A stretch of 64,000 nt of DNA from Phascolomyces articulosus. Taxonomy: Eukaryota > Mucoromycota > Mucoromycetes > Mucorales > Lichtheimiaceae. Within the stretch, counting starts at the first letter, position 1, and every line of letters starts with the position of its first letter. Below are positions 1 to 64,000 of this stretch, piece after piece. A program made the position numbers and the translations under genes. The stretch lies in the NCBI GenBank assembly GCA_025677815.1, contig JAIXMP010000031.1:124001-188000 (forward strand). The letters are read 5' to 3'. The notes beneath the pieces are model-generated. The model did not search any database and was not told the origin of the DNA. It saw only the letters and a program-made list of their open reading frames with translations.

Positions 1-234
1 TTTTTTGGTCTTGCTTATAAAAAATTTATAGCTGAGAAGCATGAGATTCGGAATAATTGGTTTACCCCACAAATTTGCACATGAAAGCGCGATTTGACTA
101 AAACTTCGATCATGTTGTTCCTACAAACCCAACTTTCATTTATATATAGTTTATATATAGATGGACTCATAAGTATATTATATACTATAGCTGTTGTTTA
201 TATGCAAATTTTTTTATTATTATTTTCATATTTT
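1..234. other. A/T-rich intergenic edge, no gene seen
   Basis: The stretch holds only short A/T-rich frames. The 60-codon frame on the plus strand is low in complexity and rich in Leu, Ile and Phe, so I do not read it as a gene. It is the likely 3' flank of the SGT1 gene. Confidence 0.5.
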
Positions 235-1987
235 TTAACTTTGAATATCTTTAGATTTCATACTATTGAAAAATAGAACAAGCAGGTTAGTTAGATAACC
301 TTTACCCCACTTTTTAAAAACTCCTTTCCCCACACTTCTCTTTCACTCTTTCACTCTCTCGCTCTCTCTCGCTCTCTCCCACTCTCTCCATTGATTTTAT
401 CTTTCTTACCTTTCGTGCGACCATTCCCTCTGGGGGTTTGGTTTCCACCTTTTTGGCACCTACTTCTGACCAATTGGTAGACAAACATGTACCATTACTT
501 TCAACAAAACTCTTCATCATAGCACGTTTGGTATCTTCATCTGCTCCGCTATAAATTTGTTGGAATAGTGTATTCAAGGCTGCATCTCCTTCAGGTTTAT
601 CAGCATCCTTGTCAATTTCTCGGGCAAGTTTATCCCAATCCTTTTGTTTTCTTGAATTAGAGGCAGTGGCCACTATAAAATCATTATTACATAATACAAT
701 TCGTTAACAAACATGAAGGAGTAGGGATTCTGTATCCACACAAACAACCCATCACAATATTATTATCACTCTTCCACCCATACTTACTGGTATTCACAAT
801 TTCATCCTCGCCTTCAAGCATGCCCCATTTGATACCATCCATCTTCTTTTTCAACTTGATTTCAATCTTGGTAGAAAGCACCTTATAGGAGGATTCCTTG
901 GGTAAAATTTCATGAGCTAGAGGATCGAGTTCTAAAGAATAGTCGGATCCATTGGCCATCTTGATCGATAATGATAACTAGGAAATATCCATATAAAAAA
1001 ATTCGAAATTAATTTTCCATAACAATGATATATATTTCACCTTTGATACGTGTGTGATTTCTATAGATGATGTGTCTCCTTGTCTTCCTCCTCTTTCAAT
1101 CAATTACTTACAGATTTTTCGAAAAAGCCCAAATCAACAGCGTCCTTCTTAACATTCTTGATAAACACTTCAATGGTAATAAAAGTGTCGTTTTGGAACC
1201 ATTCATGTCTAACAAAAAAATATACACATAAGAATAGGAACTTATGAGTATGGATTGAATGGGAAATATTTTCTTCTTTTTTCTTTCTTACCTAGCACGA
1301 ACACCTTGTGGCGTAGGAGCAGCGGCAGCCTGTGCAACTGGGGCAGGTGCTTGCGCAGCAGAGACAGCAGCAGGAGTAGCGGGAGTGGGAGCGGGAGTAG
1401 GTTTTTCTTCAGCTGGTAATACGTCTTCCACCTTGCGCAGCCAAGTTGCCAATGAACGTTCGTCTGGATTCAACGTTTTGACTACTTCAAAGTTTTCCTT
1501 GGCTTCTTTGTATTGCTTCAAACAGAATAGTGCCATGCTAATATACATATATACCATAAGTTATCAGTCCTCCTTTTTTTATTTCCCTTTCTTCCTTTAT
1601 CCATATAGAATCATTTAATTTGATGATTGATATTTACCCTTTTTGCAAGTTGGCGCGTGCGAGAAGACTACGTGTACCTTTAGGTCCACTTGAAATCTCC
1701 AAGGCCTTGTTGGCATCAGCTAATGCATTATCATATCTTTTTGACTTTTGATTGATAGATCCTCTAAAATTCAAAACACCACACCATTCAAAATATCGTA
1801 AGTTCTCTTTTCTTTGTTATCCATGGACCAGAATAAAATGGTGGTGTGTTTTTTGTTACCTGCGCAAATAGGCTTCACAATGGTTAGGGTCCAGAGCAAC
1901 GACTTGATTTAACAAGTCAAGAGCTTCGTCATGATCACCGTCAAAGAAAGCTTCGTTTGCTTTCACAAATAATTCTTCAGCACTCAT
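235..1987 (-). CDS. SGT1: SGT1-like co-chaperone (TPR, CS, SGS domains)
   Basis: SGT1 is an HSP90 co-chaperone that also binds SKP1, linking HSP90 to SCF ubiquitin ligases and kinetochore assembly. Seven exons are read on the minus strand: 1987-1860, 1763-1638, 1537-1292, 1208-1112, 959-788, 672-410, and probably 309-235. Residues 1-115 are TPR-like, starting [19 protein letters not shown] Pro/Ala-rich linker follows at about 125-165. The CS domain lies at about 167-256 ([17 protein letters not shown], then [12 protein letters not shown]). The SGS domain ends with [18 protein letters not shown] and [10 protein letters not shown]. The 3' end is uncertain. A good GTAAGA donor follows that Lys, and splicing to 309 restores the Trp the family usually has there. 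Reading through instead adds a low-complexity Arg/Glu/Ser tail ending at 314. Identity is sure; the last exon is not. Confidence 0.9.
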
Positions 1988-2560
1988 TCTTTATTTGAAT
2001 GGGTTTGGTTGGAAAAAAAAAAAAGAAAGAATAAAAAAATAAGGAAAGTAAGAACAGCCAAGTATATATATAGTTGTGAAAGGTTCCCGCGGTTTTTTCT
2101 TGAATGTTCCAAACTCAATCACCCGAAAAAGAGAATAAAGAAGCTGCACAGCCGAAATAATACAAAGAATGTGCCGCAAAGCTGCGCCTCACCATATTTT
2201 ATTATGGATGGACATATCCAAATACTTTTTTTGTAACAGTAAGGTTTCCTGACTCATATATTAAAATGGCATACATTTCATACTAGTAGTAATAGCTAAG
2301 AATTATCTTTTATTGTATTCATTTTAATAATAATAATAAAAGCATTACTTGCAAAAAGTGATATATTTGTTTTTATATAGCCAACCATTATTATGGATCG
2401 AGGATTCAAGAGGATATCAAACCATGCTTCATTTATTGGATAATTTAATTGATCATCTATAACAAGAAAATCCACTCTTCTTATTATTCCATACACCACC
2501 CCTCCTCTTTCTTTCTTTCTTTGCTGAACAGACGCGTTTTCTATCTCAAAACAAAAAAAG
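1988..2560. promoter_or_regulatory. Divergent intergenic region SGT1 / F-box gene
   Basis: This stretch separates the divergent starts of the SGT1 gene (minus) and the F-box gene (plus), so it should contain both promoters. It is A/T-rich with a CT-rich run at about 2505-2525 just before the F-box start. I see no recognisable operator and no credible gene; the overlapping short frames on both strands are low complexity. Confidence 0.4.
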
Positions 2561-4462
2561 ATGCTGGGTGGTGACGAAAAGTCTTACTTTGACATTATCA
2601 GTAACGTACCTTATGATATTCTTGATCATATCATTGACTATTTGAACATAAAGGACCGTGTTACCTTACTTGACACATCGCAAAGTTGGCGAGATCGCGT
2701 TTCAGATTGTCGCACATGTTGGTCATGCATTATCATCAAGGGATTAGATAAACTGGACATTCATGATATTTCATTACTCCATCATGTTGCTCATCACATT
2801 GTGGAGTTGAAACTATTTGTATTACCAACAGAAATGTTTGATGCCATGTATCAGTCAATTGGAAAGGGATATTATCAGCAGCTTCAAAAATTGTCGATTA
2901 CATGTAAGGCTTTTATAAATACATGTGGCACAGAAGAACTTTTTTTTATTAAGACTTGGAGGTTTTTTTTATAACATGTAATAGACCGTGGTGAAGGATA
3001 TGGTAGTGATTTATTGAATCCGATTCTTAAAGTCGCACCTACATTGAAACACCTTACAATCGATGCTCGGTATTCTGATTCAGGTCAAGTCTTTGTTCCA
3101 TTCAAGACTGTCTTATCCAAATGTGAAAAATTGGAACAGTTTGCATACCATCATTCAACTACTGCATCCTCCCTCTCCACTACTATATCAACAACAGAAG
3201 AATTAATACTAACGCCAGAAAACACTGGTCATTGGGATGAAAACATAAAGACGCATCGTCACTACACACTGATGGGCTTGACACTTACATTTATGGATAC
3301 CTATGGACAACAGTTCATCACGGAAGATGAATTGGACGAACTCATTTCATTGTTTCCCAACTTGGATCAATTATCATTGATTGGGCTGTCAACATCAAAA
3401 TCAATCCTCAATGTGATTCATCGTCATTGTAAATACCTTACCTGTCTTGAATGCAATGAAGAGCTCGTTAGTGATTTCCCATATCAGAAGAATAAAATGA
3501 CATTACCATCATCCTCTACTACTTTTACAATGACAGAAATGAACCAAGGGTTACGAGATATTGCTATCCAATTAGATGAATTACAGTCACTTGAAATACT
3601 CTTGCGTCGACACGCTACCAGTATCGAATCATTGTATATCAACTTTGAAACATGTATGTCTCCAATGCCGCTATCGACATTTACAATCTCTTTGGATAGC
3701 AAAAACGGCGATGATGATGGTAATAGCAAAAGCATTCTTTTTACTCGACTTCAACATCTTTCAGTGACTACCATGGAGTACAATATCCAAGGAAAATTGG
3801 ATGATCTATTGACATGCATCTTGCACAAATCTCCCCATCTCACTTATTTACACCTCTCTCGCTGTGTTCAGTTCCAAGAGAAAATCGTACATACCATCAC
3901 ACAAGAATTACTCCACTTACAAACAATTCGTATTATGGCATCCATTCTGCCAACCGATGATGCAACTGTCTATGGTAACATAGCATCGCTCTTAGAGGGT
4001 TTAGCCATTCGATCCAACTCCAACCATTCATTGGAACGAATTTTCCTGGCACCGAGTGTACTATATGATCCAAAGCACCCTCACTTTGGACACATTATGC
4101 AAGGTCTTGGCAGCATTCAGTCACTCAAGGTCATTGAACTGTCTTATATGGATGATAGTAATCAATTTTCCACTATCGATCCGGAGATAGTTCAAGAACA
4201 AGGAACACTGTTGAATGAAGCATTGTGCCAAAAATGGTCCTTGCTGCCTCATTTGGAAACCTTGAAATTCAATGGAATGGGATGTGTCAATGATCAAAGT
4301 ATTCATCATATTTCCAAAATCAAGAACCTTACGTACCTGCATTTTATCAGCATTAAGAATGTATCAAGAAATGCTATTGTTCGTGAATTGGATTTGTCGC
4401 GAGTAGCAGTACAATTTAATTATGAATTCTTGGGTCCAAAATATAGCAAACCAGGTTTTTAG
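2561..4462 (+). CDS. F-box protein with leucine-rich repeat-like C-terminus
   Basis: Predicted substrate receptor of an SCF ubiquitin ligase. There are two exons, 2561-2903 and 2985-4462. The 81-bp intron (GTAAGG...TAG) joins in phase and removes the stop near 2974. The N-terminus carries an F-box at about residues 10-50, with NVPYDILDHIIDYLNIKDRV and a Trp-Arg pair (SWRDRV). The rest of the 600-residue protein is a run of irregular leucine-rich units (for example FPNLDQLSLIGL, SPHLTYLHLSRCVQ, IKNLTYLHFISIK), typical of fungal F-box/LRR proteins. The substrate cannot be told from sequence. It differs from the TPR/F-box/LRR pair at 44.9-49.6 kb in having no TPR region. Start chosen as the first Met directly ahead of the F-box. 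Family call good, function inferred. Confidence 0.85.
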
Positions 4463-5984
4463 ATATTGGTAATTATCGATCTATATAAATATGCATACTA
4501 GCAGTGGTACCAAATAATATGTATATGATTTTTTAATGCATTTTCTTTATTTTTTTCTTTAGTGTTGTTTATTGTATAGCATGTTTTTTTCTCGTTATAC
4601 GTATAAATAAACAAATATAACCACTCAGTTGAATCTTATACTTATATTCTATCTTTTTTTGTTATACATATTGTATGGAGGTAACAAATTTCTTATATAC
4701 CTAGGTAACACCATACTGCCATTCTTTATGTGTTTTATTACTATTCTGCTGTTCCAATGATGTTATTATTTATTTCATTTTTGGCTATTATTTACATTGT
4801 ATTCCCCCATTTTTCGCGAACCCACTTATTCTCAGTGTTTTAAGAAGAAAAAGAAGAAGAAAAAAGCACCTCAAAGCATATAAGATGGAATTCGTGTGTA
4901 ATTGGAATACTCCATATGATAATACAAGCAAATTGCTAATAATTTTCTCCTTCTATCAAAGCGCCGTCTTGTTCCAGTTGCACCATTTTTCTATTATTCT
5001 TGATATTTCTTTTTTGCGTTATTACAGCGAGTATATAGTAGTAGCAGTTTATGTTGATGTCATCCTCACTTTGTTGAATGAAGGTTGCGGTCATGAGTAA
5101 CATTACATGCTGCGTCTTTCTGACCACTATTGGTATTTTCGCAAAGAGCATTCACAAAACACTACTAATCATCATAATGTCCACTATTTTCTTAACCATC
5201 CATCAGGACAAAAACAAAATCGAGTTTGACACTTTTTGGGGTAAAGAGAAGTTCCTACTCTGTACAACACAGAGCTGACCCGTATAGATAGGCAATGTTC
5301 AGAAGAACAGTGAACAGTAATTATATATTGAGAAAGCATTTATAACGTTGGATAGAGATATAAAAGAATATCTAATTGCGCTTCTCCAGACAGCAATCTA
5401 CATTCAACCGACTGATTCAACGGACACATCATATCAACATGGTTATTATTCAATTAGTGGTCATACTAATATATATAATGCCGCCCTACCATTACTATCA
5501 AGTATATTTGTAAAATAGTTGTTTTTTTTCATCTATTGTTTTATATATGTAAGCAGAGAAACAAACTATGAAAATAGTGTGGTTATTGATAACAAACCTA
5601 ACGATTAGAATGGATATAGTACTAGAAACACATTCAACGACTCTCTTCATCACGAAAAATGTTTTATTTAGTACTTACCATTTTATGTGCTATTACGTAT
5701 CATATAAAGAGTACCTTTATAATAATATATAGTAGCCTCTATCGATTACTTGATAAGCACACTATATGTCAAACTTGAAAGAATATCAATAACGGTATAG
5801 CAAAGATGTATTTTTCAACACCAAACACAAACGACTTGATTGATGTTTATACACTAGCCATTATAATATGATTCTTGACCACCAGAAAAATGAAAATAAC
5901 TGTTGATAGTAGCTGGAGTCTAGTTTTTCACATGCAAGTACGTAAAGCCGCTGTAACAAGACGCCAAAGAATCCCGTCCCACAA
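4463..5984. other. Long A/T-rich intergenic stretch
   Basis: The 3' flank of the F-box gene is followed by about 1.4 kb with no recognisable gene. The short frames at 4885-5100 and 5078-5278 show no family features. The right edge may hold further remains of the HET-type pseudogene that is recognisable from about 5985, but I could not extend the similarity with confidence. Confidence 0.4.
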
Positions 5985-6420
5985 GACTGATCACGGATGA
6001 AATCAGCTATAATATCAATGCAACTGTGCAGTAAGTATTACTGTAGGTAAGATGCATGTTGGGTATTTCACGTTTTCTTTATTCTTTATTCTCTTGGTTT
6101 ATGCACATTTGGGCGTATCATAGATAGTGGATGGTAAATTGTTGACATAGTTGCTGAATAATGCCTTCAAATTTGACGTATCTCACATGATCCTTAATAC
6201 CCATATATTGAATAAAATTTTGTACTCTTTTGATGTTGCTCTTTTCTGGTAAAATAATTTTGTGTTTGTCTTCATCTATTCGTTTTGATTTTTTACTGGT
6301 TTTATCCTTTATGACTTTTCCAGATTGATTCCAAGAATAAGATAAAGTACAGTACTCTTTGTTTACTTGAGCACCATCTACCGCTTTCATGTCTGAGATA
6401 CGTACAAGTTTGCTAGGCAT
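5985..6420 (-). pseudogene. Decayed HET-domain gene fragment
   Basis: On the minus strand a Met-initiated frame (6420-6118, 100 codons) begins MPSKLVRISDM and contains EYCTLSYSWNQSG, the opening signature of fungal HET (heterokaryon incompatibility-type) domains. Translation through the TGA at 6118-6120 continues in the same frame with the next conserved HET block (YAQMCINQENKE, then MHLTYSNTYCTVALI). This is the part of the domain normally written as a Trp-x-Asp...CINQ motif. Further in-frame stops sit at 6079-6081 (TAA) and 6007-6009 (TAG). The first stop falls where the family has Trp, consistent with a single-base change. HET domains control self/non-self responses in filamentous fungi. 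Here only the N-terminal third of a domain is left, so I call it dead. No C-terminal part was found. Confidence 0.75.
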
Positions 6421-6998
6421 CGTATCCGGTCCGGGTAACAGAGAGAAACTGTTTTGCGTGGCTCGTAGCTTTTAAATTCCAAAGAAATTAGTGAATATCA
6501 TTTAATGATATAATAAAGGAAAGGGTGGAGTGGATCGATTTAATAAATAATAGATAGATATTTATTATTTAATGTGTGCCACGATGGAACTGTTTTTTTT
6601 TGACAATATAAATGAATTATGTTATCTAGTACTATCTTAATATTTATAAAGGTTGTAACATCTCAATGTCTTTCTATGAGTATATATTTCGTTCAGTAGA
6701 TACTCTGTTTGGATATAACAAAAAGATGCAAGTTAATATTAAACCCATGTGTAAAATTTGAAAAGGGAAAAAAAGGTACAATCATACAAAATAAGCTGGC
6801 ATAGTAGTTAAAATACAACCTGTTAGTTCGGAATCCAATATATTTGCCTTGTCCGGACCGCAAATTGCTCGGTGTGACTGACGTCAACATTCACCCCATG
6901 GCGCTTAGCGGGGGGTAAAGCATGGCCTGCAACTAAACGGCTAACAAAAAATTTCAAAACCGTTCTTCCAAACTTGTTTTTTCGTCCCTCCCAAAACC
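6421..6998. other. Intergenic region, promoter side of ATP synthase delta gene
   Basis: It lies between the HET relic and the ATP synthase delta gene and is A/T-rich. A slightly G/C-richer patch at about 6890-6990, ending in a pyrimidine-rich stretch before the start codon, is the likely core promoter and 5' UTR. No gene is supported. Confidence 0.4.
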
Positions 6999-7957
6999 AT
7001 GAACGTTTTCGCTCGCTCTGTTCGCGCCGCCATTCGACCTGCCTTGGGTAATTGCTTTAGATATAATATTTTATTTCGACATGAAAAAAGTGAAACGAAC
7101 CAATACTCTCTCTTTGTTTCATGATTTCATTTTCTTGAAAAAAAAATCGGGAGAAATTATGTTTTTGATGAAAAGTCCCGAACAAAAAAATGACAACAAA
7201 TAACTGAACACACACACCCTTTCATTTCGATTTATTTATTTATATATATATATATAGCTAGAAGCTATGCTACAGAAGCACCTGCTGCTGCTTCTGATAA
7301 GCTTCGTTTGACCTTTGTCTTGCCCCACAAGGCTATCTACAAGTCGACTGATGTCCAACAAGTCAACTTGGCTGCCACCTCTGGTGACATGGGTATCCTT
7401 GCCAACCACGTTCCTACCATTGAACAATTGAACCCTGGTATTGTTGAAGTCATCGAATCCGGTGATGTTACTAAGAAGTTCTTTGGTAAGATTTATTTTT
7501 TGACAGGATGGAGAGATATTATAACAGCAAAAAATTGGGACGCGTTACTATGGAAGGGGAAAAGAAACTCATTTTTTTATTTTGTTTATCACGTCAAATT
7601 AGTCTCTGGTGGTTTTGCCATCATCAACCCTGATTCCACCTTGAACATTAACGCTGTTGAAGCTGCTGCTTTGGACGAAATCTCTTCTGAGGTAAATAAA
7701 AAAAGAGTTTTAATTTTAAACGCGGTTTTTTTACAAGTAACAAAAAAAAAGAGGACATTGGATACAGGTTATATAAGAAAGAATAATGTCAACTGACCTG
7801 ATAATTCTTTTGATATCAATCTACATAATAGAATGTCAAGACTGCCCTTGCTGAAGCACAAAAGGTTGCCAACGGTGCCGGTTCTGATGCTGAAAAGGCC
7901 GCTGCTAAGGTTGAAGTCGAAGTCTATGAAGCCATCCAACACGCCTTGTCCAAATAA
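6999..7957 (+). CDS. ATP16: Mitochondrial F1-ATP synthase delta subunit
   Basis: This is a subunit of the central stalk of mitochondrial ATP synthase (homologous to bacterial epsilon), which couples the c-ring to the gamma subunit. Four exons (6999-7047, 7258-7485, 7603-7691, 7832-7957) give a 163-residue protein, the usual family length. The first exon and start of the second encode an Arg/Ala-rich mitochondrial presequence (MNVFARSVRAAIRPALARSY). The mature part shows the conserved beta-sandwich block with TSGDMGILANHVPTIEQL, followed by VSGGFAIINPDSTLNINAVE. The C-terminus is an Ala/Glu helical hairpin ending HALSK. All three introns are GT-AG and in phase. The third exon has no stop at its junction with the intron, so a simple open-frame reading would run wrongly into the intron. 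Confident. Confidence 0.95.
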
Positions 7958-8475
7958 ACGTTTAATTATTAAACACTCACATCCCCCTCCTGTTTGAATT
8001 TGAACAACAAAAAAATATTCGCATATATTAACAAAAAAAACCAAAAGATCCATGATTAATAAAATACATAACCAACACGGGTTGTAACTTGTTGTAGAGC
8101 GACAAAGATTGTGTACATTTTTATTATTATTACTATTGAGAGAGGAGGGAGGGTATTATGATATATATTATTCACTAATTTCAATGAGGATAATTCATGG
8201 TAAAATATTTATACGAAAGACTGCAATAACAATTACATTAGAAAAGGAAGCAGAGTGTTAATTGTGTATATCTATTGAAGCCAACCCCCTCGGGAATGAA
8301 TTTACTGCCATAGAAACTTTGTTATTGTGAAATCCAAATTCGAACCACTTCAAACAAACATCTCATTCAAGAACGCATAAACGTACACAGGCAACTTTTT
8401 TTAATAGGACAAGATGGAAAAAGAAATATAGTATACGGTTTTTATTATATTTATATAATGATATTATTTATTTTT
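7958..8475. other. Convergent intergenic region (ATP synthase delta / coatomer beta)
   Basis: Both neighbouring genes end here, so it holds two 3' UTRs. It is A/T-rich, with AATAAA-like runs near 8060. No gene is seen. Confidence 0.4.
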
Positions 8476-11400
8476 TTAAGCAGCTGCTTTTTGTGCCAAA
8501 GTAATTTTATCACCTAGACTCAAAGCAATACCTTGGGTCTTGCTACGAATACGAATATGACCAGCAATAGGACCTTCCCCTGGTTTTTCAATAGATAAAT
8601 TAGCCAAAGCATCTTCACCGAAAATACTTCGTGCATACATATTGGCCGAAAGGAAACCACAATCGCCTTCCAATTGTTTTTCAGGTGTCAGACAACTCAT
8701 ATTGGTAGAATCCATGATGTGTTTGAGGTAGACACGCAAGTCCGAAATATTGGTATTGACATTGACCTTGTTTTCCCATTCAAATTCACTCCACATGTTG
8801 CGGAATTGTGTTTCGGTACAGTAGGCAGGGTTAATGTAATCCATAATATCAATATGGATATCATTCAATACAACCACAGAGCTGTTTTCATTGGCTGTGT
8901 TGGAGTCGTAGACAATGTTACCAAAGATAACACCGGTTTCAGTCGAGGAGACCTTGATAGGAGCCTTGACCGTCAAGAAAGAGTGCGGGGCCAAATTGTG
9001 AGCGACAGGTCGATCCACTAGTTTCAAATCGCCCAAGGTGGCGAATTCCACAGTCAAGTTTTGTAATGTTTCAGCGGTTTGGTTGACAATCAAAACATCT
9101 GTATATTAAAGAATAGGGATGTAATAAGTATATCTATTAATATATAAAGGGGGTTGAAAAAGGAATTAAAGAATTACCCATCAAAATATCGTATTGATGT
9201 ACATTAACAACAGCTTCGGCATATACAGAGTCAGAGAAACCAGTAAGTTGGACAATGCGACTTAACTTGGACATCAAGTCATCTTTAGTATCCAAGGTAC
9301 CAGTTGCACGTACCAAATCTTGTTCATACTATATCGCAAAGAAAGATTATGGATTAATAAATGAAATATAAATTTATGGCTAATTCCGAAGAAAAATTGA
9401 ATAACATACTTCATCTACGCCAGTATCATTTGTCTTTTTAGAGAATTGTCTAAATACAATAGCATCATCCACTTGTACTTCAGCTGCTTTATCTTTTTCT
9501 TTTTCAGCTGCTGCTCGTTTCTATATTTATGTAAGATCCTGGTTTAGTTCATGCCATCCCATCCAAAAATATCAACAAACCCCTTTCTTCTTCCCCGCCC
9601 ATTTATGATTTCGAATCAAGTTTTTTTTTCTTACCTCTTCTGCTTGGATTTGTTTAGCAAATGCATTTCGGCTATCTTCAAGATAGACCTTATCAATAAC
9701 CTTTTCATGTTGACGATTACCAACAACACGAATATCTTGCATGATACGATCATAAGAATCTTCATCAATGTGATGAGTGACAAACTGACTTTGTCCAACA
9801 CGAATAATACTTGTCATGATCAACATGGCTTCTGCACGACGTGCGTTGACAGCAGCAGCATCATTGACAATGGTACTGTATCGTAAAGCCAATTTGGTCA
9901 AAGTGGTAGACAAGACGGTGCCCAAGAAGTAATCACCATTGACCAACAACAAAGCTATATACATATCAATATTTTTGTTTTTAGTTTCAAGGTTATTCAC
10001 CATCTCCCCATCCTACAATAAGCACTCTCCGTATTGTTCTCTTTTTTTTTACCTCTAAGAGGGGGTTTAGAAGCGGACTTGACAGCATCCAATTTAGCAC
10101 TTGATGAAGGTTGAGCGGTATAACTACTTTCTGTAGCATAAGTACCATCAGGTAAAATACGTCTTGGAGCTGCATTACTGGAAGGCACTGACTTGGTATG
10201 GTCATCTTCCTTCTTTTCTGAAGATTGTTCATCTTCTTCTGCAGATTCCAACAACCGTTGTTCTGAAGCAAGAATGGGGATTTCACCAAGAGCGGAACGA
10301 ATCTGTTGCCAAGCTTCATCTATTTCTTGAGCATCCTGACAATATTCACCAATGATCCAAAGAGCACCACGGAAGACCTTGCCTGATTTCATATCCATAA
10401 ATGTTTCCAACAGTTTGTCCAAGACAGAACGACGTAAACCGGGGAATTTTTCCATGACTTCGCGAACAAAGGAGACGACATCGACAGCGGAGGGGTTATT
10501 GGAATCCCCTAAGAATTCCATCAACACATGGACCACATTGGCTGCAACTTCAGAGAATTTCACAGCGCAAGAGTGGATGGATTGAACCAATAATTGACGG
10601 TATTCGGTATTCTTTTCGTATTCTTGATCGTGAGTCTTGACCAATTCCTTTTTCAAAAAGAGAATGACTTCTTGAACATTTCGGGAAGAGACCAATGACA
10701 TGGCAATACGTAAGGCCTTGCGACGTACATCGATATCGGGACTGGAAAGGACACGTAAAATGTCCATCACGAGATCGTCCAACATGCGGTCTTGTTTGGA
10801 GAGCAAGTTGTCCAAACGATCCAAGACAATTAGTTTTACATTGTTGTCACTTTCCTTGACAACCAATTCAATGTAACAAGTGGCAGCAGCTAGAGAGAGG
10901 AAAAAAAAACGTGTTGGAATGTGAGTTGATCCAATGTCATAAGATCTCTATCTTTAATTTTTATACTTTATATTTACCCTTGACAGCAGCTGGGTTGGAT
11001 GTAAGAACCATGAGGATATTGGCAGCTTCATATTTGACGGAATGGGAAGCAGCTGTCAATAATTCTGAAACACAACGGATGTAGGCACCCTATAGGATAC
11101 ACGCATATAAATTAAGTTTTTCTTTCTCTCTTCTTACTTTTCATGATCTTACTACATATTCATCTATATTGATACGATACCTTGTTGACGCTATTGGCTT
11201 TGCTATCTTTACGGATCAATTCAAGAACAGCAAGCTGAAGCAATTCATCAAATTGAGGTACCAAGGGGAAGACTTGTAACAAATATTCAACAGCCAAAGG
11301 TCGATCAATATTGCACAAGACAACAAATGCATTACGACGACATGACATATCCGCTTCCTATTATTTTTAAAAAAGAACCCTAGTTGAGTTGGATATTCTG

Positions 11401-12208
11401 ATTCATCTTTCCAGTATCCTATTCCTTTCAAAATTCACTTTTTCTTCTATTCCAAATAAAGTTGCCCAACACTTACATTAGCCAAAAATGTCTGGATCAC
11501 CTCAGGTGCATCAGGGAACAAGAAATCAAAGTGACGATAAATAGAACCAATAGCAAAAACAGCATTCTTACGAACATAGGAATGACGATGTTCCTAATAT
11601 AATTAAACATTATGTCAATCGACTTGCTCTGTTTTTCACTTTTTTTATATATATCCTATCATCCTTAAAAAAAAGACCCTTACCAAACAAGCTCTGACAG
11701 AAGCAATTAAAGGTTCCAAAACTTCAGCTTCACGGATCTTGCACAAAAATCGAAGTGTTGCTCCACGAATATATTCGTTTGGATGTTGTAAATCATTTCG
11801 TAACGCGTTACTATAGAAATAATAATACCCATGTTAGCGAAACGTTTATGTGTAAAAAAAAGACAAAATACAATAAACTCGATAGTATAGAAAATAATAA
11901 ACTTACCAAACAAGAATAAACTCTTCTTTCAATTTACCATCAGGTTTTGTCTTTGGGCAGATTTCCCAATAAAAGTGCAACAATTTCTTGAGTTGCTTAT
12001 TCTTGGATGGCAAAACAAAACGAATGACATGAAGCAAGAGTTTCTCCATGGGATCCCCATTCAACATGATGATGAGCAACTTTTGCATGGTTTGGATGCG
12101 TACTTCATCGGATCCTTTTTCGAGTGCTCGTTGAAAATCTTGCAATGTAGGCTGTTCGGTCGCGTCATCTTGATGAACAAGTGTGTAACAAAGGTCGGTG
12201 GTGGCCAT
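8476..12208 (-). CDS. SEC26: Coatomer subunit beta (beta-COP)
   Basis: This is a core COPI vesicle-coat subunit acting in Golgi-to-ER retrograde and intra-Golgi transport. Ten exons on the minus strand (12208-11907, 11810-11684, 11593-11477, 11357-11181, 11089-10978, 10889-10053, 9954-9635, 9520-9410, 9328-9178, 9098-8476) sum to 2877 nt, or 958 residues, the normal family length. The N-terminal half is the adaptin-like HEAT solenoid ([56 protein letters not shown]). A charged low-complexity hinge follows (about residues 480-550), then the coatomer beta C-terminal domain ([20 protein letters not shown]). Last is the appendage platform ([17 protein letters not shown], ending [10 protein letters not shown]). 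Introns cluster in the 5' half. Identity is secure; the symbol follows yeast usage (COPB1 in animals). Confidence 0.95.
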
Positions 12209-12782
12209 GATGTATTTGAAAGTTGTAATAAGGTGTTATGTGTGTGTGTCCTTTTTTACTTATAGACAACCTTTTTATATATTGGATGGTGTTGTTTCAC
12301 GTTTCGTAATATAGATTTTATTCGCGTGTTTTTCTTTTCAAACAAGTATTCTTCTTAAAGAGAGTGTAATATAGAATAGAATTTAAAAAAAAATAAAACC
12401 CCAAATTGTCCCTGTAAGCGACGATGAAAGGAACACGTTGAACAAAAAAAAGCTTGGTGTAATCTCCACGCACACACTAAAGGAAACATAATTCATAGCG
12501 GACCCTAAAAACGTGGCGGATGCACTGTTGAACATTAAGCATTCCTGTTGTGGCTCTAAGTATTTCTCACTTGTTAATATTCTGTAAAAACCTGTTATGG
12601 TCGCGTTCTATATATCAAACATGATATACATAAAATATTATAGTTATTCCATCAAATAAGCTTTTCTCTTCCTTTTTCCTTCTTCGACGTCATTTTTATT
12701 TTCTTCAATAACAACAAACAAAATAAACTACTACTTTTTTTTATTATCTTTACTCTTAACAAAAAACAAATAAAACAAAAAA
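12209..12782. promoter_or_regulatory. Divergent intergenic region (coatomer beta / unknown frame)
   Basis: It carries the coatomer beta promoter on the minus strand and presumably that of the plus-strand frame at 12783. It is A/T-rich with poly-A runs. No defined motif was recognised. Confidence 0.35.
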
Positions 12783-12977
12783 ATGTTCCTTCCTGGCGTC
12801 GACAATTCTCATCACCTTCCTCGATGGCAATTATCAAAAAGTTATGATCCTTTAGTCTTCAACTTTGGTGATCCAATAGAATTAAAACGCGCTTATAACT
12901 GTATCTGGAGCCAATTCAGTGGGAAACAAAGTACCAGTGCCATGCGACCGCCCTTATTTCACCCCAACTGGTTTTGA
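12783..12977 (+). CDS. Small hypothetical protein, possibly exon 1 of a two-part gene
   Basis: A 64-codon frame starts right after an A-rich leader, as the active genes here do. It begins MFLPGVDNSHHLPRWQLS and has mixed, non-repetitive composition with Trp, Pro and Cys, which makes chance less likely. I do not recognise the family. Its last 8 codons and stop lie inside the left arm of an imperfect inverted repeat (12953-13010). The plus-strand frame at 13338-13865 could be a second exon, but I found no convincing donor/acceptor pair that joins them, and the repeat may have disrupted the original gene. A short independent protein or a broken gene are both possible. Confidence 0.4.
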   Translation: MFLPGVDNSHHLPRWQLSKSYDPLVFNFGDPIELKRAYNCIWSQFSGKQSTSAMRPPLFHPNWF

Positions 12978-13010
12978 AATAAATTTCAATTTTGTGACAT
13001 GATTTTTATA
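12953..13010 (+). repeat. Left arm of imperfect inverted repeat
   Basis: This 58-bp stretch is matched, in reverse complement, by 13214-13258. Shared blocks read CTTATTTCACC, AACTGGTTTT, CAATTTTGT and ACATGATTTTTATA. The left arm has a 13-nt insertion and two single-base differences. The spacer is about 200 bp with no recognisable gene. Confidence 0.8.
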
Positions 13011-13213
13011 TGTGAGATTCCATTTTCTTTTTATTCTTCTATTGAGTAATGATGATTTTTTGACATCCTTTGACTTCTACAATGAAAATAACATCTATTG
13101 AATGTATTTACTAACTTCGTTATGATTAGTTTACCAACTCCATGTTGAACATTTCGAAATGGTAGAAAGGTTTTGTCAAAAAAAAGCACTGGCTAAGGTA
13201 AAATTTCTGCTCT

Positions 13214-13258
13214 TATAAAAATCATGTACAAAATTGAAAACCAGTTGGGTGAAATAAG
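13214..13258 (-). repeat. Right arm of imperfect inverted repeat
   Basis: The reverse complement of this 45-bp stretch matches 12953-13010, apart from a 13-nt gap and single-base changes. A transcript through both arms could fold into a long hairpin. Confidence 0.8.
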
Positions 13259-13337
13259 AGCGTCCCATGCGACCTGTGAATCTCTTACCTAACAATGACA
13301 ATCAACCCACGATCATAGAAGTAGAATTCCATCATGA

Positions 13338-13865
13338 CCTCGTCAGGACAGAGCATTGCATCAAGGTGTCCGATATAATAACCGCGTCATTTTACCACTC
13401 ATGAATATTCGGTCAGATGTGATTTATATTGCTTATCCTTTATTTGATTTGGCGTTGGATAACCAATATAAAGTAAAAAAAACATTGTATGAACAATTTG
13501 CTGAACCCGGTGATGATATCAAGAAATCATTCAATGAAGAGGACCAAATGTTTGACAATGGATATGATGGGTGTACAAATAATAATAATGATACTGACAT
13601 TGAGAGTGGTGGTGATGTCGACAGTATGGATGAAGAAAATGAAGGTGTGATCGATGTTGTCTTGAGAGAAGATTCCATTTCTGGATTGTATAATGGAACA
13701 GCCACTGTCATTGTTCGACGAATCTTACCAACTCTTATGAAAACCACTGAATTACTGAAGCAACAACGTTATCGACATTTATTATCAAACAATGTTCGTG
13801 TTTTTCATATGTATTGCAAAGAATGTAAAACGTTGGATGATCATCAAGATGGCTGTTGTGATTGA
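13338..13865 (+). CDS. Hypothetical acidic protein, 5' end unresolved
   Basis: An open frame runs from 13338 to the stop at 13863-13865. The first ATG is at codon 22 (MNIRSDVIYIAYPLFDLALD), and an upstream exon is possible, perhaps 12783-12977. A candidate acceptor CAG at 13344-13346 would keep most of the frame. The middle is acidic and low complexity (Asp/Asn/Glu, about 13560-13660). The end is rich in Cys (MYCKECKTLDDHQDGCC), which could bind metal, but the spacing matches no zinc-finger family I know. The predicted N-terminal block is hydrophobic and regular enough to look like real protein. No function is proposed. Confidence 0.5.
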   Translation, partial: PRQDRALHQGVRYNNRVILPLMNIRSDVIYIAYPLFDLALDNQYKVKKTLYEQFAEPGDDIKKSFNEEDQMFDNGYDGCTNNNNDTDIESGGDVDSMDEENEGVIDVVLREDSISGLYNGTATVIVRRILPTLMKTTELLKQQRYRHLLSNNVRVFHMYCKECKTLDDHQDGCCD

Positions 13866-17658
<3,793 letters not shown>

Positions 17659-18177
17659 GTCTTCATTCATCCATCCTTTCTCCTCGTCTTTGATATCATT
17701 TGCATCCATCCATTCTCTCTCATCTTTCTCTCTTTCTTTCTCTCTCTTCTTTTAACTAGTTTATCATTTCTCTCTACTATTTGAACTATGTACACTTCTT
17801 GCATTCACTTTCTATCTTTTTTTTTAAAAAAAAAAAGAACAACGCCAAACTATATTCTCTTATATAACCCGAAATTCTGTACTCATGTTCAGTAATTTGT
17901 TTCTCATGTTTATAAATAAATACGTAATAATAAAAATTTTGAATTTTCACAAACAAATATATATATATTTATATGAACAAATGACAATTTTTATTATAAA
18001 ATGAATTTTTTCCCTGGTTTCTCGACTTTTTTTTTCGAATCAAAGACAAATAAAAAAGGGAAGGGTGTATGTGATGAGAGTTAAAAAAAACCAATAATAA
18101 AGGAGGAAGAGAGAGAATATATGAAAAATATACAACGTTATATCTATATATATACACAATTCTTTTTTTTTGGATTT
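17659..18177. other. Convergent intergenic region (GPI / RRM protein)
   Basis: It holds the 3' UTRs of two convergent genes, beginning with a long CT-rich run (about 17690-17750). An AATAAATACG-type polyadenylation candidate lies near 17915. No gene is seen. Confidence 0.4.
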
Positions 18178-18986
18178 TTACTGTCGTTGAGGTAATGGTG
18201 CTTGCTGTTGTTGCTTTGTAAACATTTGTAGCTTATCCAAAATATCCCCAATGGGTAGATTGCCTAGGGTATTATTATTACCATTCATTGATGGTGTTGT
18301 TTGTGTTGCTGCAACAGGTGCAGGTATACTTGTAGTACTACTACAACTACTACTATTGGTGGTTGCATTTGCTGTAGCTGGAGAAGTAGAAACACTTGTG
18401 CCAGAGGAAGAAGGAGCAGGAGCAACCACATTGTTATTTTTATTACTATTATTTTCATTCTTGTCAACAGAGTATGATGATGTCGATGATGACGATCCTA
18501 CTACTCCTCTTCCATTCATACCACTATTTCCATTTACCATATTCGATAATGGTGATGATGTTGTCAAATAAGTTTGTTGAGAATAACTATTGGAAGTAGG
18601 TGGATAACCAGTGCCATTTGCATTTTGTTGTTGTTGCTGAGGATAAGCATTATTACTATATTCAGAGGAAGAGGCAGTATAATAAGATGATGAAGCAGCT
18701 CTATTGTTAGGATGGATCGAAGAACTTGTTTGACTGTTAGTCGTAGGAACAGAATACGAAGTATCACTTGTATTTCTACTCATGGATTCTGATGATACCG
18801 CAGGAGATTGTTGTTGATTCATGGTAGCCAGTAATTGTTGTACAGCTGGAGAATTTAATAATGCGGGTGGAATATTGGCTAACGCTGGGTTAGAAAGATA
18901 TGATGGTTGTTGAGGTGGCAATGGAGCAGGAACAAGATTCACTGGTGGCGTATATGTTTGTTGTTGTTGTGCAGGTGGTGGTGGTG

Positions 18987-19017
<31 letters not shown>

Positions 19018-21812
19018 CATCATACCTTTCACCAACGTAATAAGAGATGATAATGTATTTGAGTCTATGACGGGCATGGATGGAGGTGCTGCTACTGGTG
19101 CAGATGTGGGAACTTGAGATAAAGGTGGTGCAGCATAAGGTGCTTGTTGTAATGCAGTAGGATTTTGCCTTGATGGTTGTACAGATGATTGAGATGAAGA
19201 ATCATACGATCCTTGTTGTTGCTGTTGTTGAGCAACAGTACGTTGCATTACTGCAATAGCTTCCTCAACCGAAATACTATCATATTCTATACAATAAAAA
19301 AAATAATCACACACCCAAAAAAAGGTAAATATATTCTTTTGAGTAAAAAAAAATTCCCAACAAAAAATACACTTCCTTTCCATGTAGGACAAAAGAATAA
19401 TATGCAAACTTACCATCAAATCGAACACTTCCATCACCAGCCTCTTCATTGGGTTCAAATACTTGTAAATAAATTCTACCTTGCGCTTGTTTTGAATTAT
19501 CCACAACAAGAAGAGCTCTGACACCTTCCATGATTAAATGAGATACAACTTCTTCTCGACTGATTTGACCATAGTGTAAATGCAATGTATGGATAGAAAT
19601 ACGTTGCATTCTAAATGATCTCTCAATAAAATCGGTATAACTTGAGCTCACATTGTCCCAGGCCACAATTTGAACAAAAGGAATATCATTTCCAGTACGT
19701 TTGGATAAGATGGAACTAGATGCTTGGCGAGTAGCAGCAGGAGATTGTTGTTGCAGTGGTTGTTGAGAAGGGGATACAATAGAAGAAGCAGTATTAGGAC
19801 GAAAAGCATCATGTTTTGGTGGTTGGTAATGATCGTTGGCCCGTAATGGAGCTCGTGGGCCTTTCTCCATTGGCTCGTCACGCCAAATTCTTCGATTCAA
19901 TACATTTCCATTACTATTATGATTACCTCCAAAACTATTTCCATTGATACCACTTGCCATAGTATTATTAGTGTTTCCTCTTCCAGTGCCACCATTGATA
20001 CAAGCACCAGCATCATTAACACTGCCATGAGTCGATATAGAAGCAGCAGTAGCATATCTACCACCATCATAATGGTCCATCGAATGATTGCTCACATTTT
20101 CATAATTGTCGGTAGTATTAAAACGATGAGACCGTTGAGGACTGGCGTTTCGATATCCATTATTATTCGTACTAGTAGGATAACTATTATTAGCTCTGGT
20201 AGGTGAAGTACTTGGATAAGCCTTGTAACGTCGATTATTGCTGTTGTTGTCTCTATAACGATCAGGTTCATATTCATCGAATTTTCGTGTAGATCGGTTG
20301 TTACTTTCATTTTGAAATCGTCTGTTTCCACGAAATGAAGCAGTAGTAGTAGCATTGGTACGATATTCATCTTCAATTCCATTTCCTCCACCACTACCAC
20401 CTGCACCTCCTCGTCGTGGTGGTTTCTGATCACGTCTTCTTGGTCCAGAGAAACTGAGTTCTGTGATTTAAAAAAGAATAGTCATCATGATAAAAAATTT
20501 GTTTGTGTGTATGTGTGTGATCGCCATTGGATTATACATATGAAACATAAAAAAAATAATTGTTTTTTCAACGCATCCACCCGAGAAAATGAAAACAGAA
20601 AAAAAATGATTGATTAGAAACAAACGCACAGAGGGGGAAAGTTAGGAGATAATGAAATAAAAAAAAATAGGAGATAAGCATCCCACTATGATTAAATCTT
20701 GTAATGATAAATGAATTAGAGAATATATATGAAGATACATTACCAAGTTGCGAGCCACGAAAATAGTTTCCGTTTTCAGAGAGATAAGCATCCATACATG
20801 CATCACGCGTAGCAAATTGAATAAAACCAGCAGTATCTTTAAAGTAAGCATCAAGGATAGGACCATATCTGCTAAAATAGTCAAGGATTTCACGTTTCTT
20901 TGAACCATGGGGTAATCCCCGAACCACCATACGAGCGTCAGGTATAACTTGATCACGATTCCTTTGAATAGGAGCACGTTGATGATGATTATGACTAGGC
21001 GAAGAAGCCATCATCATACCACCCATTCTAGGACTACCAATTGTAGTATCATTCATATTCTGACGATCTCCTTCATGATGATGACTTGATGTATCTTCGG
21101 TCATTACATTAGGTGCTCTACCACCCACAAAAGAAGTAGAAGACATCCTATTTCGATTCATACCACCACCAGCATCACGACTATTTCCATCGCCACGAGA
21201 AGAAATCGTATTATCAATATTACTAGTCACAGGCATAGTAGAATAACGAGCAATAGAAGCATCATTTGCAGCAAGAGTCATATTACTAGTAAGCATAGCA
21301 TTACTATTACTACTACTACTATTACCATTACCACTTTCTTGGTGTGCTGCACGAGATCCATGTTTGCGTTTAGAAAGCATCTCATATTCATCAAATTCAT
21401 CTGGAGTACGGTCTCGTTTTACGCCTGCCTGACCCATATTACCACCATCACCACTATTACTATTATTCTTGGGTATATTACGTTCATTTGCTTGATAGGT
21501 TTGCGTTGGTGAATAAGGTTGTTGCAACGAAGGTTGTTGTTGTTGTTCAGATGTCAATGGTCGTTGTTGCAATGGTTCATCATCAGTAGTACTAGCAGTA
21601 GTAATAGTATTATTATTTGCAGCAGTAGTATTCACATTCTGATTTGTACTATTACTAGTAATAGTAGGTGCATCCAATGAGGGAGTAGTATTCTTTTTTT
21701 CTTCTTGTTCTTTGGGTGCTGGACGAGCAAATAATGCCGCCAAAAAATCATCAACCACACTTGATTGTGATGTATTTGGGGCTTCTCTCAATTCGACATC
21801 TTCCTCGGCCAT
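18178..21812 (-). CDS. Nab3/NCOA5-type RNA-binding protein (RRM + anticodon-binding-like domain)
   Basis: Three exons on the minus strand (21812-20744, 20460-19414, 19286-18178) sum to 3225 nt, 1074 residues. After a Ser/Asn/Gln-rich N-terminus comes one RRM at about residues 285-355 (ARMVVRGLPHGSKKREIL, then DTAGFIQFATRDACMDAY). An Arg/Gly/Asn-rich stretch follows, then a folded block at about 590-700 (VQIVAWDNVSSSYTDFIE, EEVVSHLIMEGVRALLVV, then RFDEYDSISVEEAIAVM). That block resembles the anticodon-binding-like domain next to the RRM in Nab3-type and NCOA5-type proteins. The C-terminal 350 residues are Gln/Pro/Ser-rich. Nab3 acts in termination and decay of non-coding RNA; that role here is inference. 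An alternative start three codons upstream (21821) is equally possible. The first intron is long (283 bp). Confidence 0.75.
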
Positions 21813-23796
21813 TATAATCAATTTTTTTTTTCTTTTTTTTTTTTGGTTACTCTTTTTTAAAAAAAAAAAATCAAATGTGTAAAATGGTTCCTAATTTGCG
21901 TTTTTCTCTTTTCTTTAAAAATAAAAAACACACACAGAATATACGCGCGCGATTGAAAAAAAATGTATATATATGAAAAAAAAATAGAGAAAGGTATAGA
22001 GATGAAAAGAAAGAAAGGTAGTTGAAAAAAAACAAAAACTACTTTTTTGGGGAGAGGGTTTTAATAATAATATACTAAGGAAAATAACACACTCTCTTTC
22101 TATAATAGAAATCTCTTTTTTTTTAATGTGACGCTCTGTACAAGTTTTTTTGGCCAATGAAAATTGCGTTTCAACTTGCGTTTGAACCGGTGATATTAGA
22201 CGAAAATGGTATGGAGTGGGATGAAGAAAAAAAATAGTTGTTACACTTGAGTTATATTGGATAACAACAATAATAATGCAACTAATAATACTTATTATAT
22301 TTGTGAACCTTATTAATAAAGCAGTCAAGAAGGAGATGGCTTGTTTATTTATTATGAATTACGTTTCGTTTTTATGATGAGGGAATAACAAGACACGAAT
22401 TGGAGAGGTGCTTACGTTTTTTTTTATAATGAATCAGTTGTGGTCAATTCAAACAACAAACAATTAGTGAATGTTTCATATAATCCTCCTTGTCGCATTG
22501 ACAACTTTTCTTCCTTTCCCTCAATATACAATCCTGTTTTTCATGTCTATCTTTCTCCTTGTGGTAATGATCTAACTAAAACATCCAAACCATTAGAACA
22601 AAAATGAGAATGATGTCGCTATGACATAATGTGTGAACACTTATCGTTATTTATTATTATTAATAAAAAAGTATCGCTCGTTTGTTTATATATAAGCAAT
22701 AATTCAGAGACGCATCGGGTGGCGTAATAAACTTTAAAAGAAGACTTGAGAATGCTCTTATTAAACACGCCTATGTTTATTTACAGTAGGCACTTTTCAA
22801 ATATCTTTTAAATAATATAAACTCGATCGATATAAATAATCGAATAAGATACTTCTTTTATGGAGTAGAGAATACCTTGAAGACATCATTTCTTTTCCTA
22901 TCTGTACTTGTACACAGCAAGTATCTTCCTATTCTCCGCAAAAATTTTGGATGTAACATGCCATCGACCATTCTGTCGGGTTCCTTAACCAAGTAAGATA
23001 TAAATTTATATTACTGACGTCCATATATAGAACTGGATGAATATGTCAGCACTTACTAAGGAATAGAAACATTAAATGATGATCTTTTACACGAGCCCAT
23101 ACTGCTGTTGTTTATTAGATGTATATAGATCAACAAAACATATGAAAATTTCAGATTATGTACTGGAATCTGACTGAGGCATAACCAGTGAATATATCAT
23201 TGAAGAAGATGTCATGCATGTATATATATATATATATATGAGCGGCAATGAATAGTGACAAAATGTACATGAATTGCTATTTTTATAAAGAATCATTGGA
23301 ATTACTTATTGACATTACCCTTGTGATATAATTTATGCATCCATTGCGCCACGTTGTTTATTTGAATGACATTTGGGTCGTATCTTTATTTTTAACATGG
23401 TAGTGTTGTTGCTGTAGTAGCATATCTCTATTTTTAAACATACAAACTATACGAATTGTGTAGAAGATCTTAAAAAAAAGTTAATTACGTAGCATATTTG
23501 ATGTATATATTCAAGAAATGAATAATCATTAGAAAGGAAATATATTTTTATGATTTTATTGTACAAACATCCTTCCTGTTTGATATGGTGCAGTATGTAT
23601 GCTTGGCATCCATCATAGAGTCATTGATATGTATGTACTACCTAATGAGTTGCTTATCTTTTGTCTATACTATACATGACATGCATATCAATGTTGTTTA
23701 AATAATCAATTTAAATTCCATTAGAGATTCAATAACGGTAATCATTCATTAGTGTTTCAGATATCCTAGACATGTCAACAACATCACTTTGAACTC
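21813..23796. other. A/T-rich intergenic stretch
   Basis: The left 500 bp is the promoter and leader of the RRM gene, with poly-T/poly-A and TA-rich runs. A (TA)n microsatellite lies at about 23219-23239. I found no gene on either strand and no tRNA-like B box. Confidence 0.4.
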
Positions 23797-25323
23797 GTGA
23801 TCCAAAGATGCAAACTAAAAAAATCAGTTTTACACAAGAATCTTTCGTCTTGGGCCATTGGAAACATAAAAGAATGGTCTACATTAATATCATGTGTTCT
23901 ACCAAAAACCCCAAGTTTTATCATAGATATAATTAATTATTTTAATGGATCAACTTCAAGTAGATCTGCATATATACTAAAAACAATTTACACAACAACC
24001 GGGTTTATGGTTGGACTGGAGATTAAATTCGATAAAATGGATCCGTCAAAACAAACAGCTTTATAAAATTTCTCAACGTAGTAGTCGTACTACGGGAACA
24101 CAAGATATGTGGATGGGGGTAGTAACTTTTTAAAGTTCAAGATGAGTACCACGTACTAAGTGATAAAAAAAAGGATACACATGTCACATAGTACCATACA
24201 TCAATCCTCTGGATCAAAAAAAAAAAATTGATGAAATCCTTAAAAAAGGACTTTCACAACAATTATGTATCCAAAAAGAAGAAGATGTACGTACCTACTA
24301 TTCAAGTGTGGGAAAAGAAGATGTTATTATTGATTATATAGCTCACCTTATAATAAAATGCTACATTCTCCACTTTAATAAACCACTGATTTGGTTCTTC
24401 TCCTAAGTAGTGAAAGAAGTATGTACCTAACTAATCTCGTTGCACGGTAAGTGCACATCGATGAATGGCACGTGCATAAAGCTATTGGGTAATGGTTTAC
24501 CTACTTTAAGGAATTATTTTTAAGAGAGGTAAATAAAAATTTACTGTTGCATACGCATTGTGAAAATGACTCATTCTCAAGTCTTTTTAACTCTTCTAGA
24601 ACTACAGCCACCTATCTACTAGAAGCAATGATTAATTATTTAAACTCATATAATATTAATCACACATTGTTCTATTGTAAAGCTAGGTTAAAATTTCGAA
24701 TCCTTATCGGTAGATATATATAAGGCTTATGGGAAAAAAATAGAGATAGTATCATATCGTTTATTGATCAGCACATAGGAACAAGAAAAACATTGCACCA
24801 TGATATATACATTATCAAATATCATTATAATCCCGGTACAATCCGTTCTCTACACACCCAAAAAAAAAGTTATCTAATTTGATTTAGAAAGAAAGAGAGG
24901 AATCATTATACAGATCAAGAATCATTCTTACGTTTATCCATAAAAAGATACTCGTATGATTATCCATCTTTGTTACGTACGATTGCTGTTTTAGTGAAAG
25001 ATTCGAAAAAAAAATGAAACGAAAAGAACCCTTTTCCCAAGAACAACCAGGTGTGTTACTCGAATAAAAAAAAAAGATCTCGGCTAGAAGTTCCATCATG
25101 CATGCACGTTATAGGTAACTCTTGAAAATAAAAAGTGGAATGGGTTTTACGTACGACAGACCACATCCTATTGCCTGATATGTACATTGAACCTCTATTG
25201 AAAGAAGTGGTCTCGATTCAAAACTATTGGATTCCCATCATTTTTCATCATTATGAAGTCAACAGCAATAATTGGCAGCTTTTTTGTGTTCATGATGATA
25301 GAAGACTTGTGAGATATTATTAA
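23797..25323 (+). pseudogene. Scattered decayed coding segments of unknown origin
   Basis: Four plus-strand segments look like old protein-coding sequence: 23797-24066 (89 codons), about 24229-24406 (59 codons), about 24537-24723 (62 codons) and 25135-25323 (62 codons). They have balanced composition instead of A/T-rich noise, with stretches such as QKEEDVRTYYSSVGKEDVII and TATYLLEAMINYLNSYNINH. The last one, containing WIPIIFHHYEVNSNNWQLFC and HDDRR, faintly recalls the 'IP...HW.L..ID' core of Ulp1/C48-type cysteine peptidases that travel with some transposons. That resemblance is weak. The segments are separated by stops and lie in different frames, so if they were one gene it is dead. No family is assigned. 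Confidence 0.25.
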
Positions 25324-26772
25324 AAAAAATGGTCAAGCGAGAATGGTAACATCATGCTGAGACTTGAGTTGGGGTTATTTTGAAGCAAGTCTAAATTATA
25401 TGTAAATATTTATCTATTTGAGGGATCAAATAAACAAGTTTAAATTTAACTTTTTTATTTTTCTAAACGCGTTTTAACACACGCCGTGTGAAACTATTTG
25501 TTTAAAAACAAAGGAAGAGGAGAGGAGAGGAGAAAAGGTAATTCAATATTCTTTTTACTTCTTCGAGACCTTCACTCTCGCCATGTCCATTAACAGCGGT
25601 ATTACAAATAATAGAGACCAATGATCTGTGAGTCAATATATACTGTTACATGGATCAAGGCCATTCTAGTATGTAATACTAATTTTTAAGCCAATGTATA
25701 TCTTGATTCAACATTTTTATGATCCTTTTCTGAAAAATAGAATAGACACTTCTTCTTCTTCTTTCTATGGATAACGTCATCATCATCTATCTGTTGTTTC
25801 CGAGCTGCATGTATTCTTATGTACGTTCCACTTTTATAATAACTCTGTATATTTAAATTCCTTTTCTCCCCCAACATTTCAACATATCCACATATTTGGA
25901 ACCAATGGAAAAACAAAAAGAAGTATATCTTTTATTATTTATTATATGCAACAAACAAATAAACAACATTCAAGCCGCCTCCTTTTTTTAAAAAAAATCG
26001 TGATAACTCATAAATGGAACCAATCAAAACGAAAATAAGCATTTTTCTTTTTCATTGTATACATGTCTAGTTTGGATTTTTATATCAAATCAGTAATCTG
26101 TCAACAAAACGGAACGGTCGATCCTCTCTTTTTTTATTTATTTTTGTTTACCACGTCTGGTATATAATAGACAACTACAAAAATGATGGGTAGGGACCCC
26201 AAATAACATATTATTAATATCGTGAATATCTATCATCATCATCATTCTATTATACACATAGGGGCTTAGCATCACACACATTCACTATAACATATCAATT
26301 TTCACATATTATGAATCACCATGATTTTATTGTTACACATTGAAAATAGGCAAGTGTTGCTACTACTATATCCTCTATTTTTTCTATCTACTACGTAGTA
26401 TTGTACTTGCATCCTTATACATATGTATGTTACTGATATTAATAATAATAATAACAAGGAGAGATGATGATAATAATAAAGTAACGTTTGTTATTGGATC
26501 TAAGTGGATTGTAAATACTATACATCCATATATAGTAATTTTTGGTTACTATTCTTTTCAAATATGTAATACTCTTTGTATATTTCCCTCATCTCTATGC
26601 AATTATATATTATTCCCAGATAATTTATATAATTTCTTGCTTTAAAAGGGAAGAACGAAAACGAAAACGCCCGCGGATTCAAACAATAATGGTGGGGGTT
26701 TTGCTACTGTTTGAATAACTGTGCACATGCATATACAATTCTATATTTTCCCCTTTGTGTTGTGTGTTTATC

Positions 26773-26774
<2 letters not shown>

Positions 26775-26803
<29 letters not shown>

Positions 26804-26804
26804 T
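26775..26804. repeat. (TTA)n microsatellite
   Basis: A run of about ten TTA units in the spacer; simple sequence only. Confidence 0.9.
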
Positions 26805-27034
26805 ATATTATGCACATAGATATTATTATCCGTATAACAGTTTCTTTGTTTATCATAAAAAAAGATGACTTGTTTGAAGACTGGAATTTGGGTTTGCTCG
26901 ACAAGTTCTTTCTTTGAGAGATTCTAGCCTTCATTAATTATTATTATATTACAAATCTATTGTGAACAATAATAAATAATAATAATAAGGGAACAATGAT
27001 TTTACGTAATTGACCCGTACCCATTGATTATGTC

Positions 27035-27060
27035 AGAAAGAAAGAAAGAAAGAAAGAAAG
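27035..27060. repeat. (GAAA)n microsatellite
   Basis: Six to seven tandem GAAA units, followed by a purine-only tract to about 27075. Confidence 0.9.
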
Positions 27061-28311
27061 AAGAAAAAAAAAAGAGCATGATCGAAATATACATTTTTTC
27101 TTCCAGTCTGTTTTTTTCCCCAGACCTTCCCTTACGGGGGAAAAAACAGGATAAAATAGTCTATTGTACTTGATCACTGAAAAAAAAAAACCTCCGTTCT
27201 TCTCTTTCAAATATTCCCAGTGTCATTCATTATTGTTATTCATTCATAGTATACTATCATACCTTCTTCTTCTTGAACACATTGTAATTAATATTTGTAT
27301 GTATATATAGTAACGATGGAAAAGCATGCTTAAAAAATGAGAGTCAATGCTCATCCATCATCATATGGCCAACATGAAGAAGCAAATGAATAAATAGAAA
27401 TTTATTACGTCAATAAGACATCATATCTACTCTATATATATACTTATAGTATTATTATATACAGTAGGTGTAATAGACGTTATATTATTCTATGAATTGG
27501 GTAGAACATTGTTTTTAGTTATTACCCGATTATACGGTAACAAAATCTAGTTATTGTTACAATGAGGATATGTTTACTAATCCATTGTTTCCACTTGGTA
27601 GATGATGAATGGTTGAAATGATCAGGAAAAATGCTGAATATTAGTTACCGAGATATAACTTTTTATAAATGAGATGGTCCCGCCGCACCTTATTAATTAA
27701 TAAGACGAGGGTATCTCATGGTCAAGTGAAATGTTAGTAATTTTTTTTTTATATTTAGAATCCATGTCATACAATAAGACATCAACTATGATAAATGGAC
27801 AGACAATACCTATATAGAATCACTAGGAACACAAAAAAAAAGTTTGAAAGATGTATTGCATTATTTTTTCATTCCATTAACAAATGATGTTGTTATCATC
27901 GTTTAATATATTATAGTAGTTAGAAATATACCATCGTTATCATTTAATTATAATAGTAATCAGTAGTAAATCACAACGGCTTTACCAGAAAGAATGTTCA
28001 ATGAATAAAAAGAAGAATTACCAAATGAAGGCATGTCCCCTCATCACCGATCGGATTTGTATGATATATAAGGAACAACTGGGGAAAAAAAGCTTATCTT
28101 GTTGTGTGTTGAACAAGTTAAACGCACCTTTTTTTTTTTCACTCAAACGGAGGTCTAATTTTTATTTCTTTTTCCTCCCCCAAAATAATCATTCTTATAA
28201 TAAAAATTCTTCTTTGAATCCAATTTTTCATTTTCTCATTCTTTTCCTTTTTTACTATCCTCTCACTTCAAATTTCTCTTTCAAATACTATCTCATCTTT
28301 TGTTTTAATCC

Positions 28312-31162
28312 ATGATGGCCAATCGTAAAAAGAAACCTGTTGAATATTATTTTGTGGATATGAATGACCCTGGACGGTATAAAAAATTAAAAGTTTTAAA
28401 AGCATGCGATTTTTGTCGACAACGTAAATCAAAGTAAGTTTGTAACATGAATTTTTTTCTCTTTACATAATCGAAATTACATATTACTCAACAAGATGAA
28501 TAACTATCTTCTTTATCATAATAGGTGTGATATTGGTATTCCCGGATCGGGTGTTTGTTCCAATTGTCGAAAAGCAAACGTTTATTGTGTGTTTTCGAGT
28601 AAAGATACCTCTCCTGATGAAAATCGTTGTTTTGACAACTACGATAGTCTGGACCTTTCTGTGGAACAACAACATTGTTATTATCAGCAACAACAACAAC
28701 AACAACAACAAAAACCGCAACAGCAGGAGCAAGAATCACCCCACTGTTCACAATCGGGCGTGTGTCTGGAACATGATCAAATTATCCCACCGCATCAACA
28801 TCAACATCAACAAAGAATGAGTCAAAGCACCGCATTAATGCACTCCATATATCATCAATTTCCCGCATTTAAGTTTGTTTGCATGGATGATGCGACCGAT
28901 CGACTCCGTGCATCGACAACGATGAGCGATAAAAAAATCAACTATTACCATTACCATTCCTCTACCCCTTCTTGTCACCTACCTATTATTACGAATGAAA
29001 ATGATGTTGTGCCGCCTTCATCCATATTACTGTTACTTTTTAGTCTTTCCGAAAATGCTCAGCTTGCATCGCTTCTATATCAGACCTACATCCGATATAT
29101 TCATCCGTATTTTCCGTTACTGCATGAGCCACCTGCCGAACTGTCCGTCTATTCCGCATTACTGGCTCTCTTTTGTTGCATCCGCCCACCAGAGTTATTC
29201 AATAACAACAATACCAATAATAACAACTCTTTATTATTATCCCAACTAGCGTCATCATTGCTGCCATCACCAAGTACGGCCGCCGCCGAAACTTACATGC
29301 ATCAGGCGCAGGCACTTTGTTTGGACAAGTGGTCTCTTGGTGCTGCACAAACGTATCTTTTATTACACAAATATCAAGAAATAACGACTACTACTTTGCC
29401 TTGCATGGATTATTTGGAACGAGCAAGTATTATATTGGATCACTTTGTTTTGGAGGAACATTACCACCAACAACAGCAAATGGCCATGACAGTATATAGT
29501 TTGCGCTGGTTACTTTACGTTAGTATGGCGCTGTTATTGGAACCGCAACAACAACAAAAAAGTGTAGTATGTCATCAATGGATGGAAAAACATCATCATG
29601 TCGATCATCGTCAACAACTCTTTCATCATTCATCATATCCAGCAACCACACAACATTCCTCCATCAACAACAACACAACAACTACTTTTTTCGATTATGA
29701 ATCCCATATATTGACAAACTTTCTAGAGCTCATCAAGTTAGCAAAACTCTATTACGCTCATGTTACACAAAAGCCAACAAAAACAAAAACACTTTCAACG
29801 TTTTCATATGATACTTCTAGTACGCACCAAAACAACAGCAACAACATCTCCGCCAGTAATAGTAGCAGTAGCACTACTACTACGTCTATGCGCAATGATG
29901 ATGGTAATAATAAATTTCTACAAGCCATTGTCCATTGGAAATTGAAATTGCCTCATCATCTCTATACAGCATCATCATCCTCCTCCTCCACAACAACCTC
30001 TTCAAAATCTTCTCAAAACAATGCAATGGATTATAATGCTTTTTATTCCACATGTTTGCTCTTTCTCAGTGACACATTGCTATTACTTTCCCAGACTGCG
30101 CACGGATCATCATCAGCCGAGGAGCGATCCGCTTCATTATCCGAATCATTAGCAACCTTTTCAAGGATCCAACAATGTTCCTACACGTTGGTCTCAGCCG
30201 GTCATTATATGATGGTTGGACAGCCCATGGTACTGATAGCCTTGAAATTGGCATTAAATACCCTGATTTGTGCTTATACGTCTTGGGTGGTAACATTTGA
30301 TCAATCCTACTCTCATCATCATAATGACATCAACAACAACAACAGCAACAGTAGTAGTTTAATTCATTGGTTTGGTGATTGGTGTTCACAGACCATGTGT
30401 CTTTGTAATCAACTCAATATGGATGATGATGGAGCATTTTCGGATAGTTTACAAGAGTTCCGTGATGCAATGCTTGAAGGGGGTGGTACCCTGATGGCGG
30501 CTTATTATCATTCGTATTACTATGACAAAGAAGGTGACGATCGCCGACCAAAGCGACCACATCATCATGATGAGCAACGAAAAAAAGACAGCAATCACCA
30601 TTTCCATTTCTCATCGTCCCCTCCACCTTCTATCATGTGTCCTGCGTACGACGATCCGAATGCTGGAATCGTTGCCACGGCCGCTTCTACTAATACAGTA
30701 ACAAACAATATAGCTGCCATTTCAAATTTTTCGCCCATGGGAAATGAGTATAATCACAATAATAACGGTGGTAGCGGTCTCATTAGTTTTGGTGCTATGG
30801 ATGTAGATGGAGGTAGTAGTTATAGTGATTATCCAATCACACCCACTTTTTATCCAGGTCAAGAACAATCAATGGATTACTTCCAAACAATGGCTTCCAC
30901 TTCTTCATCATCATCATTATCAATAGAGGATGTCAGTACTTCTACTACTTTTGTCTTTTACAATTATAACCAGAGTAATAGTAGTAGTAGCAGTAGTAGT
31001 AGTAGCAGTAGTAGTAGTAGCAGTAGTAGTAGTAATGGTAGTAATAGTAGAACTTATCATGGACTACAACCGTCACCAGAATCATCACAACAACAATTTT
31101 TTACCATGTATTATCCCATGGATAATAATTATTACATAAACAATAACAACACCTATGGATGA
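28312..31162 (+). CDS. Zn2Cys6 fungal-type transcription factor
   Basis: Predicted nuclear DNA-binding regulator. Two exons, 28312-28433 and 28525-31162 (GTAAGT...TAG), give 919 residues. The intron splits the zinc cluster. The joined protein reads C32-x2-C35-x6-C42-x9-C52-x2-C55-x6-C62 (KACDFCRQRKSKCDIG, then CSNCRKANVYCVF), a complete binuclear zinc cluster. A Gln-rich region follows. A block with YQTYIRYIHPYFPLLHEP at about 195-215 is the start of the fungal-specific regulatory domain. The C-terminal third is a low-complexity Ser/Asn/His region including a 20-residue-plus Ser tract encoded by an AGT microsatellite. Translation can start at either of two adjacent ATGs (28312 or 28315). The target pathway cannot be read from sequence. 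The zinc cluster would be missed by anyone annotating only the long open frame. Confidence 0.88.
30974..31040 (+). repeat. (AGT)n microsatellite coding poly-Ser
   Basis: About twenty tandem AGT units, with a few AGC interruptions, inside the Zn2Cys6 gene. In frame they encode a pure Ser tract, so length change would alter the protein without shifting the frame. Confidence 0.9.
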
Positions 31163-32157
31163 TTTCCTTCTCCCATTTTTTTTTATTCTTCATGAATATA
31201 CCTTATACTACCCACACAAACATCACTCCTCATTCTTATACTTTATATTATCACATATTCTATACTTTTATTTCTTTTTAACCAGTCAATTTGCACATCC
31301 GTTATCACGTTTGACAACCAACATTATTGTAAATCATATTTTCATTTTCTGTTATAGTTTTTCATGTTCTTTTTTTTTATTTCACCATCATCATTTCTTT
31401 GGTTGTATATAATTTTTTATGAATTCTGTCCCCGTATGTTGTATTTTTTTATGATTTTTTTTAATATAGTGGTTTATATAGTAAAATCATAAAACTAATA
31501 AATTATAAGCAAAAATGTGTGTATGTGTGTATGTGCGTATTTTATATGTTCATTATTCTATGGCTCTATTGATTTTTTTTATTATAAATAAAGAAAGAAA
31601 CAGGAAGAACAAAAAAGAAATTTGTCTATGTGAAAAAAGATTTTATTCTTCCTTTGACACACATCTTTTTCGTGCCTCCGATAAAGAGATTTTTGAATAA
31701 CATTCCTCGGCGAGAACGGCTTTATAATCACCACACCACATAACACAACAACAACCAACCCCATTTATATACACACAAAAAAAACATGCGGTAGAGAGCA
31801 TATCATTTTATATACGATGATGTATATATATATATATATAAAGTACATGATATAAATTATATGGAATCGATCATGTTCATTCTTATTAACAACCTCCAAT
31901 TTTTAAAATATCCGAGTAAAGAATAATGATTTGAAATTATCTAACATACACTTCTTATTCAGAGTTATTATCATCATCTTAGTAAACATATTATCCCACT
32001 AATAACAACAACAACAATAACCCTCCCCTTTAGTTGTTTCTAAACTTTACTTCTTCATTTCTTCATAATCTAATTTTTTTTATTCCCTTTTTTCCTTTCA
32101 TTTTCTTTGAACAAATTCCTATTCTATTTCTTCTTCTTCTTCTATTTTTTTCATTAA

Positions 32158-32194
<37 letters not shown>

Positions 32195-32200
32195 GTATAA
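31163..32200. promoter_or_regulatory. Intergenic region with kinase promoter and leader
   Basis: It is A/T-rich with a (TA)n tract at about 31822-31841. From about 31985 there are CAA repeats, then CT-rich sequence, then the (AAT)n tract directly before the kinase start. No gene is supported. Confidence 0.4.
32157..32194 (+). repeat. (AAT)n tract in the kinase 5' leader
   Basis: Twelve to thirteen tandem AAT units end seven bases before the kinase ATG, so the tract probably lies in the 5' UTR. It contains no upstream ATG. Confidence 0.85.
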
Positions 32201-36674
<4,474 letters not shown>

Positions 36675-37084
36675 TTTTTAATTTATTTATTATTAGAGCA
36701 TTTATATTTAATTATTTTAAAGCAGGTCTTTTTTCTTTAATTTATATAATGACATATACCAAAAATCATACAAAACTATCGTATAACATCCATATATGAA
36801 CAATCAAGTTATTTAATATAATTCCTTCCTCTTTCAACTTTACAATTTTGTGTATTAAAGTACTCAAATATATAGTTGTGCAGCTTATTTGTTTTTACGC
36901 ACTAAATAAACACTAAAAGTGTATTCACAGTAAACCTATAAATATAACCTATTTATGTGCATTCATCGCCATACATATATATCTTAGATTTTAATGGCAA
37001 TGTAAAGTAGTAGTAAGATCACACATACAACAAGAGGTACATAAATTACTTGAATCCATTTATAATAGAAGAAAAAAAGGAATA
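36675..37084. other. Intergenic region
   Basis: Kinase 3' flank. A/T-rich; no gene or motif recognised. Confidence 0.4.
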
Positions 37085-37600
37085 GCCATTACATATGAAA
37101 CCCAGCCTGGCAACGCGAAATACTCAAGCATCATCTGACTCCTCTACCAAAAAAACATAATTGGATTAATTCTCATGATTTAGCGATAGATCAATGATAA
37201 TATAAAAAGAGCCAATAACTATTGAGCTGTTGATTCCTGGCCGATAGAAACAGCGAATTGCGTGCTGGGATCCACAAGATGTGTAACAAGATGGCAACCC
37301 CATTCCTTTTTCGCGCTATAGTGGTGATTGTGTCGAATTTCTCATAAGTGAGGGTTGGAAAATGAATAAATGGTTTATAGCTGTGTTTTGCTGCCATGAT
37401 TTGAAATGCATAATAATAGAATCATAGTTTATATAGATCGAAATAGGACCATTATTATTTGTTCTTGTTGTCGATTCTTTGCCATAGTGAAACGTAAAAA
37501 ATCTTCTTTGTATATATTGACATGGTGGTTTAATGTAAAGAAGAAGAAACAGGGGAAAAAAAGTTTAAACACATGGGTTTGTTTTCGGTTGGGAGAAAAG
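37085..37600 (-). pseudogene. Broken tandem copy of the adenylation gene's first exon and promoter
   Basis: This minus-strand stretch is a diverged copy of the upstream part of the gene at 37896-40307. The frame at 37397-37191 starts MAAKHSYKPFIHFPTLTYEK, matching MAARHKDKPFIHYPSL and LTYGQFDIITT of exon 1. Sequence before it matches the parent's codons for DYDSIIHAFQ with a one-base shift, and the match continues past the start codon into the promoter (about 37440-37600 against 40255-40470). Downstream, 37085-37195 matches the end of parental exon 1 and its donor region (39490-39610). About 500 bp of the middle of the exon is deleted, and the start codon is lost. I found no later exons. It is a partial tandem duplication that has died. 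Confidence 0.75.
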
Positions 37601-37895
37601 CCATGGCCACTAAAGTGAACGTTTTTGTTTACTGATGAAAAATGTTACAGTTTAACGAGAGATTATTGTATTCAAAAATGCGCTAGTATTTCTTTTAGTC
37701 AGTTAATATTTATATGATAAAGCCAAAGACGTACATATTATATTTCCTGCTATGCATACTATAGGTTTTTTTTAAAAAAAAAATATAGGTAAAAATACAA
37801 GATTTTAAATTTTGTTCGTTCCATTAGATAGATCCTGAGTCTAATCACTGGAAAGATATTTTATAATAACTACATTGAAATCGACATCCTTTTTT

Positions 37896-40307
37896 TTAAT
37901 CCTTGCTGTTTTTAACTGAGAGTTCGTCCACAGTCGTAAAATCTGGAACCTCATCATCTATTTTGTTCTTGCTGTCATAATACAACTGATTGATTTCATG
38001 ATGAAATTCAGAAATGACGCCAGGTCTGAAAACTGTTCCCTTAGAGGCTAATGGTAATTTTTTGTCAAGTGGGAGTATATAGATCATATGAGGTACGTCA
38101 ATAACACTGTGTTTGGGTACGCGTTGATTTGCACGTCGAACAGCTTTATAAACTGAATTGATGATAATTGCAAGACAGTTTAATAATAATCAGCACTTTC
38201 TAGTTTTTATGTGTATCATTTTTTTTTCTCGTTGAATAATAATAACACGAGGAGGCAAAATAGAATTATTTATAAATTCCTCTCTGTTACCTTTGGTAAT
38301 CATCTCGGTTGGAGAATAGTGAATTGCTTTCTCATACTTGAGTTGGATCAATACAGCGGGACATTTTTGATGGTCACCAACTACTACTACACAATGGTGA
38401 ATGATCTCGTCATTACAACGAATATCTAATTCCGTACGTGTGGGATATATTTTCTTGCCATTTTCCCTAACATAATATATATAGTAGGTGTTTTTATATT
38501 ACATGCCAACATTTATACCAAAAGAATATTCCAAGAGAAGAGTGACTCCTATCATTATAGATATCCGTTGGCAACAAATTTTTGTTCTCTTTTCTTTTCT
38601 CCACTGTCAAACAAATACTATGTTATTATATTTACATTGTAAGTACATCATTGATTCGTCCAATAAGAGTCCAAGTACCAGGCTTTTGCTCATGATTATC
38701 GGCCCATAGATCGTACGTTTCATAGTCTCCATTGGGACGATTTCCAATATCCACACCAAGGCCGGGATAATCGTGACGAATGATGAGATGATAAATACCC
38801 TCATCAAAGGGTTCAAAGGTGAGATAAGGCAAAGCTAAACTGGAAAATTTAAAAATGTTTTCCCCAAGCATGCTTTCATGGGTCGTACATAGTGTTCCAA
38901 ATTCTATAGGTAAAAGAAAAAAGAAAGTAATCATTATTCTCTTTATCATGTATTATTTTCCAGTAAGGTTCTTTACTACACAGTCACCATATCATTAGAT
39001 CGGTAAATTACCAGTAGCGCCATACCCTGAGGCTAATTTAAGCCCTCGAGATGTCAGAAACTCAGCAGTAGATGATCGAAGGGGTGCACTCGCCGTCATA
39101 CATCCTTCGAAGTCTTGTAATACCCTATTTGCTGATGACGTGATTTCATTATCAGAAGAATTCTCCTGTAGATATTCGACAAATAAATCCAGTACACGAG
39201 GTATTAAAAATGTCCATTTTGGATTATATAGCTTTGAAACTTGAAAAAAATCGTGCGGTGTGACATATGGATCATGATGAAACACGAGTGTACTTGCGCC
39301 TACCATCATACTCCATAGAAATAGATCTAGTAATATATAATAGACGCATCAGAAAAAAAAAGATGTTTACTTTTATGTTTAACTGTTATGATTATAAAGT
39401 TGCAGGACGATAATATATAAATAATGATAAATGTACACAAGAATTTAAATCAATATAACACCTTAGAAAAAGACGAAAAAAAGAAGAATACATTACATAT
39501 AAAACCATTACGATCCACAGTCCAATAAGATACCCAAACGTCACTTGACTTTTTTACCATAGGACCGTCATTGAGTTGATCCTCATGGTTTAGTGATAGA
39601 TCTATAAGACTGAACAACATGGCGCGATGAGTGCAAGAAACTGTCTTTGATAACCCCATAGTACTTCCACCGGTAACCGTAATTAAAGCAATGCTGTCTA
39701 GATCCACTTTGTTTGAAACAAAGATTTGTTTTTCTTCTTCCTTTTCATTGTATGCTGTTGCTACTGCAAGAATCTGATCTATATCATACGGTTTCCAATG
39801 TTTCATGGGCACTTTTGTCATTTTATCCAAATCCAATGTGGTGGTATCTGATACTAATGATGAGTCAACATGTGTCTTGAAATACACAGTAGATGCAATA
39901 ACGTATGCAGCATTATTCCGTTTTAAAAGTCGCTTGGCATTCAACTCTTCGCATCCTATAACAACAGGAAAATATGCGAGACCCAATTTCCATACTGTAA
40001 AAAGAGCAAGTAAAGATTGAATGGAGGATTCGTGACCAATGGCACCAACGCATTGAGTATGAGGGTCTACTGAGGGTATCAGCGTAGGACCCCATTCCTT
40101 TTTTGCAAGATAGGTAGTGATGATGTCGAATTGCCCATACGTGAGTGTTTTAAATTTACTTGTATTGTTTGGTAGAGATGGATAATGAATAAAGGGTTTA
40201 TCTTTATGTCTTGCTGCCATGATTTGAAATGCATGAATAATAGAATCATAGTCTGTATAGGTTGGAACAATAGCAGCGTCTTTTTGTTCACAGTGATTCG
40301 ATGACAT
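37896..40307 (-). CDS. Stand-alone AMP-binding (adenylation) enzyme, NRPS-like family
   Basis: An ANL-superfamily enzyme that should activate a carboxylic acid with ATP. Five exons on the minus strand (40307-39497, 39326-39012, 38903-38636, 38466-38291, 38152-37896) give 608 residues in phase. Core motifs: A3-like LITVTGGSTMGLSKT; A5 SGYGATEFGT, split by an intron; A7/A8 ETYDLWADNHEQKPGTW with GRINDVLTMENGKKIYP; and the A10 lysine in LPLASKGTVFR. It most resembles the adenylation part of fungal NRPS-like/carboxylate-reductase proteins. It stops soon after the A10 motif, with no carrier (Ser-phosphopantetheine) or reductase domain seen downstream. The A3 loop is off consensus: the usual SGSTG-x-PK reads GGSTMGLSK, so activity is uncertain. 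A dead partial copy follows at 37085-37600. The substrate is unknown. Confidence 0.8.
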
Positions 40308-40897
40308 AATATAAAGAGGGGAGTATGTGTTGATGATTTTATGAAACAAAAAGAAAGAAGAAATAGGAAAAAAAAACCAAATCTCCAAACAAATTATATA
40401 TCATATAATAATGACGTGGCGCCAATAGTATTTTTGCTGGAGAGGTGTTCATCTTCTGGTAGGTGAGAAAGCCCTGATTTGTTTATATTAAGTTGAGTAT
40501 GGGTTCTTTGTTTATGCATTGTGTGACAGCCTAACAAGATCTCTTCTTGTACCCGAAAATATATATATATTAATGTTGATAATAGGGTGATGTATATAAT
40601 GTAAAACTAAAAGTTATAGTATTGCTATCCTCTAGATATACATATTATTTTTATCATTTCAAGTTCCCAATGGTGGTGAGTAACTTGATCTTATTTTACA
40701 TGATTATTGCATTATTTGAAATTAAAGTTTACAACAGTAATAAAAAAAACAAGTGTATTCATGTGACGCATTTATTTGTGAGAAATTCAGTACACATGCA
40801 GCTTGAAAAGGGATGAATCGACAAACTGGTCCAAACAAATAATCCTTGGGCGAATTTAGGGACAATTTATTTTGATTTATGGACTTCTGGACATCAT
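40308..40897. promoter_or_regulatory. Upstream region of the adenylation gene
   Basis: It contains the minus-strand promoter of the adenylation gene; part of it is duplicated at 37440-37600. No gene is supported; the frame at 40622-40816 is A/T-rich noise. Confidence 0.4.
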
Positions 40898-41610
40898 TCA
40901 TCCATCAACATGTAGACAAGCCAAATAATTGACTATGTCATTCAACGACTGCTTCAACACATCAGAACCGAATTTTGTCCATACCAAATTATATACCTTA
41001 TTCTTCTTCTCTAATGACGACAGCAATGAAACAATCATCACCTCGGGATATTTATCCAATCCTGACTCTATACAGCACTGATAAAATCTTTTCGCATAGT
41101 TCTTTATCTTTTCATCCCGTCGCTGCATCATATGGAGAACAGATGTCATGCTCTTTAACTTTTGTTCCGGTGTGTCGCACTGCTCGACCATCTTGTTCCC
41201 GATAGCTTTACTGCTAGGGTTCTGCTTGCCAGACCTAATTCTTTGCAACATAAATGCGTCCTCGTACTGGCTTTCTTTCAGGGCATCGATTTCTTGCCTC
41301 GTCATAAATTCCACTCTTGTTGGGAATTGTTGTCGGCATATCTCATGATATTTGTTTGCTTTGGATTGTACATTTATCAATTCATCCAAAATGTTTTCTT
41401 GTTCTTCTGCACCTTTATTTTCTTTCACAGCTACTTGAAATTTGACGTCAGAATCCTTTACTTGTTATTCAAGTGCCGGTAGGTATTCAATAATGCATCT
41501 AGCTTATTGTCAGTTAAACAACTCATACCCATATTTTCAATATTGCCTTTACCACATTTTTGGTGGATTTCTTGAGTGGGGATGTTATTATTGTTTTGGG
41601 ATAGGGACAT
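40898..41610 (-). pseudogene. Orphan retrotransposon gag-like gene with a frame break
   Basis: A minus-strand frame of 176 codons (41428-40898) contains RRDEKIKNYAKRFYQCCIES and YPEVMIVSLLSSLEKKN. This is the pattern of LTR-retrotransposon gag proteins, in which a helix with 'YakRF' is followed by a short capsid-like helical region. Upstream, a frame from an ATG at 41610-41608 (MSLSQNNNNIPTQEIHQ...) runs to a TAA. The two frames meet at about 41455-41470 with a two-base offset, so the coding sequence is broken or a tiny intron is missed. There is no zinc knuckle, protease, reverse transcriptase or LTR around it. A domesticated gag is the alternative, but the frame break argues for decay. Confidence 0.5.
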
Positions 41611-42239
41611 GTTTAAAGATAATGTAAATTAGAAAGAAAAAAAATGTATAATTCGATTTATACTTGTTAAGATAAAATTCAAAGGTAAATTCAGAGATAG
41701 AAGTTTTTTTTTATTCTACTATGTACATCTTGGTCTATTTATATGATACAATTTCTTATAGTTTATATCTGGTGTTTATTAATGAGAATGTATCTTAAAG
41801 CATTCAGCATTGGGCACGTCTCTCCCTATCACGGATAATAAGGTATCATGCACCCTACTTACATTTGAATACTCTATGTTCTTATTTTATGATACTCACA
41901 CAGTCATTATCAGTAAATCGAAGATCATCCATTACAGTGGGCCCTCCTTTTATTTCAAACTTTATGTCCATATTTGCATCTTCTTTATTGTTAAAACCAC
42001 CGGGTTTTCGTAATACGAGTTACGAGTTACGTTTGCTAAAATCCAAAAAGGGAAATAGCTCTGCTAATAAAAGTTTTTTTTTATTACATGAGGTTTTTAT
42101 ACCTGTAAAAAAAATGACAACCATTCGCAAAGCCGAGTGGTTATTATTTCTTTCAATAAATATATATTACTTTATTTCCAAAACACATATACAGCATTGA
42201 GTTCCCAAAACTATTATCCAGCCTTAAACAACACATGGC
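41611..42239. other. Intergenic stretch with short direct repeat
   Basis: A/T-rich. A triple of overlapping ACGAGTT words lies at about 42004-42022. No gene is recognised; the overlapping plus-strand frames are not protein-like. Confidence 0.35.
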
Positions 42240-42246
42240 GGGGGGT

Positions 42247-42268
42247 CAAAGGGGGCTTTCCCCCTTTG
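42247..42268. repeat. Perfect G/C hairpin
   Basis: CAAAGGGGG at 42247-42255 pairs exactly with CCCCCTTTG at 42260-42268 across a CTTT loop. It is a sharp G/C island in a sequence that is otherwise A/T-rich. Confidence 0.9.
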
Positions 42269-42273
42269 CGACG

Positions 42274-42288
42274 GAGACCGTAGGTCTC
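42274..42288. repeat. Second hairpin, adjacent
   Basis: GAGACC (42274-42279) pairs with GGTCTC (42283-42288) across GTA. It lies five bases after the first hairpin and is followed at once by ACTAG. The pair looks like the end of a mobile element. Confidence 0.85.
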
Positions 42289-42454
42289 ACTAGTAGATTT
42301 AATTTTTTTATTTAAGAAAAGTAAAAGAAATGACCAAGTGAACGCCGCGTCTTAATAGGACATATCCGCCCTAGTCCGATCCTGTTGGCAAAGTGATATG
42401 AAAAACCTTAAAGGCAATAAGGAAAAATGTAGCGGCAAAGAAGGGGTGGAGAGG

Positions 42455-42531
42455 ATTTATTTATTTTTTATTTATTTATTTTTTTTTTACTTTTATTTTT
42501 ATTTTTATTTTTATTTTTTTTAATTGCTATT
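42455..42531 (-). repeat. (TTTTTA)n tail of the LINE fragment
   Basis: Read on the minus strand this is an A-rich tract with (TAAAAA)-type units, placed just after the LINE stop codon. It fits the simple-repeat tail left by target-primed reverse transcription. Confidence 0.75.
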
Positions 42532-42581
42532 TCTTTAGATTATATTAGAAGAGGTCGGGGATCAAAGAATGAAACAAAGGC

Positions 42582-43400
42582 CTATCCTGCTTCCTGATGT
42601 GGTTGAGCGTTGCTGTTGTTGGTACTGCTGTTGTCTAGTGGATGCTGTTGTTGTACGTAATGAAATGGTTTTTTTTCTACAGTGTTGATCCATGTAATTA
42701 ATTGGCGACCTGGGTCTGGATTTTTGGTGGTAGAAAAATCATGGGGATGGCAACAGTTATCAATGTCATAGAGGAGTGAACAAACAAGTGGCCATATTCG
42801 TGACCAGTATTCTTTTTGATTTTGTTGTTGTGGTGGTTTTTTTGGAAATTTATTCAGAATATAAGATATTGGGTCTATTGTTATCGTGATTGGTACACCC
42901 AGAAGTGAGTGCACACAAAAGCATTCCATAAGATGAGAGATGGCTGTAAGCGCACCATCCCGTTGACACCAGCATTGAACAGGTTTGCCAGGTAGGAAAC
43001 CGATACGCCAACGAACTACGCGGCTACGGTCCTTGGGTGTCATTGGGAGCCAAAGTATTGGATCTATAGTTATGTATGGACGACAAGCCGAGATCCTTTT
43101 GTTATTTGGTTGTGAAAGTGATTTTTTAAAAGTAGCTGTCCGGAGGTTGTTGATTTCTTGTTTGAGAGTGCGAGGATCAACGTCCTGTTTTGGTAGAGGG
43201 AGACGTTGCCAGAGATTAGATTGATGTAGGGTGTTCCATTGACTATTTTTTGAGAAGACTAGCTTTGGCCTAAGTTGATAAAGCAAGGTGTTGTATGGTA
43301 GGTAATAGGCAGTCTCACTTGTAGAGAGTATTAAAATTAGTAGGTTTCGTAAATGGGCGTTCTTGGACTCAAGGGTTAGCGGGTCAGATACTTGACTCAA
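42582..43400 (-). pseudogene. C-terminal part of LINE reverse-transcriptase polyprotein
   Basis: A 272-codon minus-strand frame. It contains ACRPYITIDPILWLPMTPKD, SRVVRWRIGFLPGKP and a Cys/His cluster (CWCQRDG...HLMECFC). This is the conserved tail, after the polymerase, of a LINE family seen in Mucorales genomes: a 'DPILWLPM...RSR..RWR.GWLPG' block, then a zinc-binding-like C-C-H-C patch. It ends in a Gln/Asn-rich stretch. The polymerase motifs (YADD box) are absent because the copy is 5'-truncated, so no activity is expected. The frame itself is intact, which suggests a fairly recent insertion. Confidence 0.8.
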
Positions 43401-43430
43401 CTCGCCGGGTCATAATACTAGAGTAAAAAA

Positions 43431-44879
43431 GGGCTCATAAACCAGCATTCCACCAAAAATACATTTAAAAAAATAATAAACACTTGAAAATGATGTAAAT
43501 ATATAGTTATTTTTTAATTCATGGTAACGATAAAGTTAAAAAGGTGATTTTAATCATATCGAAAACTTTGTAATGTTCAGATATTCTTTTTTTTTTAAAA
43601 AAAAAGCCGCAGAGTAAGTAAGAGTTGGATAAAGGGAAATTCCCCTTTGGCATACTAGAAAGTACTTAACACATGAAATAATAAAGTAGCTCGTGAAAAG
43701 TTACGTTTTGAATCATTTCCTTTTGTTTGTCCATCTAAACCATACATTTGTGAACATGTTCTGATGTATTACTTTTTATTACAAGTCAGCCAAGAAATTA
43801 TTAATTAGCCTTGCTGTATTTGCTTTGAGTATTCATAACTGGTAATTAGATCATTGTTAAATTTCACTTATCCAGCTTATTTCTAGTATTATTATGATAC
43901 TGGACATATCGAAGCACATTGCTCATTTATTCATCCCTTTCAGCTACAACGTAGTAATCAAATATTCGCATATGAATCCACAGATAAGCTTCCACTGATA
44001 CAGTGAAAATATTTAGTTGTTGTTATATTATACCTACAGTTTCTTATTCTTGATCTTTGCGTCGCTGCCTGTATAGTCAATGTATACATGCTTGACTTCA
44101 TAATTGTACATGCTGTCTATGTGATACTCTGAGAGAACTCGCGAACATACAAATGCATACACATATCAAAATGCACATGTTTATTACCTGAAGCGATTCG
44201 AAACATTTCTCTCGGTTTCTAAACAATCTGACGGTCACCTCTACATCAATGGCGTAAGATCTAAATCGCAAAAACATGAACATGTTGGGTATGCATATGC
44301 TTTGGCTTCTGATGATGGTACGAATATATCTGTGTATCACATGGTTTCTGTGAGTCTTAGAGTGGAAGTATGTTTCAAATCATTCAAACGCACCTAAAAA
44401 AGTATCAAAAGCATGTTCATCTCAAAGAGGATAAAAACATGACATCTTTTATTAAACTTTATTATATATTATATATCATATATATCAAATATCATTTTCT
44501 TCTACAAACACATGTATTTATTAGCAACCAAAGGTAAAAATAAAATATATAAAAAGTGATAAATAATAGTTTATACATTAAAAACGAATATTTATCTTCT
44601 CTTTCTTTTCGAAATACAGTGGTTAAGCTTGTGTCAATGGTTGGACAATAATCTAATATCATACATTTACTTATTTCAAACTGCCAGTAATTGTATTATC
44701 TAACAGATAATCTATCCCTTGTTCAGATATTGTACGTAAATCTTCTAATTGGGCTATGGACAAGGAGCTACACTAACAAAGAGTAGCCAAGGTGGTATCC
44801 GACACATTATCACGCATTAAATAAATTTTATGTATTTTAAACGGTTACCTCATATCATTTCGATAATGAACCCGATGGT
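43431..44879. other. Intergenic stretch between LINE and F-box relic
   Basis: A/T-rich with no supported gene. The frame at 44340-44098 (minus) is not protein-like. The far 3' end of the F-box/LRR relic may extend to about 44640. Confidence 0.35.
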
Positions 44880-46600
44880 ATAATATATGATGTTTACACA
44901 CCCTGTAAAAAGTTGAGCGCCACATCCTCAAGTATTCTGATATCAGCCAAAAAAGAAAGAAGCACAAGGTCTACTTTGAAATATTCCAATGCGATATGTG
45001 TCAAGAAAGGCAATTCAGCGTTAGCACGTCTAATGTCTGTATCAATAGGAAGAGGTCGTTTAATTAAAAGCGATCAATTGGATAATCCCTCATGTGGAAC
45101 GAAGTCGGGTAGGATAACGATATCTCGAGACTATTATCAAGTCCAGACATGTCAGTAGTGCTGCACCACATACTGAGTGTCGTCAATGTAGGTGTATCAT
45201 AGGCAGCTCCCGATAAAACCTCTCGTATTCCCAGGAAAAAAAATAAAATTTAGAAATTCCAAATCTTGGAATGTGAAATCAGGGTATGTAGCATTCACTG
45301 TTTGTAATTGTGTGTCTGTAATATCCGAGTAGCGATTGACGTACGTAAAGAATTATTAATGTTGCTCGATTTTGGTATATCAGCAGTATGAAATATATAG
45401 CTAGTAGCTATGTCCGAGGAAAAACTTGATGCAATCAGCACCTTCAGTCCCAAAGTAATGGTAGCACCATCATCTCCTTTTTTTAATTTTGACGGTAGTT
45501 TAGGCATGTAATCTTTAACTTTTGACGCAGATTAAACATGTCGATGAAAATATCTTCAATTTTGGTACGAGATTTTGACATTGTTGAAACGACTCATTGA
45601 CTGAAACTCCATGGATATTGTCCCTCATGGAGCGTGAAATCATCTTTTTGAGTGTATTGTGTTGATCCAAATTTGAGAAACGACCAATGTATCAGAACTT
45701 GAAGAAACATAGGGTATGTCGCTTGTATTGTTGCATGCTGATAATATTTCAGCCAATATAACCACAACAAAACCATGCCCTATATAAAGATGAAGATGCG
45801 GCAAGGTGTTACTACTAGTTTAATATAAAGCGTTCGATAACAGAGCTGTGTTCTTCTTTAGAGTTTGCGCCACCTTAACTGATAATATCGAAATAGAGAC
45901 ATTATCGAATTAAATTGATAATTCATTCTCTCTCCATTCCTCCTTGTGTAAATGTTTTTTTGTTTCATATAGCTGAATGAAAAGTATTATATAATAAATC
46001 TGAACAAATTTACATGTCATTTCTAAAAAATATATTTTTAAAGTGACCATCCGCCAGATGCTTCAGATACGTGCTGCCTATTGAGTCATCTGAGGTTCTG
46101 ATCGTCAATGCTTTAGTGAGATGAGCAAAATAAGATACTAACATAGCCAACGATTCGCCTTGTTTTCCGTCTTCGACATAAAAACCATCTCATATTTATC
46201 CACCGATGCATTCAAATATACGTTGGCGCCAGGTATCGCTTACCAGTAAACACGACGCTTTTTCCTCTGTGGGTAGAAATGATGTGATTTTGTAAATGCA
46301 TTCTGTTAGAAGTCCCAAAAAGATAACAATCCGTCCTCTATTCAATTCCTCCATGACCTCTTTTATACATACTTCCAATTTTAGAATTTCCTTAATACGG
46401 TCTGCTGGACGCACATCATCGCTCCACTTCGACTGTATTCGCTCTGGGCCTATTTTGTATATATCTATCGCTTGCTGTTGATAACCACTAATGGAGTATT
46501 TATTATCCTGTCAAATATATCCAACTGCGAATCCCAGTTCATATTGAATCATTTTTTGTGTATCAGTACACGTTGCTTCTGTATGACATTGCAAGTAAAA
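44880..46600 (-). pseudogene. Decayed TPR/F-box/LRR gene
   Basis: Minus-strand relic of an SCF-type F-box protein. Its TPR-like part (TDTQKMIQYELGFAVGYI, stop at 46511-46513, then YSISGYQQQAIDIYKIGPER) leads to an F-box (ECIYKITSFLPTEEKASCLL, VSDTWRQRIFEC). The frame is then stopped at 46196-46198 and again shortly after. Recognisable sequence resumes in the same frame (GESLAMLVSYFAHLTKAL). LRR-like pieces follow in changing frames, for example LPFLTHIALEYFKVDLVLL at about 44900-45010. The order TPR, F-box, LRR and the strand match the neighbour at 46892-49610, so the two are probably tandem duplicates. At least two stops plus frame changes make it non-functional. Confidence 0.7.
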
Positions 46601-46891
46601 ATTAGCTCGTGCTCGAATGTCGAAAATTATGAGTAATTGAGATTAAACAATGTGATCAACGGCAGTAGTAACGTCACAAATGGTTTGTTGATATGTACAA
46701 TTTTGAATGTTGATATTGAGTTTTTGAGTATATTGTTCATTGAAATGTCTTTAAAGAAAATAAAAAAGGCGCTCAGGGGAAAGGCGCAAATTTATGGACA
46801 TAACATGTTCTTGTTACACGAAAATTTGGTGGTAAATTCAAAAATGAGAGTAACCATATAAACAAATTAATCATAGGTAATGTATTTTTTA

Positions 46892-49610
46892 TTACACATC
46901 ATTTTGAGGATCACTATATATTCCATTCACATCATATCCTGTCTGTTGTTCATGCTCACAACCGCATTCTTTACAGTATACTTTTTTATAAAGGATCTTA
47001 TTACCAACATCGTAGTTAGTCTGATCGTTCTTGTCATAAAAGCTTCTATCATTTAATTCTTGGATAGAATATATTTTATGCAAGCATTTCACTTTTTGTT
47101 GGTGTTTATCAATATCCACGTTGGTCAAACATTCTGTGTTGCATGGCGTTGTTGATGGTAACGATGGTCGCTTCCACCCGTTGATGTTCACCCATGATCT
47201 GAGATTTACGATAAAGGGATGATCATTATTTTGATTTTCTTGGAATAATCGAAATAATCTTGGTTTATCAAAGCCTTCTCCTCGGGCTTTTTTAGAATCA
47301 TGGATTTCTAGATACTCAACATGTTGTATGGAGGCAAGTGCTTTCAATTCTTTTTTACCAATCGGTTTAACAGGGGCCTGTATTTTCAGTGTGTGTATGC
47401 TTGAGTATTTCATGCTCTCCAAAAATGTCACAAAAGGTATATTGTCAAATAATATCCTTGAAATATCAAGTTTGCGGAGTGATTGACATTTGTTGATATT
47501 TGACATCATATCTATCAATATATGATCAGGGTAATAGAGGTTATAGACTGATTCAATGTGGAGTGACCAAAGGCTTTGGTTTTTTTCAAAAAATGTAGAA
47601 GACGCTCCCATGGGTGTCATTGCTGATGTTTCATTGTGATACTGATTGTCCCGAGCTAAATCTGGTTGTCGCTGTTTCTCATTAACATCATGATCATCCT
47701 CATTTGCAAAAAGATGAAGCTCAGTAAGGTGTGGTAATTTTCCAAGGACCTGATATACATAGTCATCTAGTAGATAGTGCCATTCCAACTGTATATGCTT
47801 GAGCATAGGACAAGCAGATAAGAATTTGGAAATCATACGATGTCTTCCATTAGAGGTGGTTTCCTTATTGCCTGCAACAAGACGAAGCACATGTAAATTG
47901 GGTAAACCTTTTTCTGCCAATACAGAACATGTCTTTGGGTATGTGAGAATATCCTCATACCATATATCCAGAGTTAACAGGCTGTGATGACTTCTTTTCA
48001 CGAATAGCTCAAGTACATCATCTATATGGGTGCCCGATTGTTTTTCAGAGGAAAATTGTAAGGATAATATTTTCAAACCAGTCCCCATGGCCGAGTCATT
48101 ACGTTCATCTTGTAATCGAGAATAAGTGGTGGTTGACATATATTCAGCCATATCATTCACTAATAGCGTCAAGTATTGTAGCTGCGGAGCGTGGTTGTAA
48201 ATAAGATTTAATGATTCGGTAAAGTTACGTAAACTGGCGAGATAAAGATATGTCAATAATGGCGTGTTGATAAGAATCTGCGATAGTGTATTGGGAGGCA
48301 GCGTTTGACATATCATGCAGAGGTTAGTTGCAAACCAGTTGGATGGTGTTAGTGAAGCCTTTATCGATTGGAGAAGAAAGCCACCCTCGTTAATGACTTC
48401 GATTGTTTCCATATTTTTACATATCCGTACTGCATCATTCAATCCAACCTCTTGAAGAAAATACGAATTTTGTATATGTTGAAACAATTCCAATTTTTTT
48501 ATAGAATCCTTGTTGAGTAGAAAAATATCTCACAGTTGTTGATTATTGAAAGGACGTATAGCTTTTTTAAAGAAAAAATCACATAAGCACTACTTGTTAG
48601 AAGAATTTTCCAAAATAAAAACCCAACCATTATATTTTAACCTTCCTTCTCCTTTTCACGACCTCTCGTTCTGGCTTTCATAGGTCCCACAACACTTACT
48701 CAATGTTTCGATTTGATTCCATCCATGCTCGATAAGGTGTCTAAACACCATACTTGAAATACTATCCGTACTTTCACTTCATACAATTCGAGGAGGAAGT
48801 CTACCCAACCGTATATGACATGGTGACGTTTTGTGCGTTTCCATTGGCAAAGTAACAATTTGACCGTTTTAACATTATGCGGTTGAACGTGGCGTAAGAG
48901 TTGAATCAATGAATGATTATTTGTTGGTAAGTTAGGAGGAGCGGTGGCAGTAGGTATTCTCGTTGAGATTGCATCTATGCACGACCCTATGCCTGGCCAA
49001 TCTTGGAGAATATATTTATACCAGTACTGACACGTTAATGCCAATTAGCCTTGTGTTTGCCATGGCAAGGAGGAGAGGATTTTGGAAAGAAGCTCATAAG
49101 GTAATTGTCGTGAAAGCATTTGGTTTGATATTGGATTTCAATTGTCAAGCGATGCCATTGCTGCATCAGTTGTTGCTTTTCTTCTGAAGATGTTTCAGCT
49201 GATATCATATTGGAGCCTTTCTTGTAGACGTCAATAGCTTGAAGCGCACTACCCCTGGCCAAGGAAAGCCTTTGCCTTCACCCAATATACGTCTGGACGG
49301 TATTGTTGTTGCTGTAGGTCATTATTTTCTATCCGGGTGCAATCGTCCAATGCTTCTTTATATTGCTGACACTTTTCATAAGCAATAGCGCGATGTAACA
49401 AAATAATATACTGAAGATCTTGATGTAGGGCATTCAATGATGAGTATAAAACTCAATAGCCTGTGTGTAATGGTGTGTTTGATAAGCCTCCGCTCCTTGA
49501 ATAAACGCGTTTTGAATCGTGGTAAAATCTAATTGCGTGGGTGTGAAATAGGTCAATGGATATTCGTGGGGTGCTGAAAAACAGTTTGCTTGAACTTGTG
49601 CAGTGGCCAT
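46892..49610 (-). pseudogene. TPR/F-box/LRR gene: 5' half broken, LRR half intact
   Basis: From an ATG at 49610 (MATAQVQANCFSAPHEYP) the gene encodes TPR-like helices (YTQAIEFYTH; ALHQDLQYIILLHRAIAYEK; SALQAIDVYKKG), an F-box (QLPYELLSKILSSLPWQ, then LALTCQYWYKYIL) and an LRR region. Frame breaks lie near 49435, 49257, about 49120 and about 48840, with stops at 49045-49047 and 48779-48781. In contrast the intron 48699-48529 (GTAAGT...GAG) still joins in phase (NQIETL to IFLLNKDSIKKLEL). The LRR part from 48528 to 46892 is completely open, with a 533-codon Met-initiated frame from 48493. It ends in a Cys-rich tail (YCKECGCEHE). Either the gene died recently, or the LRR half survives as its own gene. 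Confidence 0.75.
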
Positions 49611-52333
49611 GATCAATAAAAGTGAGGAAAAAAAGACTTGTTTCTCGTTTTTCATGCCGAAAAATAACTTTAATTTTTGTATTACTATATTATGAAACGA
49701 GTGCACAAAGGCTGTCAAAAATAAAACACGGATCGTATTGTGAATGGCAAAAGTGATTCCAATAAAGTAAGCGCATTATAAAAAAAAGTAATAGTTCCTT
49801 CCTCATAAACAACAATATTATTTTTTTATTTGTCATGTTGCAATGCAAACGTAAAAAAAAACATTCGTTGGCGAATGGTTTACTTGTGTAATAGTAAAAA
49901 AAAATCATATTGGTATGGGTACTATATAAAATAAACGTTTTATCACCATAACAACGCGTTTGTTCTGTGCACATTATTATTATTCACTGCCACCATTAAT
50001 AAAAAAAACAACATTTATAAACAGTTTGGAACAAATGTAAAAGTTTATGGTTTGAACATTAACATTTTATTATTATTTAAAATAATAGAGATTATCACCA
50101 TTATTATAAGATAGTAATAGTATTTTTTTTATCATTTTCTTATTTGATTATTTTCTTCATTTTGCAGATGAAGAAAAAAAATGCCACAAAAAAAAAAAGA
50201 AGAAACTTCCAAGAGCTTACGAAAAGCTTACATAGGCCAACTGTTTGCGAAAGAGGATAGAGGGCACAAGGCTGTCTTCCTCTTTACTCCAGGGACAATC
50301 GCCGTTATGGATCCCTGGCCAGGATAAAGAAAAAAAAAAGAGAAAGAGAGAAAAAATTTGAGATGGGTGAAATCAGAGGTCTTTTATATCTTTTTTTCAT
50401 AAGTGACTGTTTTCAATTTATTTCAGTTGCCGCTCAGACAAAAACTTTTTTATATGTGAAGGATAAGGTATATGTATAAAAGTTGAAGAGGATGATGATT
50501 TGAAAGAAAAGGTGAACGGGTAAAGAAGTATAAAATAAAAGTCTTCCATAAATTTTATATATTGCTTATAGTCTCAGCCAAATGTGTTCCAGATCCAGCT
50601 CCGATGGAAGTACAGGCACTCCAACCCCTTATTTGTTTTTTGGTACATTTGGAGATACATCGTAGTAATTGTATCTTATAGGTACAAAGGAATCAAAGCA
50701 GAAGTATGAATCTTTGTTATTTATCTTATAGGAAGCAAGCATTGGAAAAATGTGCATTGATGGGAATCGTACCTTTAATTACGAGTAAGCTTTTTATTAA
50801 GATAAACCATCAAACAAAATGAATAAAAAATGAGTCATGGTTATCCGAAAAAAAAAGAAGAGTTTTAATTTGATAAATACAAAAGACATACCAAAGGTCA
50901 ATGTCCTGGAAATCACTGGTTAGGACCCAAAAAAAATAGGATAATAAATTGATTATGTACAATCAGTACATATATTTTGTTTTTTCCTCTTATTATTTGA
51001 TAGAATAAAATAAAAAAATTGGCAGCGTTCTTTATAAAGAACTCAATATATGAATAAATTTTATATTCTTTGTTTGGTAACATTGCTTAATATGTAAAAA
51101 AAAAAGATCTGTCGACGTTGTCTAATCCAATGTACATATTTCAAAAGGATATTGCAAAGACCTTTACAAGATTGATTCGTCTTGAGAAATGCTTTGAAAT
51201 GCGTGTGCTTTTTTTATGTATTTTATTATTAACCGATTCCGTCAATCTACTCTATGAACAAAAATAAAAGATCTAATTGAATACTCATTGACCTGAGAAT
51301 CTGTGAGTCTACCGGAGTCGATTGCGAACCCTAGGAATCAGAGAGTGTGGCTGGAATGGATATAACAATAACAATAATAAATAAATTTATAACTAGAAAT
51401 TAGTAAAGGTTGAAATTAAAGGGGAGAGAATTGCTTACTTGGCCGAACAAAATGTTGCCATAAATGGGCACTAGACTGTTTACACTAATCTTGTGTAAGC
51501 CGGATTGAATAATTTAATATAACTGTCTATGTATTCTAATATAAATAAATAAATAAAAAGACCTGGTTTCCTTGTATAAACCAAAGAATAGTGATGATTG
51601 GTTTAGATATTGAGTTAGCGGATGGCGGATAATAGTGGGGAGTACTGCATCCATTTTCGTGTTCCAACAATGTTTCCTTTTATAATTTTCAAAAAAAATT
51701 GTTACTACCAATCTTTAGTTTCCATAGTTTCATCTACTTTATGTATTATACGTTGAAGATTGAAACATATTATTGTTTTATCTGAATATACAATACATAA
51801 ACTTTGATGGATGGTATATGGAGACTGCAGAATATTTTTATAAAGCCATGTTTTATAATAATGGTGATGTGTAGTATTAACTATAATTTATCACCTGTAT
51901 TTTACTAATCTTGTTAAAATTGTAATAAGCTCATTTTTGAGTCTTCTGATGAGACAAGTATATAAGCTTTTTTTAGTTCTTGTTCATAGGCATCATATAT
52001 TGAGGATCTATTGAAAGAAATTTTACAGATAGGTCAAGTGATGATCTTGTATTTTTTTTTTATGATGCGATCCCTGACTATCTTATCGTTGTTGTGATCA
52101 TTTTTTGGCGGAACCAAAAAAGAACCCATTTTGCACAACAACAATTTTCTTAAAACACTGACTTGCGCAACAACAGTCATTCTATGCACAATAAAGCAAA
52201 ATCATAAAAACTTCCGATTGACAGACAAACAAACAAATAATGATGACAGAACAAAGTTGCCGATTTCATAAAAATTAAATCCATATTTTTCAAACAATAA
52301 ACTCGGGTTACCTTTTTTTCTCTTTTTTCAATA
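49611..52333. other. Long intergenic region
   Basis: The left part is the promoter side of the F-box/LRR pseudogene and the right end is the leader of the NADH dehydrogenase gene. Over 2.7 kb I see no gene and no tRNA or snRNA signature. Two points stand out: an imperfect stem at 50289-50318, and a short frame from 50583 with mixed composition (MCSRSSSDGSTGTPTPYLFF) that stops after about 27 codons. Confidence 0.4.
50289..50318. repeat. Short hairpin, possible structured element
   Basis: CCAGGGA (50289-50295) pairs with TCCCTGG (50312-50318) across 16 bases. Just upstream, GAGGA and TCCTC words at about 50255-50283 could form a second weak stem. The local sequence is richer in G/C than its surroundings. 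No RNA family is recognised. Confidence 0.4.
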
Positions 52334-55171
52334 ATGCCTTTTTTGACAGTTACTGCTGCACGTCGTTGTTGTTGCATCATTCATCATAACAACAGTAGCA
52401 AAAGTGCCACCACTCGATCATCATCTCATTTGACTTTGAATAAGAGATCCTCCACCGCCACATCATGCATATCACGTTATCATCCTAGTTTCCAACGAGG
52501 CATACCAAGAATAGTAAGACGAACGACGTATCATCAGCATAGATTTTATGCAACAGAGAACACAACAAATGAACTTGGCCATAAAAAAAAGCTGGGTCGT
52601 CGTTTATTTTGGACTTTGGGAGGAGCAGTGGCTACTGGATTAGCAATTTATTTCTTGAGCCAAGATGTGGAACATATTGAGATTGCCAGCGGAGCTCATA
52701 AAGCAGTACCCTCTTTGGCTTTGCACCCGAAAAAAGGTGGTGCCAAAGATTTACCGATTGTCACACATCAATTAGATGATGATAATCCACAAGCGTTAGA
52801 GAGAATCGAGAAACCGCGAGTCGTCATTCTTGGTGGAGGTAAATATATAAAACGAAAAAAGATCTTTGTTTTTCAACTAATCTATTGGTGATGATACTTT
52901 TTTAACCCGGTTTGGAAAAAAACACAGGGTGGGGCGCTGTAGCCGCTTTACAAGAACTTCATGGTGATGAATACAATGTGACCTTGATTAGTGATAATAA
53001 TTATTTCTTATTTACGCCATTGTTACCCAGTGCTACCGTGGTAAGTAAGGAAAATACCCTTTTTTTGTAGTTATTAATTTTATGCATACTATCTAAATAT
53101 TATTCTTGTATATCTATCATTTGAATTGTTGGGTAATGGATATATTGCTTACAATAGCTCTCACCATGATATGTAAATTTACCAGGGAACATTGGAAATG
53201 AGATCATTATTAGAATCATTAAGAAAAATCGTATCACGTGTTCATGGTCATTTCTTGGAAGGCACTGCAGTAGATATTGATCTTGAAAATAAATATATTG
53301 AAGTGATTGGTGCTGATGCATCCGATGATGATCAACGATTTTATGTTCCTTATGATAAATTATTGATTGCTGTTGGATCGACTAGTATTACCCATGGTAT
53401 TGAAGGGTTGGAACATACATTTCAACTAAAAACAATTCAAGATGCCATGAGGATTCGACGCACTGTTACTTCCAATGTTGAACGAGCCGCCTTACCTACT
53501 ACTTCACCAGAAGAACGAAAACGATTATTGAGTATCGTCATTTGTGGAGGTGAGATACCATCATAATATGAGGACAAAGTAATAATACCTATGAATATCT
53601 AATGAAATAATGGATTTTTTTCTTTTAGGTGGTCCAACTGGTGTCGAGTTTGCAGCAGAAGTTTATGATTGGATGAATGAAGATCTGGTGAAATGGGCAA
53701 GTAATATTACTAAAAAGTAATTATATTGATGATTTGAGCACTGTGCTGTTCTAACATAAATTTTAATACTCTAGTTCCCAAAAATTCTCCGTGAAGATAT
53801 ATCAGTGACCATCATCCAATCCAGGGACCACATATTAAATACATTTGATGTGGATATTAGTAAATATGCCGAACGAAAATTCAATCGTGAAGGCATTAAT
53901 GTCATTACCAATGCACGCGTATTACGTATTCTAAGGGATAAAATAGTTTACAAGTTGAAAAATACAAAAGAAGGTGCTAATGGATTTGGTGATGTTCCAT
54001 ATGGCCTTTGTTTATGGTCTACGGGTATTGGTAATGTACATCTATCTATCTTTCTCTAGTAGGATAATATATAACTCCTTCAGCTAATGTATATTCATGT
54101 ATTTAGCCATGACCCCTTTTGCAAAAATGATTGCCCAGAAACTAGGAAAGCAAGTCCATCAACGAGCCATCCAAACAGATGCCTTTTGTCGAGTATTAGG
54201 TCTTCAAGATGATTCATCAGTATTTGCAATTGGAGATTGTGCAACAATTAAAAATGTCAAACTTTTAGAACACATCATGGAAATTTTTGAAGAAGCAGAC
54301 GAGTAAGTAGTGCTTACTAATTCTATAGGGATGTGATTGGGTGATATTTCCTGTTGATTATTAAAAGTATACACTTTCTATGATCGTACATATGTAGGAA
54401 CAAAGATGGAAGTTTATCGTTGGACGAATTTGCAACCGCCGTGGATCAAATGAAAGATAAATATCCATTAACACGACAACATTTAGGTGAACTTGTCCAT
54501 TTATTTAAAAAATACGATGTGGATCATAGTGATACACTGGAAGTAGAAGAAATGCGTTGCATGTTGGGTGATATCGACAAGAAAATGACTCAGTTACCTG
54601 CAGTAAGTTTCAATTTTTTTTAGTGATGATAATAATGATAATAAGACGACAGACGTCCAGACGACGATTCACATTTTTAAGAGATAGAAAGGAGGAGGAG
54701 GATTTTATCTCACATGATTCATTGCACATTTAAATATCGTTGTCATGATTAAAATAATAATAGACAGCCCAAGTAGCCAGTCAACAAGGAGCTTATGTAG
54801 GTCGGTTATTGAATCAATTAGCACAAGAAGAGCATGCGATCAAGAATCAAAAAGTGGAACCTTTCCAATACCGACATTTGGGATCACTCGCTTATTTAGG
54901 AAATACCGCTGTTGGTGAATTTGGTTGGGGATATAAAATGATCGGTGGCCTTTATGCTCAGTATTTGTGGCGATCTGTATATTGGTCGAACCAGGTAAAC
55001 GTTATTTTTATTTTATATTTAAGTATCTCATCCATTGGAAAATGAAAAAAAGTTTAATGAAAACTTTAACTTTTTATATTATATTAATAGGTGAGCTTGA
55101 GAACAAGGATTAATTTAAGTATTGACTGGACCAAAGGTGCTTTATTTGGAAGAGACATTACCACTGTATAG
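52334..55171 (+). CDS. NDE1: EF-hand alternative NADH dehydrogenase (type II), mitochondrial
   Basis: A rotenone-insensitive flavoenzyme that passes electrons from NADH to ubiquinone without pumping protons. Nine exons (52334-52838, 52928-53040, 53186-53549, 53629-53696, 53775-54030, 54107-54302, 54398-54602, 54764-54994, 55091-55171) give 672 residues. An Arg/Ser-rich presequence is followed by one membrane-type segment (FWTLGGAVATGLAIYFL). Then come the FAD dinucleotide fold (VVILGGGWGAVAAL) and the NADH fold (VICGGGPTGVEFAAE). An insert carries two canonical EF-hand loops (DENKDGSLSLDE and DVDHSDTLEVEE), so calcium control is likely, as in the external fungal enzymes. The C-terminus (HLGSLAYLGNTAV, WSNQVSLRTRINLSIDWTK) is typical. 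The intron after exon 4 uses a GC donor. External (NDE) rather than internal orientation is inferred from the EF-hands. Confidence 0.93.
53697..53774 (+). other. GC-AG intron in the NADH dehydrogenase gene
   Basis: The intron starts GCAAGT and ends CTAG. Only this donor joins exon 4 (DLVKW) to exon 5 (FPKILRED) in frame; the nearby GTAATA would shift the phase. GCAAGT is the usual form of the rare GC donors. Confidence 0.8.
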
Positions 55172-55569
55172 TAAAAAAAAAAAAAAGTCAAAGAAGTATA
55201 TATAGATTGATATATCGTTTTCCAATGGGAGTTCTTCCATCATATTAGAGTAAAAGTGGCATTTTAGTATTTAATACGACGACGAATTTTCATTTAGAAA
55301 AAATCATGTTGGCATTTCCCATTTTTATTCATTGAAATGATAAGAAAAAAGAAGTATAAATGAACCTATCAATGAAACGATATTTTTTACCAACTGCTCC
55401 GCCAATTTCCCTAATGTGAACTAGTCATCCATCATCGTCATCCATCTCCCCACACTAACTATTTTATTTTAAAAATTGTACAACGAAGAAACACAATGAA
55501 AAATGCGTGTGTACATCATCACCATCAAAAAAGTAACTTTTTTGCACTTCAGCTTTTAAGACGTAATGT

Positions 55570-55583
55570 GTTACCATGACAAC
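55570..55583. promoter_or_regulatory. X-box-like palindrome 1 (candidate RFX site)
   Basis: GTTACCATGACAAC, an imperfect palindrome close to the RFX-family consensus GTTGCCATGGCAAC. It lies about 510 bp upstream of the coiled-coil gene start. Confidence 0.6.
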
Positions 55584-55661
55584 GTTCTTTAGCCATGGGG
55601 GAGAATCAAATAATTTTTGGGGGGGAGAGGAAGAGAAAGAGGAATTCAAATCACGCGTTCA

Positions 55662-55675
55662 GTTGCTATGGTTAC
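55662..55675. promoter_or_regulatory. X-box-like palindrome 2 (candidate RFX site)
   Basis: GTTGCTATGGTTAC, matching the RFX consensus half-sites with two changes from the ideal palindrome. Confidence 0.6.
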
Positions 55676-55722
55676 CTTTCTTTTTCTTTTTTTCTCTTTT
55701 TTTGGTAGTAGTAAAAGTGATT

Positions 55723-55735
55723 GTTGCCTAGCAAC
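55723..55735. promoter_or_regulatory. X-box-like palindrome 3 (candidate RFX site)
   Basis: GTTGCCTAGCAAC has two perfect half-sites (GTTGC and GCAAC) with a three-base spacer. It is the best of the three. Confidence 0.65.
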
Positions 55736-56091
55736 AGTCGTCATGCGGTCTTCCGTAAATAATAATAATCATCGTTTTTTTATTCTTTTCAAATCGTTTT
55801 GAATAAACGGTTTTTTTATTCTTTTTTTTTTTTATTTTTCTGCAAAAAACATCAACAAAAAAACAACATCTCATTTTTTTTTTTATAAAAAACTCTCCTC
55901 TTAATTTCTTTAAAACTTCTTCTTACTCTCCAAAAGGCTTCTTTCTTATATATCATCCATTATCATTATTCAACAACAAAGATTCGCTCCGCTATCAAAT
56001 TCTATATCATCTTTAAAGTTGTAACAAAATTCATCGTCTGTGTGTGTGTGTGTTGACTATATAAAAGTCATATTTTATATATTACTACTAC

Positions 56092-56112
56092 ATGTCACGA
56101 AATCGATCACGC

Positions 56113-56148
<36 letters not shown>

Positions 56149-59100
56149 TCTACCACTCGTTCGCCACCACCCTCTTTACAACAACAACAACAACAACAGC
56201 AACCGCAACCGCAACCGCAACAACCAAGTAATAGTAACAGTAGCAGTAGTAGGGGTATTGACATTGTTCCTTCTTCCATTGAACAATCACTTCAAGATTG
56301 GCTCTCTCGAAGCATTTCTGACAATTCGCCGATCTTGGATACAAAGTGTGGTTGTTGTGGCCAAATCGATTGTGAAATTTTTGAGGCGTTAGGAAATACT
56401 GTAAAAAAATTAGAAGGAGATGCTCGTTTAGCTGCTGGTAAGCCATAACATACCAAAGATAGCCTCCTCTTCCCCTTCCCTTTTCCCCCTTCTTCTTCTT
56501 CCTCTCCTCCTATTTTCGATTTGTATATATATATATATATACTTGTATACTGATGCAGGGAAAGAAATTGGACAGAGTCTTTTACATAAACATGAATCGT
56601 ATATTTTGGAATCAAAACAAGTCAAAGCCGATTTGGAACAGCAGGTAAAAACCCCTATGATGTTTATAAAAAAATGCTTCTATTTCATGGTGCTCTGTTT
56701 GTGTAACCTTTCAAAATATCTCAAAATAATACAACAGTTAGATGAAGCACGAGAAAAAGCACAACAATTGGAACAATTATTAGAAGACGCAGATTGTACT
56801 CGAAGAGAACTTTTAGATGAACATAGTAAAACAAGTTGGGAATCTCAAAAGACTCAAAAGGTAATCAAGTGTTATTGGAAGTGGATGACGATGGATGATA
56901 TTCATTATTATTATTATTATTTATAGACCTTAAGAGAAACAGCAGCGGATTTAGAAGTAGCCAATGCACGTTGTACACAACTCATGAATGAATTAAAAGC
57001 GGAAACAATGGAAGTGGATAAATTACGTATATTTAAATTCATGGTTCGACAAGCTGATGTGCGTGAAGAAAATTTACGTGCCAAGGTGAATTCACTTATT
57101 ATTATTATCATTAGCTATCGTTCGTTAGATAGATACTCACATCTTATTTTATATAGTTGGAAGATACAAAACAAGAATTAGCGGTATCAAGAAAAACAGA
57201 ATTAACCTTGGAATCTAAACATAGAAAACTCAAGTCAAGATATGGTAAATAATATTATTTCGTGTATGAGAATGCACAAAAGGCAACTAAATTAAATAAT
57301 AATATGCTAAATACCATCTCCTTATTATAAAAAGAAACGGTATGCAGTGCATACGAAAGGTTAAAATTGAACCAACAGGAGTTTGGACATGGTTGTGGGC
57401 CAGATAATCTGACTTGGCTTCGTGAATCAAATGAGAAGCTGCGGAAAGATGTACTCAAGGTATTATAAACATAAACATTTATTTATTATTATAGATATGT
57501 TTTTATTTATACTCAAAATTTTTAATGCACATATTATGAATATAGCTTACGACAAAATCTTTAACGGCATTTACAATGACTACTACAACGGAATCACCTA
57601 CCGACTTGCAGCAACAGCAACAATCGAATCATAATAATAATAATAATCCTCAACAACAATTTATCACATTAATCAAAGAACTTGCATCAGCAAATAATAA
57701 ATTAAAAACAGATTTATTGGAATGTCGTGAATTGCTATCAGAAACACGTCATGAAGTCATTACTTTGAATTGTCGAATAGAAGATTTGGAAAAGGATAAT
57801 AGTAATAACAGTAGTGGTGATGAACGATTATTACAACATCAATATCCATGGCCAAATAGTACTGGAGGAGGAGGACGTCATGAAAGAGTACTAAGTACAT
57901 CAGCCCCTCAAGATGACTCTTTAATGAAATGGCCGCCTACCATTGCTCCTTCTTCGAGTACCTCCTCTTCTAGAAGGTTATCTCAACAACAACAGCAAAA
58001 GCAAAAGGGAGGTCCCATAAAATCTTTACGTACACGGCGTGCCACCTCTTCTTTAATTACTCCTCCAAAAGATTTACCTACCATTGCACCATCACCTACC
58101 GCATCTACCTCCACACCTACACAAACAACAACACCTGCAGCCTCCATTGTGCATCATCATTATCATTATCATATGCAACATCAGCAGCCACAACATCCGC
58201 TGCATCAGCAGGAAAAAAGTGCTATGGTGCCTCCTCCTCAATCATCATATGACTCGATTAGTCAAAATGAGGATGATACACTTGCTCCATTACAAGACAC
58301 TCCATTACCAAGGAAAATAGCCGATAATATTAATCTGCAAAAGCATATAAAAGAGGTAAACATCCATTATTATTATTTATGACATATGTATACGTCTATT
58401 TATACATAAACAAATAACAATGATGCTAAAACAAAAAATATGGTCTTATTAAAATTTTATAACTAGTCAAAAACAGATAAATTATCTTTACCACCCCCTA
58501 CTATGAAAAATTCTGTATCCTTTTCATCCCAGGCTACAAGTACCATTAGTAGTACGGGAGCAGGTGATCTTGATTTGGAGGATGATGGACGACAGCATCA
58601 GGAACTGGAGGAGGAAGAAGAAGTAGAAGAGGGAGGATCACCTTATCATCAATTGAAACATCATGTCGCACAAGCATTACAAAGATTACGTGCTACTGAT
58701 ATTCGTGCATTAAATCGACGTTTGAAACGTGCATTTGATATTTTGGAATTAAGTGCCATGAGTAATTCCATTATTGAGAATATATTGGTGGATGTTGATG
58801 CATTAAGGACACGGTTTACTTGGATAGAGCAACAACAAGGATTAGGAGATAAGCAACCATTACAACACCATCAACAACAAAGTAGTGATGAGTTATTATC
58901 TTCCTCCCCTTCGTCATTATTAATTTCATGGCAACACGATGGATCCATGCAAGAATTTTTCCCCATGTTACAGATCATGCAAGATATGCTTCAAGAGATT
59001 GGACAATTACGTAGCACCATGAATGATTTACAAGTGGAATATGTCAAAAAAGTAGAAGAAAACGATATTCGTGCTGAACAAGAGGTGATTCGGAAACGTG

Positions 59101-59786
59101 AAATTCGTCGCCGTACAAGTACTTTGACCAGTAGTAACCATCCTAGCAATCAACCACCCACCATTGTGACTTGGTTAACCAATGTATTTTTTCAACCTTC
59201 GTCATCTTCCAATACTCGACAACAACAACCACAACATATCATGGATGATAATAAAACCTTGGTACGGTCTGTATCGCATGATTCTATTATGGAACAAAAA
59301 AACAATCACCCTACCAAACCAAATAGTTCAACAACAACGAGTAAAGCGATTCTTCGACATAAAAAGAGTGATATCGATCGTCATGGACCACCTTCCAGTT
59401 ATCCACGTGTATCCACCGAAAAACGAATGGCGACTGCCAACAAGAGTATGAGTACGAATAATTTAATGACCACCAGCCACCACCACAGCACTGGTGGCAG
59501 CAGCATTAATACGAGTGGTAGTAATAGTACAAGTCATCATAGTACAAGTCAACCAAGACCTATTCCTTATCCTAAATTAAGAGCTTCCAAAAGTGCCGGA
59601 GGATCTGTACGAAGAAGTAAATCCATGCAAGCACCTGCATTAGAATATGCTGCTGTCAAACGAAAAAAGAGTTTGGGATTAAATACTTCGTTGGTCGATC
59701 TTGGTAGTTCTCCTGATATTGATGTGGATTGGAAAGTCGGTAGTGCTTTTGGTGGTGCTACTACAAGCTGGCTTGGTAATAAATAA
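56092..59786 (+). CDS. Long coiled-coil protein with CC1-box-like motif (candidate dynein adaptor)
   Basis: Eight exons (56092-56437, 56559-56644, 56738-56860, 56927-57085, 57157-57244, 57335-57459, 57546-58355, 58467-59786) sum to 3057 nt, 1018 residues. A Gln/Ser/Ala-rich N-terminus is followed by CGCCGQIDCEIFEALGN. At about residue 110, DARLAA joins GKEIGQSLLHKHE across an intron. Residues 125-310 are predicted coiled coil (LEQLLEDADCTRRELLDEHS). A second helical block at about 645-700 (VAQALQRLRATDIRALNRRL) and a Ser-rich basic tail follow. Exon 2 has a second acceptor six bases downstream (56565) that would give LAAEIGQSLLHKHE. This closely resembles the 'AAxxG' CC1 box by which BICD2, Spindly and TRAK/HAP1 bind dynein light intermediate chain. 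The motif is seen; the function is inference. No other family recognised. Confidence 0.7.
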
Positions 59787-61238
59787 TAGTAATTATTATA
59801 TAAAAAATACCCCCCTCCCTTCCCTATATATTTCATCACTACATACAACAACAACTAAACACATATCTTCAAGCGTCAATGATTTTACATCATAGCATTT
59901 TACTCTGTGCAGATGTCGTATAAATCTTGAGCAAAAAAAAACCTGTATAGCCTCCCTCTTCTCCTGTAGTTAACGATAGGAAATCCCCTTCCTTTTCCCC
60001 CTCCCCACCCAAAGAAGAAAAAAAAAACGCTGTAAATTTTTGAGGAAAACAATGTTCCATATCCTGTACCTAAGATCTCTTAGGTATAGAAGTACTTTGT
60101 ATAACCCTTTCGTTCTTTTTAATTCATTTGAAAATATATAATCTATTTAATTATTGAATGATACCTATAAAATAATTGTAACCTCAAAAAAAATTATTAT
60201 TTGTGTGCTATTACTACCGGTTACCATATTGATATTCAAAAGGAGTTAGAAGCAAAGTACGGATAGCTTTTCGTATAAAATCAACTTGTGGCGAAATAAT
60301 CCATCTGTCAATTCATTACTGAGTATTCAGATCCAACCACATATCAACACCATAGATTGCTCCAACACCATTATTTACCCTTACAAGAATGATTTATGTC
60401 AACTTATAATGGTGAGTACATGTAATTTACCCTTTCACCTCTAGTGATGAATTTCCCAACTATTTAAAAAAAATAACATGCCGATTTTTAATACAAAATA
60501 GTTATCATAGCAATGGAATTTATGTCTTCAAATGGTTAAAAATGTGACATAGGTTTTATAATACGCTATTGAGATACTTCTATACTGGCAAATATGACCG
60601 AAACGACTCACTGGATCATCGTATCATAATTTAATTACTAAATAACTCAAAGAAAAACATATACGTGATATTCCATATGCATCCAGGCCAGTTGTCGGCA
60701 AATGGTGGCACAAACTTTATAAATATATATCTCGATCAACCAATAAACAATTTCCTTATTATCAATGCCAAGAATAAGAAAATTCCAGTCATCGCCACTT
60801 GATTCCATAAATAATGTGCTCACCGTCATACATTTAAACTAAGCCATGTATAGGCTACGTATAAAATGGAAAACTGCCCGTGCTGATTTTCTTCCAACTC
60901 AAACAACATTTAGAACAAACATCACTTAAATACAAAATATGATGTACTCCTCTTAATATCCCATTCTATAGAAGGATGGATCCAACATATTGTAAATGTA
61001 TAAAATGTATGAGCTTCTTGTCGTGTTTCTAAAGTCATGTAAACTAAAAAAAAAAGAAGTGATAATATAATAATTTCGGGCCGGTGGATCTGCAAAATGT
61101 ACAAAAAGTCAAATGACAACGTGATATATTTAATGCACACACATCGTGAACTTAAAAACGCCGTCTGAAACGCTTCCTCTCTCTTTTTTTTTTTTTTTTT
61201 TCCTTTTTGCGACCCAAATATATCCCTCCCTCCCCATA
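59787..61238. other. Intergenic region before the anoctamin gene
   Basis: A/T-rich. The right end has a T-rich and CT-rich leader directly before the anoctamin start. Minus-strand frames at 60647-60829 and 60922-61140 have a protein-like look in part (CATICRQLAWMHMEYHV) but no family could be named, so they are left out as genes. Confidence 0.4.
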
Positions 61239-64000
61239 ATGGAAGGCCAGCACCCCATTAAACCGGGTTCGAAGGAGTTTGCTCATTTATTTCCAACTGG
61301 CACATCCAGTGATACTGAAGAAACTGTACCTACAGGTTCTCCCTCTTCAACACGTCCTCCCATAGACTATGTCATTGTCTTCAAGTTCCCTACCAAAGGA
61401 AAAGAACGCGAAAAGTTACAATCGGAAGCACAGAATCAATTCGACATTTTAATTACCAAATTGAATCGTGTGGGACTTTCCTATCAAGTACAAACCGATC
61501 GACGTACCCAAGGCACATTATTAGTGTTGGTGACTTGTCCGATTTTTGTCTTGAGCGAAGAGTTGAAACGCGAACGGTAAAAACAATAATAATAAATTAG
61601 TAACACAAGATATAAATTGGATAATATACAATGTATAAAGTGGATGAGGGTTCCTTTGACCTTTCTAACGACAACCAACTATATATATTGATAGGATACG
61701 TGATTTTTTATTGGGTATTCGAGCCAGCGAATTCGATAATGACGAAGATGAAAAAAAGGATATTTTTATTTCCAATGTGCATGAACTGACAGAAGCTGAA
61801 AGACTTCGTATTGTCTATGAAATGTTAACTGAAACGGAAGCGGAAGGAGGGGCTAATATTTCACCTGAAGTGGATCCCTATGTGGATAGTATTTTTCCTT
61901 TGCATAATGATCAATTTAATAAGGTAATAATATAAATGAGGAAGCAGGTGAATGTGTGTCATGGAATAAATGATTTCTAAAAAGGATGGGAAACGTTGCT
62001 TCATATTTTAACATGCTTGTTTATTTGTTGTTGTTGGAATAGGAATGGATCCGAACCTGGTCTAAAAAATCCTTGATTAATGATCAAGACTTGAACAAGA
62101 TTCGTAATCAATTTGGTGAAAAGGTGAGTACAATTGTTTCACGTATAATAACATTAGATCCACTTCAACCTTACCCTAAATCAATCAACTAACCGTAATA
62201 AAACATAGATTGCCTTTTACTTTGCATTTCTACAAAACTATTTGATCTGGCTTGCCGCACCCTCCAGCATTGGCTTCTTTATCACTTTATTTGGATTGAA
62301 ATCCCTCAGTATTTGGTATTCTATCACTATGTTGATATGGTCTGTAGTATTTATTGAAATGTGGAAACGACGAGAACAAACTTTGGCATTGCAATGGGAT
62401 GTACGTCATTGTTCAAAACATGAAAAACAACGACTTGAATTTAAAGGTGATCGTATGATACGAGATGAAGTGACGGGAGAAGAGGTACCTTATTGCCCTG
62501 CTTGGAAAATCTTTGCAAGACGTGCCATGTCCTTCCCTGGTGTGGCTGTGGGTGCCCTCTTTTTAAGTGTGATTGTAGGATGTGTCTTTGTGCTTCAATT
62601 ATTTTTACATGAATATTACACGGGTCCGTTCCGTCAGGTGTTGGTACGTTATTTTTTTTTCAGTTGGGTTGGATAGAAAAAGAATGCAGAAAGATGGTTA
62701 AAGTGTGTTTTACTAATGGATAGCTTTTCCTACTATTGGATTATTTAGCATTATGCGCCTACGATTGGTTATGTACTACTTATCCCCACCATGTCAGGTA
62801 TCTATAGTTCATGGGTTAAATTGTTGAACAATTGGGAAATGCACAAGACTGAATCCTCCTGGGAATATCATTATACCCAAAAGATTTTCATTGCCAATTT
62901 CTTGGTTGCTTATCTTTCACTGGTAAAAAATATACCTTTTAATAGATCCGTCCATCATTAGCATACTATTTGTTACTCATCTGCTTGACTCTTATATAGT
63001 TTTTCATTGGATGGGTATATATTCCATTTGGTGATCATGTCTTGCCCTACTTGACTGAACTCAATATCAGCCACAGTCATACTAAAGTAGATTTCAATCG
63101 ATTACGGGGACAATTGATATATTTTATCGTGACTGGTCAAGTAATTGGATTTGCTACTGAAATGTTACTTCCTTATGCGATGAATCTTTTATTACCCAAA
63201 GTCAAAAAGATGGCTCACAAGAAGAAGAAAAGCAAAGGAAAAAATAGTGAAAGTAGTAGCAGTTCTAGCTCTGAAGAAGAAGTAACACAAGAGGAAAACA
63301 AGAATGGTATTGAATGTCGACTGGATCCAAAATTATTGAAAAAGATTTATCGACAGGTGGATTTACCTGAATATAATATTTATACTGATTATGTCGAAAT
63401 GGTGATCCAAGTACGTTATTGATGGTAGGGATTCAAGAAATAGCATGATAGGTTGTATTCTTATCCATCTTATGTTTATTATTTTTTTAGTTTGGCTATG
63501 TGAGTATGTTTTCCACTGTTTGGCCACTCACTGCATTTTGTTGCATGATCAATAATTGGATTGAACTTCGTGGTGATGCTGTCAAGATTTGTAAATATAC
63601 TCGAAGACCCATCCCATACCGGGCGGAAGGTGTTGGACCATGGATTGGCAATATGGTAAATCTTATTTTTAGGAAACAATATGATTTTATCATGGAATAT
63701 ATAACAATATAATATATTCTGACTTCAAAAAAAAAAAAACTAATCATAGGAAACACTGGTCTGGTTATCATCCATTACTATGGCCTCTTTTGCTTACTTG
63801 TTCCATCCATCCACCAATATTCATTCCCCATATACACCCATCTTTACCATTCTCGCCATCTTGTTATCAGAGCATCTTTATTTGTTTATTCGATCAGTGA
63901 TTCGATCCAGTTTGAACGCATTACCTAGTTGGTCCGATATCATGATTCGTAAAAGTGAATTAAGAATGAAAAAAGTTTGGTTACAACGCCTCGTGGGAGG
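61239..64000 (+). CDS. TMEM16/anoctamin-family membrane protein (Ist2-like), 3' end outside the window
   Basis: A multi-pass ER or plasma-membrane protein of the anoctamin family (phospholipid scramblases and ion channels; yeast Ist2 tethers ER to plasma membrane). Eight exons are seen: 61239-61576, 61695-61923, 62043-62123, 62209-62643, 62749-62922, 63000-63410, 63491-63655 and 63750 to the edge, giving about 694 codons so far. The cytosolic N-domain (IDYVIVFKFPTKGKER) leads to the family hallmark IAFYFAFLQNYLIWLAAPS before the first membrane span. WKRREQTLALQWDV and the later helices GYVSMFSTVWPLTAFCCMIN and LFHPSTNIHSPYTPIFTILA follow. A Lys/Ser/Glu-rich cytosolic insert lies in exon 6. 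The start was placed at MEGQHPIKPGS rather than at an upstream in-frame ATG (61146), because that extension is encoded by a poly-T leader. The C-terminus is not available. Confidence 0.93.

Follow-up and report, generated by a model that had tools for sequence, protein, structure and literature searches.

Do fungi possess dynein adaptors with a CC1 box, a kind known from animals? This question is raised by a gene on contig JAIXMP010000031.1 of Phascolomyces articulosus, located in a stretch of 64,000 nucleotides (hereafter, the window) in which a first-pass annotation had proposed a candidate Mucoromycota adaptor of this class. Our study classifies its product as a probable fungal CC1-box adaptor. 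The available text of one review names HookA and the Num1-type cortical anchor as fungal dynein adaptors (PMC7649786). In the literature available to us, our searches found no CC1 box in fungal dynein adaptors, the spelling variants 'CC1 box' and 'CC1-box' apparently being indexed apart, and the only link of 'CC1-box' with fungi was a review citing 'fungi' in the title of a reference. They also returned no paper linking the annotation 'M protein repeat protein' with Aspergillus.

Gene structure and the splice junction within the box

According to the splice model, the gene is intact and comprises eight exons, with every intron GT-AG and an unbroken frame from the ATG at 56092 to the stop codon ending at 59786 (Table 1). 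Its product of 1016 amino acids is 100% identical to an uncharacterised protein of Phascolomyces articulosus identified by protein search (BDA99DRAFT_522244, here P0001). The box had been read as DARLAA joined to EIGQSLLHKHE at about residue 110, and this reading agrees with the public model, which has AAEIG: DARLAA closes exon 1, EIGQSLLHKHE begins exon 2, and the two occupy residues 110-126. It is important to note that the intron within the box has two in-frame acceptors six bases apart; the AAEIG join takes the downstream AAG, and the upstream CAG would yield DARLAA-GK-EIGQ, destroying AAxxG. AAGKEIG is the form predicted for Circinella minor (P0003) and for Zychaea (P0004), whereas the gene model of Circinella umbellata (P0002) reads AAEIG. 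A paralog on contig C45 of the same genome has an intron at the same place, with an acceptor that gives AAAIG.

Table 1. Positions of the exons and sequence features of the gene within the window.
Feature	Positions	Strand	Basis
Exon 1, residues 1-115 and first base of codon 116	56092..56437	+	splice model; identical to P0001
Exon 1 content: low-complexity N-terminus, Cys motif, first half of CC1 box	56092..56437	+	
Cys motif CGCCGQIDC (C86, C88, C89, C94)	56347..56373	+	alignment, motif count
CC1 box part 1, DARLAA (110-115) and first base of codon 116	56419..56437	+	splice model
Tandem acceptors: CAG ending 56558 (AAGKEIG); AAG ending 56564 (AAEIG, public model)	56556..56564	+	
Exon 2, up to residue 142	56565..56644	+	splice model; P0001
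CC1 box part 2, EIGQSLLHKHE	56565..56596	+	splice model; P0001
Exon 3 (143-183), coiled coil	56738..56860	+	splice model; helix predicted in relative P0005
Exon 4 (184-236), coiled coil	56927..57085	+	splice model; P0005 helix prediction
Exon 5 (237-265), coiled coil	57157..57244	+	splice model; P0005 helix prediction
Exon 6 (266-307), first coil ends	57335..57459	+	splice model; P0005 helix prediction
Exon 7 (308-577): Q/N-rich break, Spindly-like block, linker	57546..58355	+	splice model
Spindly-like block LIKELASANNKLK (349-361), L-Theta-X-E-Theta	57669..57707	+	motif definition in available text of PMC9481740
HHHYHYHM (510-517)	58152..58175	+	alignments; HHHYH in ascomycete relatives
Exon 8 (578-1016) and stop: C-terminal helical region, basic/Ser-rich tail	58467..59786	+	splice model
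Conserved C-terminal block 1 (650-684) RLRATDIRALNRRLKRAFDILELSAMSNSIIENIL, putative cargo-binding region	58683..58787	+	alignment, model
Conserved C-terminal block 2 (741-775) FFPMLQIMQDMLQEIGQLRSTMNDLQVEYVKKVEE	58956..59060	+	alignment, model
Conserved Trp/Phe helix WLTNVFF (813-819)	59172..59192	+	alignment, model

Conservation of the box among fungi

Three protein searches, two of which scored a capped candidate set, identified relatives in Mucorales, Umbelopsis, Endogone and the basidiomycete Tilletia, and the third returned 1691 matches, in which the named members among the matches listed are ascomycetes. Using AAxxG[QK]x[LI][LI] as the strict pattern, we found the box in 117 of 162 retrieved proteins: 85 of the 120 matches listed from the ascomycete search, 29 of the 39 Mucoromycota proteins and all three from Tilletia. 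Five others carry variants of the box and 40 are without it. Inspected by eye at their sequence starts, 33 of these 40 are gene models that miss the first part or read through the box intron; among the rest, likewise judged by eye, four retain AAxxG followed by other residues, two have AAGQ and one is ambiguous. The last cysteine of CCx4C lies exactly 20 residues upstream of AA in all 117 strict-motif proteins. The box is also kept in ascomycete genes whose models suggest an intron elsewhere, between GQ and ALL. The stretch DARLAAEIGQSLLHKHE, with which the long helix begins, contains the most conserved 13-residue windows of the family, the lowest entropy among 524 such windows of a 26-sequence alignment belonging to those that start at 112-114. 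The ortholog comparison across Mucoromycota suggested in the first-pass annotation did not show the loss that had been named as a refuting outcome: AAxxG persists among the relatives and so, for the most part, does the d/e/a register.

The ascomycete members, uncharacterised Pezizomycotina coiled-coil proteins such as ANI_1_72104 of Aspergillus niger (P0051), align with an hhalign probability of 99.3 and an E-value of 4.8e-20 over 263 columns. The Cys motif, the CC1 box and the Spindly-like block are in register, and HHHYH is common to both; however, the C-terminal region lies outside the hhalign match, FVKDI/FVRDI stands for LIKEL, and the coil has a gap of 14 columns.

Heptad register and predicted structure

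As the CC1 box is defined in the accessible portions of PMC9481740 and PMC7655957, a long coiled coil opens with AAXXG, and this arrangement is found here. The A, A and G of the box fit heptad positions d/e/a in 32 of 36 sequences, and g/a/d in 4 of 16 ascomycetes, on a hydrophobicity scale of our own from which these three residues were excluded and which is not a standard coil predictor. BICD2 likewise has A at d and G at a (PMC7655957, available part), as does BICDR1 on our scale. The AlphaFold2 monomer model of the relative P0005 predicts a helix of 187 residues (56-242; block with pLDDT of at least 90 over 71-220), a break, and then a second helix that starts at 277, a few residues ahead of L283. 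By arithmetic from this monomer model the first helix would measure about 28 nm, shorter than the uninterrupted coil of about 35-39 nm that other adaptors have up to the break in the available text of PMC9481740.

The Spindly-type motif and the C-terminal region

In the second helix after the break, LIKEL matches the Spindly motif L-Theta-X-E-Theta as defined in the accessible part of PMC9481740. The block lies near the start of that helix, 235 residues after AA, a distance close to the roughly 234 of human Spindly by the residue numbers (A23/A24, F258) in the same available text. A tight Spindly-type pattern occurs in 20 of 22 Mucoromycota and, as FVK/RDI, in 16 of 16 ascomycetes (F-V-K/R-D-I in the alignment), and in neither of two Tilletia proteins; a relaxed pattern is found 200-208 residues after AA in all 85 strict-motif ascomycetes. 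Among segments of residues 60-420 the block ranks second in conservation, and in Mucoromycota it is as conserved as the CC1 box itself (0.43 versus 0.41 bits). It was not seen in the C45 paralog among ORFs of at least 35 amino acids and is apparently absent there. The best PDB match of the block is CDK5RAP2 (E 0.04), which is a centrosome protein and not an adaptor. For the HBS1 heavy-chain site (conserved Gln, acidic patch), reading the alignments gave no clear candidate. In the C-terminal region, a fold search with its model (pLDDT 68.1) returned 79 matches at E <= 10 and none at E <= 0.001, and a Pfam scan found no family at cut-off.

These observations bear on an alternative that we consider unlikely, namely that the CC1 box binds the light intermediate chain (LIC) without activating processive movement, the protein serving as a scaffold or tether in the manner of JIP3/RILP or of a cortical anchor. 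The short first helix would suit such a role. So would the uneven record of the Spindly-type motif, which ascomycetes have in altered form, which was not found in Tilletia and which the paralog seems to have lost, so that conservation extends further for the CC1 box than for the activation motif. However, the equal conservation of LIKEL and the box in Mucoromycota, and the location of LIKEL directly after the helix break, as the Spindly motif lies in adaptors, argue for an activating adaptor.

Profile comparisons with animal adaptors

The first-pass annotation had considered the TRAK/HAP1 form especially similar and had proposed profile comparison with the adaptor families. The remark on TRAK/HAP1 is supported: a pooled box profile of 36 sequences has as its only PDB match (177,635 sequences, up to E 10) the CC1 box of TRAK2 (E 0.013; TRAK2 DLELAARIGQALL aligned with fungal DARLAAEIGQSLL), but HAP1_N stays under its cut-off and no Pfam BICD model appeared in scans of the window protein or its relatives. 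An ascomycete full-length profile finds BICDR1 in PDB, through the CC1 box (EKDLVLAARLGKALLERN), as the second to fourth of nine matches (E 0.048-0.17). No PDB adaptor was found with the Mucoromycota-only box profile, which missed TRAK2, with the single window sequence (three matches) or with the 26-sequence Mucoromycota full-length profile (five matches), and with a pooled N-terminal profile generic coiled coils (RSC8, myosin) lead, BICDR1 being fourth among the best 60 of 101 matches. Scored directly, the 15-residue box of BICD2 obtains 0.3-0.4 bits from the two box profiles. BICDR1 reaches 6.0 bits with the Mucoromycota one, under the best (12.1 bits) of 19,926 scored shuffled BICDR1 stretches used as decoys; a 16-residue TRAK2 piece reaches 19.7 bits with that profile, a score inflated by the short target.

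HAP1_N (PF04849) is the top Pfam match of three of four real fragments and the sixth for A. niger, and it is absent in all four when only the 15-residue box is scrambled. Its gathering cut-off of 33.9 bits was not reached: the best listed score is 21.2 (Umbelopsis fragment), and fragments of the window protein score 13.6 and 16.4 bits. It was found in three of six fragments (none in P0028, P0017 or P0039) and, below cut-off, in three full proteins of a set of 26 and two of a set of 16; it is absent from the Pfam scan of the full window protein and has no match at E <= 0.001 in the six frames of the genome. An N-terminal Hook domain was not found either: HOOK does not match the window protein and is missing from the families listed for the 26 members scanned. 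Filing the protein under HAP1_N, BICD or Hook was rejected, as the Pfam scans of the protein and its relatives show these families below cut-off or not at all. The only strong Pfam match in any member is that of P0018, which carries an extra YPEH2ZP domain, and no profile search places the protein in an unrelated family at that family's cut-off, an outcome that had been named as contrary to the proposal.

A convergent AAxxG in a structural coiled coil, located for instance at a septum, a spindle pole or a microtubule-organising centre and with a partner other than dynein, would be consistent with a likeness to animal adaptors that is not significant outside the box, with the generic coiled coils that outscore adaptors, with the adaptor-free single-sequence and Mucoromycota-only searches and with the match to CDK5RAP2. 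We regard it as improbable: the small residues occupy core positions, the box, coil, break and motif occur in order, TRAK2 is the sole PDB match of the pooled box profile, and the HAP1_N signal is lost on box scrambling. A motif arising by chance, from the way exons join or from coiled-coil composition, can practically be dismissed, and an exon-joining artefact was rejected. In favour of it are the six-base ambiguity of the acceptor and the AAGKEIG of some gene models; against it, the motif is conserved in different phyla, in ascomycete genes with a differently placed intron and in the C45 paralog.

Dynein and dynactin genes in the same genome

The genome encodes a dynein light intermediate chain (DLIC) with helix 1 ASNQVIANFFQSLLLRK, including ANFFQSLL; three PDB matches of this helix contain a passing stretch, and each of them is a dynein light intermediate chain (E 0.3-1.1), one being the LIC1 peptide crystallised with BICD2. 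A dynein heavy chain (DHC), p62 and a p25 match are also encoded, the p25 family model matching 4 of 14 prokaryote control genomes as well, over cut-off in one. Separate HOOK_N matches occur on contigs C17 and C29. The Spindly-type motif after the helix break and the LIC helix 1 were both found, and neither had been used in picking the candidate.

Discussion

Sequence and model keep one order: CC1 box in adaptor register, long helix, break, Spindly-type motif and C-terminal region. Because these adaptor marks follow one another in order and similar uncharacterised proteins occur in many fungi, a type of dynein adaptor known from animals may be in use in fungi as well. On the basis of sequence and predicted structure, we consider it fairly likely that the product is an activating adaptor of cytoplasmic dynein-1 that works as a coiled-coil dimer. 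Its first coil would lie along the dynactin filament, LIKEL would dock on the pointed-end subunit p25 and the C-terminal region would hold cargo; the cargo-bound adaptor would link dynein and dynactin, and minus-end transport would start. The four-Cys motif 20 residues upstream may, speculatively, cap or cross-link the start of the coil.

The protein is like Spindly, as described in the available text of PMC9481740, in having a CC1 box, a long coil, a break and L-Theta-X-E-Theta. Its likeness to TRAK/HAP1 is seen in the box only, whereas the four-Cys motif, HHHYHYH and a C-terminal region of its own belong to the fungal family, and it differs from BICD2 and BICDR1 in that the BICD2 box scores near zero with the fungal profiles. 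The Hook-type HookA of A. nidulans would share the proposed function, and both would use DLIC helix 1, but the window protein is without HOOK_N.

A wider reading, to which we give even chances, is that this is an activating CC1-box adaptor family older than the Mucoromycota/Dikarya split, providing a dynein route beside Hook and bearing a fixed four-Cys cap before the LIC pocket; in the Phascolomyces group, the six-base tandem acceptor could act as a switch for LIC binding, with AAEIG as the binding form and AAGKEIG as the non-binding one.

If true, a CC1-box adaptor in Mucoromycota and Ascomycota would be a second adaptor class in fungi, and the CC1-box class may predate the animal-fungus split. 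Since the gene is present in tractable moulds and its loss in Aspergillus can be tested at once, the question of the cargo and adaptors of fungal dynein becomes directly testable.

Gene structure and the CC1 box

The gene lies in a 64-kb window of a 47.4 Mb genome assembly of 110 contigs. Over its full 1016 residues the product is the same as BDA99DRAFT_522244 of Phascolomyces articulosus, which is named only as a hypothetical protein. Its CC1 box, the AAxxG motif of dynein cargo adaptors, is split by the first intron between LAA and EIGQ; the first-pass annotation had joined these exons to read DARLAA + EIGQ, and the public Phascolomyces model, also AAEIG, agrees. Two tandem splice acceptors fall inside the box: the acceptor AAG gives AAEIG, as in the public model, and the upstream acceptor CAG would give AAGKEIG, in which an inserted Gly-Lys breaks AAxxG. 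Both forms are present among the public models of close relatives, with the insert in those of Circinella minor and Zychaea, and the acceptors may constitute an on/off splice switch of binding to the dynein light intermediate chain (LIC). The flanking genes encode an alternative NADH dehydrogenase upstream (Pyr_redox_2, NDH2_C; window 53177-55045) and an anoctamin downstream (window 62209-62676); no dynein link was seen in either of them.

Features of the gene and of related loci in the same genome
Feature	Location	Strand	Remarks
Gene under study	window 56092-59786	+	eight exons, all introns GT-AG
Four-cysteine motif CxCCx4C	window 56347-56373	+	conserved; upstream of CC1 box
Tandem splice acceptors inside CC1 box	window 56556-56564	+	in-frame, 6 bases apart
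Histidine-rich motif HHHYHYHM	window 58152-58175	+	HHHYH common to Mucoromycota and Ascomycota members
Conserved Trp/Phe helix WLTNVFF	window 59172-59192	+	near C-terminus
Second gene copy (paralog)	contig C45, about 866170-869368 (locus 865900-869700)		
Second DLIC-like gene	contig C89, 892000-894800		

In the part of Lee et al. (PMC7655957) that treats BICD2, the box is defined as EKIQAAEYGLAVLEE, and A43 and G47, at core positions d and a, form a pocket for LIC1. Outside the box, BICD2 and Spindly are without apparent similarity in the comparison given by Lee et al. 2018 (PMC5841405), and the class is therefore defined by the motif and not by overall homology. Judged by its sequence, the window protein is a member of this class, because it carries the defining motif.

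Distribution and conservation of the family in fungi

With residues 55-330 as the query, 32 of 3264 candidates matched at E <= 0.001, the species-named ones being from Mucoromycota. A profile of 26 of them retrieved 35 proteins at E <= 1 among 7988 candidates scored, newly including a partial Endogone protein and three from Tilletia (E 2.5e-27 to 3.9e-24). The third query was an ascomycete sequence, for which 1691 of the 7995 candidates scored fell at E <= 0.001; the 120 matches listed are hypothetical, automatically named or nameless, and the species-named ones are ascomycetes. The three groups can be joined because profile comparisons match Ascomycota (16 sequences) with both Mucoromycota (26 sequences; probability 99.3, E 4.8e-20) and Tilletia (3 sequences; probability 98.8, E 1e-16). 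The Mucoromycota-Ascomycota alignment places the cysteine motif, the CC1 box, and LIKELASANNKLK against FVRDILQDNANLQ all in register; the C-terminal regions fall outside it.

The proposal of a CC1-box protein in Mucoromycota is supported by its relatives there, 29 of 39 having the strict pattern AAxxG[QK]x[LI][LI], as do 3/3 Tilletia proteins and 85 of the 120 listed from the ascomycete query. Variants occur in three Mucoromycota and two ascomycete models, and 40 proteins have neither form; read by eye, 33 of these lack the exon or read through the intron inside the box, four have AAxxG followed by other residues, two have AAGQ and one is unclear. Among the listed matches of the ascomycete query, many Aspergillus and Penicillium models begin in, or read through, the intron between GQ and ALL (e.g. 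P0073, P0134, P0146), and therefore public annotations often lose the motif.

The lowest-entropy windows of the whole protein fall in the box (0.35 bits, versus coil means of 1.39-1.74). A home-made hydrophobicity scale, fitted to flanking residues with A, A and G excluded, places these three at heptad positions d, e and a in 17/17 Mucoromycota, 3/3 Tilletia and 12/16 ascomycete proteins. The last Cys of CxCCx4C is always 20 residues before AA (117 strict-motif proteins), and the four cysteines may cap the dimer through a bound metal or through disulphides.

Similarity to animal adaptors

The first-pass annotation had found the TRAK/HAP1 form especially similar. This likeness stands for the box itself: TRAK2 124-139 (E 0.013) is the single PDB entry retrieved by the pooled profile (42 columns, 36 fungal sequences) at E values up to 10. 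It does not extend to HAP1_N family membership, which was rejected, the matches being below the cut-off wherever bits were shown (3/26 Mucoromycota proteins, best E 1.2e-4; 2/16 ascomycete, best 0.006). HAP1_N was not found by Pfam in the full-length window protein, nor at E <= 0.001 in the six frames of the genome. Among six fragments it was the best Pfam match of those from Tilletia and Umbelopsis P0030 and the second-best of the one from Mucor, and was absent from P0028, P0017 and Fennellomyces P0039. In a set of four it ranked first for the Umbelopsis, Tilletia and window fragments and 6th for that of A. niger, and scrambling 15 box residues removed it in 4/4. Hook family membership was also rejected.

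Against the PDB, the ascomycete profile places BICDR1, which shares the d/e/a register on the home-made scale, 2nd to 4th of nine matches (E 0.048-0.17) on its CC1 box, outranked by a myosin chimera. RSC8 and myosin rank first with a pooled 284-position profile, which BICDR1 (E 0.0019) and TRAK2 (E 0.03) match over the box and BICD2 (E 0.058) over the coil that follows. The single sequence, the full-length 26-sequence profile and the Mucoromycota-only box profile found no adaptors in the PDB. With the Mucoromycota box profile BICDR1 scored 6.0 bits, lower than the best decoy, and the BICD2 box 0.3-0.4 bits with either box profile.

Coil organization, C-terminal region and paralog

The portion of D'Amico et al. 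(PMC9481740) on adaptor layout gives the order AAXXG, HBS1, coil, break and Spindly motif (L-Theta-X-E-Theta), the last usually at the start of the coil after the break. An AlphaFold2 monomer of the relative P0005, built with 27 relatives, has helices at 56-242, 248-268 (short) and from 277, and the conserved block LIKELASANNKLK starts within the last, at residue 283. On this model, AAxxG, coil, break and L-Theta-X-E-Theta would follow the same order in the window protein. The block ranks second in conservation among segments of residues 60-420, and in a few Mucoromycota (P0002, P0003, P0006) it begins with F or V. With a relaxed pattern, its distance from AA is 200-208 residues in 85/85 strict-motif ascomycetes and 151-235 in 27/29 Mucoromycota, where the low extremes may be spurious; it was not found in the Tilletia proteins. 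The best PDB match of the block profile is CDK5RAP2 (E 0.04), whose stretch near residue 658 (SDLIQLVKELYTDNQHLKK) likewise conforms to the Spindly pattern; the pattern is common in coils, and the argument therefore rests on position and conservation.

The C-terminal region is helical and poorly modelled (pLDDT 68.1), and a fold search with it gave no significant match. Near the C-terminus, ascomycete members carry a Trp-rich motif, for example GWVWGRWG; this motif and WLTNVFF may contact cargo or a membrane. The paralog retains the CC1 box and C-terminal region, but those of its ORFs that reach at least 35 aa show no LIKEL (Spindly-like) block, and Fennellomyces P0039 has the same layout, apparently without the block.

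Partners in the genome and proposed function

The genome contains DLIC (contig C78), dynactin p62, dynein heavy chain, a p25 (DCTN5) match and two HOOK_N matches; p25 is the least certain, because the DCTN5 model also matches 4/14 prokaryote control genomes. The C-terminal exon of DLIC reads GASNQVIANFFQSLLLRKASSGG and matches four PDB entries (E 0.3-1.3). Three are light intermediate chains of dynein, one of them the LIC1 peptide crystallized with BICD2 (6pse), and the remaining one is a Mto2p-binding protein without a passing stretch. The section of PMC6336354 on human LIC reports that a phenylalanine pair and a leucine pair are required for adaptor binding, and both are retained in the Phascolomyces DLIC. 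A further set of DLIC matches lies on C89; no helix 1 was seen in its listed ORFs of 50 aa or more, and this gene is possibly specialized or truncated.

Our literature search on fungal CC1-box adaptors found no paper. Both the adaptor anatomy and the partner genes are present, and the simplest reading is an activating dynein adaptor, for which we infer binding, activation and cargo: LIC helix 1 would sit in the AA/G pocket of the CC1 box, the first coil would run along dynactin, LIKEL would dock on p25, and the C-terminal region would take cargo.
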